Shown: positions 1 to 42,432 of the stretch, in pieces
Numbering within the stretch: the first letter of the stretch is position 1
How the letters are laid out: every line of letters starts with the position of its first letter
Assembly: GCA_017470055.1 (NCBI GenBank)
Contig: JAFUFD010000083.1
Span: forward strand, 1 to 42,432
DNA: 42,432 bases
From: Prevotella sp.
GTDB lineage: Bacteria > Bacteroidota > Bacteroidia > Bacteroidales > Bacteroidaceae
Reading direction: 5' to 3'
Program-made: the position numbers and the translations under genes
The notes under the pieces: model-generated
Seen by the model: only the letters and a program-made list of their open reading frames with translations
The model's database searches: none
What the model was told of the DNA's origin: nothing

Positions 1-198
1 CGGAAAAGTCCAAATAAATTTGGCTTTTCTCTCATTTCTTCGTAACTTTGGTTTCACCGAACTTACTCAGCATTCGGAAAAGTCCAAATAAATTTGGCTT
101 TTCTCTCATTTCTTCGTAACTTTGGTTTCACCGAACTTACTTAGCACTCGGAAAAGTCCAAATAAATTTGGCTTTTCTCTCATTTCTTCGTAACTTTG
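1..198 (+). repeat. 74-bp tandem promoter-bearing repeat, 2 full and 1 partial copy
   Basis: Copies start at 1, 75 and 149 with an exact 74-bp period; the third stops matching after base 198. The first 50 bases are identical in all three copies. The remaining 24 bases differ at only two sites between copies 1 and 2. Each copy contains an imperfect inverted repeat (AAAAGTCCAAAT, AA, ATTTGGCTTTT, one bulged base). Each also contains a complete Bacteroidota promoter: TTTG at 19-22, 93-96 and 167-170, then 20 bp, then TAACTTTG at 43-50, 117-124 and 191-198. The array may continue to the left of the window. Confidence 0.93.
167..198 (+). promoter_or_regulatory. folP-proximal promoter (third repeat copy)
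   Basis: TTTG (167-170), a 20-bp spacer and TAACTTTG (191-198) match the Bacteroidota housekeeping promoter. Transcription normally starts a few bases after the -7 box, and the folP ATG is only 8 bases after it. Transcripts from this copy would therefore have almost no leader, while the two upstream copies would give leaders of roughly 75 and 150 bases that include the inverted repeat. The leader lengths are inferred. Confidence 0.75.
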
Positions 199-206
199 TG
201 GCTGAT

Positions 207-1052
207 ATGGATTATACGCTCAATTGCAACGGAAGATTATTGGATCTCAGCACCCCTCAGGTGATGGGAATCTTGAACGTGACGCCCGACTCGTTCTATG
301 CGGGAAGTCGGAAGCAGTCAGAGCAGGAAATCGTGGCGCGTACCCATCAGATATTGGAGGAGGGCGGTACCATCCTTGACGTGGGTGGATTCTCGACCCG
401 TCCTGGCGCACAGGAGGTGGATGAGGCGGAGGAGATGAGACGGTTGCGCTATGCTCTCGCCCTTGTCCGTCGTGAGGCTCCTGATGCGGTGGTCAGTGTC
501 GATACCTATCGCCCTGCTGTGGCTCGTATGGTGGTGGAGGAGTTTGGCGTGGATATCATCAACGATGTCAGTGAGGGTGGTATCACAGGTATTGTGAATA
601 CCCCTTTGGAGCAAGAGGCGGGCACGGTGCCTGCGATGTTCAGGATGGTGGCTCGCCTGCGTGTACCTTATATATTAATGTCTGTCCAGCCTACGATACG
701 GGAGATGCTATTGTGTTTTGCCCGTGAAGTGGATATGTTGCGCTCCTTGGGACAGAAAGACATCATCCTTGACCCTGGCTTCGGCTTTGGCAAGACGTTA
801 GAGCAAAACTATGAGGTGATGCGTGACTTGGACCAGTTGCGGTTGGTGCAGTTGCCGGTGTTGGTGGGTGTCTCGCGAAAGTCGATGATTTACAAGAAAC
901 TGGGCTTTGAGCCTACTGATGCGCTGAATGGTACGACCGTGCTGAACACGGTTGCGCTCCAGAAAGGGGCAAGTATTCTGCGTGTCCATGATGTCAAAGA
1001 GGCTGTGGAGTGCGTGAAGATAATGGCTGCGACCATGTCGCAGTATAGATGA
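207..1052 (+). CDS. folP: Dihydropteroate synthase
   Basis: This cytoplasmic enzyme of folate synthesis joins p-aminobenzoate to hydroxymethyl-dihydropterin diphosphate, giving dihydropteroate; sulfonamides target it. The 281-residue product has the family signatures in order: GILNVTPDSF at residues 21-30, the GGFSTRPG loop near 60, a D-I-I-N-D segment near 110, DPGFGFGKT at 189-197 and SRKS at 223-226. The ATG at 207 was chosen because the family begins just before an N-G-R-L-x-D-L-S segment. A TTG at 168 would extend the frame, but it lies inside the promoter. cdaA follows 16 bp downstream and is probably co-transcribed. The triplicated promoter directly upstream is unusual. The family assignment is secure. 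Confidence 0.95.
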   Translation: MDYTLNCNGRLLDLSTPQVMGILNVTPDSFYAGSRKQSEQEIVARTHQILEEGGTILDVGGFSTRPGAQEVDEAEEMRRLRYALALVRREAPDAVVSVDTYRPAVARMVVEEFGVDIINDVSEGGITGIVNTPLEQEAGTVPAMFRMVARLRVPYILMSVQPTIREMLLCFAREVDMLRSLGQKDIILDPGFGFGKTLEQNYEVMRDLDQLRLVQLPVLVGVSRKSMIYKKLGFEPTDALNGTTVLNTVALQKGASILRVHDVKEAVECVKIMAATMSQYR

Positions 1053-1068
1053 CATAAAAGGAGTTGCT

Positions 1069-1842
1069 ATGTTTTTTGACTTTGGAATAAAGGATATCAT
1101 TGACATCACCCTTGTCGCCCTGATGTTGTATTACATCTATCGGCTGATGAAGGAGTCACGGTCGTTGAATGTTTTTATTGGTATCATGATGTTCGTGGTG
1201 CTTTGGCTGCTGGTCTCCCAGGTATTAGAGATGCGCCTGTTAGGCTCTATCATGGACAAATTGGTCAGTGTGGGAGTGATCGCCTTGATCATTCTTTTCC
1301 AAGACGACATTCGTAAATTCCTATATAACCTTGGCGCCCATGAGCGAATGCGCACGCTGACTCGTTTCTTAGGACGAGGTAAGTCGGGCAATGCTGAGGA
1401 GTTAAAGAAAATGATAATGCCGATAGTGATGGCCTGCCTGAATATGAGCAAGCGCAAGGTGGGTGCCTTGATTGTCATAGAGCGGAATATGCCATTGGAT
1501 GATATCGTGGCGACAGGTGAGCGGATAGATGCGAATATCAGTCAGCAACTCATAGAGAATATCTTTTTCAAGAACTCCCCACTGCATGACGGAGCCATGA
1601 TTATCTCCAACAAACGTATTGAGGCGGCTGGCTGCATCCTGCCAGTCAGTCATAACTTGGATATTCCCAAAGAACTTGGTCTGCGCCATCGTGCCGCCCT
1701 CGGTATCTCGCAGGAGTCCGATAGTGTCGCTATCGTCGTCAGTGAGGAGACGGGTGGCATTACTGTTGCTATCAAGTCAGAACTCCAAGTTCGTTTGACG
1801 GCAGAGAAACTGGAGAGCATCCTGACAAAAGAAATGATGTAA
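1069..1842 (+). CDS. cdaA: Diadenylate cyclase, CdaA/DacA type (DisA_N domain)
   Basis: It makes the second messenger c-di-AMP from two ATP at the inner membrane. The 257-residue product has three N-terminal hydrophobic segments (about residues 8-26, 33-53 and 57-78) followed by a DisA_N catalytic domain. The two catalytic signatures are intact: D-G-A at 174-176 and R-H-R at 206-208. The ATG at 1069 follows an AAAGGAG ribosome-binding sequence, strong for this phylum. The gene lies 16 bp after folP in a likely two-gene operon. No CdaR-like partner gene is visible in the window. c-di-AMP is linked to osmotic and cell-wall homeostasis in other bacteria; its targets here are unknown. Confidence 0.92.
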   Translation: MFFDFGIKDIIDITLVALMLYYIYRLMKESRSLNVFIGIMMFVVLWLLVSQVLEMRLLGSIMDKLVSVGVIALIILFQDDIRKFLYNLGAHERMRTLTRFLGRGKSGNAEELKKMIMPIVMACLNMSKRKVGALIVIERNMPLDDIVATGERIDANISQQLIENIFFKNSPLHDGAMIISNKRIEAAGCILPVSHNLDIPKELGLRHRAALGISQESDSVAIVVSEETGGITVAIKSELQVRLTAEKLESILTKEMM

Positions 1843-1890
1843 ATAATATTAAATTAGGAATCAGAAATTAGGAATTAGAAATTTAATTTG

Positions 1891-1898
1891 TACCTTTG
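1891..1898 (+). promoter_or_regulatory. Candidate pta-ackA promoter (-7 box)
   Basis: TACCTTTG matches the TAnnTTTG -7 box and sits 43 bp before the pta start. No clear TTTG lies at the -33 position. The flanking 1853-1884 stretch is an AT-rich direct repeat (ATTAGGAATYAGAAATT, nearly twice). Confidence 0.55.
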
Positions 1899-1941
1899 CA
1901 TCTCATGAGATATACTTAAAACTAATAATAAAAAACAAACT

Positions 1942-2952
1942 ATGGATTTATTAAGTCAAATCGTAGCGCGCGCTAAAGCAAACAAGCAGCGCATCGTGCT
2001 CCCAGAGGCAGAGGAGGAGCGTACATTGTGTGCGGCAGACAAGGTACTTGCCGACGACATCGCAGACATTATTCTGATTGGTAACCCAGAGAAGGTGCAT
2101 GCCCTCGCCAAGGAGAAGGGCTTGCAGCATATCGACAAGGCTACGCTCATCGACCCGGAGAACTGTGAGAAGAGTGAGGAGTATGCCCAGTTGCTCGCTG
2201 AGTTGCGTAAGAAGAAGGGCATGACCATCGAGCAGGCTCGTGAGTTGGTGAAGAACCCCTTGTATTTAGGTTGTATGATTATCAAGACCGAGGGTGCTGA
2301 CGGACAGATCAGTGGTGCACTGTCTACCACTGGTGACACGTTGCGTCCTGCCTTGCAGATCATCAAGTGTGCTCCTGGCATCACTTGTGTCAGTGGTGGT
2401 ATGCTGCTGATCTCTAAGCAGAAGCAATATGGTGAGGATGGTGTCCTCGTTGTGGGTGATGTCGCTGTGACCCCCATGCCCGATGCTGCCCAACTCAGTC
2501 AGATCGCCGTATGTACCGCTCAGACCGCTAAGTCGGTGGCTGGCTTCGCAGACCCACGTGTCGCTATGCTGAGTTTCTCTACCAAGGGCTCTGCTACCCA
2601 TGAGGTGGTAGACAAGGTGATTGAGGCTACTAAACTCGCCAAGGAACTCGACCCGTCACTGAAGATTGACGGTGAGTTGCAGGCTGACGCAGCCCTCGTT
2701 CCCGGCGTAGGTGCCAAGAAGGCTCCAGGCTCAGAGATCGCTGGTCATGCAAATGTTCTCGTATTCCCCAACCTGGAGGTAGGTAACATAGGCTATAAAC
2801 TCGTGCAGCGTTTAGGTGATGCCATCGCTATTGGTCCTATCCTGCAGGGTATTGCGCGTCCTGTCAACGACCTCTCCCGTGGCTGCTCTGTAGAGGATAT
2901 CTACTACATGGTTGCCATCACGGCTTGTCAGGCAATGGATGCGAAGGCTTAG
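1942..2952 (+). CDS. pta: Phosphate acetyltransferase
   Basis: It converts acetyl-CoA and phosphate to acetyl phosphate and CoA, the first step of the acetate-forming, ATP-yielding branch of fermentation. The 336-residue product is the short form, made of the catalytic PTA_PTB domain alone, unlike the roughly 700-residue enterobacterial enzyme with regulatory N-terminal domains. It starts with the usual D-L-L-S-Q-I-V-A segment and keeps the conserved S-G-A-L-S-T-T-G-D region near residue 128 and the C-terminal N-D-L-S-R-G-C motif. ackA follows 26 bp downstream, as in most fermentative Bacteroidota, so the two are almost certainly one operon. Confidence 0.95.
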   Translation: MDLLSQIVARAKANKQRIVLPEAEEERTLCAADKVLADDIADIILIGNPEKVHALAKEKGLQHIDKATLIDPENCEKSEEYAQLLAELRKKKGMTIEQARELVKNPLYLGCMIIKTEGADGQISGALSTTGDTLRPALQIIKCAPGITCVSGGMLLISKQKQYGEDGVLVVGDVAVTPMPDAAQLSQIAVCTAQTAKSVAGFADPRVAMLSFSTKGSATHEVVDKVIEATKLAKELDPSLKIDGELQADAALVPGVGAKKAPGSEIAGHANVLVFPNLEVGNIGYKLVQRLGDAIAIGPILQGIARPVNDLSRGCSVEDIYYMVAITACQAMDAKA

Positions 2953-2978
2953 TTTAGCGTTTAATGTTTAGAGAAGAT

Positions 2979-4169
2979 ATGAAGATATTAGTATTGAATT
3001 GTGGCTCGTCCTCTATCAAGTACGCTTTGTACAACATGGACGACAAGAGTGTGATGACCAGTGGCGGCGCAGAGCGTGTGGGCTTGGACGGTGCCTTTGT
3101 GAAAGTGAAACTTGCCAATGGCGAGAAGAAGCAGATTATGCACGACATCCCTGAGCATACAGAGGGTGTGAAGTTCATCTTCTCCCTGCTGACTGACCCG
3201 GAGATTGGTGTCATCAAGGACCTGAAGGAGATTGACGCTGTGGGACATCGTATGGTGCATGGTGGCGAGAAGTTCAATAAATCAGTGATTCTGACGGATG
3301 AAGTGCTGAAGGCTTTTGAGGAGTGTTCTGACCTCGCTCCACTGCACAACCCCGCAAACCTGAAGGGTGTGAATGCCGTGAAGGAGTTGATGCCAGGTCT
3401 GCCTCAGGTAGGTGTCTTCGATACCGCTTTCCATCAGACCATGCCCGCCAAGGCTTATATGTACGCTATTCCTTATGAGTTATACGAGAAGTACGGCATC
3501 CGTCGCTATGGCTTCCATGGCACCTCCCACCGTTATGTGTCAGCACGTGCCCTTGAGTTCCTCGGTCTGAAGCCAGAGGGAACCAAGGTGATTACCTGCC
3601 ATGTGGGTAATGGTGGCTCTATCGCCGCTGTCGTTGACGGTAAGTGTGTAGACACCTCCATGGGTCTCACTCCGCTGGAGGGACTGGTGATGGGTACTCG
3701 TGCCGGTGATATCGACGGTGGTGCTGTGACTTTCATCGAGAAGAAACTCGGACTGGACGCTGATGGTATGTCCAACCTACTCAACAAGAAGAGTGGTGTT
3801 GCCGGTATCACTGGCGGTTCCTCAGATATGCGTGACGTAGAGAATGCCGCTAAGGAGGGCAACGAGCGTGCTAAACTCGCTCAGGATATGTATTTCTACC
3901 GCATCAAGAAGTACATCGGTGCCTATGCTGCCGCCATGGGCGGTGTTGATGTCGTTGTCTTCACCGCTGGCGTCGGTGAGAACCAGATCAGCATGCGCTC
4001 CGAGGTTTGCAAGGGCTTGGAGTTCCTGGGTATCAAGTTCGACGAGTCTAAGAACAATGTCCGTGGTGAGGAGGCAATCATCTCCGCTGACGACTCTAAG
4101 GTGAAGGTCGTTGTCATCCCAACGGATGAGGAGTTGATGATTGCTACTGATACGATGAATCTATTGTAG
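2979..4169 (+). CDS. ackA: Acetate kinase
   Basis: It transfers phosphate from acetyl phosphate to ADP, giving acetate and ATP, and completes the Pta-AckA pathway. The 396-residue length is normal for the family. Visible signatures are the N-terminal L-V-L-N-C-G-S-S-S-I-K-Y phosphate-binding segment, G-H-R-M-V-H-G-G, the GFHGTSHRYVS signature, C-H-V-G-N-G-G-S and the C-terminal F-T-A-G-V-G-E-N segment. The ATG at 2979 was preferred over the one at 2964 because the family begins M-K-I-L-V-L-N and a purine-rich GAGAAG lies just before it. A strong hairpin terminator follows 20 bp after the stop codon. Confidence 0.95.
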   Translation: MKILVLNCGSSSIKYALYNMDDKSVMTSGGAERVGLDGAFVKVKLANGEKKQIMHDIPEHTEGVKFIFSLLTDPEIGVIKDLKEIDAVGHRMVHGGEKFNKSVILTDEVLKAFEECSDLAPLHNPANLKGVNAVKELMPGLPQVGVFDTAFHQTMPAKAYMYAIPYELYEKYGIRRYGFHGTSHRYVSARALEFLGLKPEGTKVITCHVGNGGSIAAVVDGKCVDTSMGLTPLEGLVMGTRAGDIDGGAVTFIEKKLGLDADGMSNLLNKKSGVAGITGGSSDMRDVENAAKEGNERAKLAQDMYFYRIKKYIGAYAAAMGGVDVVVFTAGVGENQISMRSEVCKGLEFLGIKFDESKNNVRGEEAIISADDSKVKVVVIPTDEELMIATDTMNLL

Positions 4170-4188
4170 TAGAGTAATGTTATATTGT

Positions 4189-4220
4189 AACGGGCTTGTC
4201 GATGGACAAGCCCGTTTTTT
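4189..4220 (+). terminator. Rho-independent terminator after ackA
   Basis: A perfect 12-bp stem (AACGGGCTTGTC, loop GATG, GACAAGCCCGTT) runs directly into a T run. It lies between the convergent ackA and kdgK genes. The minus-strand side lacks an equally good T run, so it mainly serves ackA. Confidence 0.9.
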
Positions 4221-5226
4221 ATAGAAGTGCCAGCACCTCATCCTCTGTCGAGAGGTTGAAGTCTCCGCTGATAGTGCTTTTCAGGGTTGAGGCCGCTAAC
4301 GAGAAGTCAAGACATTGCTGGTCGTTGTCCTTCCTGTTCAGGTAGGCATGGAGATAAGCGGAAAGATAAGCGTCACCGACACCCATAGGATCGATGACAG
4401 GGTTGATGTCGTAAATCTTAGTCGTGAAGAGACGTTCCCGATTATAGAGAACCCCACTCAGCAGGTGGTGGTTGGTGGACACCTCGTTGCGCAGTCCTAA
4501 GATAAACTTCTGGCAGCGGGGGAATTTTTCTGCTATCTGCTCGAACATCCTCGTATAGGCGACAGCGTTAATGGGGTAGTCGGAGGACTCCGCCAAGAAG
4601 GGGATGCGTGGCAGTCCACTGGACAGTTCCCACTCCCCTGCGTCTCCGAAGATGACATCGCTATACGCCATCAGTCGGGGAAGTACCTCGGCAGCCTTGG
4701 CACCGTAGTTCCATAGGTTCTTGCGGTAGTTGATGTCGCAGGCAATCGTCAGTCCCATCTCATCAGCGATACGCACCGCCTCGAAGGTTGCGTCAGCGGC
4801 ATTTTGCGACAAGGCGCAGGTGATGCCAGAGCAGTGGAACACATCCACGTCACGGAAGACCTCTCGCCAGGGAATCATACCGGGCTTCAGCGTATAGAAA
4901 GCGGAGTCTTTGCGGTCATACACTATCCGAGGGGAGCGTAGGGATGCCGCCTGCTCGAAGAAATAGGTGCCGATGCGCTCGCCGCCCCAACAGACGAAAC
5001 GGGTGTCAAGCCCCATCTCACGCAGTTTCAAGATACACGCCTGTCCCATGGCGTTCTGGGGAAGGCGTGTCACATAGCGCACCTCATTGCCTAAGATGGA
5101 GAGCGAGACAGCGGCATTCGCCTCACTGCCCCCATAGTTGGCGCTCATTGTGTTTCCTTGAGAGACTCTTAGATTGTCGTCCTTCGAGAAGCGAAGTAAT
5201 ACCTCGCCAAAAGTTACTATCCTCAT
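4219..5226 (-). CDS. kdgK: 2-Dehydro-3-deoxygluconokinase-like PfkB sugar kinase
   Basis: This is a ribokinase/PfkB-family kinase. The probable reaction is ATP-dependent phosphorylation of 2-keto-3-deoxygluconate to KDPG, used in uronate and pectin catabolism. The 335-residue product begins with M-R-I-V-T-F-G-E, has the N-terminal G-G-S-E-A-N-A-A-V motif of the PfkB substrate lid and A-C-D-I-N-Y-R-K-N-L-W, typical of the KdgK subgroup. The C-terminal catalytic motif is P-M-G-V-G-D-A-Y, with Val in place of the usual Ala in GAGD. Substrate choice rests on family resemblance only. It is the last gene of a minus-strand group after lpxH (6-bp gap); its 3' end abuts the ackA terminator. Confidence 0.8.
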   Translation of the reverse strand: MRIVTFGEVLLRFSKDDNLRVSQGNTMSANYGGSEANAAVSLSILGNEVRYVTRLPQNAMGQACILKLREMGLDTRFVCWGGERIGTYFFEQAASLRSPRIVYDRKDSAFYTLKPGMIPWREVFRDVDVFHCSGITCALSQNAADATFEAVRIADEMGLTIACDINYRKNLWNYGAKAAEVLPRLMAYSDVIFGDAGEWELSSGLPRIPFLAESSDYPINAVAYTRMFEQIAEKFPRCQKFILGLRNEVSTNHHLLSGVLYNRERLFTTKIYDINPVIDPMGVGDAYLSAYLHAYLNRKDNDQQCLDFSLAASTLKSTISGDFNLSTEDEVLALL

Positions 5227-5232
5227 AAACTG

Positions 5233-5997
5233 TTATGGTTGGCTCTCTCCCTCTACATATTCCTCTAAGAACATGTGCTCACCATCATAGACGGCATAGG
5301 TGAACTGGCTGATCCAGTCGCCGAGAATCATCAGACGGGTGTGGCGTGCCAGTTTGATGTCGAGTTCGATATGGCGGTGTCCGAAGATAAAGTAATCGAT
5401 ATTGGGATGCTCCTTGATATAGTCCTTGGCAAAGAGTACCAGATGCTCTTTGTCCTCTCCTAAGTAGACGGGCTCGTCCGTCTCTTTGTGCTTGATATAA
5501 CTGTGCTTCGCCCAAGCGAGTCCGAAACTCAATCCCCAACGGGGGTGAAGGGCGGAGAACAGCCATTGGCATACCCTGTTATGGAAGATGGCACGAATCA
5601 CCTTGAATGACTTATTGGGGTCGCCCATGCCGTCACCATGCGCCAGGAAGAACTCCTTGCCGTAAATCTCCGTCGTCTCCGGCTTCTTATGCAGGATGAC
5701 CCCACACTCCTTCTCTAAATACTCGTATGCCCAGATGTCATGGTTGCCAGTGAAGAAATGCACCTCCACGCCCATGTCCGTCAGTTCTGAGAGTTTCCCT
5801 AAGAAGCGAGTGAACCCTTTGGGCACCACGTATTTGTATTCATACCAGAAATCGAACATGTCGCCTAACAGGTAGATGGCGGCAGCCTTCCCCTTGATGC
5901 TGTCGAGGAAACGCACCAGCCGCCTTTCCTGCATCCGTTGATGCGGAATGGCAAGTGACCCAAGGTGGGCATCGGAAAGGAAATAGACATTCTTCAT
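5233..5997 (-). CDS. lpxH: UDP-2,3-diacylglucosamine diphosphatase, LpxH type
   Basis: It is a calcineurin-like metallophosphoesterase that hydrolyses UDP-2,3-diacylglucosamine to lipid X in lipid A synthesis at the inner membrane. In the 254-residue product the metal-binding signatures appear in order: S-D-A-H-L-G near residue 8, G-D-M-F-D-F-W-Y near 45, G-N-H-D near 80, a H-G-D-G segment near 120 and G-H-R-H near 205. The paired F-D-F-W-Y motif is typical of LpxH rather than of general phosphoesterases. It is one base downstream of the DUF59 gene and 6 bp upstream of kdgK, so the three form a tight operon despite unrelated functions. Confidence 0.9.
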   Translation of the reverse strand: MKNVYFLSDAHLGSLAIPHQRMQERRLVRFLDSIKGKAAAIYLLGDMFDFWYEYKYVVPKGFTRFLGKLSELTDMGVEVHFFTGNHDIWAYEYLEKECGVILHKKPETTEIYGKEFFLAHGDGMGDPNKSFKVIRAIFHNRVCQWLFSALHPRWGLSFGLAWAKHSYIKHKETDEPVYLGEDKEHLVLFAKDYIKEHPNIDYFIFGHRHIELDIKLARHTRLMILGDWISQFTYAVYDGEHMFLEEYVEGESQP

Positions 5998-5998
5998 A

Positions 5999-6319
5999 TT
6001 AATCCAGTCCTAATTCGACTCTTGCCTCCTCGCTCATCATGCTCTGGTCCCAGGCAGGCTCGAAGACGAGGTTGACATTGGCGGAGGTGATGCCTGCCAC
6101 GCTCTCCACTTTCGTGCGTACATCCTCTAATATGAAGTCGGCGGCAGGGCAGTTAGGCGCTGTGAAGGTCATCTCCAACGCTACCGACGCATCCTCCTGC
6201 ACGTCAATCTTGTAGATCATGCCGAGGTCGTAGATATTAACGGGAATCTCTGGGTCGTAGACGGTTTTGAGCACGTCTACGATTCGCTCTTCCAGTTGTG
6301 TCTTTTCTTGTTGTGTCAT
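5999..6319 (-). CDS. DUF59/MIP18-family Fe-S cluster assembly protein (SufT-like)
   Basis: This 106-residue cytoplasmic protein belongs to the DUF59 family, whose members help mature iron-sulfur proteins. It shows the family hallmarks D-P-E-I-P-V-N-I-Y-D-L-G near residues 22-33 and the T-A-P-N-C-P segment with the conserved cysteine near residue 57. The 106-residue length is that of a stand-alone domain. It is the first gene of the minus-strand operon with lpxH and kdgK. A -7-like box lies 19 bp upstream. Which client proteins it serves cannot be read from the sequence. Confidence 0.88.
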   Translation of the reverse strand: MTQQEKTQLEERIVDVLKTVYDPEIPVNIYDLGMIYKIDVQEDASVALEMTFTAPNCPAADFILEDVRTKVESVAGITSANVNLVFEPAWDQSMMSEEARVELGLD

Positions 6320-6337
6320 TGCTTCCTAAATTTTCTG

Positions 6338-6345
6338 CAAAGATA
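6338..6345 (-). promoter_or_regulatory. Candidate -7 box for the DUF59-lpxH-kdgK operon
   Basis: On the minus strand this reads TATCTTTG, matching TAnnTTTG, and lies 19 bp before the first gene. No clear -33 TTTG is visible at the right distance, so the call is moderate. Confidence 0.5.
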
Positions 6346-6427
6346 GGAAATTATTGGAACTTATGGGCATGTTTGTCATAAAAAGTGGCAAAAGGGTTAA
6401 AAAACACTAAAAAGTAATGATAGACAG

Positions 6428-6458
6428 TTTGTTATACAAAAATATATCAATATCTTTG
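6428..6458 (+). promoter_or_regulatory. Promoter of the pilus operon
   Basis: TTTG (6428-6431), a 19-bp spacer and TATCTTTG (6451-6458) form a good Bacteroidota promoter, 45 bp before the first pilus-operon gene. No other convincing promoter was seen between here and the giant adhesin gene, so the 15-kb block may be one transcription unit. Confidence 0.75.
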
Positions 6459-6503
6459 TATGACGATAGTTATAACTACTAACTCTAGACTATAGATTGT
6501 TTA

Positions 6504-8088
6504 ATGATAAGGAAAAAGATGAGAGGCCGTATCGGACTTGCCGTGACAATGCTGTTTATTGTCTCGACATTCAAGGTGCAGGCACAGACAGTAGGTCTGA
6601 AAACCAATTTACTTTATGATGCCACGACGACCCCGAACCTCGGCTTGGAGGTTTCCCTTGGCGGGCATTCCAGTGTGCAGGTATTCTATGGCTATAACCC
6701 TTGGAAGTTCAGTGACCGCAAGTCCCTGCGCCATTGGTCGGTGATGCCAGAGTACCGCTATTGGAAACGTAAGCCTTTCGAGGGATGGTTTGGAGGAATC
6801 CATCTGGTCGGTGGTGAGTTTAACGTGGGGGGGGGTGACTCTTCCTCTTGGAATCTATAAGTCCATCAAAGACACCCAGAATGAGGGAACCTATTATGGT
6901 GGTGGACTGACCTTAGGCTATGCCTGGTCTATCGGTTGCCACTGGAACTTGGAGGCAGCCATTGGTGTGGGGTATGTGCATAGCAAGTTCGACAAGTATG
7001 TGAACGAGTATTGCGGTGATTTCTTAGGGACTCACCATAAGAACTATGTGGGTCCCACCAAACTCGCCTTGAATATCGTCTATCTGTTTGGCAACGGTCG
7101 CTGTGCGAAGCCTGAGGTCATAGAAGTGCCCACGACGAACGAGATCGCCTTCAAGCCTCGCTTTGCCCTTCCTTTCTTCGAGCCAGTGGCAGAGCCGGGT
7201 AAGGAACGTGCGTTCAATGGCTCCGCCTTCCTCGACTTCCCTGTCAACAAGACTGTTATCTATCGTGACTACCGTAACAATCAGGCGGAGTTGGACAAGG
7301 TGGTGGAGACGGTGCGTGAGATCAACAGCGATCCCAATATCACCATCACCCGTCTGACGATTCATGGCTATGCCTCTCCAGAGGGCTCTTATGCCAACAA
7401 CACCCGTCTGGCAAGGGAGCGTTCCGCCGCTTTCATGGAGTACCTGCGCTCACTGTTCAGTTTCAGCGACGAGGTGACGGACGTGCAGTCGACCCCAGAG
7501 GACTGGGACGGACTGCGTCGTGCCGTGGAGTCGGGGAGCCTACCTCACCGTACAGAATTGCTTGCCGTCATCGACTCCAACCTGGAGCCCGATGCCAAGG
7601 ACAGGAAACTGCGGAAAGACTATCCGCAGGACTATGCCGTTATCCTGAAGGATATCTATCCTGCCTTGCGCCATTCCGACTATACCGTCAATTACTCCAT
7701 CCGTCCGTTCACAGCGGAGGAGGCACGTGAGTTGATCAAGACGAAGCCACAGCAACTCAGTCTGAATGAGATGTTCCTCGCCGCCCAACTCTGCGAGCCC
7801 GGCTCACAGGAGTATAACGACATCTTCGCCACTGCCGTCAGGATGTATCCCGACAGTGAGACCACCAACCTCAATGCCGCCATCATCGCCTTGCAACGGA
7901 AAGACCTCAGCGAGGCGGAGCGTTACCTGCAGAAGGCAGGCGACAGTCATCAGGCACTGAACGCCCGTGGTGTCCTTGCCGCCTATCAGGGTAAGATGGA
8001 CGAGGCACGTCGCCTGTTGGAGGAGGCACAGCAGCAAGGCAGTGCCGATGCCGCTCGTAACCTGAATGAGTTACGTCTCATGCAATGA
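6504..8088 (+). pseudogene. DUF3575/OmpA-like envelope protein, frameshifted at a G9 tract
   Basis: As given, the gene is split into an N-terminal part (6504-6860, 118 codons) and a C-terminal part in another frame (open from about 6790 to 8088). Reading eight instead of nine G at 6827-6835 restores one 527-residue protein. The N-terminus has a signal peptide ending V-Q-A-Q and a DUF3575 beta-barrel-like domain that spans the break. Near residue 305 lies an OmpA-like segment (GYASPEGSYANN, then R-L-A-R-E-R-S-A), and the last ~90 residues are TPR-like helices. Such proteins commonly accompany FimA/Mfa1-type pili and are thought to act at the outer membrane. It is the first gene behind the operon promoter. 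The state could be a phase-off allele, a true pseudogene or a sequencing error. Confidence 0.85.
6827..6835 (+). repeat. Homopolymer tract of nine G at the frameshift
   Basis: Nine consecutive G follow codon 107 of the DUF3575 gene. Nine G lead to a stop at 6860; eight would restore the full frame. Both flanks are clean coding sequence in their respective frames, which places the shift exactly in the tract. Confidence 0.95.
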
Positions 8089-8139
8089 AGTGAAACCAGA
8101 GAATAACAAGATAAAACAATAACTAAAAACATTAAGAAT

Positions 8140-9888
8140 ATGAAGAAACTGACTTTTCTGCTTGCCGTATTCGCAGCAGGTCTGCTGACAACCTCATGCA
8201 GCAGCGATAATGAGGCAGCGGCTGTTGACAACTCCGGTCTGTTCAACGCCAATGGTGAGGCTTTCCTCACGGTATCTATTAATCAGCCTACCACAGGTAT
8301 GCGTGCCGCCACTTTTGAGGGCGAGGCTACTGACGCAGAGGCTACTGTGGGCAGTGCCATTCTGGCGCTCTTTGCTGGACCTAACGAGAGTGACGCTACA
8401 TTCCAGGCTGCCTATTCTTTGACCAGTCTGACGGCAGGTGCTGCTGCGGATAACAATATCCAGAAGACCTATACCGTAACGGTTAAGAACAATGATGTTA
8501 TCCGCTCGAACTTCCTTTATGCCTTTGTCATTGCCAATCCCGGTTCAGTATTCGCTGTTGATGGAATTAATTTGAAGGTGAAGAACGCTGGTAAATCAGA
8601 GTTCACCACCTATAAGGCATCCGATGCTGTCAAGTTCTCTACCTTCCAGAAAAAGGAGATTGACAATTATGGTACAGAGTCTGCCATGCTGATGACGAAT
8701 GTCCCACTGGCTAATATGGCTGGTGGTACGAATAATCCTTCATCGGCTACTGTCACCACACTTACCAAGATTGATGAGACCTACCTGAAACCAACAGAGG
8801 AAGCGTCGCAAGGTGTTCCCGTTACTATCTATGTGGAGCGTGTGGCTGCCAAGGTGGGTGTTGGTTTGGCAACTGGCACATGGACGAAAGACGCTGCAGG
8901 CTTGGTGACAGATGCTGTCAAGGGCGGTATCAAATGGGTGGTTGACAACCAAGAGCCTACTACATACCTTGTCCGCAATTTCTCGACAACCTATTTTGGC
9001 TATCAGTCATCAGTAACCGCTGGAGATGACTATCGTTTCATCTCAGACACAAAGGAAAAAGCCGGCGAAGAGATCTACCGCCTGTTCTGGGCTGAGGATC
9101 CCCACTATAGTTACACTGACGGAGACTATAATAAAACGCAGAAGTCTCTTGATGCTACAAACCTGTTCACCACGGTGACCGATCCTGATGATATCAAAGT
9201 GGCTACGGGTAGTACAGCCTATGCCTTCGAGAACACCATGAACGAGTGGGGTATGACGCACGACAAGACCACCCGTGTGCTGGTGAAGGTGCCCTTTAAT
9301 GCTTCAGCCTTCTTTGCCATGAACGGTGAGGACAAGATTCTGGATAAGACAGCAGCAGAGGCTGCCACGCTGACTTACATTAAGAGCATGGCTACAGTGA
9401 AGACCTATATTACTACAGGAAGTAAAGACGAGAGCAAACTGTCTGTTACTTTGACTGGAAACGCGAATGGTACTGTGACGCTGAAAGGTCAATATGCCGG
9501 TGCGGACGATTCAGATTTAGACACCGCTATTGGTGATCTTGCCACCACACTGAAATTGAAGTACTACCCCACAGGTAATGCTTACTACACCATCCTGATT
9601 CACCACTTCGACAAGAACGATGAGACACCGCTTGCCAGCACGTCTAATGGCAACACCTATACCAGCATCTATGGCACGACGCCCAGTGCGGAGAATTATC
9701 TGGGTCGCTTCGGTGTCGTTCGTAACAACTGGTATCAGATTACCATCGATGGTATCAGCCATCTTGGTGAGCCAATTATTCCCGATCCATCAGACGATAC
9801 TACTCCCGATGACGACCACGACAAGTATATCTCCTATACTATCTACGTCACCAAGTGGGCGAAGCATTCGGAGAGCGTGACCCTGTAA
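8140..9888 (+). CDS. Mfa1/FimA-family pilin, probable major subunit
   Basis: This is a secreted lipoprotein pilin of the type V (FimA/Mfa1) pilus class. The 582-residue product has a lipoprotein signal peptide with lipobox L-T-T-S-C (Cys20). A Met-Arg-Ala site at 54-56 matches the place where known FimA/Mfa1 precursors are cleaved by a trypsin-like protease to allow donor-strand assembly. The core contains M-T-N-V-P-L and I-Y-V-E-R-V-A-A-K, shared with the two other pilin-like genes here. The C-terminus (GRFGVVRNNWYQITIDGI, then E-P-I-I-P) is typical of Mfa1-like subunits. It lies 51 bp after the DUF3575 gene and 15 bp before the next pilin. Its role as the major rather than minor subunit is inferred from position. 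Confidence 0.85.
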   Translation: MKKLTFLLAVFAAGLLTTSCSSDNEAAAVDNSGLFNANGEAFLTVSINQPTTGMRAATFEGEATDAEATVGSAILALFAGPNESDATFQAAYSLTSLTAGAAADNNIQKTYTVTVKNNDVIRSNFLYAFVIANPGSVFAVDGINLKVKNAGKSEFTTYKASDAVKFSTFQKKEIDNYGTESAMLMTNVPLANMAGGTNNPSSATVTTLTKIDETYLKPTEEASQGVPVTIYVERVAAKVGVGLATGTWTKDAAGLVTDAVKGGIKWVVDNQEPTTYLVRNFSTTYFGYQSSVTAGDDYRFISDTKEKAGEEIYRLFWAEDPHYSYTDGDYNKTQKSLDATNLFTTVTDPDDIKVATGSTAYAFENTMNEWGMTHDKTTRVLVKVPFNASAFFAMNGEDKILDKTAAEAATLTYIKSMATVKTYITTGSKDESKLSVTLTGNANGTVTLKGQYAGADDSDLDTAIGDLATTLKLKYYPTGNAYYTILIHHFDKNDETPLASTSNGNTYTSIYGTTPSAENYLGRFGVVRNNWYQITIDGISHLGEPIIPDPSDDTTPDDDHDKYISYTIYVTKWAKHSESVTL

Positions 9889-9903
9889 ACAAAGGAAAGG
9901 TGA

Positions 9904-11649
9904 ATGCGTAGACTCGGGGCTTATCTCTTGATGGGACTGACTGTCGGCTGGCTGCTGACAGGCTGTTCGGACAGTGATGTGGCAGACAAAGCCACACCAC
10001 CCGATATCCTTGATTGTTTCAATAACGAGGGGTATGCCTACCTGTCATTGGACATCGAGGTGCCTGCCGACAATACCATGCGTGCTGTCGGTACTCCAGA
10101 GAATGGTACCGGCGAGAGCGATGTCAAGACCGTGACCCTCATCCTCTTCCATGGTGCCAGCACTGACGGGGAGGATGCAGTGACGGTATGCAGCAGTTAT
10201 GTCATCGGCAGTCCGTCTACCACCACAATAGCCTCTGGTCTGATAGACAAGCAGGTGGACAAGCGCACGGTCAGGATATCCAATAAGAATATCAACGCCG
10301 GTGATAGGCTCTACGCCCTTGCCGTACTGAATATCCTCCCGACGATTGCCGACGGGACGTCTTTCTCCGATGTCAAGACCATGTCCATGCCGGATATCGG
10401 CAATAAGACCGACGGCTTTGCCATGGCGAACGCCCCCCTGTCGTCAAAGGCAGGCGACACCAGCAATCCCTCCGGGGCAACAGTCACTACTTTGGTGGAG
10501 ATTCCATCAACCAGTATCAAGGATACGGAGGATGCCGCCGCAGGCGTGCCCACTGCCATCTATGTGGAGCGGGCGGCTGTCAAGGTGACGGCAGGAATCC
10601 CTGAGGGCAAGGACAGTATCAAACTCAACAATACAGGGAAGGACCTTCAGAAGACTGATATTGCCGTGGCACTCGACCGCTATAACACCAGTTACCACCT
10701 GACCCGCCAGTTCGACAAGAGTTGGTTAGGCTACCGGGCGACATCGGCAGGCTCAACCTATACCTACCGAATGGTGGAGGCGAGTGAGATGCAGACAGGC
10801 GCAGGCGTTTACCGCACCAACTGGGGCAAGGATGCCAATTACGATGCGGATGCCACCGACTTGTCGGGAATCACTGATTTTGTCACTTTGGACAACAATC
10901 CCCTGTACTATTGTGCGGAGAATACCTTCGATATTACCCGTCAGACCCTGCGCAACACCACGGCACTTATTGTGCGCATCAAGGTGTATGACGGCGATTT
11001 CTATACTGTCTCCGTAGAGGGCAGTCTGGTATATACCCCCGATGACTCGGAGAATACGGAGGAGGGCACCAGTGCCAGTGAGTCGTTTGCACGGCGTAGG
11101 GCGGCAAGTGACGACAAAATCAACAGTTATCTTGTCGACTGGCTTGCCGGGCAACCCGAGGTCAAGACTTGGTTAGACACCCATGCTGAGGGCAACAAGA
11201 AATGGCTGAAGGTTGAGATAGGCACTCCTGATACTCCTGAGGCCAAGGGAGTCTGCACGGTGACGGTATCGCAGACACGCCATGCCTCGGACAGTCCGGA
11301 GAATATTGAATTCCTTGCCTTATATGATGGACTCAACGGCTATGTCAACTCCAAACTCACCATCAAGAAATACACAGACGGCTACTGCTACTATCGGGTA
11401 CCTATCAAGCATTTCGGCGACAGTCTCACACCATGGGTCACTGGCGATTACACTGCTGAGAACCACCTGGGACGCTATGGCGTGGTGCGCAACCATTGGT
11501 ACGACACAACCATCGAGGCGGTGAACCGCATCGGGGAACCCGTGATACCTCCTGCCGATGATACCCGGGACGACAGTGCCGAGGAGGCGCTCTCCCTGCG
11601 GGTGGCAATCATGCCATGGCTCGACCAGTCGCAGGAGATCAAGGAGTGA
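9904..11649 (+). CDS. Mfa1-family pilin, second subunit
   Basis: This 581-residue paralogue of the preceding pilin has a lipobox W-L-L-T-G-C (Cys21), a Met-Arg-Ala site at 59-61, the M-A-N-A-P-L core motif, I-Y-V-E-R-A-A-V-K and a C-terminal G-R-Y-G-V-V-R-N-H-W-Y segment followed by E-P-V-I-P-P. It is therefore expected to be exported, lipidated, cleaved and polymerised like FimA/Mfa1. An internal R-R-R-A-A-S stretch at 397-402 sits in a low-complexity Ser/Glu/Thr-rich loop and might be a second proteolytic site. An AAAGG ribosome-binding sequence precedes the ATG at 9904. Divergence from its neighbour suggests a distinct pilus position (shaft variant or accessory subunit) rather than a recent copy. 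Confidence 0.83.
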   Translation: MRRLGAYLLMGLTVGWLLTGCSDSDVADKATPPDILDCFNNEGYAYLSLDIEVPADNTMRAVGTPENGTGESDVKTVTLILFHGASTDGEDAVTVCSSYVIGSPSTTTIASGLIDKQVDKRTVRISNKNINAGDRLYALAVLNILPTIADGTSFSDVKTMSMPDIGNKTDGFAMANAPLSSKAGDTSNPSGATVTTLVEIPSTSIKDTEDAAAGVPTAIYVERAAVKVTAGIPEGKDSIKLNNTGKDLQKTDIAVALDRYNTSYHLTRQFDKSWLGYRATSAGSTYTYRMVEASEMQTGAGVYRTNWGKDANYDADATDLSGITDFVTLDNNPLYYCAENTFDITRQTLRNTTALIVRIKVYDGDFYTVSVEGSLVYTPDDSENTEEGTSASESFARRRAASDDKINSYLVDWLAGQPEVKTWLDTHAEGNKKWLKVEIGTPDTPEAKGVCTVTVSQTRHASDSPENIEFLALYDGLNGYVNSKLTIKKYTDGYCYYRVPIKHFGDSLTPWVTGDYTAENHLGRYGVVRNHWYDTTIEAVNRIGEPVIPPADDTRDDSAEEALSLRVAIMPWLDQSQEIKE

Positions 11650-11688
11650 TTACACATTATTATATATATAGAAAGAACCTAACAGAGA

Positions 11689-12753
11689 ATGAATCGCAAG
11701 CGTATATACAGGATCATGGTTGCCTTGGCTACGGTCATGGCACTCTCGGCATGCTCGGCGATGCAGGAGGACAGGAGCGACTGTCCCACCTGTAAGAACC
11801 CGTTGCGCATCAAGTTGAGATACGACTATAATTTGCAGCGTGCCGATATGTTCAACGACCATGTAGGCGCCGCTGTCTGCTATGTGGTGGACGGCAGCAA
11901 CCGTATCGTGGCAAAGCAGTATGCCGCCAACCGTGACGGCAATGAGCCGCTGAAAGAGTCGTCGTTCGCCTTCAACTTCGAGGGACTTGCCGCAGGCAAC
12001 TATACCGCCTATGCCGTGGGTGCCCAGCGTGACTTCAGCGAGTTGACGAATTTCCTGCCTACCGACCTTGACGAGGGGGATGACATCACAGGGCTGCTAC
12101 TCCGTATTCCCCATGCGACGGCAGCGGATGCCGATGGACGCTATGCGGTGGATGCCTCGCAGCCCCTCGACACGATATGGCATGGCGTGAGCGCGGAGCC
12201 TGTCGTCGTGGAGGCGAAGAGCCCGACGGAGTACACCGTAGGACTGGTGCGTGACACCAAGAATCTCAGTATCATGCTGGTGCAGACGCAGAATCCGACG
12301 GAGAACTATGCGGAGAACTATGAGGTGAGGGTGGCCGACCATAACACGCTGCTTGACTATCAGAACCTGCTTGCCAATGACGAGGCACTGCGCTATGACC
12401 CCTATGACGCATGGACCACGGAGACCCTCGACAACACCAACACTCTGGTGGAGCGGGTGGCACACTACGACCTCAGTTTCGGACGCTTGTTCAGTTACGA
12501 CCAGTCGGGCAAGAACGCCCGCCTGCTGATCAACAACCGTGCCGACGGCGCAGCGATTGTCGATATCGACCTGGTGTACTACCTCTCGCTGGCTCGTAAC
12601 GCCGCCGAGAACCGCTATGGCATTCAGGAGTATCTCGACCGTGCCTATGACTACCGCCTTGACTTTGTCCTGGTGGGCAACGAGTGGAAATATATGACAA
12701 TCAGCATCGACGTGCTGAACTGGAGCCTCCGTATAGAGCGTACAACCCTATAA
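11689..12753 (+). CDS. FimB/Mfa2-family pilus anchor lipoprotein
   Basis: The 354-residue product resembles the Mfa2/FimB family, which anchors type V pili in the outer membrane and limits their length. The signal peptide ends in lipobox A-L-S-A-C (Cys22). It is followed by the family pattern D-R-S-D-C-P, then L-R-I-K-L-R-Y-D-Y-N and A-D-M-F, and later V-C-Y-V-V-D-G-S-N-R. Unlike the flanking pilins it lacks the Met-Arg-Ala cleavage site, as expected for an anchor that stays uncleaved. It lies 39 bp after the second pilin and 12 bp before the next gene. The anchor role is inferred from family and operon position. Confidence 0.82.
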   Translation: MNRKRIYRIMVALATVMALSACSAMQEDRSDCPTCKNPLRIKLRYDYNLQRADMFNDHVGAAVCYVVDGSNRIVAKQYAANRDGNEPLKESSFAFNFEGLAAGNYTAYAVGAQRDFSELTNFLPTDLDEGDDITGLLLRIPHATAADADGRYAVDASQPLDTIWHGVSAEPVVVEAKSPTEYTVGLVRDTKNLSIMLVQTQNPTENYAENYEVRVADHNTLLDYQNLLANDEALRYDPYDAWTTETLDNTNTLVERVAHYDLSFGRLFSYDQSGKNARLLINNRADGAAIVDIDLVYYLSLARNAAENRYGIQEYLDRAYDYRLDFVLVGNEWKYMTISIDVLNWSLRIERTTL

Positions 12754-12765
12754 GAACCGTAAGCA

Positions 12766-14001
12766 TTGGAGAAGACGAGACGATATCTGTTGACAGCCCT
12801 GTGGGTGGTGCTTGCCATGATTGTGGCGGCATGCAGCGGTGACGATGCGCTTGGTGGCGACCCTGTCGCTACGGGTACTGATTCCCTGTGGGTCAGTCTG
12901 CGTGTCACTGCGCCGGCGCAGCCCGCACTTGTCATGCGTGCCAGCAACGACCACGGCACCGTGGAGGAGTTTGCGGTCAAGGACGCTATCCTCGTGCTTT
13001 TCAAGAACAGTACCGATGAGGAGGCGACAGCGGAGGTATGGCGTGCCTACAAGATCACGGAGGGCTTCAAGGACGATGGACTGAACAGTATCACGCAAAG
13101 CACCCATGTCGTGCAGTCGCTCTCTGTGGACGATGATCTCCTAACCTCCGATATTCTCTATGCCCTGGTCCTGCTCAACGGTCAGGGGCAGTTTACGGTT
13201 GATAGTGATCAGAAACTGAAGGTAGGCGGCGCAGACTGGACAGGCAAAACCCTCAGTGATTTCCAAAGTCTCCCACTGACCAGTATCGGCAATACCACTA
13301 ACGGTTTCTTCATGTCGAACGCCCCCGTGAAGGACCTCAGCAGCAGTGATATAACGACCTTGGTCAAGGTGACCAATGTCTTTGTGAAAGAGCATCAGGC
13401 GAAAAGCAGCGACGGCACTACCGTCATGGTGGAGCGTGCCGCCGCCAAGATCACCCTTGATCCTGATATCCATCTTACCACAGGCATCACCGTCAATGGC
13501 AATACAGCGAACAAATTGAAGGTGCATTCCGTGGAGTGGGCGGTGGCGAAGCGCAACCAGACCAGTAGGGCGGTACGCCCTGCGCCCAGTGATCCTACTC
13601 TTGTCGACAGCGAGAATGCCATCAACAACCAGCAGCGCACGATGTGGACAGCCCCTTATGATGCTGACTATACGAGTACGAGGACGGGATGGATGAAGCC
13701 TGGAGATGTCTGTTATGTGGGAGAGCGTACAGCATCCGTAGCGGATGATGCTACCTGTATCGTGCTGAAGGTGACTTTCAAGGATGCCTCCAATGTGATT
13801 GTCAACTACAACCTCTACGGCACGGAGGGTGGTGCTAATGTCACTACCACCATTGGAGGCACGGAATATACCAACGGCGTGATGTACTATACCTATCCCA
13901 TCACCCATGTTGCCAACACCCATTATGGGGTGGTGCGTGACAATATCTACCGCCTGAAACTCTCAGAACTGACTAAGATAGGCAAGAACACCGAGCCTTG
14001 A
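12766..14001 (+). CDS. FimA/Mfa1-like accessory pilin lipoprotein
   Basis: This 411-residue lipoprotein has a lipobox I-V-A-A-C (Cys23), a Met-Arg-Ala site at 57-59, the core motif M-S-N-A-P-V, then V-E-R-A-A-A-K, and a C-terminal Y-G-V-V-R-D-N-I-Y segment. These are shared with the two larger pilins upstream, so it is likely a minor or tip-proximal subunit of the same pilus. The start is a TTG at 12766: no ATG lies in frame before the signal peptide, and TTG gives a normal n-region (M-E-K-T-R-R). The weak start may keep synthesis below that of the main subunits. Its C-terminus is shorter than in the Mfa1-like genes, lacking the final acidic strand. Confidence 0.78.
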   Translation: MEKTRRYLLTALWVVLAMIVAACSGDDALGGDPVATGTDSLWVSLRVTAPAQPALVMRASNDHGTVEEFAVKDAILVLFKNSTDEEATAEVWRAYKITEGFKDDGLNSITQSTHVVQSLSVDDDLLTSDILYALVLLNGQGQFTVDSDQKLKVGGADWTGKTLSDFQSLPLTSIGNTTNGFFMSNAPVKDLSSSDITTLVKVTNVFVKEHQAKSSDGTTVMVERAAAKITLDPDIHLTTGITVNGNTANKLKVHSVEWAVAKRNQTSRAVRPAPSDPTLVDSENAINNQQRTMWTAPYDADYTSTRTGWMKPGDVCYVGERTASVADDATCIVLKVTFKDASNVIVNYNLYGTEGGANVTTTIGGTEYTNGVMYYTYPITHVANTHYGVVRDNIYRLKLSELTKIGKNTEP

Positions 14002-14041
14002 CAGGCATCGGTAGCAGACTAAAGACGACGAAGAACGATAT

Positions 14042-17000
14042 ATGAGACATCAACAAAGCAAGATAACGAAAAGTTTCCCTCAAGGAAACCAACAGTTTCC
14101 CATAAGGAAACCAGTGGTTTCCCATAAGGAAACCAACAGTTTCCTACAGGGGAACAATCCGTATACTACCTTTGGCTATCTTACAAAGTATATCCTCCTT
14201 CCCCTGTTCCTGCTGGTTATTAGCGTGGAGGGGGCGTGGGGAGTCGATTCTGTCAAGCGATACTACGACGGTGTGGATGGTGCAAAATTGGGGAGTACTA
14301 AAGAGGCGGCAATCTCGTTTGCAGGACAGCCTATCGTGTATGTGACCTATAGTGCAGGGACATGGAACACACAAAATACAAACGATAACGGGCGCAATAA
14401 TACAAATGAGGGTTCTGCCCACACTTACACCTATAATGTTTATGCCTCCAACATGGAAGGCGAAAATAAGATTATTGACGGCTTCTCGCTGACTAAGCAG
14501 CCTGACATCCCTACTGCGGGAGCATACGTTATTATGGAGGTGGAACGGCGAGGAACGATGCGTATAGCATATTTGAAGAATGACGGTGTGAACTTTGCGC
14601 TGCTGCGTGTTGATGACACTACTATTGAAGACTATCGCTTCATAGAGAAAGGCTCGGGTGATAATTTTAGTGCCGTTTGTGAGTTCAAGGCAGAGCCTGG
14701 CAAGAAATATTACTTCTTTGGTAATCCCCAAAACTTCCGATTCTATGGTCTGTCGTATGAGTTTGAGGCGAAAGAGTGGGATTTTATGCAAATATCCAGA
14801 GATTTGGGATTGTCGGATAATTATATAGACCTATGGGTAGAATCTACGGCTACGACTACAGGTGGAAGATATTGTAAAGAACCACTAGATGGACTTACTT
14901 TACAATATGCGACTAGTGGTTCAAACCACAATAGTTGGATGTTACGTGCTCCTAACATGAATGCAGGATTATACAATGCAGGTTCAGGTGGAAGAACGTT
15001 TGGTATTTTGAATTTGAAGTCTGGCAATTATATAGAAATTGTTACACATAAAGGGCAAACAAACGACAATACAAGTGAACGAATCACCAATTCTAATGTC
15101 GACGCAAAATCTTCTACAAGAAACGGTGACTACTTAACATATGAATATACCCTTACAAGTAATAATATACTTTCTGGAACAGTTGGAAAGAATTACAGTA
15201 TTATGAACATCAGGGTATTACAATCAGAATCCCTCCCTTATTTCTCCCCCTCTTATGTCACCCGCATACTTGGTATTAACGAAACTTCGCCGATGGCGAC
15301 ACTGTATAGGGCTGATGGGACAGTAGTTAGTGACGCCACCTACACCCTGGTAGAGGGAACATCCGTAGAAGTGAGCGAGGATGGCAAAAGTTATTCGCTG
15401 AGTGGCAACGTGGGACGAAGCATTATCAGTGCTGAGGTGGATGGCGAGACAGTGACCTTGGAGATAGAGGTCAACATGCCAAACCCCTCTTGTACTTTTG
15501 CAGACGAGAGTGAGGACATCTATAAACTCTATGATGATGGGCAGACATTCCAGAATGTTGCCACGTCGAATATGCCTGGTAGCGTTATCACCTATACCTC
15601 GTCTGACGAGAGTATTGCCACTGTCGATGATGAGGGTACGGTAACGATGACGGGTAAGAGTGGTATCACTACCATTACCGCTAATGCCGCAGGTGTCGGT
15701 ATGCTGTCATCAGTATCTGCAAGTTATCGGCTGAATGTGAATATTGACAGGAGATGGTTAATTAATGATGCGTCCTTCTGGACTGAGAAGGATCGTACAA
15801 CAATGAATAGTTGGACGCAATATATCAATAATGGAACTCCTACAGAATACTATTTCCAAAATTTGAAAAGCACGTCTCTTGACTTGGGCTTGGATGTCGT
15901 CAACGGTTTGAAATGGTATAATAACCATAGCAATAGTTCTAATAGAGTACAAGCGAATTATGGTGTTGATATGCGTATATTTGCGACAGGTGGAGTGATA
16001 ATACCTTCCGCAAAGAAAGACCAAGTCATTACTTTCAATCTTCGTGCGCATACAAATAATTCAGAAAATAATCCGCTGACCAACCTTTTCAATTATACAG
16101 ACGGAACAGACGCTACTACATTGCTGGTTCCTAATAGTACTGGTGGAACATATATATTTAAAGTTAAGGACGATGGCGACGTGATGTATAAAGTCGATGG
16201 TAATACTTTTATGTATATTCGAACCATCTACCTTTACACTCCTCCCCAGTCAAACGCCACATTAGATTACAATACGGGAGATGATTTGCCTATAGGCTCA
16301 TCGGCTCTGCCTGCGAATATTATCTATAAGGACAAATACAATGACGCAATAGATGGCAGTCTGTTTGGCTCTTTCTATGACTGTACGAGTAGTGATCCCA
16401 GCGTAGCCAGAGTGGATGCGAACACTGGTGAGGTGACTGGTGTCGCAGGCGGTACGGTGACTATCAACGGAAAGATACGTTCGCTGGACCCAGTAAACCA
16501 TGCTGACGCTACGTTCTCTGTGAGTGTCACTGTCAGCAGTGACGCAACACAGACAGGTACGATGGTGGATGTCAGCCAGTTAATGCTGATGGGTACAACC
16601 AATGCCGACGGTGGTGGGCTGGACCGTACTATCCCCAATCTGCAACTGACTTTCTCAGGAGGAAATGGTGTACTGACCTCTGCTGACGGCACAACTCTGC
16701 AGATGCTGAATACGGGTCACATTGTGGTAACACCTCACTATCTGCCATCCCATGCCGAGAATATTAACTTTACTGCCGCCACGTTATACTTTACTGATGG
16801 CACCAGTCAGCGGTTCAAGCCAGCATCTTCATCGGAAACCTTGGATGTTACGGATATCATCGGTGAAGTGAAGAAGATAGGCGTAGAGTACAAGAGTACG
16901 GGAACTGCTGATCCCTCTACATTGCTTGATGGCAGTAAATTTGCGACAGAACTGAACTATGGGAGTTCGACTTACCAACTTGCTTTAGGCAACGTGATAG

Positions 17001-20000
17001 ATGCCATAGAGCCAGAGACCACTCCGAAGAAACTGCGTGGCGTGGTGTATAGCGTGTCAACTGGGGGGCATGTGACTGAAAATGGTAACCTGTTAACGGC
17101 AGAATCAGTAGGTGAGGAGACTTTATCGGCAAGTTTTGCAGGCAGCGACTATTTACAAAGTGTATCATCAACATCGTGTACGCTGAAAGTGGTAGAGGGT
17201 GACGTCAATGTCGTAACACTCGATATGATTGATAAACTGGACATTGCCACCACCCCCAAGCGAGATGGTTTCGCATTTGAGAACGACCAAGTGACTCCAA
17301 AGGTGCAACTGAATGAGGCAGATGTGCCCTCAGGCTATACGGTGACCTACTCCACGTCGGACAACACGCTTGCCTATCCCAGTTCTGATGGTAAGACGAT
17401 AATCACTGCAGATGGCGAGGGTATCGTGACTGTCAAGGCAACCCTGACACCTGCCGACCCCAGCACCAGCCCCATTCTCACTGCCGATTTCCATCTGCAG
17501 GTGCTGTCGGGCGAGTGGGACTTCCGTACGTTCCGCAGTTCAAATTTCAGTTATGAGTTGGTTAGTGTTGGCGATGAAAATGATGGCAATTGGAAACAAA
17601 ATGGTAATTCACGACAACGTGACACCGAGAACTATGAGTACATATTGGTTACCAAGACAGATGATAGTAACTATGGCGAACCTCTCTCGATGACGATGGC
17701 GCTTCAGACCCGCTACAAGATGCGTATGCAGTTCAGTAATACGTCACCGAATTATTATGGCAATATGCACCTTTTCGGTAAGGGAAGTAAGGATAACCTT
17801 GCCAGATATGAGATGGGCGGACAACTGAAAGTGCCCGTCAAGAAAGGTATGATGGTGGAAATTAACGCCAATGCCAGTGGTGATGACTCGGAGATGGAAC
17901 TCATAGGACTTACTGATACGGAGGGCAATCCCGTTGAGCGCTTCTATGTGAACACTACCCAGGAGTCGCAGTACTTCCTTGCTGCGGATGATGGTTTCTT
18001 TGAGATCATTAACTCATCGGGTAATCTTGATTTATATATCCATTGGATTAAGGTCTCGTCGAACATGGTGTTCGAGTATGGCGAGGAGACGTTTGCCTTA
18101 CAGGGTTCAACCTTCAAGAATCGATTGCTCAATGAGAACCCCAATACGACTTATTCCTACGAGTGGAAAGCCATACAAACGAATGACATTGTCCAAAGCC
18201 TGAGTGATGACGGTACCGCAACCTTACGTACTGCACAGGGTGAGTACGCCGTGACGGTGACGGATAACGGCGCAGGCAAGAGCGCTACCTATAAGGTACA
18301 TGTTGTCAATATGACAATGGACGAGATTAATAAAGATGTCAAGTCCGAACCATGGGTGTTCAATAGCACTGACCTTAGTGCTATTACAAACATCACAAGT
18401 TCGAGTGCCGACATGACTGCTGACCAGATGAAGAAGATGGTAGTTTATAGCATACCAGAAAAGAAGAACAGTGAGTACGTACGCACAATGGCAGTCCTGA
18501 CAGGCGTGGAGGGAGCGCAGACCCTGACTGTCGATGGAGCCGTTCAGGTCAATATGCTGGCAACGTTGGGATCGGTTGAGGTGGCATTCACAGTCACGGT
18601 TACTGGCGCCTCGCTCCAAGTACCGTCTCCTGTCATCTACAGCAATAATGCAACCAGTTATACCATTAAGACCACCATGGCTGCAAGCGTAAGTAATTTC
18701 AAGTTCGATATAGACAAGATGAAAGCAGGTATCATGGGTGACTTGAAGGACAAGGCTGGCAATATCACTATCACTCAGGGCAAAGATACAGACGATTCGC
18801 CTACCTGCGTCATCACGAATCTGCCTGGTGACGGAACGGGTGGCGTGATTCCCATTTATGCGACCTATGACCTTTCACCCAATACAGGCATTGGGTTAGA
18901 GGGTGCGCTGACCGTAGCCTATCAGTCACATACTTGGGACTTCAAACGAAACATGTGGGGGGAACTCGCTCAGTGGAATACACCTGCAGAAGATGGTTTG
19001 TGGGCAGAAGGGGCTACGTTCGAAAAACCTGTTGATGACATCAGTTATCATCTGGATGACAGCAAGCACTGGATGTTCCGCCGTAAGATAGGTGGTGACC
19101 GCCATGATCGTGTATCTACGAGACCAGAAACGGCTATTATTTATTATTATAACCACTCGTCCGAAGGCTTGAATGCGCTGATTATCCCAGAGACGCAGGG
19201 CTTACAGATACAATCCACCAAGAGCGGTATGCAGTTGGGTGTGGAAATGATGAGCAATCGTGTAGATGGTGTTGGTATTCCTAATGTGCCTGATGACGGC
19301 AAGCCTTACGACATACGCAACCTGATGCTGAAACTGGGTGCCAAACTCATCGTACCACGGGTAAAGCCTGGTCAGTGGATAGAGATACGCTGGACCCGCC
19401 ACGAGGAAGACCAAGGTGAGCGAATGGCGATGGAGAACCTGCTGGACGTCAACGGTACCTATATCAGCCAGACTTACAAGATTACCCACTGTCAATATCT
19501 CTACCAGCCAACAGATGGTGGCTATTATACTAACCCCAATAACCAAAGTTCTTATTTCTTCCAAGTGGCACGAGGAGAACAATTGAAAAGTGACGGCGTA
19601 ACAGTCACTACGGAAACAGTTGAACTCTATGATGACGGAACTGTCGATGCGGTTATTACCGTATCGGATAACATTTATGTCAGCATACAGCAGATTATAC
19701 TCCACGAGCCAGGATGGGAATATGACTCCAGTATGTCCGATGCCCCTTCGGGGTCACTTAATGGCGGCACGAGCAAAAAACTGCCGTTGCAGTTGGTGGG
19801 AACAGGTAGCGAGCAGACCATGGTGTTTGGTAATACCGCCAGCCAGGATGCTGTCGGTGGACCTGGAGAATGGGAGATAACCTTTGACAACGAGGGGACT
19901 CTTGTCGCAGAGAAAGGAGGCACGGAAATTAAGGATAAGCCAGGTCATTATGCAGAGAATAGCGCATGGCTTAAATACACCAGTGGCTGGGGCAAGGCAT

Positions 20001-21700
20001 ATGTTACCCTGACCAGTTTCTCGCAGAACAAAAAGTATCTGGCAGGTCGTAACACATGGGTCATCACCTTCGGCGAACAGCCCAAGCAGGAGTATCCCTA
20101 CACGTGGGACTTCACCAAATACCTGAGTCAAACAAAGGGGCAAGTGGAGAGTGCCAATGATGGGTCGACCGTCGAAGACTCCTACTATGCCGCATTCGAT
20201 GGCAAAAATCCGACAGGAGCCCATGAGTACAGACAGGTGACAGATACATGGGAAAATGTCGAGGAAAGTGGTGAAGCCACAGACAAGAACAAAATTAACA
20301 CAACGGGGTATAACACCAGAAAGTACCAGTCGTACTTTGTGGATGGCGCCCAACTGGTGAGCCCAGCAGTGCCTAACGGTATTCTCCCTGAGACAGCAGG
20401 CTTGGGATTCGCCCTTAACGACAAGGAACATGGTGGGCTGACACTCGATATGCAGGCAACGGTGACGCCTCCTGATAACAGTGACAATGGTAATGGCGGT
20501 GGTGGCAGCGCACCTTCACGAAGAAGGGCTTCAAAGAGGGCTTATACACTGACGGGTGATGGTGAGGGACACGTGACGCTGACGGGTGGCGGTACGGTGA
20601 CGATACCGAAGCCCTCAGACGACTTCACAAAATATTATATCTATGTGAAGTCAAGTTCCAAGCCTGATGCGGTGGTGAATGCCATCTATCAAGACGGCTC
20701 CGAGTCTAAAATCACGGATGCGGCAACAGGTGTTTATGAATATATCCCTGAGAGCAACGATGACGTGAAGATCACGTTCGCCGGCAACGTAACAATCGAC
20801 CTGATTGGTGTGACGAACATCCTGAAGCCGATGAGCGAGGTGGGTGGTCGTGCTTGGGCTACGGAGAGCCGTAAGGTGAATATAGACCCCAGTCTGACGC
20901 ATGAGTTCACACAGAATGACGTGCGTGCCTTTACCGTACGCTATGACAGTTACGACTTGAATACGGCGACGGTGGCATTGATGGAACTGACAGATGGCTA
21001 TGTCAGAGGCGGTGATAGTCAGGTTGATGGCGCTCAAGGCGTGGTGCTGAAACTGGACGCACTAACCAATCTAACCGACGGCAAGGTGCATAAGGCGAGC
21101 GGCAAGCATCAGGTGCCCCTGTTCTATCCAGCCATCACTACCTTTGCCAGCAGTGATGCGGACTTTAGCCCCACAACGGGTAATATGATGTACCCGAATG
21201 TGACGGAGTCGCTGCAAGATAGTGAGACACAGGGAGGCTATACCAAGTTCATCCTGACAAATATCCACTGGACGTATAACACTGAGCATACGCTGAACCA
21301 AGATGAGGCTGAGGCTTATAAGGCTGCGGAGGCGGCAGGATTCTACCGACTCCATATCTGGGAGACAACAGCGGATGCTGATACGAGGAATACCCTTGCC
21401 GCCAATACGGCATACCTCTGTGTGCCTACCGCCCAACTGCCTACCGCTGTCTGGGCTAATCAGACGAAGACATCTGGCGTGCGCACCTTCGATAGCATTG
21501 GAATCCGAATGGACGGTATCGGGGAAGAGCAGACGACAACAATCGAGCCGTCAGGTCCTGTGACCTTTGGCGTAGAGGGCGACGACCATGATCCATGGTA
21601 CACCCTCAAGGGCATCCGTCTGCCTGCTAAGCCAACCTCCAAGGGCATCTATATCCATCGGGGAAAGAAGGTGTTTATCTCAGGGTCCGCATGGCGTTGA
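14042..21700 (+). CDS. Giant modular surface protein, candidate pilus-associated adhesin
   Basis: I recognise no single family for this 2552-residue protein. A 47-residue N-terminal extension, largely encoded by 22-bp repeats, precedes a hydrophobic signal segment (about residues 50-65, ending E-G-A-W-G) without a lipobox. The body alternates bacterial Ig-like domains (near 430-575, 760-850 and 1060-1155, with S-D-E-S-I-A-T-V and S-D-P-S-V-A-R-V signatures) with modules that start with a W-D-F motif (near 245, 1158, 1631 and 2021; related ones near 571 and 1436). A glycine linker with R-R-R-A-S lies near 2155. The C-terminus resembles short sorting-type ends (G-I-Y-I-H-R-G-K-K-V-F-I). It is last in the pilus operon, 40 bp after the accessory pilin, so a role as adhesin is an inference. 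No enzyme motif was seen. Confidence 0.8.
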   Translation: MRHQQSKITKSFPQGNQQFPIRKPVVSHKETNSFLQGNNPYTTFGYLTKYILLPLFLLVISVEGAWGVDSVKRYYDGVDGAKLGSTKEAAISFAGQPIVYVTYSAGTWNTQNTNDNGRNNTNEGSAHTYTYNVYASNMEGENKIIDGFSLTKQPDIPTAGAYVIMEVERRGTMRIAYLKNDGVNFALLRVDDTTIEDYRFIEKGSGDNFSAVCEFKAEPGKKYYFFGNPQNFRFYGLSYEFEAKEWDFMQISRDLGLSDNYIDLWVESTATTTGGRYCKEPLDGLTLQYATSGSNHNSWMLRAPNMNAGLYNAGSGGRTFGILNLKSGNYIEIVTHKGQTNDNTSERITNSNVDAKSSTRNGDYLTYEYTLTSNNILSGTVGKNYSIMNIRVLQSESLPYFSPSYVTRILGINETSPMATLYRADGTVVSDATYTLVEGTSVEVSEDGKSYSLSGNVGRSIISAEVDGETVTLEIEVNMPNPSCTFADESEDIYKLYDDGQTFQNVATSNMPGSVITYTSSDESIATVDDEGTVTMTGKSGITTITANAAGVGMLSSVSASYRLNVNIDRRWLINDASFWTEKDRTTMNSWTQYINNGTPTEYYFQNLKSTSLDLGLDVVNGLKWYNNHSNSSNRVQANYGVDMRIFATGGVIIPSAKKDQVITFNLRAHTNNSENNPLTNLFNYTDGTDATTLLVPNSTGGTYIFKVKDDGDVMYKVDGNTFMYIRTIYLYTPPQSNATLDYNTGDDLPIGSSALPANIIYKDKYNDAIDGSLFGSFYDCTSSDPSVARVDANTGEVTGVAGGTVTINGKIRSLDPVNHADATFSVSVTVSSDATQTGTMVDVSQLMLMGTTNADGGGLDRTIPNLQLTFSGGNGVLTSADGTTLQMLNTGHIVVTPHYLPSHAENINFTAATLYFTDGTSQRFKPASSSETLDVTDIIGEVKKIGVEYKSTGTADPSTLLDGSKFATELNYGSSTYQLALGNVIDAIEPETTPKKLRGVVYSVSTGGHVTENGNLLTAESVGEETLSASFAGSDYLQSVSSTSCTLKVVEGDVNVVTLDMIDKLDIATTPKRDGFAFENDQVTPKVQLNEADVPSGYTVTYSTSDNTLAYPSSDGKTIITADGEGIVTVKATLTPADPSTSPILTADFHLQVLSGEWDFRTFRSSNFSYELVSVGDENDGNWKQNGNSRQRDTENYEYILVTKTDDSNYGEPLSMTMALQTRYKMRMQFSNTSPNYYGNMHLFGKGSKDNLARYEMGGQLKVPVKKGMMVEINANASGDDSEMELIGLTDTEGNPVERFYVNTTQESQYFLAADDGFFEIINSSGNLDLYIHWIKVSSNMVFEYGEETFALQGSTFKNRLLNENPNTTYSYEWKAIQTNDIVQSLSDDGTATLRTAQGEYAVTVTDNGAGKSATYKVHVVNMTMDEINKDVKSEPWVFNSTDLSAITNITSSSADMTADQMKKMVVYSIPEKKNSEYVRTMAVLTGVEGAQTLTVDGAVQVNMLATLGSVEVAFTVTVTGASLQVPSPVIYSNNATSYTIKTTMAASVSNFKFDIDKMKAGIMGDLKDKAGNITITQGKDTDDSPTCVITNLPGDGTGGVIPIYATYDLSPNTGIGLEGALTVAYQSHTWDFKRNMWGELAQWNTPAEDGLWAEGATFEKPVDDISYHLDDSKHWMFRRKIGGDRHDRVSTRPETAIIYYYNHSSEGLNALIIPETQGLQIQSTKSGMQLGVEMMSNRVDGVGIPNVPDDGKPYDIRNLMLKLGAKLIVPRVKPGQWIEIRWTRHEEDQGERMAMENLLDVNGTYISQTYKITHCQYLYQPTDGGYYTNPNNQSSYFFQVARGEQLKSDGVTVTTETVELYDDGTVDAVITVSDNIYVSIQQIILHEPGWEYDSSMSDAPSGSLNGGTSKKLPLQLVGTGSEQTMVFGNTASQDAVGGPGEWEITFDNEGTLVAEKGGTEIKDKPGHYAENSAWLKYTSGWGKAYVTLTSFSQNKKYLAGRNTWVITFGEQPKQEYPYTWDFTKYLSQTKGQVESANDGSTVEDSYYAAFDGKNPTGAHEYRQVTDTWENVEESGEATDKNKINTTGYNTRKYQSYFVDGAQLVSPAVPNGILPETAGLGFALNDKEHGGLTLDMQATVTPPDNSDNGNGGGGSAPSRRRASKRAYTLTGDGEGHVTLTGGGTVTIPKPSDDFTKYYIYVKSSSKPDAVVNAIYQDGSESKITDAATGVYEYIPESNDDVKITFAGNVTIDLIGVTNILKPMSEVGGRAWATESRKVNIDPSLTHEFTQNDVRAFTVRYDSYDLNTATVALMELTDGYVRGGDSQVDGAQGVVLKLDALTNLTDGKVHKASGKHQVPLFYPAITTFASSDADFSPTTGNMMYPNVTESLQDSETQGGYTKFILTNIHWTYNTEHTLNQDEAEAYKAAEAAGFYRLHIWETTADADTRNTLAANTAYLCVPTAQLPTAVWANQTKTSGVRTFDSIGIRMDGIGEEQTTTIEPSGPVTFGVEGDDHDPWYTLKGIRLPAKPTSKGIYIHRGKKVFISGSAWR
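14073..14160 (+). repeat. Four 22-bp tandem palindromic repeats inside the adhesin 5' coding end
   Basis: Units start at 14073, 14095, 14117 and 14139, exactly 22 bp apart. The core is GTTTCCnnnnnGGAAAC, perfect in units 1-3 and slightly degenerate in unit 4. Because 22 is not a multiple of three, each unit is translated in a different frame. Gain or loss of one unit would put the ATG at 14042 out of frame with the signal peptide. Confidence 0.93.
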
Positions 21701-23615
21701 GTACGGCAAGGACAGTGACACCTACGTCGGCGAAGACGGCAAGCCACATGGTGGCGATACCGAAGGCGGCGAGGATGAGTACGGCAACTTTCACACCAAT
21801 AGCAAACCATACATTCTGACGGGCGATGCGGATGGTACGACGGGCGATGCGGATAGCAAGGGCTATCTTCGATGGCTGGTCGTCCATCAGCACCACATCG
21901 GCGGCTTCGATGGCGGCATCACTGCCCAGTCCTCCCATGGCGATACCCACATCGGCGCGGGCAAGGACTGGCGCATCGTTGATACCGTCACCTACGAAGG
22001 CGACAGGGTGATTAGTGAGGTGTTCCAAGATGGCGACCTTGTTGGCAGGCAGGAGTTCCGCATGGTATTCGTCCATGTGGAGTTGCTGGGCGACATGGGC
22101 TGCCACCGTCTCACGGTCGCCAGTGAGCATGATGGTCCTGTTGACTCCTAACTCCTTTAATTGTCGGATGGTCTCTGCACTATCCTCCTTGATCTTGTCG
22201 TTGATGACGATATGGCCGGCGTAGGTTCCGTCAATGGCTACGTGGATAATGGTGCCCGCATGATGGCAGTCGTGCCACTTGGCACCTATGGCGTCCATCA
22301 GTTTGGTGTTGCCGACACAGACGACTTTTCCCTCTACTGTCGCATGGATTCCCTGTCCTGCAATCTCCTCCACATCAGAGAGATGGCAGCCGTCTGTCGC
22401 CTCGTCAGGGAACGCGTCACGCAGGGCGGCGCCGATAGGATGGGTGGAGAAATGCTCCACATGGGCGGCAAGGTGCAGCAACTGGTGTTCATCGCAGGAG
22501 TCGGGATGCACTGCCTCCACCGCAAACTGTCCGTGTGTCAGTGTACCTGTCTTGTCGAAGACGACGGTGTCGATTTGGGCGAGAACATCCATATAGTTGG
22601 CTCCCTTGATGAGGATACCCTTGCGGGAGGCTCCGCCGATACCGCCAAAGAAAGTCAGAGGCACACTGATGACCAAAGCGCAGGGGCAGGAGACGACCAG
22701 GAACATCAGCGCACGGTAGAGCCAGGTGGGAAGTGAGGAGTGAAAAGTGGAGAGTGAGGAATTTGCTACCGCAATCCAGAGGGGTGGGAGAATGGCGATG
22801 GCAATAGCGGCGAAGACGACGATAGGGGTATAGATACGGGCGAACTTCGTGATAAACGCCTCGCTCTGTGACTTATGCTCACTGGCATGCTCTACCAGTT
22901 CGATGATCTTCGAGACGGTACTCTCCCCAAAGTTCTTGGTCGTCCGTACCTTGATCACGCCTAAGAGGTTGACGCAACCGGAGATGACCTCGTCATCCAA
23001 AGCAATCTCACGGGGCAGGCTCTCACCCGTCAGTGCCACCGTATTGAGGGAGGAGGTGCCTTCGATGACGACTCCGTCGAGCGGTACTTTCTCACCTGGG
23101 CGGATGACGATGACGGAGCCGACTGCCACTTGGTCAGGCGCGACTCTTTCCCCATTCTCAAGACAGGCAAAGTCCGGTCGGATGTCCATCAGGTGGGAGA
23201 TGCTCTCCCGACTCATTCCCTCCGCATAGCCCTCGAAGAGTTCTCCGACTTGGAAGAACAGCATGACGAAGACCGCCTCCGGGAACTCCGTCTCAGCACC
23301 CGGCAGGAAACCGATGCAGAGGGCACCGATGGTTGCCACCGACATCAGGAAATGTTCGTCGAAGGGGTCACCATGGACAATACCCTCCACAGCCTCTTTC
23401 AGCGTGTCATACCCAATGAGCAGATAAGGTACCAAATAGACTAACAGGAGTTGCCAGGTGGAGAGTGAGCATCTCTTCTCGATGATGACGGCAAGTATTA
23501 ATAAGATGGCGCTGGCAATGATTAATGACAATTGTTTTACCAATCCATCATGATGATGCTCATGGTGGTGGTCGTGCCCGCAGCACTCATGGTGGTGATG
23601 ATGTTCGTGTGACAT
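21675..23615 (-). CDS. zntA: Zn/Cd/Pb-type P1B ATPase
   Basis: It is a heavy-metal exporting ATPase of the inner membrane. The 646-residue product has a His-rich N-terminus (many H, plus E-C-C-G-H, in the first 23 residues) instead of a full HMA domain. It also has a T-G-E-S actuator motif near 195, the C-P-C transmembrane metal site at 310-312, the phosphorylated Asp354 in D-K-T-G-T-L-T and G-D-G-I-N-D-A-P in the hinge region. CPC plus the S-C-P-C-A-L-V-I-S-V-P context supports Zn/Cd/Pb specificity. A Ser-rich insert lies in the loop before the CPC helix. Two palindromic operators sit in its promoter. Its 3' end overlaps the convergent adhesin gene by 26 bp. Confidence 0.92.
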   Translation of the reverse strand: MSHEHHHHHECCGHDHHHEHHHDGLVKQLSLIIASAILLILAVIIEKRCSLSTWQLLLVYLVPYLLIGYDTLKEAVEGIVHGDPFDEHFLMSVATIGALCIGFLPGAETEFPEAVFVMLFFQVGELFEGYAEGMSRESISHLMDIRPDFACLENGERVAPDQVAVGSVIVIRPGEKVPLDGVVIEGTSSLNTVALTGESLPREIALDDEVISGCVNLLGVIKVRTTKNFGESTVSKIIELVEHASEHKSQSEAFITKFARIYTPIVVFAAIAIAILPPLWIAVANSSLSTFHSSLPTWLYRALMFLVVSCPCALVISVPLTFFGGIGGASRKGILIKGANYMDVLAQIDTVVFDKTGTLTHGQFAVEAVHPDSCDEHQLLHLAAHVEHFSTHPIGAALRDAFPDEATDGCHLSDVEEIAGQGIHATVEGKVVCVGNTKLMDAIGAKWHDCHHAGTIIHVAIDGTYAGHIVINDKIKEDSAETIRQLKELGVNRTIMLTGDRETVAAHVAQQLHMDEYHAELLPANKVAILEHLTNHPVAFVGDGINDAPVLARADVGIAMGGLGSDAAIEAADVVLMDDQPSKIALAIRIARRTIRIARQNVWFAIGVKVAVLILAAFGIATMWLAVFADVGVTVLAVLNAMRTLR

Positions 23616-23645
23616 ACTTTTTACGCTTTAATGGTTTTCTGCGTG

Positions 23646-23653
23646 CAAAGGTA
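23646..23653 (-). promoter_or_regulatory. -7 box of the zntA promoter
   Basis: On the minus strand this reads TACCTTTG, 30 bp before the zntA ATG. The position where the -33 element should lie falls inside the first palindrome and is a poor match to TTTG. Confidence 0.6.
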
Positions 23654-23663
23654 TGGAAAGTAT

Positions 23664-23682
23664 TTTGCAACCTGGTTGCAAA
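23664..23682. promoter_or_regulatory. Operator palindrome 1 of zntA
   Basis: TTTGCAACCTGGTTGCAAA is a perfect 19-bp palindrome around a central T. It covers the -33 region of the zntA promoter, where a repressor would block polymerase or an activator could replace a weak -33 box. A metal-responsive regulator is likely, but none is encoded in the window. Confidence 0.75.
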
Positions 23683-23703
23683 TGGAAGAAAAGTGTGAAT
23701 TTC

Positions 23704-23718
23704 TGCAACTGGGTTGCA
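23704..23718. promoter_or_regulatory. Operator palindrome 2 of zntA
   Basis: TGCAACTGGGTTGCA repeats the core of palindrome 1 with one asymmetric position. The two centres are 38 bp apart. It lies just past the radC stop codon, upstream of the zntA promoter. Confidence 0.65.
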
Positions 23719-23724
23719 AAATGC

Positions 23725-24411
23725 TCAGAGCCGACCCTCCTCGTGGTAACTATAATACGCACCATCGGTGATAATGACATGATCGAGGAAATGGATGCGC
23801 ATGACCCTGCAGGCTTTCTGCAGGCTCTCGGTAAGATTGTCGTCCTCCTTGCTGGGTCTTAGACTTCCCGATGGGTGGTTGTGGCATACGGCGAGGATGG
23901 TGGCATTGGCAAGGATTGCCTCTCTCAGGATGACACGGATGTCCACTGCCACCTCGGTGATGCCTCCATGTGAGACGCGCATTTTCTTAATAAGTTTATA
24001 GTTCTGGTTCATGAGCAGGATGTAAAACTCCTCTACGTCCAAGTCCTGCATCACGGGGTGCATATGGTTATAAATACGGGTTGCCGTTCCACAGTCGGGG
24101 CGCTCCTCTGGTGTCTCCATCTGACGTCGCTTCCCTAACTCGCAGGCAGCGAGGATAGAAATCGCCTTAGCCTCCCCGATGCCATTATATTGGCATAGTT
24201 CACTCATGCTTTTCTTGCCTAAGGTGTTCAGGTTATGGTGGCAGTCGTTCAAGATACGTTTCATCAGGTCGACAGCACTTTCCTTGGTAGAGCCAGACCC
24301 TATCAGGATGGCAAGCAACTCTGCGTTGCTCAGTGCCTCAGCACCGAGGCGCATCATTTTCTCACGTGGGCGATCTTCTTCCGCCCATAAGGTAATCTTT
24401 AACTTATCCAT
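23725..24411 (-). CDS. radC: RadC-family JAB-domain protein
   Basis: The 228-residue product has an N-terminal helix-hairpin-helix-like segment (L-S-N-A-E-L-L-A-I-L-I-G-S-G near residue 27; Y-N-G-I-G-E-A-K-A near 74) and a C-terminal JAB metalloprotease-like domain with the H-N-H-P-S-G-S signature near residue 177 and a following Asp. Length and motifs are normal for RadC. Despite the name, a DNA-repair role is not established for the family, and its biochemical activity is unknown. It lies 26 bp downstream of the glycosyltransferase gene and probably belongs to the efp-led transcription unit. Confidence 0.92.
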   Translation of the reverse strand: MDKLKITLWAEEDRPREKMMRLGAEALSNAELLAILIGSGSTKESAVDLMKRILNDCHHNLNTLGKKSMSELCQYNGIGEAKAISILAACELGKRRQMETPEERPDCGTATRIYNHMHPVMQDLDVEEFYILLMNQNYKLIKKMRVSHGGITEVAVDIRVILREAILANATILAVCHNHPSGSLRPSKEDDNLTESLQKACRVMRIHFLDHVIITDGAYYSYHEEGRL

Positions 24412-24437
24412 ATTGAATAGTTGACGATTAAAAGAGA

Positions 24438-25475
24438 TTATTGATAGAAATTCTTCTCAAATGCTTGGAACTCATCTTTGCCTTTTACGCACCGTTTCCA
24501 CCAACTCTCGATGAAACCGAGTCCGTAGCCCATCAGTTGTACAAAGGCAGCGGGAATACTGAGCAGCCCCACTTTCAGACTCTTATTCTGAATAGTGGAG
24601 TCGATGAGAATGATGAGACTATAGAGGATGATAGGCAGCCATGGTGCGGCACAAAGCCAGTACCAACGGTGTACGTCATCATAATGCATCAGGACACGTC
24701 CAATAGCGGAGATAAGAACCAATCCGATGACCCCGACTGTGAAAACGGTAGGTAACAGATGTACCAGTTTGAGCGTGCCAGGATGGCGTTTCTCCAAGTT
24801 GATACGGGCAATCCCGCTGTTATATACCTGTCGGAAAAACTTACGGAAGTCCGTGCGCCGTTTATGCCAGACCCATGCTTCAGGAAACAACTGAGGCTGA
24901 TAACCTGCCTCCACGATGCGGTAACTGAAGTCGATATCCTCGCCGAAGCGCATCCTTGAGAAGCCGCCTAATTGAAGGTAGACATCCCGGCGGATGCCCA
25001 TATTGAAGGAACGTGGGTAGAACTTGTCGAGTTTCTTCTTGCCGCCCCGGATGCCTCCAGTAGTGAAGAATGAGGTCATGGAGTAACTGATGGCCTTCTG
25101 GACGGGAGTGAACGAGGGATGGGATGCGTCGGGACCGCCGAAGGCGGCTGTTGGCTGGGCTGTTAGCAGGGTGTCTACTGCCTGTATATAGCCAGTGGGC
25201 AGTACGACGTCGCTATCGAGGATCAGTACGTATTCACCCTGTGCTCGCTCCACACCATAGTTGCGGCTCTGTCCTGGTCCACTATTATCCTTGTAGTAAT
25301 AATGCAAATCAAGGATGCTTGCGTACTTGTCGCAAACATCCTTGCATGGTTTCTGTGAGCCATCCTCCACGATAATCACCTCGAAATCTTTGAGAGTCTG
25401 GGAGCAGAGGCTCTCCAGTAACTCGTCCACCTCGTCGGGGCGATTGAATACGGGAACGATGACCGAGTATCTCAT
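24438..25475 (-). CDS. Family 2 glycosyltransferase with C-terminal membrane segments
   Basis: This 345-residue membrane-attached inverting glycosyltransferase has an N-terminal GT-A domain (S-V-I-V-P-V-F-N-R-P at residues 4-13, V-E-D-G-S near 37, the D-S-D metal-binding triad near 88, G-E-D-I-D-F-S catalytic region near 175) and about three hydrophobic C-terminal segments between residues 225 and 325. It therefore acts on the cytoplasmic face of the inner membrane, probably in envelope polysaccharide or glycolipid synthesis; donor and acceptor cannot be read from the sequence. It abuts efp with no gap and precedes radC by 26 bp. Confidence 0.85.
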   Translation of the reverse strand: MRYSVIVPVFNRPDEVDELLESLCSQTLKDFEVIIVEDGSQKPCKDVCDKYASILDLHYYYKDNSGPGQSRNYGVERAQGEYVLILDSDVVLPTGYIQAVDTLLTAQPTAAFGGPDASHPSFTPVQKAISYSMTSFFTTGGIRGGKKKLDKFYPRSFNMGIRRDVYLQLGGFSRMRFGEDIDFSYRIVEAGYQPQLFPEAWVWHKRRTDFRKFFRQVYNSGIARINLEKRHPGTLKLVHLLPTVFTVGVIGLVLISAIGRVLMHYDDVHRWYWLCAAPWLPIILYSLIILIDSTIQNKSLKVGLLSIPAAFVQLMGYGLGFIESWWKRCVKGKDEFQAFEKNFYQ

Positions 25476-26042
25476 TTACTCTTTTACACGGTTCAGGTAA
25501 CTGCCGTCACGAGTGTCAACCTGAATGAGGTCACCCTCGTTGATGAATAGAGGTACACGAACCTCTACACCAGTCTCCAGTGTTGCGGGCTTGGTGGCGT
25601 TGGTAGCGGTGTCGCCCTTAACACCTGGCTCCGAATGGGTCACACGGAGGTTGGTTTTTACGGGCATCTCCGCATACAGGATGGTACCGTCGGTGGTGTC
25701 GCTGACAACAGATACCACGTCGCCTTCCTTCATATACTCATGACCAATAACGAGATCGTTAGCAATGGGAATCTGCTCAAAAGTCTCCTGATTCATGAAG
25801 ATACGACCTTCCTGATCCTCATACAGATACTGGTAGTCGCGATGCTCGATGACTACATCCTCCAGTTTCTCACCGATGTTGTAGCGGCGCTCCAGGACAC
25901 GACCGTCAGTGACGTTCTTCATCTTGATGTTCATGATGGTGTTGCCCTTACCCGGTTTACGGTGCTGGAAATCGATGCAAACCCAAATAGAGCCATCCAT
26001 GCGGATAGCGGTTCCTTTCTTAATGTCTTGTGAATTAATCAT
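25476..26042 (-). CDS. efp: Elongation factor P
   Basis: It is a translation factor that relieves ribosome stalling at polyproline stretches. The 188-residue product has the three-domain length of EF-P. The tip loop that reaches the peptidyl-transferase centre is P-G-K-G-N at residues 30-34, so Lys32 is the functional residue. No modification gene (epmA/epmB type) is seen in the window. It is transcribed divergently from rpmH, with a strong minus-strand promoter between them, and heads an efp-GT2-radC unit. The ATG at 26042 gives the normal N-terminus. Confidence 0.95.
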   Translation of the reverse strand: MINSQDIKKGTAIRMDGSIWVCIDFQHRKPGKGNTIMNIKMKNVTDGRVLERRYNIGEKLEDVVIEHRDYQYLYEDQEGRIFMNQETFEQIPIANDLVIGHEYMKEGDVVSVVSDTTDGTILYAEMPVKTNLRVTHSEPGVKGDTATNATKPATLETGVEVRVPLFINEGDLIQVDTRDGSYLNRVKE

Positions 26043-26073
26043 AATTGTATGAATTATATTAAAAATTTGGCTG

Positions 26074-26105
26074 CAAAATTACGAATAAAAGCGGAAAAAT
26101 CCAAA
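26074..26105 (-). promoter_or_regulatory. efp promoter
   Basis: Read on the minus strand: TTTG (26105-26102), a 20-bp spacer, TAATTTTG (26081-26074). This is a full match to the Bacteroidota consensus, 32 bp before the efp ATG. The plus-strand text around its -33 box (CGGAAAAATCCAAAATAAA) resembles the start of the 74-bp repeat unit at base 1. Confidence 0.8.
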
Positions 26106-26121
26106 ATAAACGGAGTAAAAC

Positions 26122-26152
26122 TTGCGTATTTGGAAAATAATGTGTACTTTTG
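26122..26152 (+). promoter_or_regulatory. rpmH promoter
   Basis: TTG (26122-26124), a 20-bp spacer and TACTTTTG (26145-26152) fit the phylum consensus, 44 bp before rpmH. It is back to back with the efp promoter; the two -33 boxes are only about 16 bp apart. Confidence 0.75.
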
Positions 26153-26196
26153 CAACCCGATTCGTGGAATAATAACAATAAAAAGATAATAAGACA

Positions 26197-26352
26197 ATGA
26201 AAAGAACATTTCAGCCGCACAATCGTCGCCGCGTGAACAAACATGGCTTCCGCGAGCGTATGGCAACGAAGAATGGTCGTCGCGTATTGGCTTCTCGCCG
26301 TGCGAAAGGTCGCAAAAAGTTGACCGTTTCTGACGAGCATCACGGAAAGTAA
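26197..26352 (+). CDS. rpmH: 50S ribosomal protein L34
   Basis: This 51-residue, very basic protein begins [12 protein letters not shown] and has the L34 core [16 protein letters not shown], ending after a short D-E-H-H-G-K tail. It is a structural protein of the large ribosomal subunit. Its own promoter lies upstream and a hairpin terminator 32 bp downstream, so it is monocistronic. It sits next to efp rather than next to dnaA or rnpA. Confidence 0.97.
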
Positions 26353-26384
26353 TCTCCGTCTATCAAGGAGTAAAGGAAGAAATG

Positions 26385-26421
26385 TCGGGAGAAGACTATA
26401 TGTCAACTCTCGATTTTTTTT
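26385..26421 (+). terminator. Terminator after rpmH
   Basis: A stem of TCGGGAG (26385-26391) with CTCTCGA (26407-26413), one G-U pair, encloses a smaller GAC/GTC stem and is followed by eight T. Confidence 0.8.
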
Positions 26422-26429
26422 GTTTATAA

Positions 26430-26461
26430 TTTGGCATTGTCGATTATTCTTTGTATTTTTG
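26430..26461 (+). promoter_or_regulatory. Promoter of the PASTA-rluD-ddl group
   Basis: TTTG (26430-26433), a 20-bp spacer and TATTTTTG (26454-26461) form a consensus Bacteroidota promoter, 33 bp before the PASTA gene. It starts directly after the rpmH terminator. Confidence 0.8.
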
Positions 26462-26494
26462 CCATTTGGATATTTGTATATATAATATATAATA

Positions 26495-27187
26495 ATGAAC
26501 GCGAAGGAATTCTTTAGCAAGATAGGCGGCAAGATGGGACGTTTTTATGTGCTCATCAACCTGCTTGCCATGGCGGTGGTCATCATATTGCTGTGTGTGG
26601 GCGTGAAATTCGGACTGGCTCTTTATACCCATCATGGAGAAGGCATTGACGTGCCCGACTTGAAAGGTATGTCTTACCTGAAAGCAAGACTCTTGTTGGA
26701 GGAAAATGACCTGAATATTGTGGTCAGTGACTCCGGCTATGTGAAGACGATTCCTGCTGATTGTATCTTGGCGCAGACGCCGGGTGTCGGTACAAAGGTG
26801 AAGTCGGGACACACCATTTATGTGACGGTCAACTCTCCCTCGTCTCCTACTTTCGCAATCCCTGACATCGTGGATAACTCCAGTTTCCGTGAGGCGGAGG
26901 CGAAGTTGATGGCGATGGGCTTTAAACTGACAGAGCCACAGAAGGTGGTGGGCGAGAAGGACTGGGTATATGGTATTATATGTCGAGGACGACGGGTGTC
27001 GAATGGCGACCGTATTCCTATTGATTACCCATTGACACTGATGATAGGAACAGGTTCGTATGACGAGGATGATGGCGCGATAAGCGACTATGTGGAGCCT
27101 ACCTATGAGGCAGATCCAACAGAGGGAATGAATGAGCCGTCTGCGGCAGATGAGGTGGATGACTTTGAGGAGGTAACAGCACCATGA
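26495..27187 (+). CDS. PASTA-domain membrane protein
   Basis: This 230-residue protein has one N-terminal membrane segment (about residues 17-45), two PASTA-type domains (about 50-115, from V-P-D-L-K-G-M, and 118-190, from I-P-D-I-V-D) and an acidic C-terminal tail rich in Asp and Glu. PASTA domains elsewhere bind peptidoglycan fragments or beta-lactams. No kinase or transpeptidase domain is attached, so it is not a PknB or PBP. The downstream ddl gene supports a cell-wall context. Its stop overlaps the rluD start by 4 bp. The exact role is unknown. Confidence 0.85.
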   Translation: MNAKEFFSKIGGKMGRFYVLINLLAMAVVIILLCVGVKFGLALYTHHGEGIDVPDLKGMSYLKARLLLEENDLNIVVSDSGYVKTIPADCILAQTPGVGTKVKSGHTIYVTVNSPSSPTFAIPDIVDNSSFREAEAKLMAMGFKLTEPQKVVGEKDWVYGIICRGRRVSNGDRIPIDYPLTLMIGTGSYDEDDGAISDYVEPTYEADPTEGMNEPSAADEVDDFEEVTAP

Positions 27188-28242
27188 CAGAGGAACTGGA
27201 AGATATCACCTTGATAGAGGAAGACGAGGAGCAAGGTGTGCTCTATGAGCACCTACGGATGGAAGTAGACCGTGGGCAAGAGCCTGTTCGTATCGACAAG
27301 TACATGTCAGAGCATGTCCAGCACTCTTCTCGCAATCGCATCCAGAAAGCCGCTGACGCTGGTTTTATACAGGTCAATGGCAAACCCGTCAAGAGCAATT
27401 ATAAAGTGCGTCCAGGAGATGTCATCACCCTGATGTTAGATCGTCCACACTATGATACAACGATAGAGCCAGAGGACATTCCGTTGGAGATTGTCTATGA
27501 GGACGACCAATTGATGGTCATCAATAAACCTGCGGGAATGGTGGTGCACCCAGGATGTGGAAACTTCCATGGCACATTGGTCAATGCTATTGCATGGCAT
27601 CTGCGTGACCTGCCGGCATACGACCCCAATGACCCGTCTGTCGGTCTGGTGCACCGTATAGACAAAGACACCAGCGGGCTATTGGTAATAGCCAAGACCC
27701 CAGAGGCGAAAACAGAGTTGGGGGCTCAGTTCTTCAACCACGATACGCATCGCAGTTATCATGCCTTGGTATGGGGAAACCTCACCGAGGACACAGGGCG
27801 CATCGAGGGAAATATCGGACGAGACCCGAAAGACCGGCTGCGTATGGCGGTTTTCCCTCCCGGCTCGGAGATAGGAAAGAGTGCCATCACCCATTATAAG
27901 GTATTGGAACGCTATGGTTATGTCACTTTGGTGGAATGCCGTCTGGAGACAGGACGTACCCATCAGATCCGAGCGCACATGAAGCATATAGGACATCCGC
28001 TCTTTGGAGACGAGCGTTATGGAGGGACAGAAATTCTACGAGGAGAGCGCACTGCGTCTTACAAAGCGTATATCCAGAACTGTCTCAAACTCTGTAACCG
28101 TCAGGCATTGCATGCCAAGACGCTGGGTTTTGTTCATCCTGTCACAGGCGAGCAGATGGACTTCACATCGGAACTTGCCGAGGATATGGCGGCGTTGGTC
28201 GATAAGTGGCGTAAATACGTTTGTAATCTCGGAATATTATAA
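27184..28242 (+). CDS. rluD: RluA/RluD-family rRNA pseudouridine synthase
   Basis: It converts specific uridines of 23S rRNA to pseudouridine. The 352-residue product has an N-terminal S4 RNA-binding domain (V-R-I-D-K-Y-M near 37, with S-R-N-R-I-Q-K-A) and a catalytic domain with I-N-K-P-A-G-M-V-V-H-P and H-R-I-D-K-D-T-S-G-L-L, catalytic Asp160. These match RluD more closely than RluC, but the modified positions are not proven by sequence. A longer acidic N-terminal stretch precedes the S4 domain. It overlaps the PASTA gene by 4 bp, indicating translational coupling, and ddl follows 25 bp later. Confidence 0.9.
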   Translation: MTEELEDITLIEEDEEQGVLYEHLRMEVDRGQEPVRIDKYMSEHVQHSSRNRIQKAADAGFIQVNGKPVKSNYKVRPGDVITLMLDRPHYDTTIEPEDIPLEIVYEDDQLMVINKPAGMVVHPGCGNFHGTLVNAIAWHLRDLPAYDPNDPSVGLVHRIDKDTSGLLVIAKTPEAKTELGAQFFNHDTHRSYHALVWGNLTEDTGRIEGNIGRDPKDRLRMAVFPPGSEIGKSAITHYKVLERYGYVTLVECRLETGRTHQIRAHMKHIGHPLFGDERYGGTEILRGERTASYKAYIQNCLKLCNRQALHAKTLGFVHPVTGEQMDFTSELAEDMAALVDKWRKYVCNLGIL

Positions 28243-28267
28243 TCTCGAAAAATCAAAAGAAATATAT

Positions 28268-29260
28268 ATGAAAAAAGAAAAACGTGTGATAGCCATCGTC
28301 TGTGGTGGCGACTCTTCTGAGCACGATGTGTCGTTGCGCTCAGCCCAAGGTCTCTATTCGTTCTTCGACAAAGAGCGGTATGATGTGTATATTGTGGATG
28401 TGAAAGGGCAGGACTGGAATGTGGAACTGCGTGACGGTACGACAGCACGTATCGACCGTAACGACTTCTCGTTTGTAGAGGACGGCAAGGCAAAGCGTTT
28501 TGATTATGCTTATATTACCATCCATGGCACTCCGGGTGAGAATGGTATCATGCAGGGCTATTTTGACCTGGTTCGAGTACCTTATAGTACCAGTGGCGTC
28601 TTGGTAGAGGCGATGACGTTTGATAAGTTCGTCCTCAATCAATATCTGCGCGGCTATGGTATCACAGTCGCTGACTCTCTTCTGATTCGCAAGGGCTATG
28701 AGGAACTGGTCAGTGATGATGAGGTGGAACGTCGTATAGGAATGCCATGTTTCGTCAAGCCTGCCGCTGACGGCTCTTCCTTTGGCGTGTCGAAGGTCAA
28801 GGAGAAAGATCAACTGGCCCCTGCTATCCGTAAGGCAATGATGGAGAGCCCAGAGGTGATGGTGGAACAGTTTCTGGAGGGTACGGAGATCTCTATTGGT
28901 GTCTATAAGACGAAGGAGAAGTCGGTCGTATTGCCTGCCACTGAGGTGGTGACCCAGAATGAGTTCTTCGACTATGATGCGAAGTATAATGGACAGGTTC
29001 AGGAGATTACGCCAGCACGACTGTCGGAGAGTGTGACACGCCGTGTCCGTGAGATTACCAGTCATATTTATGATATCCTGCACTGTAATGGTATTATCCG
29101 TGTTGATTACATTATCTCTCCCGAGGGTAAGATATCCATGCTGGAAGTGAATACGACACCAGGGATGACCGTTACGAGTTTCATACCTCAGCAGGTACGT
29201 GCGGCAGGTCTCTCTATGACAGATGTATTGACAGATATAGTAGAAAACCAATTCTCATAG
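28268..29260 (+). CDS. ddl: D-alanine-D-alanine ligase
   Basis: It joins two D-Ala with ATP, making the dipeptide for peptidoglycan precursors in the cytoplasm. The 330-residue product is an ATP-grasp enzyme: N-terminal I-V-C-G-G-D-S-S-E-H-D-V-S-L, central C-F-V-K-P-A-A-D-G-S-S-F-G-V-S-K and C-terminal E-V-N-T-T-P-G-M-T signatures. The ATG at 28268 was chosen because the family starts close to this glycine-rich motif; the frame is open 264 bp further back into rluD, but that extension has no homologous character. The acyltransferase gene starts right after its stop. Confidence 0.94.
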   Translation: MKKEKRVIAIVCGGDSSEHDVSLRSAQGLYSFFDKERYDVYIVDVKGQDWNVELRDGTTARIDRNDFSFVEDGKAKRFDYAYITIHGTPGENGIMQGYFDLVRVPYSTSGVLVEAMTFDKFVLNQYLRGYGITVADSLLIRKGYEELVSDDEVERRIGMPCFVKPAADGSSFGVSKVKEKDQLAPAIRKAMMESPEVMVEQFLEGTEISIGVYKTKEKSVVLPATEVVTQNEFFDYDAKYNGQVQEITPARLSESVTRRVREITSHIYDILHCNGIIRVDYIISPEGKISMLEVNTTPGMTVTSFIPQQVRAAGLSMTDVLTDIVENQFS

Positions 29261-29261
29261 A

Positions 29262-30431
29262 ATGAACGAGTTTGATGAGATACGCCCCTATGAGGAAGGG
29301 GAGATGAGTCAGGCGTTTGAGGAACTGATTAACGATCGACAGTTCTCAAAGATACTTCAGGGATTTGTGCCCTGGTTGCCGAAAACAGTACGTAATGGTT
29401 TGTTGCGCCTTGCCTTTATAGGGGTAAAGACTCCTCTTGACTTCCAACTTCGTTTTATGAAACCCATTGTCAAGTATATTATCCGGAAACATTCAGATGG
29501 CCTCACATTCAATGACTCCGTACTTGGCAAACGGTCAGAGCGGCGTTTCACTTTTGTCAGCAACCATCGTGACATTGTGCTTGACTCCGCTTTCCTGGAC
29601 GTACTGCTTAGCAAACATGGCTATCCCACGACAGTGGAGATAGGTATTGGTGATAACCTCTTGATCTATCCATGGATTAAGCGGTTAGTGAGGATGAATA
29701 AGGCATTCACGGTTCGTCGTGGACTGACTGCTCATGAGATGATGCGTAGTAGCCAATTGATGAGTCGCTATATTCACTATGCTGTCACACAGAAGAAAGA
29801 GAATATCTGGATTGCCCAACGAGAGGGTAGGGCAAAAGACTCTAATGACCGCACTCAAGATTCTGTACTGAAGATGCTCGCCATGGGTGGCGAGGGCGCT
29901 TTTGCAGACCAGTTGCGTGATTTGAATATCGTGCCCTTGACTATCAGTTATGAGTATGATCCTTGTGACTACCTGAAAGCGCAGGAGTTTCAACAGAAGC
30001 GTGACAATCCCTCCTTTAAGAAGAGCAAACAAGATGACCTTGACAATATGAAGACGGGTATCTTTGGTTATAAGGGCAGAGTGCATTATCATTGTGGAAC
30101 TCCTATCAATGAGTGGCTTGATGAGTTGAAAGATTTGCCTAAGAATGATTTCTTCAAAACGGTGGCGCAGCGGATGGATACGGAGATTCATCGCCATTAC
30201 CACCTGTACCCTTGTAACTATATTGCACTGGACCTCTTGGAGCATTCTGGCTCTACTGGGAATAATAGTTCTTCTATGAATTACACTACTGCTGATGTGA
30301 CCCGCTTTGAGGAATACCTCTCCGCTCAGATGGAAAAGATCAAGATTCCTAATAAGGATGAGGCTTTTCTCCGTGAACGGATGCTGACTATGTATGCCAA
30401 CCCCTTACGTAATTATCTTGCTGTCCAATGA
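29262..30431 (+). CDS. PlsC-like glycerolipid acyltransferase
   Basis: The 389-residue product contains the PlsC/LPLAT signatures: N-H-R-D-I-V-L-D (the H-x4-D catalytic motif, near residue 107) and A-Q-R-E-G-R-A-K-D (substrate-binding block, near 188). It should transfer an acyl chain to a lysophospholipid or a related glycerolipid at the inner membrane. It is longer than a typical 240-residue PlsC because of N- and C-terminal extensions. The acceptor is unknown. It starts one base after ddl stops and overlaps the next lipoprotein gene by 4 bp. Confidence 0.8.
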   Translation: MNEFDEIRPYEEGEMSQAFEELINDRQFSKILQGFVPWLPKTVRNGLLRLAFIGVKTPLDFQLRFMKPIVKYIIRKHSDGLTFNDSVLGKRSERRFTFVSNHRDIVLDSAFLDVLLSKHGYPTTVEIGIGDNLLIYPWIKRLVRMNKAFTVRRGLTAHEMMRSSQLMSRYIHYAVTQKKENIWIAQREGRAKDSNDRTQDSVLKMLAMGGEGAFADQLRDLNIVPLTISYEYDPCDYLKAQEFQQKRDNPSFKKSKQDDLDNMKTGIFGYKGRVHYHCGTPINEWLDELKDLPKNDFFKTVAQRMDTEIHRHYHLYPCNYIALDLLEHSGSTGNNSSSMNYTTADVTRFEEYLSAQMEKIKIPNKDEAFLRERMLTMYANPLRNYLAVQ

Positions 30432-31093
30432 AGAAAATGTTATGGTATGTAGCCATGTTATGGCTGTCTGTATTCACGGCCTGCACAACGGATGCCTATG
30501 ACAAAGGAGAGGGAAAATACTCCTTGATGCAGGCTGAGTTGGTTGACTTAACGGTTAACTCCCAAAAGGAGGCGACGAACTTCTTGACCGATGATGGTAA
30601 TCGCTATATATTGACCCCGGCAGTCTCCGCCTCTTGGATACAGAAGGCGGATACCACCTATCGTGCAGTCCTCTATTTCAATACGCTTAGTGATGCAAGT
30701 GCTGAGGCGGTATCTCTTGGCTTTGTTCCCACCCTTCGGGCTCGTGAGCATTGGAAATTGGAGAAACAACCCGAAGACCCTATTGGCGTGGAAAGTGCAT
30801 GGCTTAGCCATAATGGGAAATATATCAATCTTGGATTATTGCTTAAGACAGGGCAGGTGGATGGAGAGGATGGTGTGCATAGTGTGGGATTGGCGCAAGA
30901 TACCATCCGGCTTAATGCCGACCAAACTCGAACGGCATGTTTTCGCTTCCTGCATGACCAAGCAGACGTTCCAGAATATTATACGAGCCGTCGATATGTG
31001 AGCATTCTTCTACCTGATACAGTGCAATTGGACTCTATCCGACTGACCCTTCCGACCTATAATGGTAAGATAGAGCGTGTCTTCCTTCCTTAG
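30428..31093 (+). CDS. NigD-like lipoprotein
   Basis: This 221-residue exported lipoprotein has a signal peptide ending in lipobox V-F-T-A-C (Cys19) and a mature part that looks like the NigD-like family of Bacteroidota, with beta-rich, Thr/Tyr-rich sequence and A-V-L-Y-F-N in the middle. NigD was named from a bacteriocin-associated locus, but the function of these homologues is unknown and no bacteriocin gene is seen here. It overlaps the acyltransferase gene by 4 bp and is the last gene of this group; the argR promoter follows. Confidence 0.7.
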   Translation: MKKMLWYVAMLWLSVFTACTTDAYDKGEGKYSLMQAELVDLTVNSQKEATNFLTDDGNRYILTPAVSASWIQKADTTYRAVLYFNTLSDASAEAVSLGFVPTLRAREHWKLEKQPEDPIGVESAWLSHNGKYINLGLLLKTGQVDGEDGVHSVGLAQDTIRLNADQTRTACFRFLHDQADVPEYYTSRRYVSILLPDTVQLDSIRLTLPTYNGKIERVFLP

Positions 31094-31111
31094 TATTTAT
31101 AGTTAGGAGAG

Positions 31112-31124
31112 GCAAAATTATACA
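31112..31124 (-). promoter_or_regulatory. Candidate ArgR box 1
   Basis: GCAAAATTATACA is the exact reverse complement of the 13 bases at 31151-31163, and lies just upstream of the argR -33 element. Confidence 0.55.
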
Positions 31125-31130
31125 AAAAAG

Positions 31131-31162
31131 TTTGTGTATATGCAGAAAAATGTATAATTTTG
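31131..31162 (+). promoter_or_regulatory. argR/arginine operon promoter
   Basis: TTTG (31131-31134), a 20-bp spacer and TAATTTTG (31155-31162) match the phylum consensus, 28 bp before argR. The -7 box lies inside candidate ArgR box 2. Confidence 0.8.
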
Positions 31163-31163
31163 C
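31151..31163 (+). promoter_or_regulatory. Candidate ArgR box 2, overlapping the -7 element
   Basis: TGTATAATTTTGC has the AT-rich, TG...CA-bounded look of ARG boxes (TGTATAATTTTGCA when extended by one base). Bound ArgR here would block the promoter, giving autoregulation of the operon by arginine. This is an inference from position and shape. Confidence 0.55.
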
Positions 31164-31190
31164 ACCGCCATTTGAATAAATATACCAAGG

Positions 31191-31667
31191 ATGAAAGTAA
31201 AAAATGACAGATTAGAGGCACTGCGAATGATTATCTCCAGTCAGGAGTTAGGCAGTCAGGAAGAGTTGCTGACAGCGTTGAAGAATGAGGGATTTCAACT
31301 TACTCAAGCCACTTTGAGTCGTGACTTAAAGCAGTTGAAGGTGGCAAAAGCCGCTTCCATGCGTGGCAATTATGTCTATGTATTGCCTAATGAGACGATG
31401 TATAAACGTGTCAGTACACCTCAAAGTGCCAAAGAGATGATGCAGGTACCAGGATTTTTAAGCATCAATTTCTCTGGTAATATGGGTGTTATCAAAACGC
31501 GTCCTGGCTATGCAAGTAGTATTGCCTACAATATTGACAATAGCCATATAGAGTCGATACTTGGTACGATAGCAGGTGATGACACAATCTTCATCGTCAT
31601 TAAGCAAGGTATCAATAAGAATGTGGTGATTGATGCCTTGAGTGAAGTTGTACCTAATATGAAGTAA
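31191..31667 (+). CDS. argR: Arginine repressor
   Basis: The 158-residue protein has the ArgR layout: an N-terminal winged helix (T-Q-A-T-L-S-R-D-L-K recognition region near residues 38-47) and a C-terminal arginine-binding, hexamerisation domain with the signature G-T-I-A-G-D-D-T-I-F-I near 124-134, whose Asp pair contacts arginine. With arginine bound, it should repress the arginine genes. It is the first gene of the arginine/proline cluster, and two inverted 13-bp sites around its promoter suggest autorepression. The GNAT gene follows 16 bp later. Confidence 0.94.
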   Translation: MKVKNDRLEALRMIISSQELGSQEELLTALKNEGFQLTQATLSRDLKQLKVAKAASMRGNYVYVLPNETMYKRVSTPQSAKEMMQVPGFLSINFSGNMGVIKTRPGYASSIAYNIDNSHIESILGTIAGDDTIFIVIKQGINKNVVIDALSEVVPNMK

Positions 31668-31683
31668 GAGGTTCAAAGTAGAG

Positions 31684-32289
31684 ATGGAGCAACAAGAAAG
31701 AGAAATACAGGTATTAGTAGCAGGTCCAGAGCACGAGAAGTATGTTGACACCATCCTTCAGACTATTGCCGATGCTGCTAAGGTACGTGGTACAGGTATT
31801 GCTAAGCGTACCCATGAGTATCTCACTACAAAGATGAAAGAGGCGAAAGCCGTAATAGCCCTGAGTGGTAACCGCTTTGCTGGTTTCAGTTATATTGAGA
31901 CTTGGGGTAATAAACAGTATGTGACGACAAGTGGACTGATAGTTCATCCTGACTTCCGTGGACTGGGTGTGGCAAAAAAAATCAAGGACATGACTTTCTC
32001 CTTGGCGAGAACTCGCTGGCCCCATGCCAAAATCTTCTCGCTGACGAGTGGCGCTGCTGTCATGAAGATGAACACGGAATTGGGCTACCAGCCTGTGACC
32101 TTTGCTGATTTGACGGATGATGAGGCTTTCTGGCGAGGCTGCGAGGGATGTGTCAATGTGGATGTGCTGCATCGTACTGGTCGCAAATACTGCATCTGCA
32201 CTGCGATGCTCTACGACCCGGAGGAGCATCTACCGGCAAAGATCCCTGAGGATGTGATTGAGAGAATTAAGAAATTAGACGATAAATAA
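31684..32289 (+). CDS. GNAT N-acyltransferase, probable N-acylglutamate synthase
   Basis: This 201-residue GNAT-fold protein carries the acyl-CoA binding motif H-P-D-F-R-G-L-G-V-A near residues 92-101. It is not a classical ArgA, since the amino-acid kinase-like domain is absent. Its place between argR and argG implies a step in arginine synthesis, most simply N-acylation of glutamate. In the Bacteroides relatives I know of, the pathway uses N-succinyl intermediates, and a gene in the matching position has been linked genetically to this step; that is recalled, not shown here. The cluster also contains a SOTCase-like argF', which fits. A run of eight A at 31974-31981 is in frame. Confidence 0.75.
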   Translation: MEQQEREIQVLVAGPEHEKYVDTILQTIADAAKVRGTGIAKRTHEYLTTKMKEAKAVIALSGNRFAGFSYIETWGNKQYVTTSGLIVHPDFRGLGVAKKIKDMTFSLARTRWPHAKIFSLTSGAAVMKMNTELGYQPVTFADLTDDEAFWRGCEGCVNVDVLHRTGRKYCICTAMLYDPEEHLPAKIPEDVIERIKKLDDK

Positions 32290-32302
32290 AAAGTAAAAAG
32301 AT

Positions 32303-33505
32303 ATGGCTAACAAGAAAGTAGTAGTAGCATTTTCAGGAGGTTTGGATACTTCCTACACTGTGATGAAGTTGACCCAGGACGGCTGGGATGTATATGCGGC
32401 ATGCGCCAATACAGGTGGTTTCAGTGCCGAGCAATTGAAGACGAATGAGGAGAACGCCTATAAGTTGGGTGCCAAGGCATATGTAACTCTCGACGTGACG
32501 CAGGAGTATTACGAGAAATCTCTGAAATACATGATTTTCGGTAATGTACTCCGCAACAACTGCTATCCTATTTCTGTCAGCAGCGAGCGTATCTTCCAGG
32601 CAATAGCCATTGCCCGCTATGCTAAGGAGATCGGCGCCGATGCTATCGCCCATGGTAGCACGGGTGCTGGCAATGACCAGATTCGCTTCGACATGACTTT
32701 CCTTGTGATGGCTCCAGGTGTGGAGATTATCACGCTGACCCGTGATAAGAAACTGACTCGCAAGGAAGAGGTAGACTATCTGAACGAGCATGGCTTCTTT
32801 GCAGACTTCACGAAACTGAAATACTCCTATAATGTAGGTATCTGGGGCACCAGTATCTGTGGTGGCGAGTTGCTCGATCCTACCCAAGGACTTCCTGAGG
32901 AAGCCTATTTGAAGCATGTCACTAATCCCGAGAAAGAATCGCTGTTGAAGATACAGTTTGAGAAAGGCGAGATAGTCGCTGTCAATGGCGAGCAGTTCGA
33001 CGACAAGGTAAAGGCTATCCAGAAAATTGAGGAGATAGGTGCCTCTTATGCCATCGGACGTGATGCCAACGTAGGCGATACGATCATCGGTATTAAGGGA
33101 CGTGTTGGTTTTGAGGCAGCAGCCCCGAAACTGATTATCGAGGCACACCGCCTGTTGGAGAAATCGACACAGAGCAAGTGGCAGCAATATTGGAAGGATC
33201 AGGTCGCCAATTGGTATGGCATGTTTTTGCATGAGAGCCAGTATCTGGAGCCTGTGATGCCCGATATTGAGGCAATGCTGACGTCCTCACAACGTAACGT
33301 GACGGGTACGGCAATCCTAAAACTACGCCCCTATGGTTTTGAGACGGTTGGTGTCGACTCCGACAACGACTTGACAAAGTCAAAGTTAGGTGAGTATGGT
33401 GAGACCCAGACGGGTTGGACTGCCGATGAGGCAAAAGGCTTTATCAAAGTAAGTTCCACTCCTCTGAGAGTTTACTATGGAATTCATAAGGACGAGAAGA
33501 GATGA
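32303..33505 (+). CDS. argG: Argininosuccinate synthase
   Basis: It condenses citrulline and aspartate with ATP to argininosuccinate. The 400-residue product starts with the PP-loop motif F-S-G-G-L-D-T-S near residues 10-17 and has H-G-S-T-G-A-G-N-D-Q-I-R-F near 115-127 and Y-S-Y-N-V-G-I-W-G near 173. Length and motifs are normal for the family. It lies 13 bp after the GNAT gene and overlaps argC by 4 bp. argH, the next pathway enzyme, is not in the window. Confidence 0.95.
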   Translation: MANKKVVVAFSGGLDTSYTVMKLTQDGWDVYAACANTGGFSAEQLKTNEENAYKLGAKAYVTLDVTQEYYEKSLKYMIFGNVLRNNCYPISVSSERIFQAIAIARYAKEIGADAIAHGSTGAGNDQIRFDMTFLVMAPGVEIITLTRDKKLTRKEEVDYLNEHGFFADFTKLKYSYNVGIWGTSICGGELLDPTQGLPEEAYLKHVTNPEKESLLKIQFEKGEIVAVNGEQFDDKVKAIQKIEEIGASYAIGRDANVGDTIIGIKGRVGFEAAAPKLIIEAHRLLEKSTQSKWQQYWKDQVANWYGMFLHESQYLEPVMPDIEAMLTSSQRNVTGTAILKLRPYGFETVGVDSDNDLTKSKLGEYGETQTGWTADEAKGFIKVSSTPLRVYYGIHKDEKR

Positions 33506-34467
33506 TAAAGGTAGGAATATTAGGAGCGGCAGGCTATACAGGTGGAGAACTTATCCGCCTGTTGCTGAACCACCCTGAGGCGGAGATCGTCTTTGCCAAC
33601 TCAGAGAGCAATGCAGGTAATCTGGTTAGTGATGTCCATGAAGGACTGATTGGAGAGACAGACCTGCGGTTTACTGATGCGATGCCTTTTGACCAAGTGG
33701 ATGTCGTATTCTTCTGTTTCGGGCATGGAAAGAGCGAGGCTTTCCTGAAAGAGCATACCATTCCTGCCAATGTGAAGATTATCGATCTCGCTCAGGATTT
33801 CCGTATTAAGGGTGACCATGACTACGTTTATGGTTTGCCTGAAATTAACAAGGAGGAGATAGTCAAAGCGCAGCATGTTGCCAATCCTGGCTGCTTCGCT
33901 ACCTGTATCCAACTCGGGCTGTTGCCTGCCGCAAACCTAAACCTGTTGAAGGAGGATGTTGCTGTCAATGCCATCACAGGCTCTACGGGTGCGGGACAGA
34001 AGCCTGGAGCCACCACGCATTTCTCGTGGCGTAACAACAACCTGAGCATCTACAAGCCCTTTACCCATCAGCATCTGGCGGAGATCAAACAGTCATTGAG
34101 ACAAGTACAGGGCTATCTGGATGCTGATATCGACTTCATCCCTTATCGTGGAGACTTTGCCCGTGGCATCTTCGCTACGATGGTCGTCAAGACCAAGGCT
34201 CCTGTTGAGGATATCATTGACGCTTACCAAGATTTCTATAAGGATGCCGCTTTTACCCATTACAGTGAGAAGAGTATTGACCTGAAACAAGTGGTAAACA
34301 CCAACAAGGCTGTAGTACATGTAGAGAAATATGGCGATAAGTTGCTGATTACCGCAGCCATTGACAACCTGTTGAAAGGAGCCGTGGGGCAGGCTGTGCA
34401 GAACATGAATCTGATGTTCGGTGTCGACGAGACGGCAGGATTGCGACTAAAAGCATCTGCTTTCTAA
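33502..34467 (+). CDS. argC: N-acyl-gamma-glutamyl-phosphate reductase
   Basis: It reduces the N-acylated gamma-glutamyl phosphate to the semialdehyde with NADPH, the third step of ornithine synthesis. The 321-residue product has the N-terminal G-I-L-G-A-A-G-Y-T-G-G-E-L dinucleotide-binding motif, the active-site Cys in N-P-G-C-F-A-T (near residue 132) and the catalytic His region H-L-A-E-I near 190. Whether the natural substrate is acetylated or succinylated is open; the argF' gene of this cluster favours succinyl. It overlaps argG by 4 bp. A fresh -7 box precedes argD after a 78-bp gap. Confidence 0.94.
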   Translation: MIKVGILGAAGYTGGELIRLLLNHPEAEIVFANSESNAGNLVSDVHEGLIGETDLRFTDAMPFDQVDVVFFCFGHGKSEAFLKEHTIPANVKIIDLAQDFRIKGDHDYVYGLPEINKEEIVKAQHVANPGCFATCIQLGLLPAANLNLLKEDVAVNAITGSTGAGQKPGATTHFSWRNNNLSIYKPFTHQHLAEIKQSLRQVQGYLDADIDFIPYRGDFARGIFATMVVKTKAPVEDIIDAYQDFYKDAAFTHYSEKSIDLKQVVNTNKAVVHVEKYGDKLLITAAIDNLLKGAVGQAVQNMNLMFGVDETAGLRLKASAF

Positions 34468-34509
34468 ATAAAAAAGACAGAAAAAGTGCGATATATCGGA
34501 TATTTACCG

Positions 34510-34517
34510 TAACTTTG
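34510..34517 (+). promoter_or_regulatory. Candidate internal promoter before argD (-7 box)
   Basis: TAACTTTG lies 28 bp before argD in the only sizeable gap of the arginine block. The -33 position is a poor match. An internal promoter would let argD-proC and downstream genes be made without the argR promoter. Confidence 0.5.
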
Positions 34518-34545
34518 CAACGATTATTTTAAGGTTTTAAAAGGA

Positions 34546-35691
34546 ATGAATTTATTCGACGTATACCCCCTGTTTGATGTCAATATCGTGAAAGGACAGG
34601 GTTGTAAGGTTTGGGACGATAAAGGTCAGGAGTATCTGGACCTTTATGGAGGTCATGCTGTGATCTCAATAGGTCACTCCCATCCTCATTATATTCAAAA
34701 GGTGACGGAGCAACTTGGTAAGATTGGGTTTTATTCCAACTCCGTCATCAATAAGTTGCAGGTAGAACTTGCCGAACGTCTTGGGCGTGTCAGCGGGTAC
34801 GATGACTATCAGTTGTTTTTGGTTAACAGTGGCGCTGAGGCTAATGAGAACGCCTTGAAACTTGCCTCGTTTACCAATGGCAGAACTCGTGTGCTTTCCG
34901 CAGAGAAGGCTTTCCACGGACGTACCTCCCTTGCCGTAGAGGTGACCAACAACCCGAAGATTATCGCTCCTATCAACAATAACGGTCATGTGACCTACCT
35001 GCCTTTGAACGACCTGCCCGCATGGGAAAAGGAATTAGTAAAAGGCGATGTGTGTGCGGTCATCTTAGAGTGTATCCAAGGGGTCGGTGGTATCAAACTT
35101 GCCACCAAGGAGTTCGCTCAAGGACTACAGAAACTATGTAAGGAGCATAATACCATCCTGATCTGTGATGAGATACAGTGTGGCTATGGGCGTAGCGGCA
35201 AATTCTTTGCCCATCAGTGGTTGGACATCCAGCCTGATATCATCACCGTTGCCAAGGGAATCGCCAATGGCTTCCCCATGGCAGGTGTGCTGATCAGTCC
35301 TGATTTCCAACCTGTCTACGGACAGTTAGGCACCACCTTTGGTGGTAATCATCTTGCATGTGCCGCTGCTCTTGCTGTATTAGATGTTTTTGAAGAGGAG
35401 CGACTGGTGGAGAATGCCAATGAGGTAGGTGAGTACCTGATGGAAGGGCTTCGCTCATTATGTAGTTGTGGCACAACTACCCACATCAAGGATATTCGTG
35501 GGCGTGGCCTGATGATTGGTATTGACCTTGATATTCCTCATAAGGAAGTTCGCCAACCGCTTATTTATCAAGAACACTGCTTCACGGGCTGTGCAGGCAC
35601 TGACATTCTTCGTCTTTTGCCACCGCTTTGCCTGACCAAAGGCGAGGCAGACCTGTTTATTGAGAAATTAAAGAAAGTATTAGCATCATGA
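34546..35691 (+). CDS. argD: N-acylornithine aminotransferase
   Basis: This PLP enzyme of the class III aminotransferase family converts the N-acyl glutamate semialdehyde to N-acylornithine with glutamate as donor. The 381-residue product has N-S-G-A-E-A-N-E near residues 99-106, I-C-D-E-I-Q-C-G-Y-G-R-S-G near 206-218 (the Asp that contacts PLP) and the Schiff-base Lys in T-V-A-K-G-I-A-N-G near 238. An AAAGGA sequence directly precedes the ATG. It overlaps proC by 4 bp, which ties ornithine and proline synthesis together. Confidence 0.93.
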   Translation: MNLFDVYPLFDVNIVKGQGCKVWDDKGQEYLDLYGGHAVISIGHSHPHYIQKVTEQLGKIGFYSNSVINKLQVELAERLGRVSGYDDYQLFLVNSGAEANENALKLASFTNGRTRVLSAEKAFHGRTSLAVEVTNNPKIIAPINNNGHVTYLPLNDLPAWEKELVKGDVCAVILECIQGVGGIKLATKEFAQGLQKLCKEHNTILICDEIQCGYGRSGKFFAHQWLDIQPDIITVAKGIANGFPMAGVLISPDFQPVYGQLGTTFGGNHLACAAALAVLDVFEEERLVENANEVGEYLMEGLRSLCSCGTTTHIKDIRGRGLMIGIDLDIPHKEVRQPLIYQEHCFTGCAGTDILRLLPPLCLTKGEADLFIEKLKKVLAS

Positions 35692-36467
35692 TGAAGATAG
35701 CAATGATTGGCGCCGGTGCCATGGGGGGCGCGACGGTAGAAGGGCTCATCAAGGGTGAGCACTTTAAAAACGAGGACATCACAGTGGCAGATCCATCACA
35801 ACAGGTAGTGGACAAATTTGCCCGACAGGGTGTGTCTGTGACCACAGATAATCAGGTGGCGGCACAGAATGCAGACATCGTTTGTGTCTGTGTGAAACCC
35901 TGGTTGGTAGAATCGGTGCTGACTGGTATCAAGGGTGTGTTGAATCCTCAAAAGCAGATCCTCATCGTCATCGCCGCTGGCGTTCCGTCAGCGAAGATCA
36001 AGGAGTGGCTGCCCGATTGCCCGCCCCTGTTTTTGTGTATTCCTAATATCGCTATTGCCCAACTTGCCTCCATGACCTTCCTCGTCCCCTGTGCTGCGAC
36101 CCAGTCGCAGACAGAACTGGTGAAAGACATCTTCGACGAGATGGGGCAGACGATTATTACAGATGAGCAGCATCTTGCCGCAGGTACCACCCTTGCTTCC
36201 TGTGGTATTGCCTATGCCATGCGCTATATCCGTGCTGCCTCAGAAGGTGGTGTGGAGTTAGGTTTCAAGGCTGATGACGCCAAGCAGATTGTGATGCAGA
36301 CCATGAAGGGTGCCGTAGAGTTATTGCAAGCAAGCGGTCTGCACCCAGAAGCCGCCATTGATTTGGTGACGACCCCTGGCGGGTTGACTATTAAAGGGCT
36401 CAATGAGATGGAGCATGCAGGGTTCACCTCTGCCGTCATCCGTGGACTAAAGGCAGGTGTTAAATGA
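35688..36467 (+). CDS. proC: Pyrroline-5-carboxylate reductase
   Basis: It reduces pyrroline-5-carboxylate to proline, the last step of proline synthesis. The 259-residue product starts with a Rossmann motif M-I-G-A-G-A-M-G-G-A and has the C-terminal family signature around T-T-P-G-G-L-T-I-K-G-L, typical of ProC. The start is either of two consecutive ATG codons; the first overlaps the argD stop by 4 bp. The 27-bp gap after it is a low-complexity TGAAAGA-type repeat. Confidence 0.94.
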   Translation: MMKIAMIGAGAMGGATVEGLIKGEHFKNEDITVADPSQQVVDKFARQGVSVTTDNQVAAQNADIVCVCVKPWLVESVLTGIKGVLNPQKQILIVIAAGVPSAKIKEWLPDCPPLFLCIPNIAIAQLASMTFLVPCAATQSQTELVKDIFDEMGQTIITDEQHLAAGTTLASCGIAYAMRYIRAASEGGVELGFKADDAKQIVMQTMKGAVELLQASGLHPEAAIDLVTTPGGLTIKGLNEMEHAGFTSAVIRGLKAGVK

Positions 36468-36494
36468 AAGATTGAAAAACTGAAAGACTGAAAT
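36466..36494 (+). repeat. TGAAAGA-type micro-repeat between proC and the XRE gene
   Basis: The gap reads as a chain of TGAAAGAtTGAAAaacTGAAAGACTGAAA units of 7-8 bp, starting inside the proC stop codon. It looks slippage-born and holds no promoter motif. Confidence 0.65.
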
Positions 36495-37052
36495 ATGGAC
36501 GAACAACTAAAACAGATAGGGGAGCGTTTACGTGGACTGCGTGACGTGCTTGATGTCCCCGTGAGCGAGATGGCTGAGACGATTGGTGTCTCTACGGAGA
36601 AGTATGAGAAGATAGAACAAGGAGAACTGGACATCACCATCTCCAATCTCATGAAGATAGCCCACAAATATGGTATCTCCGCAGAGGAACTGATGTTTGC
36701 GGAGTCAGCACACATGAAGTCTTACTTTGTAGTGCGCAAGGGGCAGGGTATGAGCGTGGAACGTACCAAGGCATATAAGTATCAGAGTCTGGTGAGTGGC
36801 TTTGTCGACCATAAGGCGGATGTCTTTATCGTTACCGTTGAGCCTAAGCCCGGTGTCCGTACTATCTATAAGAATACCCATGCCGGACAGGAGTTCAACC
36901 TCGTGCTGGAGGGAGCGATGGAACTATATATCGGTGGTAAGACGATTGTTCTTGAGGAGGGAGACAGCATTTATTTTGATTCCACCAAGCCTCACGGAAT
37001 GCTTGCCATCGGCAACAAGGCAGTGAAATTCCTTGCATTTACAGTAGAATAA
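36495..37052 (+). CDS. XRE-family regulator with C-terminal cupin domain
   Basis: This 185-residue protein has an N-terminal helix-turn-helix (about residues 8-62, with V-S-E-M-A-E-T-I-G-V-S as the recognition region) and a C-terminal cupin_2 domain (about 110-185, with H-A-G-Q-E-F-N-L-V-L-E-G and D-S-T-K-P-H-G). Such XRE-cupin proteins are small-molecule-responsive regulators. It lies 11 bp before the acyl-CoA ligase gene, so it most likely controls that gene or senses its substrate or product. Its ligand is unknown. Confidence 0.88.
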   Translation: MDEQLKQIGERLRGLRDVLDVPVSEMAETIGVSTEKYEKIEQGELDITISNLMKIAHKYGISAEELMFAESAHMKSYFVVRKGQGMSVERTKAYKYQSLVSGFVDHKADVFIVTVEPKPGVRTIYKNTHAGQEFNLVLEGAMELYIGGKTIVLEEGDSIYFDSTKPHGMLAIGNKAVKFLAFTVE

Positions 37053-37063
37053 CACAAAAGACT

Positions 37064-38743
37064 ATGATAGAAAGATTTCTAAAGCAGACAAGTTTCACCT
37101 CGGTGGAGGACTATAATCAGCATCTGGAGTTCATCATTCCAGAGAACTTTAACTTTGCCTATGACGTGATGGATGCCTGGGCAATAGAGAGACCCAATGG
37201 TCTTGCCCTATTATGGACCAACGACCAAGGGGATGAGATACGCACCACTTTTGCGGAGTTGAAAGAGCAGACTGACCAGGCGGCTTCCTATCTTCAGTCA
37301 TTAGGTATTGGCAAGAACGACCCTGTGATGTTGATTCTGAAACGCCGCTATGAATGGTGGGTCATCATGCTCGCCCTGCATAAGATTGGTGCCATCGTGA
37401 TTCCCGCTACCCACATGCTGACCAAGCACGACATTGTCTACCGCAATACCCGTGCCAGTGTCAAGGCAATCGTCTGTGTCGATGACGCCTACGTGACAGA
37501 GCAGATTCAATTATCCTTGCCCGAGAGCCCAACGGTCAAGAAAGTGATAGTCGTTGGAAATGCTATAGGGACTATAGGAACAGAAAACGCCGGGGTATGG
37601 CACGATTGGCAGGCAGAATGGCAACAGGCTCCCCAATTCGTCAAACCCTCTTTTGTCAACACCAATGAGGACACGATGCTGATGTATTTCACCAGTGGCA
37701 CCAGTGGAGAGCCTAAGATGGTTGCCCATGACTACCTTTACGCAATGGGGCATTTCTCTACTGGTGTGTTCTGGCATAATCTTCACGAGGGTTCCTTGCA
37801 TCTGACTGTCGCCGACACAGGATGGGGAAAGGCTGTCTGGGGCAAGTTCTACGGACAATGGGTTGCCGGTGCTACCGTTTTCGTATTCGACCATGAGAAG
37901 TTCAATGCGGACACACTACTACGCCAGATAGAGAAATACAAGGTGACAAGTTTCTGCGCTCCTCCCACGATCTACCGCTTTATGATTCGTGAGGACCTGT
38001 CGAAATATGATCTCTCCTCATTAGAATATTGCACGACGGCAGGTGAGGCGTTGAATCCCGCTGTCTTCGAGAAATTCAAGGAGAAAACAGGTATCCAGAT
38101 GATGGAAGGCTTCGGACAGACAGAGACCACCATGACATTGGGCACCTTCCCATGGATGAAACCCAAGCCAGGCAGCATGGGTATTCCTAATGCCCAGTAT
38201 GACATCGACCTCATCCGTCCTGACGGTACTTCCTGTGAGGATGGTGAGAAGGGTGAGATAGTTGTTCGTGTAGGTGACAAGAAACCCATCGGGCTCTTCA
38301 AGGAATACTACCGTGATCCAGAATTGACCAAAGAGGCATGGCATGACGGTCTCTACCATACGGGTGATGTTGCTTGGCGTGACGAGGATGGTTACTATTG
38401 GTTTGAAGGTCGCATTGATGATGTCATCAAGTCGAGTGGTTACCGCATCGGGCCGTTTGAGGTGGAGAGTGCCTTGATGACTCACCCTGCCGTGGTGGAG
38501 TGTGCCATCACTGGTGTTCCTGACGATATCCGTGGTATGGTGGTCAAGGCAACGGTTGTACTTGGCAAGGAGTGGAAAGACAAAGCAGGTGAAGATTTGA
38601 TAAAGGAATTGCAGCAGCACGTTAAGAAGGAGACAGCACCTTATAAATATCCACGTATTGTAGAGTTTGTTGACGAACTCCCTAAAACCATCAGTGGTAA
38701 GATACGTCGTGTAGAAATCAGAGAGAAAGACAAGCAGAAATGA
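37064..38743 (+). CDS. AMP-forming acyl-CoA ligase (acetyl-CoA synthetase-like)
   Basis: This ANL-superfamily enzyme activates a carboxylic acid with ATP and joins it to CoA. The 559-residue product has the P-loop Y-F-T-S-G-T-S-G-E-P-K near residues 208-218, the G-F-G-Q-T-E-T-T motif near 350, a G-R-I-D-D-V-I-K-S-S-G-Y-R-I hinge near 450 and the C-terminal catalytic Lys in K-T-I-S-G-K-I-R-R. Overall character is closest to medium-chain or acetyl-type synthetases; the acid cannot be deduced. It overlaps proB by 4 bp and sits inside the proline/arginine block with an XRE-cupin regulator, a puzzling place for a catabolic ligase. Confidence 0.88.
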   Translation: MIERFLKQTSFTSVEDYNQHLEFIIPENFNFAYDVMDAWAIERPNGLALLWTNDQGDEIRTTFAELKEQTDQAASYLQSLGIGKNDPVMLILKRRYEWWVIMLALHKIGAIVIPATHMLTKHDIVYRNTRASVKAIVCVDDAYVTEQIQLSLPESPTVKKVIVVGNAIGTIGTENAGVWHDWQAEWQQAPQFVKPSFVNTNEDTMLMYFTSGTSGEPKMVAHDYLYAMGHFSTGVFWHNLHEGSLHLTVADTGWGKAVWGKFYGQWVAGATVFVFDHEKFNADTLLRQIEKYKVTSFCAPPTIYRFMIREDLSKYDLSSLEYCTTAGEALNPAVFEKFKEKTGIQMMEGFGQTETTMTLGTFPWMKPKPGSMGIPNAQYDIDLIRPDGTSCEDGEKGEIVVRVGDKKPIGLFKEYYRDPELTKEAWHDGLYHTGDVAWRDEDGYYWFEGRIDDVIKSSGYRIGPFEVESALMTHPAVVECAITGVPDDIRGMVVKATVVLGKEWKDKAGEDLIKELQQHVKKETAPYKYPRIVEFVDELPKTISGKIRRVEIREKDKQK

Positions 38744-39519
38744 AACAGCGTATCGTAGTAAAAGTCGGCTCCAATGTGCTGACACGCCCTGACGGCAAAC
38801 TCGATGTTACCCGTATGTCTGCATTAGTCGATCAGATAGCGTGGTTGATGAGGAACGGCAAGGAAGTCATCCTTGTGTCGTCTGGTGCCGTTGCCTGTGG
38901 ACGACGAGAACTGCAGGTTGACCATTCCCTTGACTCCGTAGAGCAGCGCCAGTTGTTTTCCGCTTTAGGGCAAGTCAAACTGATAGGACTTTATTACGAT
39001 CTGTTCCGGGAGTTTCATGTCCACATAGGTCAAGTGCTCACCATGAAAGAGAACTTCCAACCCGGTGAGCAATACGAGAACCAACGTGCCTGTATGACGG
39101 TCATGCTGGAGAATGGTGTCTTGCCTATTGTCAATGAGAATGACACTGTTAGCGTCACCGAGTTGATGTTTACCGATAATGATGAGTTATCTGGGCTGAT
39201 TGCCCGTATGATGCATGCCGACACATTGATTCTGCTTTCCAATATTGATGGCATCTACACAGGACAGCCTGAAGACACCGCCTCGCAACTCATCCGTAAT
39301 GTAGAGCCTGGCACAGATCTCAGTCAGTATATCCAAACGGAGAAAAGTGCCTTTGGCAGAGGCGGTATGCATTCGAAATATACTACTGCGAGCAAGATAT
39401 CTCAAGATGGTATCCGTGTCATTATTGCTAATGGTGAACGTGATAACATATTAATCGACCTTGTTGAGAGAAAGGAGAGTGTTCCCCATACGGAGTTCAT
39501 CCCAGGAATCACCCATTAA
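38740..39519 (+). CDS. proB: Glutamate 5-kinase, PUA-less form
   Basis: It phosphorylates glutamate to gamma-glutamyl phosphate, the first and usually proline-inhibited step of proline synthesis. The 259-residue product consists only of the amino-acid kinase domain: V-K-V-G-S-N-V-L near residues 5-12, S-S-G-A-V near 47, N-E-N-D-T-V near 132 and G-R-G-G-M-H-S-K near 205. The C-terminal PUA domain of the roughly 370-residue enterobacterial enzyme is absent, a natural variant in several phyla. It overlaps the acyl-CoA ligase gene by 4 bp; proA follows after 32 bp. Confidence 0.93.
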
Positions 39520-39551
39520 CCTCATTATACCTCATTAAACCCATCAAGATT

Positions 39552-40799
39552 ATGGACCTGACAAATACTTTCAAGAGTGTCAAAATAGCGAGTAAGAGTT
39601 TGGCTCTTCTCTCTGACACACAGCGAAATGAAATACTTGTGGCTGTGGCAGACGCTATCGTGGATTACAAAGAGCGCATCCTTGCTGCCAACGAAAAGGA
39701 TTTGGCAAAGATGGATGTGACGAATCCGCTCTATGACCGTTTGCAACTGACAGAGAAGCGACTGGACGATATTGCGGCTGATATGCGTAATGTCGCCTCA
39801 CTCCCCACTCCTTTAGGACATATTACTAAGGAGAAGACGCTACCCAACGGACTGCGTCTTTGCCGTATCTCTGTACCTTTTGGAGTTATCGGTATGATTT
39901 ACGAGGCACGTCCCAATGTGACCTTCGACGTGTTCTCACTCTGTTTCAAGAGTGGAAATGCCTGCGTCCTGAAAGGTGGAAGTGATGCCGACCTGTCGAA
40001 TCAAGAGTCCGTACAACTCATCCATGAGGTATTGGAGCGTTTTGACGTTAATCCTGATGTGGTGACGTTACTGCCTGCCACCCATGAGGCTACTGGCGAG
40101 ATGCTGAATGCGGTCGGCTATATCGACCTCTGCATTCCTCGTGGCGGAAGACGTCTCATTGACTTTGTCCGTGATACGGCACGCATCCCCGTCATTGAGA
40201 CGGGTGCAGGTGTCGTGAATACCTATTTCGACAAAGACGGTGACTTGGAGATGGGCAAGGCGATAATCTGTAACGCCAAGACTCGTCGTGTCAGTGTCTG
40301 TAACACACTGGATTGCCTGATCCTCCATGAAGAGCGGTTAGGTGATTTGCTGGAACTGGTAAAACCTCTGCTCGAACATAAGGTAAAGATCTATGCGGAT
40401 GCCCCTGCCTATCAGTTGCTGACAGGACATTATCCTGATATCCTGTTACGTCCTGCCACGGCAGACTCCTTCGGCACGGAGTTCATGGACTATAAGATGG
40501 CGATTAAGACCGTTACCTCTTTGGAAGAGGCATTAAAGCATATCGACCAATATGGTTCTGGACATAGCGAGGCGATTATTACTCGCAATCCTGAAACTGC
40601 ACGGAAGTTCCAACAGCAGGTAGATGCGGCCTGTGTCTACTGGAACGCTCCTACGTCGTTCACCGATGGAGCGCAGTTCGGATTAGGTGCCGAAATCGGC
40701 ATCTCTACCCAGAAACTTGGTCCGCGCGGTCCTATGGCCTTAGAGGAGATCACTACTTATAAGTGGCTTATTGAGGGCGAGGGGCAAATTCGCCCATAA
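39552..40799 (+). CDS. proA: Gamma-glutamyl phosphate reductase
   Basis: It reduces gamma-glutamyl phosphate to glutamate semialdehyde, which cyclises to pyrroline-5-carboxylate for ProC. The 415-residue product has the aldehyde-dehydrogenase fold with [17 protein letters not shown] near residues 105-120, I-P-R-G-G-R-R-L-I near 196 and the active-site Cys in V-S-V-C-N-T-L-D near 255. Length is normal. With proB and proC nearby, the whole proline route is present within 5.2 kb. Confidence 0.95.
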
Positions 40800-40834
40800 C
40801 TCGCCATATCGTTATATCGCAAAAAAGAATAATT

Positions 40835-41797
40835 ATGAAAACCTTCATTAATGTAGAAGATATTGGTCCGCTGGAGAAAGCACTGGCGGAAGCACAAGAG
40901 ATAAAGAACGAGCGTTTTAAATATCAGCATCTGGGCAAGAACAAGACCTTGATGATGATTTTCTTCAATAACTCCCTTCGTACCCGTCTGTCCACCCAGA
41001 AGGCGGCTATGAACTTGGGCATGAATGTCATCGTACTCGATGTCAATGCCGGTGCATGGAAATTAGAGACGGAGCGTGGAGTCATCATGGATGGTGACAA
41101 GAGTGAGCACCTGTTAGAGGCGATTCCTGTGATGGGCTGTTATTGCGATATGATTGGGGTGCGCTCTTTTGCAGGACTTACAGACCGTGAATACGACTAT
41201 GCCGAGACGGTGCTTAACCAGTTTATCAAGTATAGTGGCAAGCCTGTCTTCGCGATGGAGACGGCAACCGTCCATCCCCTCCAGGCTTTTGCCGACCTTA
41301 TCACGATTGAGGAATACAAGATGGTAAAGCGACCTAAAGTCGTTTTGACTTGGGCACCCCATTGTCGTGCCTTGCCACAGGCTGTCCCCAACTCTTTCGC
41401 TCAATGGATGAACGCCGCTGATGTTGATTTCGTCATCACCCATCCAGAGGGTTACGAACTGGATCCGAAGTTTGCGGGTAATGCACGTGTGGAGTACGAC
41501 CAGAGAAAAGCCTTCGAGGGTGCCGACTTCATCTATGCCAAGAACTGGAGCAACCCTGGTGTGACAAATCCTGCCGACTACGGTAAGATTACCTCCAAGG
41601 ATATGTCATGGACAGTAGATACCGAGCACATGTCATGGACCAACAATGGTAAGTTTATGCATTGTCTGCCCGTTCGCCGTGGCTTGATCGTGACTGATGA
41701 TGTGATTGAGAGCCCTAACTCTATCGTCATCCCAGAGGCAGCCAACCGTGAGATTTCATGTAGTGTTGTCATCAAACGTATGTTAGAGACACTTTGA
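40835..41797 (+). CDS. argF': N-succinylornithine-type carbamoyltransferase
   Basis: It carbamoylates an N-acylated ornithine to the N-acylcitrulline, the route used by Bacteroidota instead of plain ornithine carbamoyltransferase. The 320-residue product follows the Bacteroides SOTCase pattern closely: F-F-N-N-S-L-R-T-R (carbamoyl-phosphate site, 43-51), the M-D-G-D-K loop at 85-89, H-P-L-Q near 147, T-W-A-P-H near 171 and H-C-L-P-V-R-R near 272. Position 90, which selects succinyl over acetyl substrates, is Ser90 here; Bacteroides SOTCase, as I recall, has Pro, and acetylornithine enzymes have Glu. Succinyl specificity is therefore likely but not certain. It lies 36 bp after proA. Confidence 0.9.
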   Translation: MKTFINVEDIGPLEKALAEAQEIKNERFKYQHLGKNKTLMMIFFNNSLRTRLSTQKAAMNLGMNVIVLDVNAGAWKLETERGVIMDGDKSEHLLEAIPVMGCYCDMIGVRSFAGLTDREYDYAETVLNQFIKYSGKPVFAMETATVHPLQAFADLITIEEYKMVKRPKVVLTWAPHCRALPQAVPNSFAQWMNAADVDFVITHPEGYELDPKFAGNARVEYDQRKAFEGADFIYAKNWSNPGVTNPADYGKITSKDMSWTVDTEHMSWTNNGKFMHCLPVRRGLIVTDDVIESPNSIVIPEAANREISCSVVIKRMLETL

Positions 41798-41813
41798 TTT
41801 AGAGTTCATAGTT

Positions 41814-42329
41814 ATGATTTCATTTGAGTGTGACTATAATAACGGGGCTCACCCAAAGGTGTTGGAAAACCTCGTGAGGTATAATGACGTAAGGACGACC
41901 CCTTATGGCTTCGATGAGTTTAGTGAGCGGGCAAAAGAGCGCATCCGTGAGGCATGTGGCATGCCTGATGCCCAGATTTTCTTTCTGACGGGAGGCACAC
42001 AGACCAATGCTACCACCATCGACTCTATGCTTTACCAGTACGAAGGCGTGATTTGTGTGGAGACAGGGCATATCAACGTCCATGAGGCGGGTGCCGTCGA
42101 GTTTACGGAGCATAAGATTATCACCCTGCCTGGTACGGAGGGGAAGATGGACCCGAAAGTGCTCGATAAATACCTTGACGACTTCATGCACGACGGAAAT
42201 AATGCCCATGCGGTGTTCCCCGGTTTGGTGTATATCACCTTCCCCACGGAGTTGGGAACACTCTATACGGCGAAAGAACTGGACGATATCTACCGAGTAC
42301 CCCAACAAATTAATCCGCTAAGTCGCTGA
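41814..42329 (+). pseudogene. ltaE: Threonine aldolase family gene, truncated after about 162 codons
   Basis: The intact N-terminal half matches low-specificity threonine aldolases (PLP enzymes that split threonine to glycine and acetaldehyde): C-D-Y-N-N-G-A-H-P near residue 6, T-G-G-T-Q-T-N near 59 and E-T-G-H-I-N-V-H-E-A-G-A near 82. After I-Y-R-V (about 42300) homology stops abruptly; nine unrelated residues (PQQINPLSR) lead to a stop inside a hairpin. The family is about 340 residues long, and the PLP-binding lysine near residue 200 is missing, so this version should be inactive. The break coincides with the edge of what looks like an inserted element. Confidence 0.85.
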
Positions 42330-42359
42330 AAATCAGCACTTAGCGGATTTCTTTTATTC
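42312..42359 (+). terminator. Hairpin terminator at the ltaE break
   Basis: AATCCGCTAAGT, a bulged C, GCTGA, loop AAA, TCAGC, ACTTAGCGGATT form a 17-bp stem, followed by TCTTTTATT. It contains the stop codon of truncated ltaE. It is stronger than expected by chance and probably belongs to the inserted DNA. Confidence 0.85.
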
Positions 42360-42432
42360 TAAATTGGCGTGTTTTTGGCGTGCTAGTTATTGTTTTGGCG
42401 TTCCTTGACTCCTGATTTTGCAGTTTGCAATC
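42340..42432 (-). other. Possible edge of an integrated mobile element
   Basis: These last bases have no relation to threonine aldolase. They contain three direct TTGGCGT repeats (42364, 42375 and 42395). On the minus strand an open frame of 30 codons enters from beyond the window and stops at 42340; it is too short to identify. An integrase-family 3' end is possible but not shown. Confidence 0.4.

Follow-up and report, generated by a model that had tools for sequence, protein, structure and literature searches.

The window, by which we mean the whole 42,432-bp stretch of Prevotella DNA analyzed here, carries on its plus strand a gene for a 2552-residue secreted-type protein with a Big_2 match (14042..21700), referred to below as the adhesin. 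This gene comes after fimbrillin and Mfa2 genes in a run of Mfa1/FimA-type fimbrial genes, and a fimbrillin-like gene lies upstream of it (12766..14001, plus strand; Fimbrillin_C above its cut-off, the Mfa1 family below it). The start codon and first ten codons of the adhesin (MRHQQSKITK; 14042..14072, plus strand) are followed by a palindromic array of four units (14073..14160, no strand assigned) and then by a hydrophobic leader (14161..14250, plus strand; ..KYILLPLFLLVISVEGAWG in translation), a putative signal peptide that has similar counterparts in array-free homologues. Leaders were judged by eye throughout, with no signal-peptide predictor behind them. At the contig end, positions 1-198 of the window hold a 74-bp direct repeat (2.7 copies, 98% alike), each copy of which contains TAACTTTG, which we take to resemble the Bacteroidota -7 promoter element. 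By eye, the gene after these repeats is like dihydropteroate synthase.

The array and its reading frame

The array units start at 14073, 14095, 14117 and 14139, at a spacing of exactly 22 bp, and each consists of a GTTTCCNNNNNGGAAAC palindrome and a 5-bp linker; the fourth unit reads GTTTCCTACAGGGGAAC. Along the array a half-site occurs every 11 bp, GTTTCC and GGAAAC taking turns, and the outermost ones span 14073-14155 (83 bp). Tandem Repeats Finder reported a period of 22 with 3.9 copies and 81% match, which together with the unit positions bears out an earlier sequence-only reading of four palindromic 22-bp units in the start of the adhesin. The units are degenerate, with 14 to 20 of 22 bases alike, and exact direct repeats among them reach 19 bp, at a distance of 22 and also of 44 bp. 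Linkers of this array differ from those in other copies of the same genome. With its flanks, the array folds with a z of −6.7 as RNA and −6.2 as DNA relative to shuffles. Searches for a known RNA family returned just sub-threshold microRNA matches, as expected of any hairpin, and a search for plasmid relatives gave no match.

An array detector was applied to 20 loci, mostly ones selected because arrays were known in them, and to one dinucleotide shuffle of them (305,777 bases); it reported 12 arrays in the real versions and none in the shuffle. Loci fetched for other reasons were counted as 76, where the ranges L182-L211, L126-L155 and L216-L232 make 77 and L010-L038 adds 29 more. Among these, arrays were present in 2/30 methyltransferase loci and in 3/30 loci orthologous to the C90 site of the window's genome (its own and those of genomes G162 and G035), and the detector found none in the remaining 46. 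Neither chance nor composition accounts for the array: the shuffle yields none, loci fetched for other reasons seldom hold one, and the fold is lower than that of shuffles by 6 to 7 standard deviations.

The preceding in-frame stop is at 14012, and the ATG at 14042 is the sole in-frame ATG, GTG or TTG between that stop and the array. A frame scan also upheld the earlier statement that no such codon lies in frame from the array to the hydrophobic leader; to this we add in-frame GTG codons at 14114, inside the array, and 14225, inside the leader. Both other frames stop within the array (14103 and 14125) and then beyond it at 14221 and 14343, so any product made after gain or loss of one or two units would be short. 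The arithmetic of the sequence-only reading, in which 22 is 1 modulo 3 and a change of one or two units breaks the frame, is thus correct, with the stops now mapped. TAA occurs in units 2 and 3 at a phase that is not read, and units 1 and 4, where TAA would be read, lack it. Since TAA is found just in those units where it is out of frame, the array as it stands is fitted to one register.

Relatives of the adhesin allow the array to be compared with its absence. The C-terminal 365 residues were matched in 19/396 genus genomes, the window's own counted, and 17 of these 19 members have readable N-termini, the remaining two running off contigs. Only two of the 17 carry an array: the window's adhesin and its homologue in G162, a close relative. 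The other 15 pass directly from start codon to n-region to leader, so the array is an addition to a leader that is ordinary in other respects. The G162 homologue (L172; 43.6% identity over 374 aa) also begins MRH and has its array 16 codons in, with five units, of which one is 21 bp; the relatives are consistent with translation starting at 14042. Matches to the N-terminal part of the adhesin were obtained in 54/398 genus genomes, and, the window's own aside, these matches are weak and fall almost entirely on a single Ig-like stretch. Two related genes are recorded as separate observations. An adhesin homologue in G348 (contig C125, locus L227) has a different palindrome, CCCTCCCTATGCAGGGAGGG, in frame in its leader n-region. 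At locus L008, a 2993-aa ORF related to the adhesin has at its start, from position 7340 and ahead of the leader, a stretch that we take to resemble part of a RhuM-type protein.

A dispersed family of tandem palindromes

Genomes were searched with a pattern of two palindromes, allowing up to 3 mismatches, and with the same pattern written backwards as a control. The window's genome (G000) has 25 matches per strand, in 7 arrays at the threshold used, G162 has 22 matches, and nine other genomes have 2 to 23 each. Thus 11/11 genomes matched and 0/11 matched the control; note that these 11 had been preselected by matches to a shorter pattern. That shorter pattern matched 21/200 genus genomes (60 matches) and its backwards control 23/200 (43 matches), so the prevalence of the family in the genus is not cleanly given by it, as it does no better than the control by genome count. 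Across the order, 3/393 genomes matched the two-palindrome pattern, one being the window's own (25 matches). The other two belong to other genera (2/390 genomes, one match each; the control matched 1 genome), and two further genus genomes in this set had no two-palindrome match. From these counts against the control, the family appears to be patchy within the genus and, outside the genus, not above chance. In G060, the backwards control (CCTTT..CAAAGG..CCTTT) matches 12 times, which suggests a separate repeat family in that genome.

The 11 chosen genomes gave at least 42 non-redundant arrays with a minimum of three units, a sample and not a census: 20 with three units, 10 with four, 11 with five and one with six. 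An array was scored as in-gene if it lies in frame in an ORF that has 300 or more codons besides those of the array. By this measure 12/42 are in-gene, in unrelated genes, and 30/42 lie outside long ORFs. Settings include the interiors of genes, the spaces between convergent and between divergent genes, and positions after stop codons. In the window's genome, a 117-aa ORF begins within the C7 array and overlaps it.

Eight of the 12 in-gene arrays are internal, away from the gene start, and several of the hosts are of housekeeping type. A THUMP-like methyltransferase hosts an array in three species, in a linker of variable length as judged from an alignment of 31 sequences. By eye, the G035 and G037 methyltransferases seem to hold decayed arrays, where the detector reports none. 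In an ABC-F ATPase the array follows the second ATPase domain (alignment to YheS). Other hosts are a CobQ-like protein (for which the search for solved relatives covered parts other than the insert site), a phage-type integrase, an acyltransferase, one protein with a sub-threshold MG2 match and one without a match. Three in-gene arrays precede a hydrophobic leader: those of the window, of L172 and of a further G162 gene, L173. In G000 and G162 together, in-gene arrays (n = 5) are 83 or 104 bp long, that is 2 modulo 3, and the others (n = 9) are 105 bp (eight) or 127 bp (one); this contrast was noticed post hoc, and since orthologous pairs are not independent it represents few independent arrays.

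These settings bear on whether the array is a regulatory element, acting through RNA hairpins close to the start codon or by offering proteins a row of half-sites to bind, and so controlling the adhesin and other neighboring genes. The strong folding (z −6.7) and the strict 11-bp alternation of half-sites would fit such a role, as would the outer linker bases, which are complementary in 97/117 linkers (T-A 57, C-G 24, A-T 16), and one of six intra-unit pairs, which covaries clearly (11 double changes, p 0.0002). However, the other variable intra-unit pair shows no covariation (p 0.30), the linker pairing may follow lineage, arrays occur alike in genes and in convergent, divergent and post-stop settings, and the adhesin family mostly does without one. 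We therefore regard regulation as quite unlikely to explain the array.

Unit number and mobility

Four intergenic arrays could be aligned between orthologous sites of G000 and G162. All four have five units in both species and no indel in the array; taken with a further 30-50 bp they are 85-97% identical, and aligned flanks are mostly 93 to 96% identical, with one at 86%. Arrays within genes do vary. The methyltransferase of G000 has one unit more than that of G162, and this unit is 21 bp, which keeps the frame. Another leader is preceded by a single unit in G149 but by four units in G162, a 66-bp in-frame step. In these two cases (G162:C1, L173; G149:C7, L241) nearly the same palindrome-bearing leader stands before different mature proteins, as if the leaders had been swapped as modules. 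At the C90 site, three units are recognized in G035, as against five. At this site we also observed an extra 176-aa gene in G162 adjoining the orthologous array (L174 and L175; G000:C90, G162:C34). On these alignments, units are gained or lost over species times, and the two alignable in-gene changes keep the frame.

Such frame-keeping is what a frame filter predicts, whereas a switch predicts some out-of-frame copies. Among the seven arrays of the window's genome there is no clear out-of-frame copy, with C7 and its overlapping 117-aa ORF a doubtful case, in what is a small sample judged by open frames. Note that this genome is a metagenome-assembled consensus, which would hide mixed unit numbers.

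The sequence-only reading had described the layout of a contingency locus, in which 22-bp slippage shifts the adhesin frame so that the gene is ON at 1, 4 or 7 units and otherwise OFF. Part of this stands. The unit length is not a multiple of three, the array lies downstream of the only start, both other frames stop early, the 19-bp exact repeats at 22 and 44 bp would offer substrates for slippage, the homologous adhesin gene of G162 carries an array at the same place, and a 66-bp step has occurred ahead of another leader. The part that lacks support is a dedicated on/off switch. Arrays of the same kind are scattered genome-wide, most of them outside long ORFs and most of the in-gene ones internal, in genes of housekeeping type among others; four of four intergenic arrays are unchanged in number between two species; the units are degenerate; both alignable in-gene differences are in frame; and 15/17 adhesin N-termini have no array. 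Due to this family context, we consider the switch the less likely reading and, as an account of the array, unlikely, with a slow frame switch possible.

Mobility was approached through empty sites and through transposases. For the C7 array of G000 and the L173 array of G162, six relatives each were compared for precise empty sites; flanks did not align across the site, the sole exception being G149, with its one unit where G162 has four. None of the sites compared showed a clean empty state flanked by a target duplication. A directly oriented outer half-site, matching in 5 or more of 6 bases, is present left of 7/42 and right of 10/42 arrays, over a background of about 0.5%, and 15 of these 17 ends belong to G000 or G162. 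Such ends are suggestive of something resembling a terminal inverted repeat. The window copy has no clear end repeats, with 3-4 of 6 bases matching at either end.

Spread of the palindromes as REP-type elements by a REP-associated tyrosine transposase would be compatible with two observations. A protein encoded about 1.6 kb from one array (L110, 4146-5099; G000:C120) matches NF047646 REP_Tyr_transpos with an E value of 2.4e-8 and 34 bits against a cut-off of 80, and Bacteroidetes transposase subclasses with atypical hairpins, or with hairpins inside their own genes, are described in PMC6006769. Counting against this, no array of three or more units occurs near six Y1 transposase genes of G072 and G055, in loci of 10.7-16 kb, and Pfam Y1_Tnp has no match in G000 or G162, though both are array-rich. 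With the Y1 loci array-free and the nearby match below its cut-off, the link to a REP tyrosine transposase is unsupported, and we judge it very unlikely. By eye, a similar transposase-like gene stands beside the orthologous array in G162 (L114).

A probable in-frame passenger in a leader

We conclude that the array is probably a copy of a dispersed tandem-palindrome family, carried as an in-frame passenger in the n-region of a signal peptide. The element would spread as a unit, new units would arise by duplication of palindromes, and selection would remove copies or unit changes that break a frame; the in-gene copies observed would then be those that are tolerated. It may be tolerated in linkers and leader n-regions when in frame, and would change slowly. 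In the adhesin, the array probably just lengthens the leader, though a strong hairpin about 30 nucleotides after the start codon may lower translation, and slippage that now and then removes a unit could disrupt the frame, which would be an incidental effect and not an evolved switch. Several points weigh against the passenger reading: mobility comes with neither a precise empty site and target duplication nor a transposase tied to it, the window copy stands apart in its ends and linkers, the shorter pattern does no better than its control, and unit number differs between species in genes. That three of 12 in-gene arrays lie just before a leader could mean more than tolerance. A variant of the passenger reading, which we hold to be unlikely, is that this Bacteroidota family, acting in the way of Rickettsia palindromic elements (RPE), colonizes the frames of unrelated genes and expands from one palindrome by frame-filtered steps, and that its repeated landings ahead of the leaders of fimbrial-cluster adhesins make slow, frame-gated variable sites of those leaders.

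The best-known palindromic elements that sit in frame are those of Rickettsia. The present family shares two of their traits, in that many copies occur in one genus (with the prevalence there not cleanly measured) and that they lie in frame in unrelated genes. As described in PMC10969869, RPE are elements of about 150 bp, each encoding a conserved peptide, in frame inside unrelated genes. Both are thus short palindromic elements dispersed in one genus; compared by description and not by sequence, the arrays differ from RPE in having 22-bp palindromes in tandem (3-6 units) and an encoded peptide that varies with the frame. BrickBuilt, a MITE of Porphyromonas gingivalis, has a 23-nt minisatellite in a dispersed element with inverted ends, so its unit is of about the same length and its host of the same order. 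According to PMC4596501, BrickBuilt is always intergenic, includes leader and tail segments and has different terminal repeats, whereas the present units are palindromic and 12/42 arrays lie in long ORFs. Alternating, regularly spaced palindromes recall REP/BIME, but at the six Y1 loci none flanked a tyrosine transposase gene in the manner of REP/RAYT systems. Simple-sequence contingency loci likewise have a unit that is not a multiple of three after an only start codon; the present unit is long and degenerate, and its number is unchanged between two species at four intergenic sites. Among the literature matches listed, which were mostly abstract beginnings, we found no report of such repeats in Prevotella. 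On this comparison we class the family with in-frame palindromic elements as a distinct form that belongs to neither RPE nor BrickBuilt.

A case from a second phylum, with tandem units and array-free homologues, would allow one to ask how proteins absorb inserts and to test whether the reading frame filters insert growth. It also cautions that a surface gene with a frame-shifting repeat in its start is not necessarily a contingency locus, and that a search for the same repeat elsewhere in the genome should be the first control wherever such a locus is suspected.
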